Shown in pieces: positions 1-34,269 of a stretch of DNA of 34,269 nucleotides. The DNA comes from Bradyrhizobium sp. STM 3809 (GTDB lineage Bacteria; Pseudomonadota; Alphaproteobacteria; Rhizobiales; Xanthobacteraceae), in NCBI RefSeq assembly GCF_000239795.1, contig NZ_CAFJ01000622.1, forward strand, positions 1 through 34,269, given 5' to 3'. Under the pieces are notes generated by a model that worked only from the letters and a program-made list of their open reading frames with translations, made no database searches and was not told the origin of the DNA. The position numbers were made by a program, and so were the translations under genes. Every line of letters begins with the position of its first letter. Within the stretch, counting starts at the first letter, position 1.

Positions 1-1
1 C

Positions 2-226
2 TGCTGGCATCGCGGCACCCGTGAGATGGACCTGATCCTCGGCCGCTTTGCCGATGCGGAGATCGGGAGCCTCTCCGAGACCGAACTGGCCGAGCTCGAG
101 CAGCTCCTGGAGGTCCCCGACCCCGATTTCTATGCCGCGATCACCGGTGCCAGGCCGCTGCCGCCGGAGCAGACCCCGGCGCTGTTCGAACGCATCAAGG
201 CGTTCCGCGCGGTGGACGCCGGTTGA
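2..226 (+). CDS. sdhE: SdhE, FAD assembly factor for succinate dehydrogenase (5' end outside window)
   Basis: This is the C-terminal part of a small SdhE/DUF339 protein, the factor that helps attach FAD covalently to the succinate dehydrogenase flavoprotein. The reading frame is open from the first bases of the window. It contains the family signature RGTRE followed by MDLILGRFAD, where the RGxxE stretch is the flavoprotein-contacting motif. The start codon lies upstream of the window, so an internal ATG at 26 is not the real start. An acidic helix (ETELAELEQLLEVPD) follows, as in the family. The stop TGA overlaps the mfd start codon by one base, so the two genes are probably co-transcribed and translationally coupled. 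The sdhE-mfd neighbourhood is common in Rhizobiales (family knowledge). Confidence 0.9.
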   Translation, partial: CWHRGTREMDLILGRFADAEIGSLSETELAELEQLLEVPDPDFYAAITGARPLPPEQTPALFERIKAFRAVDAG

Positions 227-3200
227 TGAAGAGCCCGGTCAAGTCGCCCGCCGAGCACCTCGCGCCGGGGCGCGCGCTCACGCTCGCCAATGTCGCGGAG
301 GGCGCCGAGGGCCTGGTCGTCTCCGATCTGGCGCGCGCCATCGCCGCCAGGCCGAAGCCGCCGGCCGTCAGCCTCGCCGTGGTGTGCCGCGACGGCAACC
401 GCATGCAGCAGCTGGCGCGGGCGCTCGACTTCTTCGCGCCGGATCTGCCGGTCATGCAGTTTCCGGCCTGGGACTGCCAGCCTTACGATCGCGTCTCGCC
501 CCATGGCGGCATCCTGGCGCAGCGCGTTACCACGCTGGCGCGGCTGTCGCGCCTCGCCGGCAGCGACAAGCCGCTGATCGTGCTGACGACGGTCAATGCG
601 ATCGTGCAGCGTGTGCCGTCGCGCGACACCATGGCAGGCCAGGCGCTGTCGGTGGCGCCGGGCCATGTCGTGCCGATGGACTCCGTCGTCGCGTGGCTGG
701 AGCACAACGGCTACGTCCGGGCCTCTACCGTGCGCGAGAGCGGCGAATATGCCGTGCGCGGCGGCATCCTCGACCTGTTTCCGGCCGGCCTCGACCAGCC
801 GGTGCGGTTCGACTATTTCGGCGACAGCCTGGAATCGATCCGCACCTTCGATGCCGAGACGCAGCGCACGCTTCTCGACATGCGCTCGCTCGATCTGGTG
901 CCGGTGTCCGAATTCCAGCTCGTCACCGACACCATCCGACGCTTTCGCATGGGCTATGTCGCCGAGTTCGGCGCGCCCGAGCGCGACGACGCGCTGTATG
1001 AGGCGGTTAGCGAGGGTCGCCGCTATCCCGGCATGGAGCACTGGCTGCCGCTGTTCCACGACAAGATGGAGACGCTGTTCGACTATCTGCCGAACACGCC
1101 GATCGTGATCGAGCCGCAGGGCGAGGACGCGGCACGCGAGCGCTTCAAGCAGATCATCGACTATTACGACGCGCGCCGCGAGGCGATGGAGCATCCCGGC
1201 GGCGGCGCGATCTACAAGCCCTTGACGGTCGACCGGCTATATCTGACCTCGACCGAATGGGCCGAACGGCTCGCCGCCGTGCCGCTCGCCCGCGTGACGC
1301 CGTTCGCGGTGCCGGAAGGAGCAGGGGTTGTCGACATCGGCGCGCGCGCCGGCCGCAACTTCGCGCCGGAGCGCAACGACGCCGCGGTCAACGTGTTCGA
1401 GGCTGTCGTGGCGCATGTGCAGGCGCTGCAATCGGTGCGCAAGAAGGTCGTGATCGCGCTGTGGAGCGAAGGCTCGCGCGACCGCATGGCCTCGATGTTG
1501 AAGGATCACAAGCTGATCCACGTCACCAGCGTCAACACCTGGCGCATGGTGCAGGCGACGCCGCGCAACGAGACCATGCTCGCGGTGCTCGGCCTCGAGA
1601 CCGGCTTCGAGACCGACCAGATCGCTGTCATCTCCGAGCAGGACATTCTCGGCGACCGCCTGGTGCGGCCGCGCCGCGCCAGCCGCAAGCTCGACAATTT
1701 CATCTCCGAGGTGACGAGCCTCGCGATCGGCGACATCGTCGTGCATGTCGATCACGGTATCGGCCGCTTCGTCGGGCTGCAGACGCTCGAGGTCGCCGGC
1801 GCGCCGCACGACTGTCTCGAGCTGCGCTATGCCGGCGAGACCAAGCTGTATCTGCCGGTCGAGAACATCGAGCTGCTGTCGCGCTACGGCTCCGACCAGA
1901 CCAATGTCGAGCTCGACAAGCTCGGCGGCCAGGGCTGGCAGACGCGCAAGGCGAAACTCAAGAACCGCATCCGCGAGATGGCCGGCGAGCTGATCAAGAT
2001 CGCCGCCGAGCGCATGCTGCACGAGGCGCCGAAGATGCCGGTGCAGGCCGGCCTCTATGACGAGTTCTGTGCGCGCTTCCCCTATGACGAGACCGAGGAC
2101 CAACTCGCGGCGATCCAGGCGACGCTCGGCGATCTCGAAGCGGGACGTCCGATGGACCGTCTCGTGTGCGGCGACGTCGGCTTCGGCAAGACCGAGGTGG
2201 CGCTGCGCGCGGCCTTTGCCGTCGCGCTCGACGGCAAGCAGGTCGCGGTGGTCGTGCCGACCACCTTGCTCGCGCGCCAGCACGCCAAGACCTTCACCGA
2301 GCGCTTCAAGGGCTTTCCGGTCAACGTTGCGCAGGCCTCGCGGCTCGTCTCAACCAAGGAGCTCAACCAGGTCAAGAAGGGGCTGGCCGACGGCTCGGTC
2401 GACATCGTGGTCGGCACCCATGCGCTGCTCGGCAAGACCGTCAAGTTCCGCGACCTCGGTCTCGTCATCGTCGACGAGGAGCAGCATTTCGGCGTCAGCC
2501 ACAAGGAGCGGCTGAAGCAGCTGCGCGCGGAAGTCCACGTGCTGACCTTGTCGGCGACGCCGATCCCGCGCACGCTCCAGCTTGCTCTGACCGGCGTGCG
2601 CGAGCTGTCGATCATCGCCTCGCCCCCGGTCGACCGTCTCGCCGTGCGCACCTTCGTAGCCCCACATGATCCCGTGATGATCCGCGAAGCGCTGCTGCGC
2701 GAGCGCTATCGCGGCGGCCAGGCGTTCTACGTCGTGCCGCGCATCGACGATCTCGCCGAGGTCAAGGAGTTCCTCGACAAGACCGTGCCGGAGATGAAGG
2801 TCGCCGTCGCCCATGGCCAGATGGCGCCGACCGTGATCGAGGACATCATCTCGGCGTTCTACGACGGCAAGTTCGACATCCTCTTGTCGACCACGATCGT
2901 CGAATCCGGCCTCGACATTCCCCGCGCCAACACGCTGATCGTGCATCGTGCCGACATGTTCGGCCTGGCCCAGCTCTATCAGCTGCGCGGCCGCGTCGGC
3001 CGCTCGAAACTCCGCGCCTATGCGCTGTTCACTCTGCCGTCGACCCACAAGGTCAGCGCACAGGCCGAGAAGCGCCTCGGCGTGCTGCAGTCGCTGGAGA
3101 CGCTGGGCGCCGGCTTCCAGCTCGCCAGCCACGACCTCGACATCCGCGGTGCCGGCAATCTGCTCGGCGACGAGCAGTCCGGCCACATCAAGGAGGTCGG

Positions 3201-3741
3201 CTTCGAGCTCTATCAATCGATGCTGGAGGAGGCGATCGAGAACCTCAAGGCTGGCATCACCGAGCCGACCGTCGACCGCTGGTCGCCGCAGATCACCATC
3301 GGCATGCCCGTGCTGATCCCCGAGGACTACGTTTCCGATCTCTCGGTGCGGCTCTCGCTCTACCGCCGCCTCGCCGATCTCGAGACCGACGAGGAGATCG
3401 AGAATTTCGCGGCCGAGCTGCGCGACCGCTTCGGCAAGCTGCCGGACGAGACGCGCTATCTGTTCAAGGTCGCCGCGATCAAGAACTACTGCCGGAGAGC
3501 CAATGTCGAGAAGGTCGACGCCGGCCCGAAGGGCGCCGTCATCGCCTTCCGCGACAACAGCTTTGCTTATCCGGATCGCCTGGTCGCCTTCATCAAGCGC
3601 CACGGCCAGGCCGCCAAGGTGCGCCCCGACATGAAGGTGGTGTTCCTGCAGGTCTGGGAGACGCCGGAGGAGCGGTTGGCCGGCACGACGGATATTCTCA
3701 AGGAGCTGGCGGAGCTCGCGGAGAAGAAGAAGGCGGCGTAG
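226..3741 (+). CDS. mfd: Transcription-repair coupling factor Mfd
   Basis: Mfd is a DNA translocase that removes RNA polymerase stalled at lesions and recruits UvrA for nucleotide excision repair. The 1171-residue product is full length for the family. In order it has an N-terminal UvrB-like module, a CarD-like RNA-polymerase interaction domain at about residues 490-585, and a RecG-type SF2 motor with Walker A GDVGFGKT at 649-656 (Lys655) and DEEQ box at 750-753. The RGRVGR motif VI and the C-terminal TRCF autoinhibitory domain (about 1010-1171) follow. I chose the ATG at 226, which overlaps the sdhE stop; a TTG one codon upstream is less likely. Codon use is uniform and there are no frameshifts. 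Function is very secure. Confidence 0.98.
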   Translation: MKSPVKSPAEHLAPGRALTLANVAEGAEGLVVSDLARAIAARPKPPAVSLAVVCRDGNRMQQLARALDFFAPDLPVMQFPAWDCQPYDRVSPHGGILAQRVTTLARLSRLAGSDKPLIVLTTVNAIVQRVPSRDTMAGQALSVAPGHVVPMDSVVAWLEHNGYVRASTVRESGEYAVRGGILDLFPAGLDQPVRFDYFGDSLESIRTFDAETQRTLLDMRSLDLVPVSEFQLVTDTIRRFRMGYVAEFGAPERDDALYEAVSEGRRYPGMEHWLPLFHDKMETLFDYLPNTPIVIEPQGEDAARERFKQIIDYYDARREAMEHPGGGAIYKPLTVDRLYLTSTEWAERLAAVPLARVTPFAVPEGAGVVDIGARAGRNFAPERNDAAVNVFEAVVAHVQALQSVRKKVVIALWSEGSRDRMASMLKDHKLIHVTSVNTWRMVQATPRNETMLAVLGLETGFETDQIAVISEQDILGDRLVRPRRASRKLDNFISEVTSLAIGDIVVHVDHGIGRFVGLQTLEVAGAPHDCLELRYAGETKLYLPVENIELLSRYGSDQTNVELDKLGGQGWQTRKAKLKNRIREMAGELIKIAAERMLHEAPKMPVQAGLYDEFCARFPYDETEDQLAAIQATLGDLEAGRPMDRLVCGDVGFGKTEVALRAAFAVALDGKQVAVVVPTTLLARQHAKTFTERFKGFPVNVAQASRLVSTKELNQVKKGLADGSVDIVVGTHALLGKTVKFRDLGLVIVDEEQHFGVSHKERLKQLRAEVHVLTLSATPIPRTLQLALTGVRELSIIASPPVDRLAVRTFVAPHDPVMIREALLRERYRGGQAFYVVPRIDDLAEVKEFLDKTVPEMKVAVAHGQMAPTVIEDIISAFYDGKFDILLSTTIVESGLDIPRANTLIVHRADMFGLAQLYQLRGRVGRSKLRAYALFTLPSTHKVSAQAEKRLGVLQSLETLGAGFQLASHDLDIRGAGNLLGDEQSGHIKEVGFELYQSMLEEAIENLKAGITEPTVDRWSPQITIGMPVLIPEDYVSDLSVRLSLYRRLADLETDEEIENFAAELRDRFGKLPDETRYLFKVAAIKNYCRRANVEKVDAGPKGAVIAFRDNSFAYPDRLVAFIKRHGQAAKVRPDMKVVFLQVWETPEERLAGTTDILKELAELAEKKKAA

Positions 3742-3756
3742 GCCAAAGCCTCGATG

Positions 3757-3867
3757 TCACCGAAGCTGCCAGCCGAAATGCAGGGCAAGGCTGGCGATCA
3801 GGAATGCCGAGACGATCGCCACGACGCTGACCCAATCGGTCTCCTCGCGAGATTGCCGGTTTTGCAT
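3757..3867 (-). CDS. 36-residue putative single-pass membrane peptide
   Basis: This ORF of 36 codons starts MQNRQSREETDW, continues with one hydrophobic stretch (VSVVAIVSAFLIASLAL, residues 13-29) and ends HFGWQLR. That is a soluble charged N-terminus, one transmembrane helix and a short basic tail. A GGAG sequence lies eight bases upstream of the ATG, which is good ribosome-binding geometry. It sits on the same strand as, and 82 bases downstream of, the LCAT-like hydrolase, separated by a stem-loop. It converges with mfd. No family is recognised. The case rests on the RBS and the coherent hydrophobic segment; conservation in related genomes would settle it. Confidence 0.55.
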   Translation of the reverse strand: MQNRQSREETDWVSVVAIVSAFLIASLALHFGWQLR

Positions 3868-3893
3868 GACGCATGCTCCGCTTCGTGAGAAGC

Positions 3894-3929
3894 CCTCAGT
3901 CGGTCTGGAATCTCAGCAGACGACTGAGG
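3894..3929. other. Stem-loop downstream of the LCAT-like hydrolase
   Basis: The left arm CCTCAGTC-G-GTCT pairs with AGACGACTGAGG to give a 12-bp stem with one bulged G and an 11-base loop. It begins about 20 bases past the hydrolase stop codon. Neither strand has a clear T tract after it, so it is a poor intrinsic terminator. It could instead be a 3'-end stabiliser or a processing site between the hydrolase and the small downstream ORF. Confidence 0.5.
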
Positions 3930-3949
3930 CAAATGCGCGGCCGCGCCTC

Positions 3950-5350
3950 TCAACGTGTCCCGCGCAGCGGCGCAAGTCCGGGCTGGGCATTGACGAAGAA
4001 CACGGCGCTCGATGATGGGCTCGTCTTGTGCGTGTCGCCCTCGAACCGCATCACATAGGCTCCAGGCTGGCGCGGGGCGGTCCAACGCGCCGGGATGTGC
4101 GTGATCTCAGGTCCCTGATAGTCCAGCGGCAGCGCCGCGCCATAGGCGACGAGAGCCGCCTTGGCGGCACCGCTTCGCGCGCCCGGACGGGGCGCCGCGC
4201 TGACGGTCAGCCGCCCCTTGATGGTGGTGGTTGGCGTGTCCGGGATGATCAGCATCTGCATGGACTCGCCGGGTGCAAAGCTGTGCTTGTGAAGATTGAT
4301 CGTGATGCCCGGCTCGGCCATCAGGAACGCCCGCATGCGCGACAGGCCGAAGATCTCGTCCAGCGCATCCGACAGCTGCACCGTGCCGAGAATTCCGACA
4401 TGGCTGCCCGGCATCGAATATTTTCCGGAATAGCTGCCGGCAAGGGCGCTGTAGACGGGCACCGTACCGTCGCCGTCGACCGTGATCGTCTCGACAAACT
4501 CGGTGCCGCGATAGACATAGGCATTGGAGGTGCTGAGGCCCGTGCCGGCGATGAGATAGTATGTGACATGGGCCGGCCGCTGCGTGATGTCGAGTTGCTG
4601 CCATGAGGTCGCTGCCGCCAGCGCACTCGAGGCCGTCAGCTCGTATTTTCCGGCCACGGCAGGGTCGTACACGTCCTGCTCCGGAGGCGTGAGGCTGGTG
4701 TCGAGCAGGACATCTGTCTCGGGCGTCGGAAAGCACTGGAAGCAGGCCGGGTATCTCGGATCGTTGGCGACGGTTCGCAAATCGTCTCGGCTCATGCCGA
4801 GCGAGCCGGCTTCGCAACCCAGCGCCTGGCCCAGAGCGGTCGCAGCGCCCAGATGCGGCCCGCAGAGGCAGATCAGACGCGTGATCTTTCCGAACCACGG
4901 CTCGTTCCGGTATCTCTGGCTTTCGAGCATCAGCCGAGCCACCAGATTGCCCATGGAATGGCAGACCAGGGTGATCGTCGTCGCCCCATCGTGAACGGCC
5001 TGCGCGATACGCCGGGCCAGCATCTCGGACGAGGCGACGAACGGCGCGTTCGCCTGCCACAGATCGACACGCCAGTCATAGTAGAAGTCGATGCGGTTGG
5101 CCGCCGGGGAGAGCCGCGCTGCGATCTCATCCAGCTTGGTCATGATCGGGCGATAGACAGGGTAGGTGTAGCCGTCGAACACCGGAAGCTCGGCCCATAT
5201 CCCGGTCGCCGTCGCGCTGGGATCGCGCAGCTCGCCGATCCGGTGGTAGCCCTCCCAGACGATTTCGTCGATCGTCGGCGGCCATACCTGGGTCTCACCG
5301 ATGCTGAGGCACGAGCCCGTGATGCCGGGGACCAGAATGATCGTTTCCAT
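3950..5350 (-). CDS. LCAT-like alpha/beta hydrolase (putative lipase or acyltransferase)
   Basis: The 466-residue product resembles lecithin:cholesterol acyltransferase-type hydrolases. The N-terminus opens directly on the first strand and oxyanion region (LVPGITGS). The nucleophile elbow is CHSMG at 130-134, with Ser132 as the likely nucleophile. A DGDGTVP segment at 292-298 supplies the likely catalytic Asp, and GSHVGIL (His317) the His. These are the expected order and spacing for this family. About 130 residues after the catalytic His form a predicted beta-rich tail of unknown role. No signal peptide is visible, so it appears cytoplasmic, which is unusual for a lipase. The start ATG has the SD GGGAGAG four bases upstream, but that SD is buried in a hairpin (see 5355-5420). 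The substrate cannot be read from sequence. Confidence 0.75.
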   Translation of the reverse strand: METIILVPGITGSCLSIGETQVWPPTIDEIVWEGYHRIGELRDPSATATGIWAELPVFDGYTYPVYRPIMTKLDEIAARLSPAANRIDFYYDWRVDLWQANAPFVASSEMLARRIAQAVHDGATTITLVCHSMGNLVARLMLESQRYRNEPWFGKITRLICLCGPHLGAATALGQALGCEAGSLGMSRDDLRTVANDPRYPACFQCFPTPETDVLLDTSLTPPEQDVYDPAVAGKYELTASSALAAATSWQQLDITQRPAHVTYYLIAGTGLSTSNAYVYRGTEFVETITVDGDGTVPVYSALAGSYSGKYSMPGSHVGILGTVQLSDALDEIFGLSRMRAFLMAEPGITINLHKHSFAPGESMQMLIIPDTPTTTIKGRLTVSAAPRPGARSGAAKAALVAYGAALPLDYQGPEITHIPARWTAPRQPGAYVMRFEGDTHKTSPSSSAVFFVNAQPGLAPLRGTR

Positions 5351-5354
5351 CGAT

Positions 5355-5420
5355 CTCTCCCTGGTGCTTCGACCGGCCGCGTTGTCCTGTCGACGGCCGG
5401 TCCCTCACTGCCAGGGAGAG
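5355..5420 (-). promoter_or_regulatory. Nested hairpin sequestering the hydrolase ribosome binding site
   Basis: Reading the minus strand, CTCTCCCTGG (5420-5411) pairs perfectly over 10 bp with CCAGGGAGAG (5364-5355). Nested inside, GACCGGCCG (5402-5394) pairs perfectly over 9 bp with CGGCCGGTC (5379-5371), with a 14-base apical loop and an internal loop of 8 and 6 bases. The 3' strand of the outer stem is the Shine-Dalgarno sequence of the hydrolase, with the ATG four bases further on. If transcribed, the folded leader would hide the SD behind an anti-SD-like CUCUCCC strand. This suggests translational control (thermometer- or ligand-like), or a DNA operator. The remaining intergenic DNA up to 5661 is AT-richer and holds no gene I can support. 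Confidence 0.6.
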
Positions 5421-5661
5421 GCTATGTGTATTCAAAAAGAAAAACAATCTGAAATTGTGTGTCTTTTGTTGGTCATCAGCAGGGGCTCACGGCAAGATCG
5501 CTGACGCGCTCGAGGCCGGCTCTCGAACTGACGCTCATCGTCGCGCCCGATCACGAGCCTCGAACCGGTGGGCACGGCGCAAACTGATAGCTTGTATGTC
5601 ACAAGACTTTGTATGCAGTACGACGTCGGCAATCTGAATGGGTGCGGGCTGATCTTGATTG

Positions 5662-5743
5662 CGTCATTGCGAGCGTGGCGAAGCTATCCAGGGCGTCGGT
5701 GGGCCTCTGGATTGCTTCGCTGCGCGCTGCGCTCGCAATGACG
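5662..5743. repeat. Palindromic intergenic repeat (REP-like)
   Basis: The outer arms CGTCATTGCGAGC and GCTCGCAATGACG are perfect complements. Inner segments (AGCTATCCAG and CTGGATTGCTTCGC) also largely pair, giving an imperfect 82-bp palindrome. I recognise this from general experience as an abundant interspersed repeat in Bradyrhizobium and relatives, often mis-translated as peptides beginning RHCERGEAIQ. The other copies lie outside this window, so repeat status cannot be shown here. It sits just downstream of the degenerate GGDEF gene, where it may act as an mRNA 3'-end structure. Confidence 0.7.
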
Positions 5744-5765
5744 TAGGACGAGCTGTGCCTCGATC

Positions 5766-6998
5766 TCACGACGCCGCGCGGTGCGGCTCGCCGTACACGC
5801 GGGCCAGCAGCGTCCGCGCCGTGTCATTCGGCTGCAGTGCCGCCACCGTGATCGACGGCTCGTGCCGCGTGTCGCGCTTGCCGTGGGAGGTGTGGCGCAT
5901 CACGCTGGAGAGGCGGCGGGCGATGGCGTGGGCGGAGCGGAGGTCGGTTTCGGCGAACACGACGACGACGGAACCGTTGTCCTCATGGGTGCCGAAGTCC
6001 ATCCGCCGCATCAGGCGGCTGATGATGCGGGCGCCGTCATATTGGGCGCGCGGGTTGACCGGGTCGAAGGCGAAACGGGCGACCGCAAGGCTGCCGCCGC
6101 TCTTCTGGGTCTGGCTGACGGCGGTGGCGAAATCGCGCGCGAAGGCGTTGCGGGTGAGGAGACCCGTTTGCGGGTCGAGCATGCCGCCGGCTTCGATCGC
6201 GCGCAGGGTGCGGTTGAGACGGCTCTCGAAGGCGTGCTGGCGGATCAGGGGCAGCGCATGGGCCGCGATGCGCTGCGGATCGCCGGCGATGATCTCGAGA
6301 TTGGCGAGCTCCTGGAACGGCGCCGGCTGGTTGGCGGTGACGACAACGCCGAGATTGCGGAAGCGGGTGTCCTCGGCGAGCACCGCGAGAAAGGCATCGA
6401 CGACGCGCGGCGAGAAGCCTTCGCCGAGCACGATGCCGTCGATGTCGCGGCTCGACAGATGCTTGGCGGCCGCCTCGATGCTGAGCGCGCCGACGACCGC
6501 CATGCGCTCGCCGAGCGCGACCGACAGTCCGGGCATCGAGGCGCCGCGGCCGAGCAGCAGCACGGTGGCGTCGTTGAGCGGATCGGTGTCAGGCAGCACG
6601 GCGTCCGGCGTCTTCTTTTCGTCGAGGCGCCGCAGCACAGTCGTGTGCAGCGTGCGGACGCGCAGCGCGGCGCGCAGCCGCGCCAGCAACCGCTCGTGGT
6701 TGTCGCTGCCGTGCAGCGGAATGGCATTGTCGGGCAGAGCGGCGTCGCCCGGCGCGATCGCGATCATCGGGATGTAGGGCTTGCGCGCGCTGACATGCTG
6801 CGACAGCGCGGCGACGTCGGCGGCATCGGCGCCCTCCATCAGGGCGAGCACGGCCGCCGGCTGGACCCGCGAGATCGCATGGGGCGCATCGGCCCAGCGC
6901 GCTTCGGTGGTCGGGAGAATCTGCGCTGCGGCGAGGGCTGCCGTCAGCGAAGGCCGCGTGGACGGAGAGACGATCAGAAGCGGGCCTTGTTGGGACAT
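5766..6998 (-). CDS. Receiver-like protein with degenerate GGDEF domain
   Basis: The 410-residue product has alternating alpha/beta segments with no clear membrane helix. It ends in a recognisable GGDEF fold whose entry reads DPQTGLLTRNAFARDF, the usual start of diguanylate cyclase domains. The catalytic GG(D/E)EF is absent: the equivalent place reads HEDNGSVVVVFAETD, so cyclase activity is very unlikely. The upstream two thirds look like two receiver-like modules without convincing phospho-acceptor motifs. I take ATG 6998; the TTG one codon upstream is an alternative, and no strong RBS is visible. It is the last of three minus-strand genes after the ANL-like protein. A role as a c-di-GMP-related sensor or scaffold is inference. 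Confidence 0.65.
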   Translation of the reverse strand: MSQQGPLLIVSPSTRPSLTAALAAAQILPTTEARWADAPHAISRVQPAAVLALMEGADAADVAALSQHVSARKPYIPMIAIAPGDAALPDNAIPLHGSDNHERLLARLRAALRVRTLHTTVLRRLDEKKTPDAVLPDTDPLNDATVLLLGRGASMPGLSVALGERMAVVGALSIEAAAKHLSSRDIDGIVLGEGFSPRVVDAFLAVLAEDTRFRNLGVVVTANQPAPFQELANLEIIAGDPQRIAAHALPLIRQHAFESRLNRTLRAIEAGGMLDPQTGLLTRNAFARDFATAVSQTQKSGGSLAVARFAFDPVNPRAQYDGARIISRLMRRMDFGTHEDNGSVVVVFAETDLRSAHAIARRLSSVMRHTSHGKRDTRHEPSITVAALQPNDTARTLLARVYGEPHRAAS

Positions 6999-7111
6999 CA
7001 AGAGGAACTCAGGATACGCTGACGATACGTCGCGATCCTAGGTCGCTCCCGTTAACGCGGCGTCAACACTGTTCCAAACACGCCCGCTCCGCATTCGTCC
7101 GGACGGCAGCT

Positions 7112-8617
7112 TCAGCCGCCCGAGCCGGCACGGTCGCGAAACGCCTCGACCATCAGCGGATTGAGGCCGAGCTCCGCGAGCGCTTCGCGCGCCCGCGCGT
7201 TGTCCATCGCGCGTCCCGCCAGACGATGGCCGCTGAGCCGGTCGGGCAGGGCGGTCAACAGCGCGCCCTGGCCGAGGCGGCGCGACCATTCGTGCAGGTC
7301 CTGCGCCAGGAACCGGTATCCGCCGACGGCCATCACGCCCGCCGGCGGCGCGGTGATCGAGATCGTGTCGTGGGCGCGGTCGAGCCGCACGGCATATTCG
7401 GTATCGACGAAATCGCGCGGCGGCGCCGGCATCAGCGAGTCGCTCGGCGGCGGCGGCGCGTAGGCGGCGACGACGACCATCGGCCCGCGCAGGCCCAGCG
7501 TGCCCTTCGGCGTCACCAGGATCTCGCCGGCGATCGACGAGCCCGGCTGCTCGCGTGGGGCGCCCTGGCGGCCCGGCTTGACGGCTCCGGGACTGCCGTC
7601 GGCGGAGGTGCGGCGGATCGCGAACAGGCCGGCCTCGCCGAACAGATAGACGTCGGTCAACTCGATCTCGCGCGTCTTCCAGGACGGGCTCGATGCCACC
7701 TGCTCAGGCGCGCGCCACATTCCGAGCACGTAGCGCAGGCTGGGCAGTCGGGCCGCGAGGTCGTGCTCGTCGATACGGAAGGCGAGCTGCGCGGGCGCGA
7801 CCAGGGTGTCGCAGCCGAGTTGCACGAGCTGCTGTTCCAGCGCCTCCGCATCGAACGGATGATGCAGCGCCAGGCTGCCGCCCGACAAGAGCCAGGTGAC
7901 GACCGAGGCGGCGAGCCCGGCGAAGGAGGACGGCAGGAACGCCGACATCATGTTCACGCCCTGCGGCAGGTCACTTTCGAGCGAGACGGCAAGGCCACCC
8001 GCGATCAGGCTGAGATGGGTCCGCGGGACCGCGCGAAAACCGTCTGAGGTGACGTCGAAGGAGACGATTGCGGCCTTGCGGCCATCGGGAATCAATCCGC
8101 GCGTCGAGCGGGAGGGTTTGGCGATCGACTGGTCGAGCGAGTACATGCCTTCGGGCAGGTCGCTGCCGAAGCCGCAGACGTGGCGGATCGAGAACGCCTC
8201 GGCCGCCGCGTTCATCGCGAGGTCGGAATGGATCACGCCATCGATCTTCGCCATGGTGACGATCGCGCGCGCGCTGGTGCGGTTGAGTGCCGCGACCAGC
8301 TCGGACTGACGCCACAGCAGCGGGAACACGGCGACGACGAGGCCGGCGCGATGCGCCGCCAGCACGGTCAGCACGAACTCGATCGTGTTGGGCAGCTGCA
8401 CTGCGATCACGGAATGCGCAGGGAGGCCGGCATCGATGAAATGCGCTGACAGCGCCGAGATCACGCGATCGGCTTCGGCATAGGTGAGGCGCATCGGGGG
8501 ACGCCCGGTGATGCGCTGCTTGTTGCTCGGATCGATGAGGGCGACTGCATCCGGCTTGCGCGCCAGGATGCGTTGAAACAACGCGTCGAGCGTCGGCGAC
8601 GTATTGGCCTGGTTCAC
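7112..8617 (-). CDS. Acyl-CoA synthetase-like (ANL fold) protein lacking catalytic motifs
   Basis: The 501-residue product has the layout of AMP-dependent acyl/aryl-CoA ligases: an N-terminal domain, an FGEAG segment at the place of the YGxTE motif, an acidic stretch at the TGD position, VGGYRF at the hinge and a short C-terminal lid. The key residues are missing. The P-loop, normally TSGTTGxPKG, reads TSDGFRAVPR (residues 190-199). The lid lysine, normally in a GK motif, is replaced in SGHRLAG (His464). Adenylation is therefore doubtful. I chose the GTG at 8617 (VNQANTSPTLDALF) rather than the TTG at 8653; neither RBS is strong. It follows the solute-binding protein gene by about 50 bases, so they are likely co-transcribed. 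Confidence 0.7.
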   Translation of the reverse strand: MNQANTSPTLDALFQRILARKPDAVALIDPSNKQRITGRPPMRLTYAEADRVISALSAHFIDAGLPAHSVIAVQLPNTIEFVLTVLAAHRAGLVVAVFPLLWRQSELVAALNRTSARAIVTMAKIDGVIHSDLAMNAAAEAFSIRHVCGFGSDLPEGMYSLDQSIAKPSRSTRGLIPDGRKAAIVSFDVTSDGFRAVPRTHLSLIAGGLAVSLESDLPQGVNMMSAFLPSSFAGLAASVVTWLLSGGSLALHHPFDAEALEQQLVQLGCDTLVAPAQLAFRIDEHDLAARLPSLRYVLGMWRAPEQVASSPSWKTREIELTDVYLFGEAGLFAIRRTSADGSPGAVKPGRQGAPREQPGSSIAGEILVTPKGTLGLRGPMVVVAAYAPPPPSDSLMPAPPRDFVDTEYAVRLDRAHDTISITAPPAGVMAVGGYRFLAQDLHEWSRRLGQGALLTALPDRLSGHRLAGRAMDNARAREALAELGLNPLMVEAFRDRAGSGG

Positions 8618-8666
8618 CTTCTGCCCCGTATTTTCACGGATCCGGCCGACCAACTGCCCCGGTTGG

Positions 8667-10532
8667 TCATTTCGATGCCGGCTCCGGCCGCTGCCACCAG
8701 CTCTCCGGGAGCGCTCCCGTCAAAGCTGTCCTCTTGGGCCGTTCTATACGATTCCACCGAGCGATCCATTCCTCGGCGGCGTTGAGCACTGGAATAGCGT
8801 AGAACCCCGCCATCAGGGTACGGTCCAATGCGCGAACGGTCGAGATAAATTCCGGCCTGTCGCGGGCCCGCAACAGCGCGGCGATCATCGCGTCGATCGC
8901 CGGGTCCTTGGCGCCCATGTAGTTCCGCGTTCCCGTGCGGTCGGCCGCCTCGCTGCCCCAATAGAACGCCTGCTCGTTGCCCGGCGACAGCGACTGGTCC
9001 CAGCGGTTCTGGATCATGTCGAATTCGAAGCTGAGCCTGCGCTGGTCGAACTGCACGGGATCGACCACACGGATCGATGCCGTGATGCCGGCGCGCTTGA
9101 GGCTGCCGGCATAGGCGAGCGCGATGCGCTCCTGGTCGCGCGTCGTCACCAGGATCTCGAAGGCGAGCGGCGCGCGTGTCGTCCGGTGCCGCAGCACCGT
9201 GCCGTCGAGGCCGTAGCCGGCCTCGGCCAGCAAATCGAGCGCGGCCTTCAGCGTCGCGCGGTCGCGCCCCGAGCCGTCGGTGACGGGCAGGCGGTAGCTG
9301 CCGTCCATGATGTCGGCCGGGATCTGCGCCGCGAAAGGCTTGAGCAGCTCGCGCTCGGTCGGATCGGCGGCGCGACCATAGGCCGACAGCTCCGAGCCTG
9401 CGAAATAGCCGCCGCTGCGGCTGTAGAGCCCGAAGAAGTAGTTGCGGTTGATCCACTCGAAGTCGAACAGCAAGGTCAGCGCCCGGCGCACCCTGATATC
9501 GGCGAACACCGGGCGGCGGGTGTTGAACACCAGGAACTGCGACGGCTGCGGCATCCCCGAGGTGAAGCTGTCGCGGATGACCTCGCCATTGCGTGCGGCC
9601 GGAAAGTCGTAGCCGTCATGCCAGCGCAGCGGCTCGGTCTCGACCCGGAAATCGTAGAGCCCGCGCTTGAATGCCTCGAACTGGCCGTTGGACTCGCGGT
9701 AATAGTCCAGGCGGACCTCGTCGAAGTTCCACAGGCCGCGGTTGACCGGCAGATCGCGGCCCCAATAGTCGGGATTGCGGGTGAGGGTGACGCTCGCGCC
9801 GGGCTGTACGGCGGTCACGCGATACGGGCCGGAGCCGATCGGCGCGGTCATCGTGGTGTTCTCGAAGGTCGCGACGTCGGTGGCGTGTTGCGGCAGGATC
9901 GGCATCAAGCCGAGAATGAGCGGCAGCTCGCGATCCTCCGCGCCGCCGAAGTCGAACCGCACGGTCAGCGGATCGAGCAGATCGGTTCGTGCGACCTTGC
10001 CGTAGAACTGCCGGTGGTTCGGACGGCCGTGGTCGCGCAGCAGGGCCAGGGAGAATGCGACGTCCTCGGCGAGCACCGGGGTGCCGTCCGAGAACCGGGC
10101 GCGGGGGTCGAGGTGGAACGTGACATAGGTCCGGCGGTCGTCCGTCTCGACGCTGCGGGCGAGCAGGCCGTAGAGGGTGAAGGCTTCGTCATTGCCACGG
10201 GTCAGAAGGCTCTCGACCACGTGGGTGCGGATTTGCTGCACCGCGACACCGCGAACGATGAAGGGATTGAGGCTGTCGAACGTGCCGAGCAGTCCCCAGA
10301 CGAGGCGGCCGCCTTTGGGGGCGTCGGGATTGACGTAGGGCATGTGGTCGAAGCCGGCCGGCAGCGCGGGCTGGCCGTGCATCGCGATTGCCGCAGTTTC
10401 GGCAGCACAGGCGCCGGAACTGTAGATTGGCTGCAACAGCGCCAGAATCGCGGCGGCCGATCCCGGGGCGGCGCCGAACATGCGCTGCAGCATCAGGATC
10501 ACGGCGCAAGCAATTGATTCGAAACGAGCCAC
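8667..10532 (-). CDS. YejA-like periplasmic solute-binding protein (SBP family 5)
   Basis: The 621-residue product belongs to the extracellular solute-binding protein family 5 (oligopeptide/YejA type). Hallmarks are HGQPALPAGFDHMPYVNPDAPKGG near the mature N-terminus, broken here as HGQPALPAGF then DHMPYVNPDAPKGG, and the later GSGPYRV and NPDYWGRDLPVNRG segments. The N-terminus contains a hydrophobic core (AAAILALLQPIY) and a plausible signal peptidase site after SSGACA. The start is uncertain: GTG 10532 gives a long n-region, while an in-frame ATG at 10493 gives a more typical signal peptide. No permease or ATPase gene is next to it, so it is either an orphan binding protein or works with a distant transporter. 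It heads a three-gene minus-strand set. Confidence 0.85.
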   Translation of the reverse strand: MARFESIACAVILMLQRMFGAAPGSAAAILALLQPIYSSGACAAETAAIAMHGQPALPAGFDHMPYVNPDAPKGGRLVWGLLGTFDSLNPFIVRGVAVQQIRTHVVESLLTRGNDEAFTLYGLLARSVETDDRRTYVTFHLDPRARFSDGTPVLAEDVAFSLALLRDHGRPNHRQFYGKVARTDLLDPLTVRFDFGGAEDRELPLILGLMPILPQHATDVATFENTTMTAPIGSGPYRVTAVQPGASVTLTRNPDYWGRDLPVNRGLWNFDEVRLDYYRESNGQFEAFKRGLYDFRVETEPLRWHDGYDFPAARNGEVIRDSFTSGMPQPSQFLVFNTRRPVFADIRVRRALTLLFDFEWINRNYFFGLYSRSGGYFAGSELSAYGRAADPTERELLKPFAAQIPADIMDGSYRLPVTDGSGRDRATLKAALDLLAEAGYGLDGTVLRHRTTRAPLAFEILVTTRDQERIALAYAGSLKRAGITASIRVVDPVQFDQRRLSFEFDMIQNRWDQSLSPGNEQAFYWGSEAADRTGTRNYMGAKDPAIDAMIAALLRARDRPEFISTVRALDRTLMAGFYAIPVLNAAEEWIARWNRIERPKRTALTGALPESWWQRPEPASK

Positions 10533-10753
10533 GAAAGGCTTTTACCATAGACGCGCCCGCGCTAAACGGCGTGCTCGACACGGTCTCGCGGCATTGATCT
10601 TTCCGCGTACCGCGTTATGAAAGCGGTCAATTGAGCACGGCGGCAACGCCTGTCACTTATCCGCCTCATTTCCTGAGGAGACAGCCGCTTCAACGGCTTG
10701 GTGTGGCGCCTTTGGCGGTCTCGGGCGCTGCCGTTCAGAAAGGGTTTTCCGCA

Positions 10754-11548
10754 ATGAATTTCCGTGACTTGGCCTCGTCGGTTGGGCCGCGTGGGCGCCG
10801 CGTCGCCTTGCTGGCAGTCACTGCGCTGGCCGTTTCGTTCGCCTCCGAGGCGCAGTCGCAGGCTCAGCCGCCCGCGGCCCCCAAGGCGAAGGCTCCGGCT
10901 GCTGCTCCCAAGGCTCCCGCTCCGGCTGCGCAGGCCCCTGCCGCTCCTCCCGCCGCGGGCCAGCCGCAGCAGCAGGCCCAGCAGCAGCAGGAAATGCCGC
11001 AGCTGATCTATGCGCCCTGGACCAAGTTCTGCCTCAAGGGCCAGGACGCCAACGCCAAGCAGGTCTGCTTCATCGGCAAGGACGGTCGGATCGAGTCCGG
11101 TCAGCCGGTGGTTGCGGCCGTGATCATCGAGCCCGAAGGCGAGCCGAAGAAGATCCTGCGCGTGACCCTGCCGCTCGGCATGCAGCTGCAGCCCGGCACC
11201 CGCATCGTGGTCGACAGCAACCAGGCGCTGCAGAGCCCCTACGTGATCTGCTTCCAGAACGGCTGCATGTCCGACTATGAAGCGACCGCGGATTTCCTGG
11301 CCAGCCTGAAGAAGGGCCAGACCCTCTACGTGCAGGCGATCAACTCGAACGGCACCGCGCTGACGCTGCCGCTGCCGCTGCAGGAAGGCAACAGCAGCTT
11401 CGCCAAGGCCTATGACGGCCCGCCGACGGATCCGAAGGAGTTCGAGAAGACCCAGCAGAAGCTGCAGGAAGAGCTGCAGAAGCGCGCCGAGGAGCAGCGC
11501 AAGAAGCTGGAGCAGACGCAAGGCGGGCAGCCCCAGGCGAAGCAGTAA
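10754..11548 (+). CDS. Invasion-associated locus B (IalB) family periplasmic protein
   Basis: The 264-residue product starts MNFRDLASSVGPRGRR and has a signal peptide core ALLAVTALAVSFA. A low-complexity Pro/Ala/Gln linker (about 37-83) precedes the IalB domain, which opens QLIYAPWTKFCLKG. Four conserved-looking cysteines lie in KFCLKG, QVCFIG and VICFQNGCMSD, probably as disulfides. The C-terminal 40 residues are a highly charged Glu/Lys/Gln helix, likely coiled coil. I chose ATG 10754, with AAGGG nine bases upstream; longer in-frame extensions upstream have no signal-peptide logic. IalB-like proteins are widespread in Rhizobiales envelopes, and their molecular role outside Bartonella is unknown. 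Confidence 0.88.
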   Translation: MNFRDLASSVGPRGRRVALLAVTALAVSFASEAQSQAQPPAAPKAKAPAAAPKAPAPAAQAPAAPPAAGQPQQQAQQQQEMPQLIYAPWTKFCLKGQDANAKQVCFIGKDGRIESGQPVVAAVIIEPEGEPKKILRVTLPLGMQLQPGTRIVVDSNQALQSPYVICFQNGCMSDYEATADFLASLKKGQTLYVQAINSNGTALTLPLPLQEGNSSFAKAYDGPPTDPKEFEKTQQKLQEELQKRAEEQRKKLEQTQGGQPQAKQ

Positions 11549-11580
11549 CGCGCGGCCGAACCCGCGAGATCGACAACGCA

Positions 11581-11610
11581 AAAGGCGCTCCGATCGGAGC
11601 GCCTTTTTTA
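11581..11610 (+). terminator. Rho-independent terminator of the IalB-like gene
   Basis: The 26-base perfect palindrome built from AAAGGCGCTCCGA and TCGGAGCGCCTTT is followed by further Ts. It starts 32 bases after the IalB-family stop codon, in the classic position and form for an intrinsic terminator. Confidence 0.9.
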
Positions 11611-11687
11611 TTGGCTTGGATTGTCGGCGACCGCTGCGAGAACGCCGATCCCGCCCGGCGACGGGTGCGGCCGGAGGCGGGCAGCGG

Positions 11688-12020
11688 TCAGTTCAACAGC
11701 GGGTTGCGCGGACGATAGCCGCCGGACTTGTCCTTGATGAAGATCTCGGCAACCTGGGAGTGCCGGATGGGCTCGCCGGACTCGTCCGGAACGAGGTTCT
11801 GCTCGGACACATAGGCGACGTATTCGGATTCCGCGTTCTCGGCCAGCAGATGGTAGAACGGCTGGTCCTTATGCGGCCGAACCTCTTCGGGGATCGAGAG
11901 CCACCATTCCTCGGTGTTGTTGAACTCAGGGTCGATGTCGAAGATCACGCCCCGGAACGAGAACACTCGGTGCCGGACGATCTGGCCGATCTGAAACTTG
12001 GCAGTTCGCGCTTTGATCAT
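11688..12020 (-). CDS. hspQ: HspQ, hemimethylated-DNA-binding/heat shock protein
   Basis: The 110-residue product matches the HspQ/YccV family. In Enterobacteria HspQ affects DnaA stability and is a Lon specificity factor; hemimethylated DNA binding was also reported. Visible signatures are KFQIGQIVRHRVFSFRGVIFD near the N-terminus (KFQIGQIVRH then RVFSFRGVIFD), DPEFNNTEEWW, QPFYHLLAEN and VAYVSEQNLVPD. Together they cover the whole small beta-barrel domain. Length is normal for alphaproteobacteria. The gene faces the IalB-like gene convergently and is divergent from the AEC transporter gene, with 120 bases between. I could not identify a heat-shock sigma promoter by eye. Confidence 0.95.
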   Translation of the reverse strand: MIKARTAKFQIGQIVRHRVFSFRGVIFDIDPEFNNTEEWWLSIPEEVRPHKDQPFYHLLAENAESEYVAYVSEQNLVPDESGEPIRHSQVAEIFIKDKSGGYRPRNPLLN

Positions 12021-12140
12021 TCTAGTCGAATAGACCAGGATTGAGGCTGATGCTAGTGCCCGGGGGGCGGATTTAATCTAGGCATCGTCGATTCGCGCCC
12101 TGCATTCCAAAGGCCCGCTACGGGTCCTCCGCAAAGACCC

Positions 12141-13094
12141 ATGCTCGATATTCTCAATCTCGCTTTGCCTTATTTCGGCGTCGTTTTCATAGGGTTCGCC
12201 TGCGGTAAATGGAAGAAGCTGCCGGAATCCGGGCTGTCCTGGATGAACTTCTTCCTGCTGTACGTGTCGCTGCCCGCCCTGATGTTCAACCTGATCGCAC
12301 GCACGCCATTTGCGGAACTGAGCAACCCTCCCTTCCTGGTTGCAACGACCTTGGCGACGATGCTCACCTTCACGCTGGCACTGGTGCTCGGCAAGCTGAT
12401 CGGCCACCTGTCGCTGCGCGAGGCGACCATGGCGGGACTTGCCGGCGGCTATGGCAATATCGGTTATATGGGACCGGGGCTGGCGCTCGCCGTGCTCGGG
12501 CCGAAGGCCGCGGCGCCGACGGCGCTGATCTTCTGCTGCGACAGCATCTTCCTGTTCTCGATCGTGCCGCTGCTGGTCGAACTGACCGAGCGCGATCATG
12601 CCTCGGTTGCGCATGCGGTGCGCACGGTGCTGCAGCAGATCCTGCGCAATCCGCTGATCATGGCCACCGCGGCCGGCATCCTCGCAGCCGCGTTGCAGCT
12701 GCACCCGCCGACCGTGGTCGATCGCACCCTGCAGTTCCTGCAGAATGCCGCTGCGCCGACGGCGCTGTTCGCGCTCGGCGTCACCGTGGCGTTGCGACCG
12801 TTCGAGCGGCTGCCATGGGAGGTGCCGGTGCTCACGGTCGTGAAGCTCGTGATTCACCCGCTGGTGTCGTTCGGCCTGATGCTGCTGCTCGGGCCGTTCG
12901 CGCAGCCCTGGGCCGCGACCGCGGTGCTGATGGCGGCGCTGCCGCCGGCGCTGAACGTGTTCGTGATCGCGCGCCAGTACGACAGCTGGATCAAGCCGGC
13001 GTCATCGGCAGTCCTGATCGGCACCTTCGCCTCCGTCCTGACCCTGACCACGGCCATGTGGCTGATCCAGAGCGGACGGCTGGTGTTTCCGTAG
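12141..13094 (+). CDS. AEC-family (auxin efflux carrier-like) transporter
   Basis: The 317-residue membrane protein has about ten hydrophobic segments in two halves, in the pattern of the AEC/BART superfamily. Characteristic segments include the opening ALPYFGVVFIGFACGKW, the NIGYMGPGLAL motif in the middle and PPALNVFVIARQYD in the second half. AEC members export or import organic acids or hormones; malonate, malate and lactate are typical bacterial substrates, but specificity cannot be read here. No good SD precedes the ATG. A short hairpin (GGGTC/GACCC) abuts it. It is monocistronic, ending a few bases before the convergent UbiH-like gene. Confidence 0.85.
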   Translation: MLDILNLALPYFGVVFIGFACGKWKKLPESGLSWMNFFLLYVSLPALMFNLIARTPFAELSNPPFLVATTLATMLTFTLALVLGKLIGHLSLREATMAGLAGGYGNIGYMGPGLALAVLGPKAAAPTALIFCCDSIFLFSIVPLLVELTERDHASVAHAVRTVLQQILRNPLIMATAAGILAAALQLHPPTVVDRTLQFLQNAAAPTALFALGVTVALRPFERLPWEVPVLTVVKLVIHPLVSFGLMLLLGPFAQPWAATAVLMAALPPALNVFVIARQYDSWIKPASSAVLIGTFASVLTLTTAMWLIQSGRLVFP

Positions 13095-13100
13095 ATCCGC

Positions 13101-14315
13101 TCAGCCCGCCTTGCGCGACGTGCGCCACGACGGCGCCAGACCTTCGCGCATCGCCAGCCGCCGCAGCGGGCCGATGCCGCCGATCAGATGCATGCCGACC
13201 GCGCGCACCGACTGCATCGGCAGCAGGTCGCTGAGCAAGGAGCGGTTGGCGACGTCGATCACGAAGGTGCGGCTGAGAATATCGGCGCGACGCGCGGCGC
13301 CGTAGCGGGCGATCACCTGCGGCGCGCCGAGATCCTCGCCGGCCGCCTTGGCCTTGGCCACGACATCGGCGATGTCGATGCCGTCACGCAGGCCGAGATT
13401 GAGGCCTTGCGCGCCGATCGGCGGCACCACATGCGCGGCCTCGCCGATCAGCGCGATGCGGTTCTGCGCGTAAGCTTGCGGCCGCTCGATCGCGAGCGGG
13501 AATACGTGACGGCCGGGCTCGACATGGACGCGGCCGAAGATCGAATGCGACTGCCGCTCCGCGGCGGCCGACAGCGCGTCGTCGTCCAGCGCCTGCAGCC
13601 GCTCGATCTCCGCTGGGGAGGCCACCCAGACCACGCTGCAGCGGTCGCCCGGCAACGGCACGAACACGCATGGTCCACGCGGCGTGTGGAATTCCGTCGA
13701 GACGTTGTGGTGCGGCCTGACATGGCTGATGTTGAACGTCAACGCCGCCTGCTGCAGCGGTCGCCTGACGACGCCGATGCCGGCGGCCTCGCGGCACAGC
13801 GAATGCCGGCCGTCGGCGCCGACCACGAGCTGCGCGGTCAGCACGCGGCCGGATGCGGTGGTGACGGTCACCGCCTCGGCGGCGCTGCGAACGCTCTCGG
13901 CATCCTCGGCGATCCGCGTCAGGCCCTCGATCTCGCCGGCGCGCTGTTCCAGCGCCTCGACCAGCACGGCATTGGCGATGTTGTAGCCGAATACGTCGAG
14001 CCCGATCTCGTCGGCGACGAAGCGGACCTCGGGCGCGCGGATCAGCCGGCCCGTATCGTCGACCAGCCGCATCGTCTTCAGGCCCGCGGCGCGATCGCGG
14101 CACGACGACCAGACGCCGATCTCGTCGAGAAAATCGACGGAGCCGCCGAGCAGGGCGGTGGTGCGGTTGTCGCCATAGGGCGCCTTGCGGGCGACAAGCG
14201 CCGTCCGGGCGCCGGTCTGCGCCAGCGCAATGGCCGCCGCGAGCCCGGAGGGGCCGCCGCCGACGACAATGACGTCGAAGCTGGTGTGTTCGAAGCTGCT
14301 GTCTGCCTGGGTCAT
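13101..14315 (-). CDS. UbiH/UbiF-family FAD-dependent monooxygenase
   Basis: The 404-residue product has the three flavoprotein hydroxylase motifs. These are the Rossmann loop VVGGGPSGLAAAIAL (GGGPSG at 19-24), the GADGRHS segment at 166-172, and the GEAAHVVPPIGAQGLNLG FAD/ribityl motif from residue 291. The last matches the UbiH/COQ6 type used for ubiquinone ring hydroxylation, and the length is normal. I start at ATG 14315 (MTQADSSFEHTS); the frame is open 40 codons further but this adds no family homology. It is divergent from pcs across 118 bases. Ubiquinone biosynthesis is the likely role, but other aromatic hydroxylations are possible, so I give no gene symbol. Confidence 0.85.
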   Translation of the reverse strand: MTQADSSFEHTSFDVIVVGGGPSGLAAAIALAQTGARTALVARKAPYGDNRTTALLGGSVDFLDEIGVWSSCRDRAAGLKTMRLVDDTGRLIRAPEVRFVADEIGLDVFGYNIANAVLVEALEQRAGEIEGLTRIAEDAESVRSAAEAVTVTTASGRVLTAQLVVGADGRHSLCREAAGIGVVRRPLQQAALTFNISHVRPHHNVSTEFHTPRGPCVFVPLPGDRCSVVWVASPAEIERLQALDDDALSAAAERQSHSIFGRVHVEPGRHVFPLAIERPQAYAQNRIALIGEAAHVVPPIGAQGLNLGLRDGIDIADVVAKAKAAGEDLGAPQVIARYGAARRADILSRTFVIDVANRSLLSDLLPMQSVRAVGMHLIGGIGPLRRLAMREGLAPSWRTSRKAG

Positions 14316-14377
14316 GCCGGAACATTTGACGTTCCCGCCGGCATTTTCAAGAGTGATCCCACACGCCTGCGCGGCGC

Positions 14378-14395
14378 ATCGCCGCAAGCGGCGAT
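14378..14395. promoter_or_regulatory. Palindrome between the divergent monooxygenase and pcs genes
   Basis: ATCGCCGC and GCGGCGAT form an 18-base palindrome about 40 bases upstream of the pcs ATG and 60 bases upstream of the monooxygenase ATG. It could be an operator shared by the divergent promoters or an RNA hairpin with a CAAG loop. No regulator is assigned. Confidence 0.3.
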
Positions 14396-14433
14396 ATGCA
14401 ATTCGCTCCGATTCCTGATAGCAGTGGGCCAGC

Positions 14434-15168
14434 ATGGATCAGGTCAGACCAGAGAGCGCGGTAACGGCCACGCCCGCGCATCGCGCGGCGGCGTTTTCCG
14501 TGCATGTGTTCACCGCGCTCGGCGCCGGTGTCGCGCTGCTGGCCATGCTCGAGGCGGTGCGCGAGCACTGGACCGCGATGTTCTGGTGGCTCGGCGTCGC
14601 GCTGGTGATCGACGGCGTCGACGGACCGATGGCGCGCTGGCTCGACGTCGTCCACGTGCAGCCCGACTGGTCCGGCGACGTGCTCGACCTCGTGGTCGAC
14701 TTCACGACCTATGTGTTCGTGCCGGCCTATGCGGTCACCGCGAGCGGCATGCTGCTGCCGCTGGCCGCGCCCCTGATCGGCGTCGGCATCGCGGTCACCG
14801 GCGCGCTGTATTTTGCCGATCGCCGCATGAAGAGCGACGACAATCATTTCCGCGGCTTCCCGGGCCTGTGGAACATCGCCGCGCTGTATCTGTTCCTGCT
14901 GCATCCGCCGCCGCTGCTCGCCACGCTCGGCCTCGCACTCCTGATCGCGCTCACCTTCGCGCCGTTTCATGTCATCCATCCCGTGCGCGTCCGTCGGCTG
15001 CGCTGGCTCACGCTGCCGCTGGTCGTGCTCTGGGGCGTGCTGGTGATCCACGCGCTCAGCCGGAATTTCGTCGTTCATCCGATCGTGACGGTGCTGCTGT
15101 GCGCGATCGGCCTCTACATCGTCGCGAGCGACTCCGCGATCCGCCTATTGAGATCCTTGAAAGCATGA
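14434..15168 (+). CDS. pcs: Phosphatidylcholine synthase
   Basis: Pcs condenses CDP-diacylglycerol with choline to make phosphatidylcholine in one step, at the inner membrane. The 244-residue product has about seven hydrophobic segments. It carries a CDP-alcohol phosphotransferase motif at 60-89: Asp60, Asp63-Gly64, Ala67-Arg68, then twelve residues, Gly81, Asp85 and Asp89. The twelve-residue gap before the Gly is what I recall as the Pcs-specific variant of the motif; other family members have eight. The segment DNHFRGFPGLWN is also typical. Its stop overlaps the terC start (ATGA), so the two are co-transcribed. Phosphatidylcholine is a major rhizobial membrane lipid. Confidence 0.95.
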   Translation: MDQVRPESAVTATPAHRAAAFSVHVFTALGAGVALLAMLEAVREHWTAMFWWLGVALVIDGVDGPMARWLDVVHVQPDWSGDVLDLVVDFTTYVFVPAYAVTASGMLLPLAAPLIGVGIAVTGALYFADRRMKSDDNHFRGFPGLWNIAALYLFLLHPPPLLATLGLALLIALTFAPFHVIHPVRVRRLRWLTLPLVVLWGVLVIHALSRNFVVHPIVTVLLCAIGLYIVASDSAIRLLRSLKA

Positions 15169-15890
15169 TCGACCTTCTCGCCAGTCCCGAAGCCTGGGCC
15201 GCCTTGCTGACGCTGACCGTGCTGGAAATCGTTCTCGGCATCGACAACGTCATCTTCCTGTCGGTGATCACCTCGCGCATCCCGGAGCCGCAGGCGCTGC
15301 GCGCCCGGCAGATCGGTCTGGCGCTGGCGCTGATCTTCCGCATCATGCTGCTCAGCGTGCTGGTCTGGCTGATCGGCCTCACCCAGCCGGTGTTCTCGAT
15401 CCGCGGCCTCGGCTTCTCCTGGCGCGACATCATCCTGATCGGCGGCGGTCTGTTCCTGATCGCCAAGGCGACGCACGAGATTCATGCCGAGGTCGAGGCG
15501 CGGGAGGACGAGGGGCCGCAGGCCGGCGGCCGCAGCAGCTTCTTCTGGGTCATCGTGCAGATCATCGTCATCGATCTCGTGTTCTCGCTCGACTCGATCA
15601 TCACCGCGATCGGCATGGCGCAGGATCTCGAGATCATGATCGCGGCGGTGATCATCGCGGTCATCATCATGTACGTCTCGTCCGGGCCGGTCGCGCGGTT
15701 CGTCGCCAACCATCCGACCACCAAGATGCTGGCGCTCGCCTTCCTGGTGCTGATCGGCGTTGCGCTGGTGGCCGACGGCTTCGAGTTCCATATCCCGCGC
15801 GGCTACATCTACTTCGCGATCGCCTTCGCACTCGCGGTCGAGGCCTTCAACGTGATGGCCTCGCGCAACCGCAGGAAGCGCCAGGGCTGA
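15165..15890 (+). CDS. TerC-family integral membrane protein
   Basis: The 241-residue product has seven or so transmembrane segments and the two TerC half-motifs. One is LEIVLGIDNVIFLSVI near the N-terminus and the other VIDLVFSLDSIITAIGM in the middle, both carrying the membrane-embedded Asp residues. A charged cytoplasmic loop (HAEVEAREDEGP) separates the halves. TerC proteins are linked to tellurite resistance and, in better-studied members, to metal (Mn2+) export. The specific ion here is unknown. The ATG overlaps the pcs stop codon by four bases. The tail NRRKRQG ends at a TGA followed by a suggestive open stretch in another frame (see findings). Confidence 0.9.
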   Translation: MIDLLASPEAWAALLTLTVLEIVLGIDNVIFLSVITSRIPEPQALRARQIGLALALIFRIMLLSVLVWLIGLTQPVFSIRGLGFSWRDIILIGGGLFLIAKATHEIHAEVEAREDEGPQAGGRSSFFWVIVQIIVIDLVFSLDSIITAIGMAQDLEIMIAAVIIAVIIMYVSSGPVARFVANHPTTKMLALAFLVLIGVALVADGFEFHIPRGYIYFAIAFALAVEAFNVMASRNRRKRQG

Positions 15891-16128
15891 CGCCGAGACG
15901 GCTGACGCTGACAAGGCTGTTGCTGAAAAGGCTGGCAGGACGAGTTGCTGACGGGCCGAGTTGACAAGGCTCGTCCGATCGCCTTGGCTTGACGCGGCGG
16001 CCCAGCCGAAACCTCGCGCCCGCCAGCGCGACGCGCCGAATGTCCGCCGAGAATCAGGTAATTGTCGAGGCTTCTTGCGCCGGATTCTCAGATGCGGCCG
16101 GGAGAGAATCCGAAGGGGAGATCGCGGA

Positions 16129-17103
16129 ATGGCCAAGGCGGTGCGCGTGCACAAGGTGGGAGGGCCGGAGGCGCTCGTCTACGAGCCGGTCGATCTGGCC
16201 GCCCCCGGGCCGGGCGAGGTCCGCATCCGCCAGCATGCGATCGGCCTGAACTTCATCGACGTGTATTATCGCACCGGCCTGTACAAGGCGCCCGGCCTGC
16301 CGTTCGTCGCCGGCAACGAGGCGGCCGGCGAGGTTGTCGCGGTCGGACCCGGCGTGACGAATTTCCATCCCGGCGACCGCGTCGCCTATTATGAGAATCT
16401 CGGCGGCTACGCCACCGAGCGCAACATCGGCTGGCAGCGCCTGGTCAAGCTGCCCGACCACATCACCTATGAGCAGGGCGCGGTGCTGATGCTCAAGGGG
16501 TTGACCGTGTGGTACCTGCTGCACAAGACCTTCAAGGTCGAACCGCACCACCGTGTGCTGATCCACGCCGCCGCCGGCGGCATCGGCCTCTTGGCCTGCC
16601 AATGGGCGCGCGCCCTCGGCGCGCATGTGATCGGCACCGTCGGCTCCAAGGCCAAGGCCGATCTCGCGCTCGCCAATGGCTGCGACCACGTCATCCTCTA
16701 CAACGAGGAAGACTTCGTCGCCCGCGTGAAGCAGATCAGCCGCGGGGAAGGATGCGACGTGGTCTATGACGGCGTCGGCAAGTCGACCTTTCCGGGATCG
16801 CTGTCCTGCCTGAAGCCGCGCGGCCTGTTCGTCAGCTTCGGCAATGCCTCGGGGCCGGTGCCGCCATTCTCGATCGCCGAGCTGAACAGCCACGGCTCGC
16901 TGTTCGCGACCCGGCCGAAGCTCAACGACTACATCGGCAAGCGCTCGGAACTGCTGGAAGGCGCCGACACGCTGTTCTCGGCGGTGATCAGCGGCAAGCT
17001 GCACGTCCCGATCAATCATGCCTATGCGCTGAAGGACGCCGCGCGCGCCCATACCGACCTCGAGAGTCGCGCCACCACGGGCGCGTCGATCCTGAAGCCA
17101 TAA
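16129..17103 (+). CDS. NADPH:quinone oxidoreductase (zeta-crystallin type)
   Basis: The 324-residue zinc-independent medium-chain dehydrogenase/reductase resembles Qor. It opens KAVRVHKVGGPEALVYE and has the GroES-like fold with PGPGEVRIRQHAIGLNFIDVY and LPFVAGNEAAGEV. The nucleotide-binding loop is HAAAGGIGLLACQWA, near residues 140-155. It lacks the zinc-ligand pattern of alcohol dehydrogenases. The family reduces quinones or enones with NADPH. The start ATG at 16129 has AGGGGAG eight bases upstream. It stands alone between terC and the convergent YkgJ-like gene, with a possible TTGACA -35 element near 15961. Confidence 0.9.
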   Translation: MAKAVRVHKVGGPEALVYEPVDLAAPGPGEVRIRQHAIGLNFIDVYYRTGLYKAPGLPFVAGNEAAGEVVAVGPGVTNFHPGDRVAYYENLGGYATERNIGWQRLVKLPDHITYEQGAVLMLKGLTVWYLLHKTFKVEPHHRVLIHAAAGGIGLLACQWARALGAHVIGTVGSKAKADLALANGCDHVILYNEEDFVARVKQISRGEGCDVVYDGVGKSTFPGSLSCLKPRGLFVSFGNASGPVPPFSIAELNSHGSLFATRPKLNDYIGKRSELLEGADTLFSAVISGKLHVPINHAYALKDAARAHTDLESRATTGASILKP

Positions 17104-17127
17104 TGCGCTGAGGCTTGCGCCCGTGCG

Positions 17128-17877
17128 TCACGCCTCGTCCCGGACAGCCGCTTCATCGCCGGCGGCCCGGCTCCACAACTGATCGGTCCGCGCCGCCGCG
17201 GACGGCTCGATTCGCGCCGCCGCGAGGCTGTCCTCTCCGCCGCGCCAGGCGCGCTCGCGCTCGGGATCATCGAGCGCCAGCGCGAGGCCCTGGTTCAGCT
17301 CATAGAGCCCCGAGGCAAGCCCGGCGGCATCGAGCGCCGCCCGAAGCGAGTCCTGCACCAGGCTGCGCAGCGCGACATGCGGCGCCGAGACCGGGACCTC
17401 GACATCGCGGCCGGCCATCGCCTGTGCGCAGGCGCGCCGATCGAACGAGGCGTGGCCGCGGCAGGCCAGCGGGCGCACCGCGTGAATGATGCAGCCGCCG
17501 CGGACCACGAACGGGCAGGGCTGCCGCAACGTCATCCGCTCGGCCTCGCCGAGGCCACGCGTGGTGCGGTTGGCCAGCTTGACGCGTCGCGCCAGCGAGC
17601 CCAGCGCCGTGTCCGACATGCGTGCGTCGATCTGGCGGATGTAGCGCGCGAGCAAAAAGATCTCGGGCGCCGTGGCTGTGACCCGCAGCGCACAGCACGA
17701 GGGACATCCCTTGGCACAGGCAAGCGCCGGCAGATGCACCGTCTGCCCATCGATGTTCGCCTCGAACAGATCGAACGCGCGATCAGCCAGCACGTCCGCC
17801 AGGTTCGGCGCCGCCGAGGTCGAGGCGACGAGCGCACTGAACATGCGCTGCAGTTCACGAAAAGCCGCGTCGCTCAT
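17128..17877 (-). CDS. YkgJ-type cysteine cluster protein
   Basis: The 249-residue soluble protein has the Cys pattern of the YkgJ/CxxCxxCC (UPF0153) family. CAKGCPSCC lies near residue 55, followed by RQPCPFV, GGCIIHAVRPLACRGH and DRRAC. These cysteines are thought to bind zinc or an Fe-S cluster. The family's biochemical role is unknown. I start at ATG 17877 (MSDAAFRELQ), which has GGAGG five bases upstream; the earlier TTG at 17892 would bury that SD. It lies 119 bases downstream of the 93-residue orphan on the same strand and may be read through from it. Confidence 0.8.
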   Translation of the reverse strand: MSDAAFRELQRMFSALVASTSAAPNLADVLADRAFDLFEANIDGQTVHLPALACAKGCPSCCALRVTATAPEIFLLARYIRQIDARMSDTALGSLARRVKLANRTTRGLGEAERMTLRQPCPFVVRGGCIIHAVRPLACRGHASFDRRACAQAMAGRDVEVPVSAPHVALRSLVQDSLRAALDAAGLASGLYELNQGLALALDDPERERAWRGGEDSLAAARIEPSAAARTDQLWSRAAGDEAAVRDEA

Positions 17878-17996
17878 TCTGTCCTCCGCCAATGCCGCGA
17901 CGATGAACGCCAGCGACCGCGGCGCACCCGGCGCACCGCGGTCGACAGGAGCGAGACGGAGAGGACGCTCACCGCCTCACTCGAAGAGAGCCTCGA

Positions 17997-18278
17997 TCAG
18001 GCCGCAACGTCCTTGAGGATCGCCTCGAAGCAGGGGCGGGGAATGCGGAAGAAGCCGCGGCCGCCGGCGAAGGTCTGGTAGTGCGGACGGGCCATGTCCA
18101 AGAGCCGCTCGTACCACTGGTTGGCGGTCAGGCCGGCCGGCTTCTCGCCGATCATGTTGATGTCGGAGTTCGGGAAGAAGCGGACGTGGATCAACACGTC
18201 CTCGGTGGCGGCAGCGGGGGCGATGTGGCTGCGCGTGTCCTCGACGGGCAGCACCCGCGCCAGATTGTCTCTCGCCAT
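17997..18278 (-). CDS. 93-residue protein of unknown function
   Basis: The product is a small soluble protein with no signal peptide, membrane segment or Cys motif. It opens MARDNLARVLPVED and contains DVLIHVRFFPNSDIN, a QWYERLLDMARPHYQTF helix and GGRGFFRIPRPCFE near the end. I do not recognise a family. AGGAG sits eight bases upstream of the ATG, and codon use is like its neighbours, so it is probably a real gene. It has an unusually long upstream intergenic region (about 345 bases) with a good FNR/FixK-type box 190 bases before the start, which suggests oxygen-responsive expression (inference). The rest of that region holds only short inverted repeats. Confidence 0.75.
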   Translation of the reverse strand: MARDNLARVLPVEDTRSHIAPAAATEDVLIHVRFFPNSDINMIGEKPAGLTANQWYERLLDMARPHYQTFAGGRGFFRIPRPCFEAILKDVAA

Positions 18279-18467
18279 ACTTGCATCTCCTTCTTGCGTG
18301 CCGACGTCGTTGTCGGCGGAATGATCATCAGCTTGGTCCCGGCAAGCCTCGCTCCCGACGAGCTGATCACATCCCGTACGGCGCTATATCCCATAGGATA
18401 CAACGTCATGCATCGGATCGCAGGTGTTTGGCCCCGCCAAGATCGTTGTTCCAGGGGGGCGTTGTCT

Positions 18468-18481
18468 TTGATCCAGGTCAA
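18468..18481. promoter_or_regulatory. FNR/FixK-type binding box
   Basis: TTGATCCAGGTCAA matches the FNR/FixK palindrome TTGAT-N4-ATCAA at every position but one. Such boxes bind FixK2-type regulators for microaerobic activation in Bradyrhizobium (family knowledge). It lies in the gap upstream of the 93-residue gene (minus strand) and downstream of the aminotransferase. A class II promoter centred here would start near 18433, giving a leader of about 155 bases. Confidence 0.5.
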
Positions 18482-18623
18482 TCGACCGCAAAACCAGCGG
18501 GGCCGGGACGCTGCCGACCGACAGAGGGGCTGATGGCGCGGCTCGTGGTCGTGAAGCCATCCGGCCCGATGTCCCGAGGGGCGGCCCGGCTCACGCCGGA
18601 CCGCCGCTCGGCTCATGACCTGG

Positions 18624-19820
18624 TCAGGCGACGCAGCGCGCCGCGCCGGCCTTGGTCAGGATCCCGTCCAGCGTCTCGATCATCGCCGCGATCTCGTCGC
18701 GCGTGACGTTGAGCGCCGGCATGAAGCGCAGCGCATCAGGCCGGGGCGCGTTCAAGAGCAGGCCGAGTTCGAATGCATGCGCCACGATCGAGGGCGCGAT
18801 CGGCCTGACGACGTCGAGCGCCAGCAGCAGGCCGCGACCGCGCACCTCGCCCAGGCCGTGCCGCGCCGACAAACGCTGCAGCTCGCTTTCGAGATAGAGG
18901 CCGTTGTCGGTCACGGCCTTGAGAAATTCCGGCTTGGCGACGATGTCGAGGATGGCGAGGCCGGCCGCACACATCAGCGGGTTGCCGTTGAAGGTGCCGC
19001 CCTGATCGCCATGCTCGAAGCAGGACGCCTCGCTGGTCGCGAGCAGGGCGGCGAGCGGGACGCCGCCGCCGATGCCCTTGCCGAGCGTCATGATGTCCGG
19101 AAGGACGTCGGCATGCTCATAGCCGAACAGCTTGCCGGTCCGGCCCATCCCGGTCTGGATCTCGTCGACGATCAGCAGCAGGCCGTGCCTGGTGGTGAGC
19201 GTCTGCAGCTGCTGCAGGAACTTGTCCGTCGCCGGCCACACACCGGCTTCGCCCTGGATCGGCTCCAGCATGATCGCGACCGTGCTGTCGGAGATCAGCG
19301 CCTCGACCGAGGCGATGTCGTTCAGCCGGGCCTTGGGGAATCCAGGCACCTTCGGCTCGAACAAGGGCTCGAACGCCTTCTTGCCGGAGGCCGACATGGT
19401 GGCCAGCGTCCGGCCATGAAAGCCGCCCTCGAAGGTGATGATCTCATAGGCGCCGTTCTTGCGAAGGCTGCCGTACTTACGCGCCAGCTTGATGGCGCCC
19501 TCATTGGCCTCCGCACCCGAATTCGTGAAGAACACCTGCTCGAAGCAGGAACGCTCGGTGAGCCCTTTCGCCAGTTGCAGGCTGGTGTCGTTGAAATAGG
19601 CCGGGCTCGGCGTGATCAGCCGGGCAGCCTGGTCGGCGAGCGCCTTGGCCAGTTCCGGCGGCGCATGGCCGAGCGAATTCACCGCCCACCCCTGGATGAA
19701 GTCGACATAGCGCTTGCCGCTGTCGTCCCACAGCCAAGAGCCCTTGCCCTGCACGAAGACGGTGCGCGGACGCGCCGTGATCTCCATCAGAGCGTCGTAC
19801 GGATGCGAGGCGGTCAGCAT
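18624..19820 (-). CDS. argD: Acetylornithine-type class III aminotransferase (ArgD family)
   Basis: The 398-residue PLP enzyme resembles ArgD, which converts N-acetylglutamate semialdehyde to N-acetylornithine in arginine synthesis (also succinyl-DAP in lysine synthesis). Visible features are [15 protein letters not shown] from 101, EGGFHGRT at 131-138, EPIQGEAG at 186-193, [13 protein letters not shown] with Asp219 to the PLP nitrogen, and LGKGIGGG with the PLP lysine Lys248. The RBS TAGGAG lies seven bases before the ATG. The gene is not followed by argF, so this may be a second copy. ArgD-like paralogues with other amino substrates exist, so exact specificity is inferred. Its upstream region has attenuator architecture with an Arg-rich leader ORF, which supports an arginine role. 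Confidence 0.82.
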
Positions 19821-19863
19821 GGTCGGTCTCCTATGCTCAGGGGGGGACAGGTGGGCGCAAAAG

Positions 19864-19899
19864 CGAGAAGGCCGCTCCTTTGCGGGAGCGGCCTTCTCG
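19864..19899 (-). terminator. Intrinsic terminator in the leader of the aminotransferase gene
   Basis: On the minus strand, CGAGAAGGCCGCTCC pairs perfectly over 15 bp with GGAGCGGCCTTCTCG around a 6-base loop, then CTTTTG follows. The hairpin lies 43 bases before the aminotransferase ATG, between a short Arg-rich ORF and the gene's RBS. It would therefore stop transcription before the gene unless relieved. That position is expected for an attenuator. The U tract is short (four) but the stem is very stable. Confidence 0.75.
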
Positions 19900-19927
19900 A
19901 AAACCTGGAGCTGATGAGCTTAAGTGA

Positions 19928-20020
19928 TCAGCAACGTCTTCGGACATGGCGCGCCCCGGCATCGTCACGGCGGTGACGACGGCAAACGGCGGCGCGGCGG
20001 TTGGTCCGGTTGAAGATCAT
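19928..20020 (-). CDS. Candidate Arg-rich leader peptide (30 codons)
   Basis: This 30-codon ORF begins MIFNRTNRR and ends VRRRC, with 11 arginines at positions 5, 8, 9, 14, 15, 17, 18, 24 and 27-29. The last cluster is CGA AGA CGT, including codons rare in GC-rich genomes. It has no SD, but the predicted transcription start falls within about two bases of the ATG, so it would be essentially leaderless, as described for trpL of Sinorhizobium. A small inverted repeat (GCTGAT/ATCAGC, 19910-19932) overlaps the stop codon. The terminator and aminotransferase follow on the same strand. The interpretation as an arginine-sensing leader peptide is inference; off-frame DNA in GC-rich genomes is also Arg-rich. 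Confidence 0.55.
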   Translation of the reverse strand: MIFNRTNRRAAVCRRHRRDDAGARHVRRRC

Positions 20021-20029
20021 GCGGCGGCC

Positions 20030-20056
20030 ATACAGGTAAATCGCGACGGGTGTCAA
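20030..20056 (-). promoter_or_regulatory. Sigma-70-type promoter for the aminotransferase leader
   Basis: On the minus strand a CTTGACA -35 element (TTGACA at 20056-20051) is followed, 16 bases after CTTGAC, by CTGTAT (20035-20030). This is a five-of-six match to the alphaproteobacterial -10 CTATAT. The expected start point is about 20022, next to the ATG of the Arg-rich ORF. Confidence 0.6.
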
Positions 20057-20313
20057 GTGCACCGGCTCTGGCTCGCTCGGAAGAGACCACGCTGCCGGGT
20101 TCGCCAAGTCAGAGGCAGGCCGAAGGCCAAACGACTGGATCGCTCGCCTGCCGGCGAAGACGGTTGGGGGCCAAGCGGCGGCCTCGCGCCACGGCCGGGC
20201 CCGGGTCGCCGGCGCGATCCGGCCCGGAACTGTTTAGTTCAAATTTTACCAAACATTTAGCGGCAGGATTTACCGTGCTGCCCAGATCGAATCCCTCCCG
20301 CTCAGGATGAGCG

Positions 20314-21435
20314 ATGTCGAATACCCATCTCTCCATCGCCGACGAAGTGCAGGCGGCGATCGCCACCGGCTCAGCCGAACGCTGCTCCGGCGTCGCCGAA
20401 CGGGTGGCATCGCTTTTCATCGCATCGGCCGGCAACATGGACGTCGAGCAGCACGCTCTGTTCGCCGACGTGTTCGAGCGTCTGGTCAACACGATCGAAT
20501 TGCGGGCTCTGGCCGATGTCGGCGCGCGGATCGCGCTTGCGGAGCTCAGCGCCCAGCTCGCTCCCGTTCCGCAGACCCCCGTGACCGTCATCCGGCGGCT
20601 CGCGCATCATGACGACATCGCCGTCGCCGGCCCGGTGCTCTCGGAGTCGCCCCGGCTCAGCAACGATGATCTGATCGAGATCGCCAAAACCCGCGGTGAG
20701 AAGCACCTCGTCGCTATCGCCGGGCGCTGGTGGCTGCAGGAGGTGGTCACCGATGCGCTGCTGGTCCGGCGCTTTCCCAGCGTCAGCCGGAAGCTGATGA
20801 AGAATCCCGGGGCTCGCATCTCCGCGGCCGGCTTCTCCATCATCCTGGCCCAGGCGGCCGGCGATCCGGAGCTCGCCATTGCCACCGGCATCCGTGCCGA
20901 TCTGCCGGCGGCCTTGCGCCGCGCGCTGCTGCAGGGCGCAAGTGAAGCTGTGAAGACGAGATTGCTCGCCTCTGCGCCGCCGCATCTCTACGAGGAGATC
21001 CGCGGGGCCATTGCATCCGCCACGGCGGATGCGGAGCGGGGCATGTCGCGCCATCGCGATTTCGGCAGCGCCAAGCTGGCGATCGGTCAGTTGCGGCAGA
21101 GCGGCAAGCTCAACGAGGCCATGCTGCTCGATTTCGCAAGGCAGCGCCGCTACGTGGAGACCATCGCAGCGATCGCCGAGCTCGCGACCTGCAGCATCGA
21201 GCTGGTGCGTCCGCTGATGCAGAGCCTGCGCAGCGATGGCATTCTCGTGCCGTGCAAGGCCGCGGGGCTGAGTTGGACCACGGTGGCCGCGATCCTCGAC
21301 AGCCGGTTCGTGTCGGGCGCGACCAGGCCGGACGAACTGACGAAGCTGAAAGCCAAATATCTCGAGCTCACGCTCGAGGAGGCGAAGCGGCTCATCAAGC
21401 TGTGGAACGTCAGAGCGAGTTCGTCGGCGTCTTGA
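20314..21435 (+). CDS. DUF2336 domain protein
   Basis: The 373-residue soluble, largely helical protein matches DUF2336, an alphaproteobacterial family with HEAT-like helical repeats. Typical pieces are VTVIRRLAHHDDIAVAGPVL and SPRLSNDDLIEIAKTRGEKHLVAIA in the N-terminal half. The C-terminal part is less conserved, with a basic helical end (ELTLEEAKRLIKLW). The biochemical function is unknown. AGGA lies six bases before the ATG. The upstream 250 bases are GC-rich, apart from an AT-rich patch at about 20231-20265 that probably contains its promoter. It runs convergently into rimO. Confidence 0.85.
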   Translation: MSNTHLSIADEVQAAIATGSAERCSGVAERVASLFIASAGNMDVEQHALFADVFERLVNTIELRALADVGARIALAELSAQLAPVPQTPVTVIRRLAHHDDIAVAGPVLSESPRLSNDDLIEIAKTRGEKHLVAIAGRWWLQEVVTDALLVRRFPSVSRKLMKNPGARISAAGFSIILAQAAGDPELAIATGIRADLPAALRRALLQGASEAVKTRLLASAPPHLYEEIRGAIASATADAERGMSRHRDFGSAKLAIGQLRQSGKLNEAMLLDFARQRRYVETIAAIAELATCSIELVRPLMQSLRSDGILVPCKAAGLSWTTVAAILDSRFVSGATRPDELTKLKAKYLELTLEEAKRLIKLWNVRASSSAS

Positions 21436-21448
21436 AACCGGACGGCGG

Positions 21449-22768
21449 TCAGAACCCCGCCACCGTCCCGTGCAGGTCGTATTCGTCCGCGCGCTCGATC
21501 TTGGCCGTGACGATCTCGCCCACCCGCAGCGGCCGCCGGCTGGAGACGTAGACGGCGCCGTCGATCTCCGGCGCATCCGCCTTGGAGCGTCCCTTGGCGA
21601 CGGTCGGCCCGACCTCGTCGAGGATGACCTGCTGGCGGGTCCCGACCTTCCGCTTCAGCCGCCGTGCGGAAATCTTCTGCTGCCGCGCCATGAGCGCGTT
21701 CCAGCGCTCCTGCTTGACCTCGTCCGGAACCTGGCCCGGCAGCGCATTGGACGTCGCGCCGGCCACCGGTTCGTATTTGAAGCAGCCGAGGCGATCGATC
21801 TCGGCCTCGTCCAGCCAGTCCAGCAGATAGGCGAAATCCTCGTCGGTCTCGCCGGGGAAGCCGACGATGAAAGTCGAGCGCAGCGCCAGATCCGGGCATG
21901 CGGCGCGCCAGGCCTTGATGCGGTCCAGGGTCTTGTCCTGCGCGGCCGGCCGCCGCATCGCCTTCAGCACGTTGGGGCTGGCGTGCTGGAACGGGATGTC
22001 GAGATAGGGCAGCACCTTGCCTTCGGCCATCAGGCCGATGACCTCGTCGACATGCGGGTAGGGGTAGACATAGTGTAGCCGGACCCATGCGCCGAGCTCA
22101 CCGAGCTCACGGGCAAGATCGAGGAATCGCGCCCGGACGTTGCGGTCCTTCCACGGGCTCTCGGCATATTTGATGTCGAGGCCATAGGCGGAGGTGTCCT
22201 GGGAGATGACCAGCAGTTCCTTGACGCCGGCTGCGATCAGCCGTTCCGCCTCGCGCAGCACGTCCGCGGCGGGCCGCGAGACCAGATCGCCGCGCAGCTT
22301 CGGGATGATGCAAAACGTGCAGCGGTTGTTGCAGCCTTCGGAAATCTTCAGATACGCGTAATGCCGGGGCGTGAGCTTGATGCCCTGCGGCGGAACCAGA
22401 TCCAGATGCGGGTTATGGACGGGCGGAGACGCCCGATGGACGGCCTCCAGAACGCTCTCATACTGCTGCGGACCGGTGATCGACAGCACGCCGGGATAGG
22501 CCTGCTCGATCTGCTCCGGCTCGGCGCCCATGCAGCCGGTGACGATCACCTTGCCGTTCTCGGCCATCGCCGCGCCGATCGCCGCCAGCGATTCCTGCTT
22601 GGCGCTGTCGAGGAAGCCGCAGGTGTTGACGATGACGACGTCGGCGCCGTCATGCTTGCGGGCGAGCTCGTAGCCCTCGGCGCGAAGCCGCGTGATGATG
22701 CGCTCGGAATCGACCAGCGCCTTCGGACAACCGAGGCTGGTAAAAGAAATACGCGGCGCTCTGTCCAT
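21449..22768 (-). CDS. rimO: Ribosomal protein S12 methylthiotransferase RimO
   Basis: RimO is a radical-SAM enzyme that adds a methylthio group to the conserved Asp of ribosomal protein S12. The 439-residue product has the N-terminal MTTase domain with cluster cysteines Cys14 ([13 protein letters not shown]), Cys50 ([10 protein letters not shown]) and Cys79 (VTGCMG). The radical-SAM triad follows at Cys146, Cys150 and Cys153 ([12 protein letters not shown]), and then a C-terminal TRAM-like domain. The TSLGCPKNxVDSE-like opening distinguishes RimO from MiaB. I use ATG 22768 ([11 protein letters not shown]); the upstream TTG adds 16 residues with no family support. It is monocistronic and divergent from the next gene. 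Confidence 0.96.
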
Positions 22769-22937
22769 GTGCTCGCCCGGAACCTGCGTTTGAATTGTTC
22801 GGATATGGCAATCCAACTAATTGATCCGATGAAGAAATTCAATAATTAACGTCAACGGTGCGATGTTAAAGCAGGACGGTCTCCTCCGGAGAGAGGATCG
22901 GCCCGCAACGAGCGAGATAGGGACTTTGTTGATGGCT

Positions 22938-22963
22938 CTCGATGGAAGCTCGTTCCAATCGAG
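22938..22963. other. Stem-loop upstream of the exported orphan gene
   Basis: CTCGAT-GGAA pairs with TTCC-A-ATCGAG (10 bp with one bulged A, loop GCTCG), about 90 bases before the ATG at 23051. It lies in the 282-base gap between divergent rimO and the exported protein, which otherwise holds only an AT-rich promoter-like patch near 22810-22860. Confidence 0.35.
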
Positions 22964-23050
22964 CGACTGCGGGAGCCGAGACGAATGGCTCGAACATGCG
23001 CGTGTCGGTTGCTATTCTGTTTTCGCTGGATTTCAAGGAGCTCAACAGCG

Positions 23051-23614
23051 ATGCGCCGGTTCATTTTCGGCTTGGCGTGCCTCACCGTTTCCTACGGCGC
23101 GATGTTTCCGACGCGGGCTGAAGTCGACAAGATCATCCATGTCTGCGATGGGCAACAACGCATGTGCGCGGAATTCAGGCCACGCGTGAAGACGCCTGAC
23201 GGGTGGGAAATGAACGAGGCCGCGAGTCTCAGATACGGCGCCTCGATGTTCGTGCCCAACGGCAAGAAATTCGGCAAAGCCGAGGCCATCATCTATGCCA
23301 GGGGAAGCTACAACAAGGATCGCACCGGATTGGTCGAATGGGTCGCAGCCAGCGATCGGGATTGGGCGAGGACATCCGGCAAGGAGGCCAACATCACTGC
23401 GCTTCCGTCGGTCAACCCGAAGGTGATCATCAATCGCTACGACAATCCGTCTCTGAAGGACCAGCCGATCGAAGTCATTGCGCATTACGCCGATCTCGAC
23501 AAGGACGGCAATTCCTACGTCGTGCAGCTCGCTATTTCCGGCCTCAACGAAGCGGCAGTGCTGGCGGCCCTGCCACTTCTCGACAAGATGATCGCTGGCG
23601 CTGCGATTCCGTAG
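23051..23614 (+). CDS. Putative exported protein of unknown function
   Basis: The 187-residue product opens MRRFIFGLACLTVSYGAMF with a likely cleavage after TRA, giving a periplasmic protein of about 165 residues. Two cysteines early in the mature part (HVCDGQQRMCAEF) could form a disulfide. The rest is mixed alpha/beta with no membrane segment, and I do not recognise a family. I chose ATG 23051 because it gives a clean signal peptide and has AAGGAG ten bases upstream; an ORF start at 22985 would bury the signal. It stands alone ahead of nasT across 245 bases, which hold no gene I can support. Confidence 0.72.
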   Translation: MRRFIFGLACLTVSYGAMFPTRAEVDKIIHVCDGQQRMCAEFRPRVKTPDGWEMNEAASLRYGASMFVPNGKKFGKAEAIIYARGSYNKDRTGLVEWVAASDRDWARTSGKEANITALPSVNPKVIINRYDNPSLKDQPIEVIAHYADLDKDGNSYVVQLAISGLNEAAVLAALPLLDKMIAGAAIP

Positions 23615-23859
23615 AGGTACGAGCCTTGATCAAAGCCGCCTTCAGGCGTCTCTCTTTGGAGAGCCCCGCAGGCCGAAAGCATGGATTCGTCATCTCAACA
23701 GCAAACGCGAGGTGAACCAAGCCGGTCTGGACGGGAACTCTGCCGCATCTTGGAACCGCCTGATGGGATCAGCGTCGGCTAGTCCGAATTGCTCAGAAAG
23801 ACAATGCTTTAAGCCGGTCGTGTCCGTGCTATGGATTCGGCCCGGACAACTGGTGAACG

Positions 23860-24450
23860 ATGAGCGCCGAGCAGTCGCCTAAAATCGTGATCGTCGACGA
23901 GAGCCCGATCCGCGCCGCCATCCTGGAGGAGGGCCTGCGTGAGGCGGGCTTTACCGGTGTGGTGCATGTCAGCGAAATGCAGGGCCTGCTGGCGCGGATC
24001 TACGCCCTGGATCCCGATGTCATCGTGATCGACCTGGAGAACCCGAGCCGCGACGTGCTCGAGCAGATGTTCCAGGTGAGCAGGGCGGTCCGCCGGCCGA
24101 TCGCCATGTTCGTCGACCAGAGCGACGCCGCCTCGATCCAGGCCTCGGTGGAGGCGGGCGTGTCGGCCTATATCGTCGACGGCCTCAAGAAGGAGCGGAT
24201 CAAGCCGATCCTCGACCTCTGCATCTCCCGCTTCAATGCCTTCTCGAAGCTGCAGGACGAGCTGGAGCGCACCAAGTCGGCGCTCGAGGATCGCAAGGTG
24301 ATCGACCGCGCCAAGGGCATTCTGATGAAGATGAAGGGCTTCACCGAGGAGGAGGCCTATGTGCTGCTGCGCTCCACGGCGATGCGCGAGAAGAAGAAGA
24401 TCGGTGAGATCGCGCAGTCGATCCTGACCGCCTCGGAGATGCTGAAATGA
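23860..24450 (+). CDS. nasT: NasT, ANTAR-domain RNA-binding antiterminator
   Basis: The 196-residue product has an N-terminal receiver fold (KIVIVDESP, with Asp58 in VIVIDLE at the phospho-acceptor place), then a coiled linker and an ANTAR domain at about 132-190 (DRKVIDRAKGILMKMKG and IGEIAQSIL). ANTAR proteins bind paired hairpins in leader RNAs and prevent termination. NasT with NasS controls nitrate and nitrite assimilation in many proteobacteria (family knowledge). Its stop overlaps the nasS ATG (ATGA), so both are made together. The likely RNA target is the hairpin leader before nirA just downstream. The SD before its ATG is weak (GGTGA). Confidence 0.93.
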   Translation: MSAEQSPKIVIVDESPIRAAILEEGLREAGFTGVVHVSEMQGLLARIYALDPDVIVIDLENPSRDVLEQMFQVSRAVRRPIAMFVDQSDAASIQASVEAGVSAYIVDGLKKERIKPILDLCISRFNAFSKLQDELERTKSALEDRKVIDRAKGILMKMKGFTEEEAYVLLRSTAMREKKKIGEIAQSILTASEMLK

Positions 24451-25601
24451 CCGGCCCGCTTCGCATTGGCTTCATTCCGCTGGTCGATGCCGCGGCGCTG
24501 ATCGTCGCCGTCGACAAGGGTTTCACGGCCGCGGAGGGGCTCGACGTCACGCTCGTGCGCGAGGTCTCCTGGTCGAACGTCCGTGACAAGCTCAACATCG
24601 GGCTGTTCGATGCCGCGCATCTGCTGGCGCCGGTTGCGATTGCCTCAAGCCTCGGCATCGGCCACGTGAAGGTTCCGATCGTCGCGCCGTTCAGTCTCGG
24701 CGTGAACGGCAACGCGATCACGGTCACGCCGGCGCTGCATGCCGAGCTCATGGCGCATCTCGACGGCGACCGCTTCGATCCGATGGCGACCGCGCTGGCG
24801 CTGTCCCGCGTTGTGGCCGCCCGGCGCAAGGCCGGCGCCGAGCCACTAACCTTCGGCATGACGTTTCCGTTCTCGACCCACAACTACCAGCTCCGTTTCT
24901 GGATGGCCGCCGGCGGCGTCGATCCCGACGAGGACGTGCGGCTCGTCGTGCTGCCGCCACCCTACATGGTGGACAGCATCGCCAACGGCCATGTCGATGC
25001 GTTCTGCGTGGGCGCGCCGTGGAATTCGATCGCCGTCGATCTCGGCATCGGCCATATCCTCCATTTCGTGTCGGACGTCCTGGTGCGGGCGGCTGAAAAG
25101 GTCCTGGCGGTCAGGCAGAGCTGGGCGGACAAGAACCCCGACGCGCTGTCCGCGCTGGTTCGCGCCTGCGCTCGCGCCGCCGATTTCATCGAGCAGAACC
25201 ACGACGATGCCGCGCGAATCCTGGCTCAGCCCGAGCGCATCGGCGTCGGCGCGGAGGTTCTCAAGCGCACCCTTGACGGCCGGCTGAAGATCTCGCCGGA
25301 CGGCACCTTCCGCGACAGCCCACGCTACCTGCTGGTCGGCCGCGAAGGGGCGGCCCGTCCGGAGAAGATCCAGGCAGCCTGGCTGTACGCGCAGATGGTC
25401 CGCTGGGGCCAGACGCCGCTCAGCAGCGAAGCCTTGAGCACGGCGACCGGCGTGTTCCGGCCGGATATCTACGATGCCGCGCTCGGCACCCAGGGGCAGG
25501 TTCAGGATGGCGCCATCGGCGCTTTCGCCGGCCCGCCATTCGCGGCGGACGATGTCCTGGGCCACCTGAAGGCCTTCAAGATCGGCCGCTGGACGGCCTG
25601 A
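24447..25601 (+). CDS. nasS: NasS, nitrate/nitrite sensor
   Basis: The 384-residue product resembles the nitrate-binding components of ABC transporters (NrtA/CmpA type). It starts directly on the fold (GPLRIGFIPLVDAAALIVA) with no signal peptide, the mark of the cytoplasmic sensor NasS. Family segments include FDAAHLLAPVAIASSLG, the GMTFPFSTHNYQLRFW stretch and VDAFCVGAPWNSIAV. In the known system NasS binds NasT without nitrate and releases it when nitrate or nitrite binds. Co-translation with nasT fits a fixed sensor-antiterminator ratio. A 344-base gap with a sigma-54-type promoter and structured leader separates it from nirA. Confidence 0.92.
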   Translation: MTGPLRIGFIPLVDAAALIVAVDKGFTAAEGLDVTLVREVSWSNVRDKLNIGLFDAAHLLAPVAIASSLGIGHVKVPIVAPFSLGVNGNAITVTPALHAELMAHLDGDRFDPMATALALSRVVAARRKAGAEPLTFGMTFPFSTHNYQLRFWMAAGGVDPDEDVRLVVLPPPYMVDSIANGHVDAFCVGAPWNSIAVDLGIGHILHFVSDVLVRAAEKVLAVRQSWADKNPDALSALVRACARAADFIEQNHDDAARILAQPERIGVGAEVLKRTLDGRLKISPDGTFRDSPRYLLVGREGAARPEKIQAAWLYAQMVRWGQTPLSSEALSTATGVFRPDIYDAALGTQGQVQDGAIGAFAGPPFAADDVLGHLKAFKIGRWTA

Positions 25602-25748
25602 TCTCTCGTCCGAACAGAAAGCAGGCACAGCGCTTCGCCGATCAAAATTTGGGCGGAGTGCTCGCGTTTGAGGGCTTGAGGCCGTCATCGCGGGTTCAAT
25701 GATTCGTGCAGGCTCCTGAAATTCCTCATATTTCCTGCCCGTCGCGGC

Positions 25749-25764
25749 TGGCACGCAACTTGAA
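25749..25764 (+). promoter_or_regulatory. Sigma-54-type (-24/-12) promoter upstream of nirA
   Basis: TGGCACGCAACTTGAA matches TGGCACG-N4-TTGCW except for A in place of C in the -12 dinucleotide, and the GG-to-GA spacing is correct. It lies between nasS and nirA, and its expected start point is near 25774. NtrC/RpoN control is normal for nitrogen assimilation. I could not find a convincing NtrC site by eye. Confidence 0.55.
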
Positions 25765-25773
25765 TATTGCAGT

Positions 25774-25843
25774 GCAGTCAGCCGCCGCAGATGCCGCTGG
25801 CTGCAATCCGTGTCGGATTTCCGCAGCAACGAAGCTGGTCGGA
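25774..25843 (+). promoter_or_regulatory. Three-hairpin nirA leader, candidate NasT (ANTAR) target
   Basis: Starting at the predicted +1, three hairpins follow without gaps. The first is 25774-25804 (GCAGTCAGC/GCTGGCTGC, one G-U pair, 13-base loop). The second is 25805-25819 (AATCCG, loop TGT, CGGATT). The third is 25820-25843 (TCCG-CAGC, loop AACGAA, GCTG-gt-CGGA). The last has the six-base loop with A at position 1 and G at position 4 that defines ANTAR-bound hairpins. The paired upstream ANTAR hairpin with its own AxxGxx loop is not evident. Further on, GGCGGTT and AACCGCC (about 25871-25918) could form a long-range stem close to the nirA start. Confidence 0.5.
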
Positions 25844-25945
25844 TCGCACTCCTGAACGATGCCAATGCCGGCGGTTCGGGCGACGTGATCCTCATTCCAT
25901 CCCCGAACGCCAACCGCCATGGCCGCTGGAGCTTCGTCCGCCATC

Positions 25946-27733
25946 ATGAAAATCGAGCCGTTGTCTGTCGACTTCAACGACGAGCAGAAGCGCTACCTGG
26001 AGGGGCTGGCCGCTGGCCTCAGGGTGACGGTTGCCGGCCGTGGCCCCGCGAGCGCCGGCCCCGCCGAGCCGACCGGGCCGGACGCCATTCACATCAAGGC
26101 GCAGGACAAGGTCCTTGCGTCCGGGCGCAAGCTCGCCGACCAGGAGAAGGTCAAGCGCGAGCTGCATCCGTTCGACGCCTATGAGCGGCTGAAGGAACAG
26201 GCCCGCAGCAATGCCGCGCCGTCCGCCGCCGACAATTTCCGCTGGCGCTATTACGGCCTGTTCCACGTCGCGCCGGCGCAGGACTCCTACATGTGCCGGC
26301 TGCGCATTCCCAACGGCGTCATGAAGCACTGGCAGCTTGCGGGGCTCGCCGATCTCGCCGATCGGCTCTGCGGTCCCTACAGCCACGTCACGACGCGCGC
26401 CAATCTGCAGCTGCGCGAGATCCCGCCCAAGCACGCGGTGATGCTGCTGGAAGGTCTGTCCGATCTCGGCCTCACCGCGCGCGGCTCCGGCGCCGACAAC
26501 ATCCGCAACGTCACGGGCACGCCGACCGCCGGCATCGATCCGCAGGAGCTGCTGGATACGCGGCCCTATGCGCGCGAGTGGCACTTCCACATCCTCAACG
26601 ACCGCTCGCTGTACGGCCTGCCGCGCAAGTTCAACGTCGCGTTCGACGGCGCCGGGCGCATCGCTGCGCTGGAAGACACCAACGACATCGCATTCTCCGC
26701 GGTCGAGGTGAAGGACGGCTTTGGCGTCGCGCCGGGCGTGTGGTTCAGGCTCGGTCTCGGCGGCATCACCGGTCACAAGGACTTCGCCAAGCCGACCGGC
26801 ATCATCGTCGAGCCGGAGAAGGCGACGGAGGTCGCCGATGCCATCGTGCGGCTGTTCATCGAGACCGGCGACCGCACCAATCGGCTGAAGGCGCGACTGA
26901 AATACGTGCTCGACGGCATGGGCCACGACAAGTTCATGGAGGCCGTCGAGGCGAGGCTCGGCCGCACGCTCGCACGCGTGCCGGACGAGGCGCTCAGGCC
27001 ACGGCCCGAGGCGAACCGCATGGCGCATATCGGCGTGCACCCTCAGAAGCAGCAGGGGCTGAACTGGATCGGCGTGGTGCTGCCGCTCGGCAAGCTGACG
27101 ACCGATCAGATGCGCGGGCTCGCCAAGATCGCGACCGATCTCGGCGACGGCGAGATCCGGCTGACCGTCTGGCAGAACCTGCTGATCCCCGGCGTGCGCG
27201 ACGAGAACGTCGCCCTGGCCTGCGCCGCGCTCGCACAGATCGGACTCTCGACGACAGCCTCGCCCATCCGCGCCGGGCTGATCGCCTGCACCGGCAATGC
27301 CGGCTGCAAGTTCGCCGCCGCCAACACCAAGAAGCACGCGGCCGAGATCGGCGACTGGTGCGAGAGCAGGGTGGCCGTCGACACGCCGCTGAACATTCAT
27401 CTCACCGGCTGCCATCACTCCTGCGCCCAGCACTACATCAGCGACATCGGCATGATCGCGGCCAAGGTGCCGGTCGGCGATACCGACGAGACCGTCGAAG
27501 GCTATCATCTGTTCGCCGGCGGCGGCTTCGGCCCGCAGGCCGATATCGGCCGTGAGGTCTATCGCGACCTCAAGGCTGAGGACGCGCCGCGCACCGTAGA
27601 GAAGCTGCTCAAGGCCTATCTCGCCCATCGCGATTCTCCTGACGAGACGTTCCTCTCTTTCGCCCGCCGCCATGACGGCGACGCTCTCCGTAAGCTTGCC
27701 GAAGCCCAGACCTCATCCGAGGTGTCAGCATGA
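25946..27733 (+). CDS. nirA: NirA-type assimilatory nitrite reductase (siroheme, 4Fe-4S)
   Basis: The enzyme of about 595 residues belongs to the nitrite/sulfite reductase family. Its siroheme-[4Fe-4S] cysteines are visible as ACTGNAGCKF (Cys448, Cys454) and GCHHSCAQ (Cys489, Cys493), numbered from the ATG at 25946. Earlier signatures are the FMCRLRIPNG-like YMCRLRIPNG, TTRANLQLREIP and GADNIRNVTGTPTAGID. It catalyses six-electron reduction of nitrite to ammonium. The paralogous sulfite reductase reaction is the main alternative, but NasT/NasS and the leader upstream favour nitrite. I prefer ATG 25946 (MKIEPLSVDF); ATG 25919 is in frame, and neither has a well-placed SD. The stop overlaps the next start (ATGA). 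Confidence 0.85.
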   Translation: MKIEPLSVDFNDEQKRYLEGLAAGLRVTVAGRGPASAGPAEPTGPDAIHIKAQDKVLASGRKLADQEKVKRELHPFDAYERLKEQARSNAAPSAADNFRWRYYGLFHVAPAQDSYMCRLRIPNGVMKHWQLAGLADLADRLCGPYSHVTTRANLQLREIPPKHAVMLLEGLSDLGLTARGSGADNIRNVTGTPTAGIDPQELLDTRPYAREWHFHILNDRSLYGLPRKFNVAFDGAGRIAALEDTNDIAFSAVEVKDGFGVAPGVWFRLGLGGITGHKDFAKPTGIIVEPEKATEVADAIVRLFIETGDRTNRLKARLKYVLDGMGHDKFMEAVEARLGRTLARVPDEALRPRPEANRMAHIGVHPQKQQGLNWIGVVLPLGKLTTDQMRGLAKIATDLGDGEIRLTVWQNLLIPGVRDENVALACAALAQIGLSTTASPIRAGLIACTGNAGCKFAAANTKKHAAEIGDWCESRVAVDTPLNIHLTGCHHSCAQHYISDIGMIAAKVPVGDTDETVEGYHLFAGGGFGPQADIGREVYRDLKAEDAPRTVEKLLKAYLAHRDSPDETFLSFARRHDGDALRKLAEAQTSSEVSA

Positions 27734-29334
27734 ACCAGATCACGCCCATGCCGAAGATCGAGATCATTCCCGCGTCCGCGCCGTTCTCCGAGGCGCAGCG
27801 CTCCTGGCTCAACGGCTTCCTCGCCGGCGCGCTCGGCCTCGATGGCTCCACGCCGCTGGCTCCGGCACAGAACGGCGCGGTGCTCGCATCCGCCGGCGAC
27901 GGAGACGATGGCGAGGCGCCTTGGCACGATCAGACCATGCCGATTGCCGAGCGCATGAAGCTCGCCGAAGGTCGCCCGCTGCGCCGGCGCATGATGGCTG
28001 CGATGGCGCAGCAGGACTGCGGCCAATGCGGCTACAATTGCAGCGACTATTCGGATGCGATCGCCGATCGCAGCGAAGCGCGCCTGAACCTGTGCGTCCC
28101 CGGCGGCAAGGAAACCGCGCGGATGCTGAAGGCGCTCTATGAGGAGATCGACAAGGCGCCGGCCGCCAAGCCGGCTGCCGTGACCGCGACACCTGCCGCC
28201 GTTTCCGTCGTCGTCAGCGCGCCCGGCCGCTCGCGCGACAATCCGGTCGAGGCGACCTTCCTGTCGCGGCGGCTGCTCAACAAGCCGGGCTCGGAGAAGG
28301 AGACCTGGCACATCGAGTTCGATCTCGCCGAGGCCGGGCTCGATTACGTCGTCGGCGATTCCTTCGGCATCTTCGCCAAGAACGATCTCGGCCTCGTCGA
28401 CCAGATCATCGCGCTGCTCGGCGCCTCGCACATGACCGAGGTGCACAGCAAGCCGCTGCGGCAGTGCCTGCTCGAGGACGTCTCGCTGTCGCCCGCGCCG
28501 GATTCGCTGTTCGAGCTGATCTCCTTCATCACCGGCGGCGCCACCCGCGAGAAGGCGCGGCGGCTGGCGCAGGGCGAGGATCCCGATGGCGATGCGGCGA
28601 CGCTCGACGTCATGGCCGTGCTGCAGAAGTTCTCCGGCGTGCGGCCGCATCCGGAGGCCTTCGTCGAGGCGCTGGAGCCGCTGCAGCCGAGGCTGTATTC
28701 GATCTCCTCGTCGCACAATGCGACGCCCGGAAAATTGTCGCTGACCGTCGACTGCGTCCGCTACGTCATCGGCAAGCGCAAGCGTCTCGGGCTGGCCTCG
28801 ACGTTCCTCGCCGAGCGCATCAATCCCGGCGACAAGCTCCGCGTCTACGTCCAGAAGGCGCATGGCTTCGCGCTGCCGGCCGATCCGAAGACACCGATCA
28901 TCATGGTCGGCCCGGGCACCGGCATCGCACCGTTCCGTGCCTTCCTGCTCGACCGCAAGGCGACGGGCGCGCCGGGCAAGAACTGGCTGTTCTTCGGCCA
29001 CCAGCGCAGCGACTGCGACTTCTTCTATGCCGACGAGCTCAACGCGATGAAGACTGCGGGTCTCCTCACGCGGCTGTCGCTGGCGTGGTCGCGCGACGGC
29101 GACAAGAAGTTCTACGTCCAGGACCGCATGCGCGAGGTCGGTCGCGAGGTGTGGACCTGGCTCGCCGGCGGTGCGCATCTCTACATCTGCGGCGACGCCA
29201 AGCGCATGGCCAGGGATGTGGAGCGCGCGCTGGTCGACATCGTCGCCCAGTTCGGCGCCCGCTCCACCGACGAGGCCGTCAGCTTCGTGGCGGAGCTCAA
29301 GAAGAAGGGCCGGTTCCAGCTCGACGTTTATTAA
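27730..29334 (+). CDS. CysJ/FNR-like flavoprotein with N-terminal Fe-S domain, partner of NirA
   Basis: The 534-residue product lacks the flavodoxin (FMN) domain of CysJ and P450 reductases. Instead it has a small N-terminal Cys domain, Cys97, Cys100, Cys104 and Cys122 (CGQCGYNC, then LNLCVPGG), which probably binds a 4Fe-4S cluster. After an Ala/Pro linker (about 150-170) comes an FNR-type FAD domain with RLYSISSSHN, and an NADPH domain with GPGTGIAPFRAFL and YICGDAKRMARDVERAL. Its last residues QLDVY resemble the aromatic C-terminus of the CysJ/FNR family. Annotation pipelines usually call it sulfite reductase alpha subunit. The ATGA overlap with nirA suggests it passes NADPH electrons to nitrite reductase, possibly replacing ferredoxin (inference). 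Confidence 0.88.
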   Translation: MNQITPMPKIEIIPASAPFSEAQRSWLNGFLAGALGLDGSTPLAPAQNGAVLASAGDGDDGEAPWHDQTMPIAERMKLAEGRPLRRRMMAAMAQQDCGQCGYNCSDYSDAIADRSEARLNLCVPGGKETARMLKALYEEIDKAPAAKPAAVTATPAAVSVVVSAPGRSRDNPVEATFLSRRLLNKPGSEKETWHIEFDLAEAGLDYVVGDSFGIFAKNDLGLVDQIIALLGASHMTEVHSKPLRQCLLEDVSLSPAPDSLFELISFITGGATREKARRLAQGEDPDGDAATLDVMAVLQKFSGVRPHPEAFVEALEPLQPRLYSISSSHNATPGKLSLTVDCVRYVIGKRKRLGLASTFLAERINPGDKLRVYVQKAHGFALPADPKTPIIMVGPGTGIAPFRAFLLDRKATGAPGKNWLFFGHQRSDCDFFYADELNAMKTAGLLTRLSLAWSRDGDKKFYVQDRMREVGREVWTWLAGGAHLYICGDAKRMARDVERALVDIVAQFGARSTDEAVSFVAELKKKGRFQLDVY

Positions 29335-29368
29335 CGGCTGGGAACCCGGTGGAACCCGGCGGATAAAA

Positions 29369-29400
29369 TTCTCGGCCGGAACTCCGGTCGAGAATGTTTT
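29369..29400 (+). terminator. Intrinsic terminator after the nitrite reductase operon
   Basis: TTCTCGGCCGG pairs with CCGGTCGAGAA (11 bp with one G-U, loop AACT), followed by TGTTTT, 35 bases after the flavoprotein stop codon. Form and position fit a Rho-independent terminator. Confidence 0.7.
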
Positions 29401-29421
29401 GGTTCCCTGGGGACCCAAAAC
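29396..29421. repeat. 26-base near-perfect palindrome
   Basis: GTTTTGG-t-TCCC-tg-GGGA-c-CCAAAAC is symmetric at all but one pair and overlaps the U tract of the preceding terminator. It may be a second terminator-like hairpin, an alternative fold that competes with the terminator, or an operator for the small gene at 29509. Confidence 0.45.
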
Positions 29422-29508
29422 GGGGGGCTTGTCGTTATTTGCCCGGTTGCCTTGCGCCGACCTGCGAGAACGCCTTTCTCTCGGAGTCGGAACTTCAGGA
29501 GACCGGCC

Positions 29509-29658
29509 ATGCAGACCATCACCACGCCCCTGCGCCAGATGCCCCAGGCCCGCGCGATGCGCGAGCGGAGCACGACGGCGGCGCTGGTCGCCTTCTACGG
29601 GGCGGTGGCCCTGATCGCCGCGATCACGCTGGGCATGCCCTTCACCCATCCGTTCTGA
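29509..29658 (+). CDS. 49-residue single-pass membrane peptide
   Basis: This 49-codon ORF has a basic, Thr-rich N-terminus (MQTITTPLRQMPQARAMRER), one transmembrane helix (AALVAFYGAVALIAAITLG) and a short polar end FTHPF. AGGAG lies seven bases before the ATG, which is near-ideal. It is separated from the nitrite reductase operon by a terminator and palindrome, so it probably has its own promoter. It converges with pxpA, with 16 bases between. No family is recognised. A role in the membrane stress response or as a regulator of a larger membrane protein is only a guess. Confidence 0.65.
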   Translation: MQTITTPLRQMPQARAMRERSTTAALVAFYGAVALIAAITLGMPFTHPF

Positions 29659-29674
29659 TCAGCACTCCCTCCGC

Positions 29675-30448
29675 TCAGGGCGCCGTCTTGAACGGCGCCA
29701 CCGTGATCCCGGCCGCGTCGAGTGCCTTGCGCACCTCGCGGGCGATCTCTACGGCACCGGCGGTGTCGCCGTGAATGCAGACGGTGTCGGTCCGCATCTT
29801 CATCGCCTTGCCCGTCACCGAGACGACAGCGCCGTCCTGGACCATGCGCACGACGCGGTCCGCAATCTCCTTGGGATCGTGCAGCACGGCGCCGGGCTTG
29901 CTGCGCGAGACCAGCAGGCCGTTGTCGTCATAGGCGCGATCGGCGAACACCTCGTGCGCCATCGACAGGTTCGCCTTCTCGCCCGCGGTCACCAGCTTCG
30001 AATTGGCCAGCACGACGAAGATCAGGCTCGGATCGACGGCCTTGATCGCCTTCGCGATCGCGTTCGCCGTCATGTCGTCCTCGCAGGCGACGTTGGACAA
30101 TGCGCCATGCGCCTTCACATGCGTGACCTTGTGGCCGGCGGCGGTCGCGATCGCCTGCAGCGCGCCGATCTGATAGGCGACGAGGTTCTCGATCTCCGAT
30201 GATTTCAGACCGGGCACCGGACGCCGGCCGAAGCCGTGCAGATCGCGATAGCCGGGATGGGCGCCGACACTGACGCCCCTGGCCTTCGCCATCTCGACCG
30301 TCCGGCGCATGATGTCGGCATCGCCGGCGTGGAAGCCGCAGGCCACGTTCACCGACGTCGCCAGTTCGATCATGGCGGCGTCGTTGCCCATCTCCCAGGG
30401 GCCAAAGCTTTCTCCGAGGTCGCAGTTCAGGTCGACGGTGCTGGTCAT
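29675..30448 (-). CDS. pxpA: 5-oxoprolinase subunit A (LamB/YcsF family)
   Basis: PxpA is one of three subunits of the prokaryotic ATP-dependent 5-oxoprolinase that opens 5-oxoproline to glutamate. The 257-residue product opens with the family signature [17 protein letters not shown]. It also has [33 protein letters not shown] and [11 protein letters not shown], all typical of the YcsF fold. Length is normal. It is the last gene of a minus-strand pxpB-pxpC-pxpA set, 51 bases after pxpC. The ring-opening role of this complex is known from Bacillus and E. coli homologues. Confidence 0.95.
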
Positions 30449-30499
30449 GTCAGGGCTCCGCGCGTTGAGGGGTCGGAAGCAGCGTTAGCGGCGATCAGG

Positions 30500-31534
30500 T
30501 TAATCGGGCGTCACTCCGGGCCAGGTGGTGACGTCGGTTGCGCTGACGGCATGGCCGGCCACGTTGGCCGTGAACAGCGCGTCGACGTCGAACTCGCTGC
30601 TCGTCAGCTCACGGACGCGATCCGGCAGGCTGCGCAGCAGATCCCTGTAGCGCCGCAGTTCGGCCTGGGCCTCGGCCATGCTCACCGCCTGGAAGCGGAA
30701 CGGCGTGCCGGCCGGCGTCTGCGCCAGACGGCCGTAATCGGCAGTGATGACGGTCGCGATCTTCGGATAGCCGCCGCTGGTCCCGCGGTCGGACATCAGC
30801 ACGATCGGCGAGCCGTTGCCGGGCACCTGGATGCTGCCCTCCACGGTGCCGTCGGAAACGATGTTGTGGCCGTGCAAATGACGGATCACCGGACCTTCGA
30901 GGCGATAGCCCATGCGGTCGCTGGTCGCCGAGACCGTCCAGTCGCTGCCCAGGAACAGCGCCTTCATCTCGTCGCTGAACTCGTCGTCCTGCGGCCCCAT
31001 GACGACCCGGATCGCGCCGCTTGTCCTCGGGAGCTCGATCCGCATCTCCGGGGTCTCACTCGCAGGCGCCGTCTCGAACACATCGCCCGACTGCAGCGGG
31101 CGCGGGTAGGGGCTGCCCAGTCCCGCACGCGCATTGACCGACAAACTGTCGAACATCGGCTCACCGGCGATGCCGCCTTCGATGGCGAGATAGCTGAACG
31201 AACCGCCACGGGCAAAGCCGAGCGTCAGCTTTTCGCCATCGCTCAGCGTGACCGACGTATTCATCTCGACGGGACGCTTGGCCACATCAGCCGGCCGCGG
31301 CGCGCCGGACAGCGCCACGCGCACGGCGCCGCCCTTGGCGACGAACGTCGCACCGAATGGACCGATTTCGATCGCGGCGGCCATCAGTTCATTGCCGACG
31401 AGGCTGTTTGCTGCCGCCAGCGCCAGCTTGTCCATCGCCCCGGACGGCGTCAGCCCGTAGCGCTGCGCGCCGAACCGGCCGCCATCCTGCACTGAGCTTG
31501 CCGGGCCGATCTGGGAAACGACCAGCGTGCTCAT
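30500..31534 (-). CDS. pxpC: 5-oxoprolinase subunit C (KipA/biotin-dependent carboxyltransferase family)
   Basis: The 344-residue product is the large KipA-like subunit of 5-oxoprolinase. Recognisable segments are GPASSVQDGGRFGAQRYGLTP near the start (GPASSVQDGGR then FGAQRYGLTP), SGAMDKLALAAANSLVGN, FSYLAIEGGIAG, MGPQDDEFS and the late SDRGTSGGYPKIATVI. These are standard for PxpC. Its ATG overlaps the pxpB stop by four bases, so the two are translationally coupled, as expected for subunits that form a PxpBC complex. Length is normal. Confidence 0.95.
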   Translation of the reverse strand: MSTLVVSQIGPASSVQDGGRFGAQRYGLTPSGAMDKLALAAANSLVGNELMAAAIEIGPFGATFVAKGGAVRVALSGAPRPADVAKRPVEMNTSVTLSDGEKLTLGFARGGSFSYLAIEGGIAGEPMFDSLSVNARAGLGSPYPRPLQSGDVFETAPASETPEMRIELPRTSGAIRVVMGPQDDEFSDEMKALFLGSDWTVSATSDRMGYRLEGPVIRHLHGHNIVSDGTVEGSIQVPGNGSPIVLMSDRGTSGGYPKIATVITADYGRLAQTPAGTPFRFQAVSMAEAQAELRRYRDLLRSLPDRVRELTSSEFDVDALFTANVAGHAVSATDVTTWPGVTPD

Positions 31535-32262
31535 GCCGCGATCCGCTCCGCGATGAGCTCGCCGGCTTCGGCCGCGCGCTCCTGCTCGGCAAAGGTCTTT
31601 TCATCCACCGCAATGAAGCTGACCTCGTCTCCCGGCTCGAGCAGGAAGGTCGGCTCGCGATGCAGTTGGAACGTTCGCATGGCGGTGCGGCCGAGCAGAT
31701 GCCAGCCGCACGGGCCGGCCAGGCACTGGATGCCGGTCTGGATGCCGCCGATCGCGATGATGCCGGCCGGCGTCGCCAGCCGCGGGTTCTGCCGGCGTGA
31801 CATCTGCAGTGAGGGATCGAGGCCCGACAGATAGGACCAGCCGGGCGTGAAGCCGATCATCGCCACGCGGTAGGTGCCCGCGACATGGCGCGCGACGACC
31901 TCGTCGGGCGTCAGGCCGAGCGCCTTGGCGACGTCCTCGAGGTCGATGCCGTTCTCGCCGCCATAGCAGACCGGCACCCGCCAGCGCCTGATGTCGGTCT
32001 CCGGCGCCAGCGAACCGGCCGACAGCGCCAGCAGCCGGGCGCACAATGTTTCGTGGTCGATCACGCCGGGATCATAGTGCACCAGCAGCGAGCGATAGGT
32101 CGGAACCGTCTCCGTGATGCCGGCAAGTCCGGCCGCAGCCAGCGCATGATCGAGCGCCAGCACGCGGCGGTTGGCGGTCTCGTCGATGGTCCGGCTGAAC
32201 TCGACGGTGACGGCGCTGTCGCCGCTGGGCAGCAGGCGGGGACGTGGAAAAGGGTCGGCCAT
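31531..32262 (-). CDS. pxpB: 5-oxoprolinase subunit B (KipI family)
   Basis: The 243-residue product is the KipI-like subunit. It carries LLPSGDSAVTVEFSRTID at the N-terminus, RSLLVHYDP, VPVCYGGENGIDLEDVA, the conserved MIGFTPGWSYLSGLDPSL, and GIIAIGGIQTGIQ followed by GPCGWHLLGRT. I start at ATG 32262 (MADPFPRPRLLPS). The frame stays open to a TTG 23 codons upstream, but that extension has no family similarity and lies in AT-richer promoter-like DNA. It is the first gene of the pxpBCA operon and is divergent from the RraA-like gene across 244 bases. Confidence 0.92.
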   Translation of the reverse strand: MADPFPRPRLLPSGDSAVTVEFSRTIDETANRRVLALDHALAAAGLAGITETVPTYRSLLVHYDPGVIDHETLCARLLALSAGSLAPETDIRRWRVPVCYGGENGIDLEDVAKALGLTPDEVVARHVAGTYRVAMIGFTPGWSYLSGLDPSLQMSRRQNPRLATPAGIIAIGGIQTGIQCLAGPCGWHLLGRTAMRTFQLHREPTFLLEPGDEVSFIAVDEKTFAEQERAAEAGELIAERIAA

Positions 32263-32374
32263 GAGTCGCAAGATCGGTTCGGGTGCTGCGTCCTGATTAG
32301 CTGCTTTTGGTCGCGAGTGGAATTGGGTCAAAGGAAAAAGTCTCGAAAATTCAATAAATTAATCGGATGTCTTG

Positions 32375-32393
32375 CGATAAGGAGACTTTATCG
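32375..32393. promoter_or_regulatory. Inverted repeat in the divergent pxpB/rraA-like promoter region
   Basis: CGATAA-GGAGACT-TTATCG is a perfect 6-bp inverted repeat with a 7-base spacer, next to AT-rich DNA (TCAATAAATTAATC). It lies midway between the two divergent start codons. Size and location fit a repressor operator, but the regulator is unknown. Confidence 0.35.
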
Positions 32394-32506
32394 GGCCGCT
32401 GCAACCCCGCATGCGCTGCGCGCACGGAGCATGCCCTTGACGCCGCGACGCTCGCTCGCAAGATGCGCCGTCTTTTCCGCCAGCCCTTTGGAGCGCCAGT
32501 CTCACA

Positions 32507-33205
32507 ATGTCCCTCACCCCCGAAGCCATCGCCACCCTCTCGCAAGTCACCACCGCGACCATCACCACGGTCCTGCTGAAGAAGGGGTTGCGCAATGTGT
32601 GGATGCGCGGCGCCAGGCCGCTGCGTCCGGGACAGAAGCGGCTGGTCGGCCCGGCCTTCACCTTGCGCTTCGTGCCGGCGCGCGAGGATCTGGCGACGCC
32701 GGAATCCTGGTCGTCGCCGATCTCGACGCGGACGGCCATCGAGGCGATGCCGGAGGGCTGCATCGCCGTGGTCGACGCGATGGGCGTCAAGGACGCCGGC
32801 ATCTTCGGCGACATTCTCTGCGCCCGCATGGTCAAGCGCGGCGTCACCGCGCTGATCACCGACGGCGTGGTGCGTGACCTCGAGGGTGTGATGGGCACCG
32901 GCCTTCCGGTTTGGTGCGATGGCTATGCCGCGCCGCCGTCGGTCGCGGGCCTGACCTTCGTCGGCTGGGGCGAGGCGATCGGCTGCGGCGGCGTAGCGGT
33001 GTTCCCGAACGATGTCGTCGTCGCCGACCAGGACGGCGCGGTGCTGATCCCGCAGGCGATGCTCGACCACGTGCTCGCCGAAGGTCCCGAGCAGGAGCGC
33101 ATGGAGGCCTGGATCGTCGACGAGGTGAACAAGGGCGCGGTGCTGCCGGGTCTGTACCCGATGAACGCCGAGACCAAGGCGCGCTACGCCGCGTCGAAGA
33201 AGTAG
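32507..33205 (+). CDS. RraA-like / HMG aldolase-family protein
   Basis: The 232-residue product has the RraA/MenG fold. It carries the class II pyruvate-aldolase signature of the family, GDILCARMVKRGVTAL followed by ITDGVVRD (Gly101-Asp102, Asp119, Arg123-Asp124), and later GEAIGCGGVAVFPNDVVVADQDG. Proteins with this motif are often named ribonuclease activity regulator RraA. Those keeping the Gly-Asp and Arg-Asp residues commonly act as metal-dependent 4-hydroxy-4-methyl-2-oxoglutarate/oxaloacetate lyases, and the motif here is intact. No clear SD precedes the ATG. The cupin gene follows after 48 bases on the same strand. Physiological substrate is unknown. Confidence 0.85.
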   Translation: MSLTPEAIATLSQVTTATITTVLLKKGLRNVWMRGARPLRPGQKRLVGPAFTLRFVPAREDLATPESWSSPISTRTAIEAMPEGCIAVVDAMGVKDAGIFGDILCARMVKRGVTALITDGVVRDLEGVMGTGLPVWCDGYAAPPSVAGLTFVGWGEAIGCGGVAVFPNDVVVADQDGAVLIPQAMLDHVLAEGPEQERMEAWIVDEVNKGAVLPGLYPMNAETKARYAASKK

Positions 33206-33253
33206 TTCGCGGCGCCGATCGATCGACGGCACAGCTTCAGGAAAGGCAGAACA

Positions 33254-33661
33254 ATGGTGGATGTTTATCTCGCGGGCTCGCGCCCGACGCGCCGCGCAGC
33301 GGCGGAAAGCTTTACGGGCACGGTCTGGCAGGACCCGATCATCACGCCGCAGGCTCCGGCCCGCGTCGCCTCGGCACGCGTCGCGTTCGAACCCGGCGCC
33401 CGCACGGCCTGGCACACCCATCCGCTCGGCCAGACGCTCTACGTGATCCAGGGCGTGGGCCGCGTGCAGGCCAAGGGCGGACCGGTGCGCGAGATCAAGG
33501 CCGGCGACGTCGTGTGGATTCCGCCGGGCGAGAAGCACTGGCATGGCGCCGCGCCGACCACCGGCATGGTCCACGTCGCGATGCATGAATCGCTCAACGG
33601 CGAGCACGTGACCTGGATGGAGCACGTCACCGACGAGGAATACGCCACGCCGGTCGGCTGA
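33254..33661 (+). CDS. Single-domain cupin ((R)-hydroxynitrile lyase-like)
   Basis: The 135-residue beta-barrel cupin has motif 1 PGARTAWHTHPLGQTLYVI (His54, His56, Gln60) and motif 2 GDVVWIPPGEKHWHGA (His95). This gives a complete metal site of three His and one Gln, as in manganese cupins. The ending THH-like VHVAMHESLNGEHVTWMEHV matches a group named for bacterial cupin hydroxynitrile lyases. That activity may be incidental, and the natural role is unclear. AAAGG lies seven bases before the ATG. It is the second gene after the RraA-like gene, suggesting a shared small-molecule pathway. Confidence 0.85.
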   Translation: MVDVYLAGSRPTRRAAAESFTGTVWQDPIITPQAPARVASARVAFEPGARTAWHTHPLGQTLYVIQGVGRVQAKGGPVREIKAGDVVWIPPGEKHWHGAAPTTGMVHVAMHESLNGEHVTWMEHVTDEEYATPVG

Positions 33662-33683
33662 TCGCCAACTGATGAAATGTCGG

Positions 33684-33707
33684 GCGCGCGGTCGCAAGGC
33701 CGCGCGC
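33684..33707. terminator. Terminator between the cupin and the DUF2147 gene
   Basis: GCGCGCGG and CCGCGCGC form an 8-bp all-GC stem around TCGCAAGG, with TGTTGTCTT after it on the plus strand. It lies 22 bases after the cupin stop, between convergent genes, and fits a Rho-independent terminator. Confidence 0.65.
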
Positions 33708-33735
33708 TGTTGTCTTGTGGACGCGACGGCCGCGC

Positions 33736-34269
33736 TCAGTTCACCCGCGTCCAGGTCTGGCCGCCGCAGAACATGCCACCGAAGGCGCAGCCCTGAACGC
33801 GCAGGCTGTCCGGTCCCTTCAGCGCGATGGTCGAGTCGTAGGTGCTGCCGCTGTTCGGATCGAAGATGCGGCCACTCCACTTCTTCTCCTGGGTCTTCTC
33901 GCTCGGCCGCATGTTGATCAGGATCTGCTCGCCGTTCTGGTTCGTCTTGGCGTCGATCGCGTAGCCGCAGAGATTGGTGCCGCAGGGCTCGATGCGGATC
34001 TTGCCCTCCTTCTCCTCGGTCAACCAGATGCCGACCGGGGAATTCGGGTCGCGCGTGGCAGCGGGCGGCGGCGCCGCCGTCGCGACGGTCGCTGGCGCCT
34101 GAGCTGGCCGTGGGGGCGGCTGGACGGGTGCAGGCGGGGTGACCACAGGAGCGGCAACGGTCGATGACTGGGCGGGTGGCGGCACCGGCGAGGCCGCCGT
34201 TGCGGGTGGGGCTGGCGCCGCCGGAGGCGGCGGAGTCGGCGGCACGGCCGCCTGGACCGGAGCGGGCGC
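33736..34269 (-). CDS. DUF2147 family exported protein (5' end outside window)
   Basis: The frame is open to the window edge, so the start and any signal peptide are missing. The visible 177 residues begin with a long Pro/Ala-rich region (about 70 residues). This is followed by a DUF2147 lipocalin-like domain opening PVGIWLTEEKEGKIRIEPCG and continuing NLCGYAIDAK, GRIFDPNSGSTYDSTI and RVQGCAFGGMFCGGQTW at the C-terminus. Four or more cysteines suggest disulfides in the periplasm. A GTG at 34245 is in frame but falls inside the Pro-rich run and is not the start. Its function is unknown; the family is common in alphaproteobacterial envelopes. Confidence 0.85.
   Translation of the reverse strand, partial: APAPVQAAVPPTPPPPAAPAPPATAASPVPPPAQSSTVAAPVVTPPAPVQPPPRPAQAPATVATAAPPPAATRDPNSPVGIWLTEEKEGKIRIEPCGTNLCGYAIDAKTNQNGEQILINMRPSEKTQEKKWSGRIFDPNSGSTYDSTIALKGPDSLRVQGCAFGGMFCGGQTWTRVN

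Follow-up and report, generated by a model that had tools for sequence, protein, structure and literature searches.

Results

An LCAT-like hydrolase gene of narrow distribution

The window analysed here, a 34,269-nt stretch of Bradyrhizobium sp. STM 3809 (contig NZ_CAFJ01000622.1), encodes on its minus strand an alpha/beta hydrolase that matches the LCAT family PF02450 with an E value of 1.1e-10, over the family cut-off; a search by sequence for solved structures of the protein returned none at E up to 0.01. The ATG at 5350-5348 is the earliest ATG, GTG or TTG in the hydrolase frame, and the N-terminus METIILVPGI can be read from the DNA of all four close orthologues. The gene and the hairpin at its start comprise the following features.

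3950-5350, minus strand: LCAT-like alpha/beta hydrolase gene, 466 aa, with its ATG at 5350-5348
5420-5411, minus strand: 5' arm of the outer stem, the anti-SD CTCTCCCTGG, exact reverse complement of 5364-5355
5402-5394, minus strand: 5' arm of the inner stem, GACCGGCCG, pairing exactly with 5379-5371
5379-5371, minus strand: 3' arm of the inner stem, CGGCCGGTC, 9/9 bp with 5402-5394
5364-5355, minus strand: 3' arm of the outer stem, CCAGGGAGAG, which includes the SD GGGAGAG (5361-5355), 10/10 Watson-Crick pairs

Matches to the hydrolase at E 1e-20 or better were found in 8 of 265 genus genomes. Four of these are close orthologues, including the window's own (protein identity 98% in G100, 85% in SSBR45G and 74% in STM 3843), and the other four share 32–37% identity. 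A family sample of 391 genomes contained nine with a match, seven of them already among the genus matches, and added no close orthologue, and a search of plasmid DNA returned no match. The gene's flanks are syntenic between the window and each of SSBR45G and STM 3843. We take the bradyrhizobia that carry the hydrolase to be related to Aeschynomene symbionts.

Several neighbouring features were recorded. Immediately 3' of the hydrolase, a hairpin CCTCAGTCG...CGACTGAGG with no T tract (3894-3929, minus strand) separates this gene from the convergent mfd gene (223-3741, plus strand; TIGR00580) and is possibly a shared transcript end. For the upstream gene (5766-7001, minus strand), Pfam gave no match at E 0.001 and NCBIfam only PleD, weakly (E 3.2e-5, far under the cut-off); its product is perhaps a degenerate GGDEF-type protein. 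Also upstream of the hydrolase lies a palindromic element, CGTCATTGCGAGCG...CGCTCGCAATGACG (5662-5743), whose 19-nt arms are 89% complementary. It looks like a dispersed repeat, because the matching stretch in SSBR45G (L017 6650-6757, ~80% identical) sits downstream of the hydrolase instead of upstream.

The ribosome-binding site lies in a rare nested hairpin

An earlier note, made from the sequence of this DNA, had described perfect outer and inner stems of 10 and 9 bp, with the SD in the 3' strand of the outer stem four bases ahead of the ATG. Both stems pair without exception, and on the minus strand the SD is followed by ATCG and then by the start codon, as described. The strand facing the SD, CUCUCCC, is likewise the anti-SD that had been claimed, and the layout is right for transcripts that start at or upstream of ~5420. 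Directly 3' of the main hairpin a second, small one is predicted, AUCG-AUGGAAA-CGAU (5354-5340, minus strand), with the ATG in its loop.

The hairpin is stronger than base composition predicts. The 83-nt segment 5422-5340 has a fold energy of −43.7 kcal/mol (z −5.16). Dinucleotide shuffling (200 sequences) gave −26.8 ± 3.3 kcal/mol, and none of the shuffles folded equally well. The background for further comparison was a set of 762 gene starts taken from the window and from 60 stretches of 20 kb from G100, called without annotation from a long open frame, third-position G+C and SD score, which is a crude criterion; an SD of at least four letters was recognised at 554 of them. A perfect stem of at least 10 bp ends within the last 20 nt before the start at 8 of the 762 starts and covers a recognised SD at three, and only the hydrolase (1/762) has such an SD-covering stem enclosing a perfect inner stem of at least 9 bp. 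The rarity of this nest makes coincidence an uncomfortable explanation. The cost of opening the SD, computed so that all other rearrangements of the leader are allowed, is 17.8 kcal/mol for a 71-nt hydrolase leader and ranks 8th of 762 (background median 7.7, 90th percentile 13.1 and 95th percentile 15.0 kcal/mol), a rank that, extrapolated linearly, would put dozens of starts this closed in a genome with several thousand genes. Of 3000 leaders with their 5' 52 nt shuffled, 0.03% reached the native opening cost and 0.13% the native outer stem.

The hairpin region is single-copy, with no further genomic copies found by similarity search. An origin as a dispersed repeat (REP/MITE) or mobile palindrome was rejected, the best other match of a 121-nt query having an E value of 0.41 (G000). 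DNA matches to the leader occur in 5 of 257 genus genomes, and two of these are the hydrolase gene itself. The candidates for leader copies at other genes were also rejected: L024 and L025 have no such hairpin and are seemingly coding or unrelated sequence, and the part common to L023 is a 25-nt stretch of the upstream block described below. A literature search for a sequestered SD in Bradyrhizobium returned no match.

A conserved promoter-like block abuts the hairpin

Directly upstream of the hairpin lies a second conserved element, from which a transcription start can be predicted.

5457-5421, minus strand: promoter-like block CAAyTTyCrATTG-N16-CACATAGC, 37 bp, present in all four close orthologues
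5416-5412, minus strand: predicted transcription start zone, 4–8 nt past the hexamer CATAGC, from a pattern scan

The block ends at 5421, against the 5' arm, and its internal spacing is fixed in all four orthologues. Window and SSBR45G agree at 27 of its 37 positions and window and STM 3843 at 24, levels reached in none of 2000 shuffles each. Between the divergent species, similarity upstream of about −40 is at chance, with 2–9 matches per 20 nt in bins wholly upstream of the block. Past the block, the first 20 nt (5' arm included) match the window ungapped at just 9 positions in SSBR45G and 9 in STM 3843. We infer that the block is the hydrolase promoter.

The block holds TTG (5447-5445)-N18-CATA (5426-5423), in which CATA has three of the four bases of a TATA box. 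Transcription is expected to start 4–8 nt past a −10 hexamer, which would place the start inside the 5' arm, in a zone of pyrimidines up to G5412, and give a leader of 62–66 nt. TTG-N(16–18)-TATA with three of four TATA bases matches twice in the 415-nt intergenic region when the gene strand is read, the other match having its TTG at 5632. The −10-like hexamer CATAGC is a poor box, and a simple sigma-70 and terminator scan of 5200-5800 found no promoter-like site or intrinsic terminator. For B. japonicum, PMC4842269 gives TTG-N(16–18)-TATA as the RpoD motif, to which the block comes close. According to the same study, neither of its promoter motifs is present at 67% of its starts, and a typical leader is 20–40 nt long, a range that the predicted hydrolase leader exceeds (PMC4842269).

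A regulon sharing the block was considered and rejected: the degenerate composite pattern fits without mismatch at a single place in the genome, the window's own. With up to two mismatches the relaxed pattern fits at 68 places, including the window's own, compared with 20 for a reversed control. At the upstream edge of the block is a dyad, CAAT-N5-ATTG (5457-5445), which reads CAACTTTCGATTG in SSBR45G and STM 3843 and is possibly an operator at −35; in another genome, L023 carries a 25-nt stretch, 96% identical, around this dyad.

The computed strength of the lock depends on where transcription starts

With the block placed against the hairpin, which is the new fact at this locus, the transcription start is the deciding quantity. 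A leader beginning at 5420 has a computed opening cost of 18.7 kcal/mol, which drops to 14.0 at 5417, 12.9 at 5416, 9.6 at 5414 and 9.0 at 5412, and SD exposure rises from 0.01 to 0.43 between 5420 and 5412. The SD is computed to lie inside a stable stem if transcription starts at or upstream of ~5420, and no longer does so for a start at 5414 or later. From the first base past the block to the first G, the cost drops from 15.0 to 8.2 kcal/mol in the L010 leader and from 15.2 to 9.8 in SSBR45G (TTCCCTG), while STM 3843 declines only slightly over the same range, at background level. The inner hairpin keeps leaders that are cut at 5414 or 5412 more stable than their shuffles (z −3.1 and −2.8).

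The earlier note had required a start upstream of the hairpin, and the conserved block speaks against this, as it predicts one within the 5' arm. With this start zone in the pyrimidine-rich arm, the main transcript most likely begins at ~5416-5412 and would have just 2–6 of the ten bases that make up the outer stem's 5' strand. The lock would then be moderate to absent: the inner hairpin would form, the SD would be covered only in part, and the hydrolase would probably be expressed in the ordinary way, perhaps modestly.

The lock is retained in some orthologues

All four close orthologues have a purine-rich SD. Beside the window, the lock occurs in L010 and SSBR45G (98% and 85% protein identity); STM 3843 retains block and SD and has none. 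The fold z scores are −5.2 for the window, −3.0 for L010, −2.9 for SSBR45G and +0.5 for STM 3843. When transcription is set to begin on either of the block's last two bases or on the base just after it, opening costs are 15.5–18.7 kcal/mol in the window, 12.1–15.0 in L010, 15.2–17.7 in SSBR45G and 8.0–9.3, the background level, in STM 3843. Among distant homologues (six loci, 32–37% identity), the leaders of L013, L014 and L016 cost 10.5, 10.0 and 8.0 kcal/mol, near background.

In the alignment, only two stem substitutions separate the window from L010, and both change G-C to G-U. The SSBR45G leader differs ungapped from the window at 21 of the 52 positions of its 5' portion and still has a strong lock; in a gapped alignment 52 of 74 columns are identical, and the SSBR45G 5' arm retains TTCCCT. 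A simulation of 3000 trials fixed the SSBR45G 3' tail and scattered 21 random substitutions over the window leader's first 52 nt; 33% of the leaders retained an outer stem of 8 bp or more and 2.9% reached the SSBR45G opening cost, a P of 0.029 that is optimistic because the 21 substitutions come from the ungapped comparison and indels explain part of the difference. Across the three-sequence alignment 91.2% of cells pair, compared with 38–55% when the partners are slid. Covariation amounts to one two-sided change, a value reached by 172 of 500 shuffles and so at control level in a test of low power with three sequences, and the RNAalifold covariation term is slightly unfavourable (+0.24). The expectation that orthologues would preserve the stems by compensatory change is partly contradicted: one of the three orthologues, STM 3843, has the SD but no stems, and covariation in the rest does not exceed the control. 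In its favour, SSBR45G has a strong lock despite its divergence, at the optimistic P given above. Together these comparisons weakly suggest constraint on the lock.

Temperature and known RNA families

The earlier note had proposed that translation of the hydrolase depends on temperature, a ligand or a trans-acting RNA. Folding across temperatures contradicts the first: with a start at 5423, the share of the SD predicted to be unpaired is 0.55% (25 °C), 0.9% (42 °C), 1.0% (45 °C) and 2.5% (60 °C), or 0.006 to 0.025 as a fraction. No Rfam family matches in the window at the gathering threshold. In 5290-5520, a search at E up to 10 gave 11 matches, all under their gathering scores and with no thermometer family among them; they are to eukaryotic microRNA, snoRNA, lncRNA, archaeal snoRNA and plant-virus promoter hairpin models.

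ROSE elements, which are present in Bradyrhizobium, carry a U(U/C)GCU motif that pairs imperfectly with the SD; when the pairing was perfect, as in one variant, reporter activity was lost, and that variant was considered too stable for melting (PMC3669281). The layout of the hydrolase hairpin, with its SD in a stem, resembles theirs, but the strand opposite the SD lacks U(U/C)GCU and any imperfect pairing, with CUCUCCC set within 10/10 pairs, and the gene is an LCAT hydrolase (PF02450), no heat-shock gene. The earlier remark that the hairpin does not look like ROSE is borne out, and a thermometer, which is very improbable, was rejected on the absence of predicted melting.

Discussion

Readings of the hairpin

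We tentatively favour, while holding it at somewhat less than even confidence, the reading in which a narrowly distributed LCAT-like hydrolase gene has an ordinary short 5' leader with a partial lock. It accounts for a block that is conserved in all four orthologues and ends at the arm, for the divergence that begins past the block, and for STM 3843, which has block and SD without the lock; it also agrees with opening costs that fall close to the background median once the predicted start is used. Against it, the start is predicted from a poor −10 box, and a start only 4–8 nt farther upstream would bring back the full lock. The SSBR45G lock, stronger than in 97% of simulated leaders and with TTCCCT retained in the arm when gaps are allowed, and the uniqueness of the perfect nest among background starts also sit uneasily with an ordinary leader, as do leaders that still outfold their shuffles when shortened. 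If instead the full 5' arm is transcribed, the hairpin may permanently lower hydrolase translation without acting as a switch. We regard this static lock as somewhat unlikely. Window starts from 5422 to 5420 leave the SD unpaired at 1% or less, and the lock survives in L010 and SSBR45G, with both L010 substitutions turning G-C into G-U; yet the predicted start lies inside the arm, STM 3843 has no lock, and a permanently silent gene would be unlikely to retain an intact frame in four species.

A different use of the same geometry would be gating by the choice of start, as at pyrC and pyrD. The start zone is the pyrimidine run CTCTCCCT followed by GG, and the run doubles as the anti-SD, so that initiation on the pyrimidines 5420-5417 would give a locked mRNA and initiation on G5412 or G5411 an open one, with nucleotide pools or a regulator setting translation through the start. 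The steep fall in opening cost across these few bases in three leaders is what such gating would need, but the starts are predicted, the promoter assignment is weak and STM 3843 lacks the feature. No link of the hydrolase gene to nucleotide pools is known to us, and we consider the proposal, in which the polymerase on a lipase-like gene would lock or open the mRNA by where it begins, quite unlikely. In E. coli pyrC and pyrD, initiation with CTP leads to an mRNA hairpin that blocks the ribosome (PMC7818426). Less probable again is a switch on a fully transcribed arm, opened by a ligand, a protein or a trans-acting RNA. The layout and the strong fold in three of four close orthologues speak for it, whereas an ensemble with the region from SD to start open is less favourable by 12.1–18.7 kcal/mol when transcription begins at 5422, at 5420 or at the corresponding bases of L010, and gene and leader occur as close orthologues in just 4 of 265 genus genomes. 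The ligand control that the earlier note had suggested loses further ground with the structure's absence from STM 3843, and the search for a conserved aptamer gave neither an Rfam gathering match nor covariation above its control in the three sequences. Conditional control of hydrolase translation is possible but supported by the layout only.

Each placement of the start carries its own consequence. Should the mRNA contain the lock, this clade-specific hydrolase would be under a strong hidden translational brake. If start choice gates the lock, alphaproteobacteria would have start-site switching at a gene related to lipids, an extension of the mechanism whose most interesting form, which is speculation, would be a link among CTP supply, phospholipid synthesis and a lipid hydrolase. 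If transcription begins inside the arm, as in the favoured ordinary leader, the locus would advise caution, as SD-locking hairpins read from DNA can disappear once the promoter is placed.

Comparison with known systems

Like ROSE1 of B. japonicum hspA and the short ROSE-like element of Pseudomonas ibpA, the hydrolase leader has its SD in the 3'-proximal hairpin of the 5' UTR. It differs from them in being GC-rich and perfectly paired, in lacking the U(U/C)GCU motif, predicted melting and an Rfam match, and in preceding a hydrolase gene, where ROSE elements precede small heat-shock genes. With translational riboswitches it shares the pairing of anti-SD and SD, but it has neither an Rfam aptamer nor a competing fold of similar energy, and its distribution is narrow. 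Static leader hairpins that sequester the SD also hold it inside a stable stem; here, however, transcription is predicted to start within the 5' arm, and the complete stem may go untranscribed. At pyrC and pyrD, as would be the case here, the 5' arm of the hairpin is the pyrimidine-rich start zone of the promoter, and the stems are shorter than those of the hydrolase hairpin, which belongs to another kind of gene, has an additional inner hairpin and has starts that are predicted. The likeness to pyrC and pyrD of E. coli and Salmonella, whose mechanism is described in PMC7818426, would be a hairpin over the ribosome site that depends on where transcription starts.
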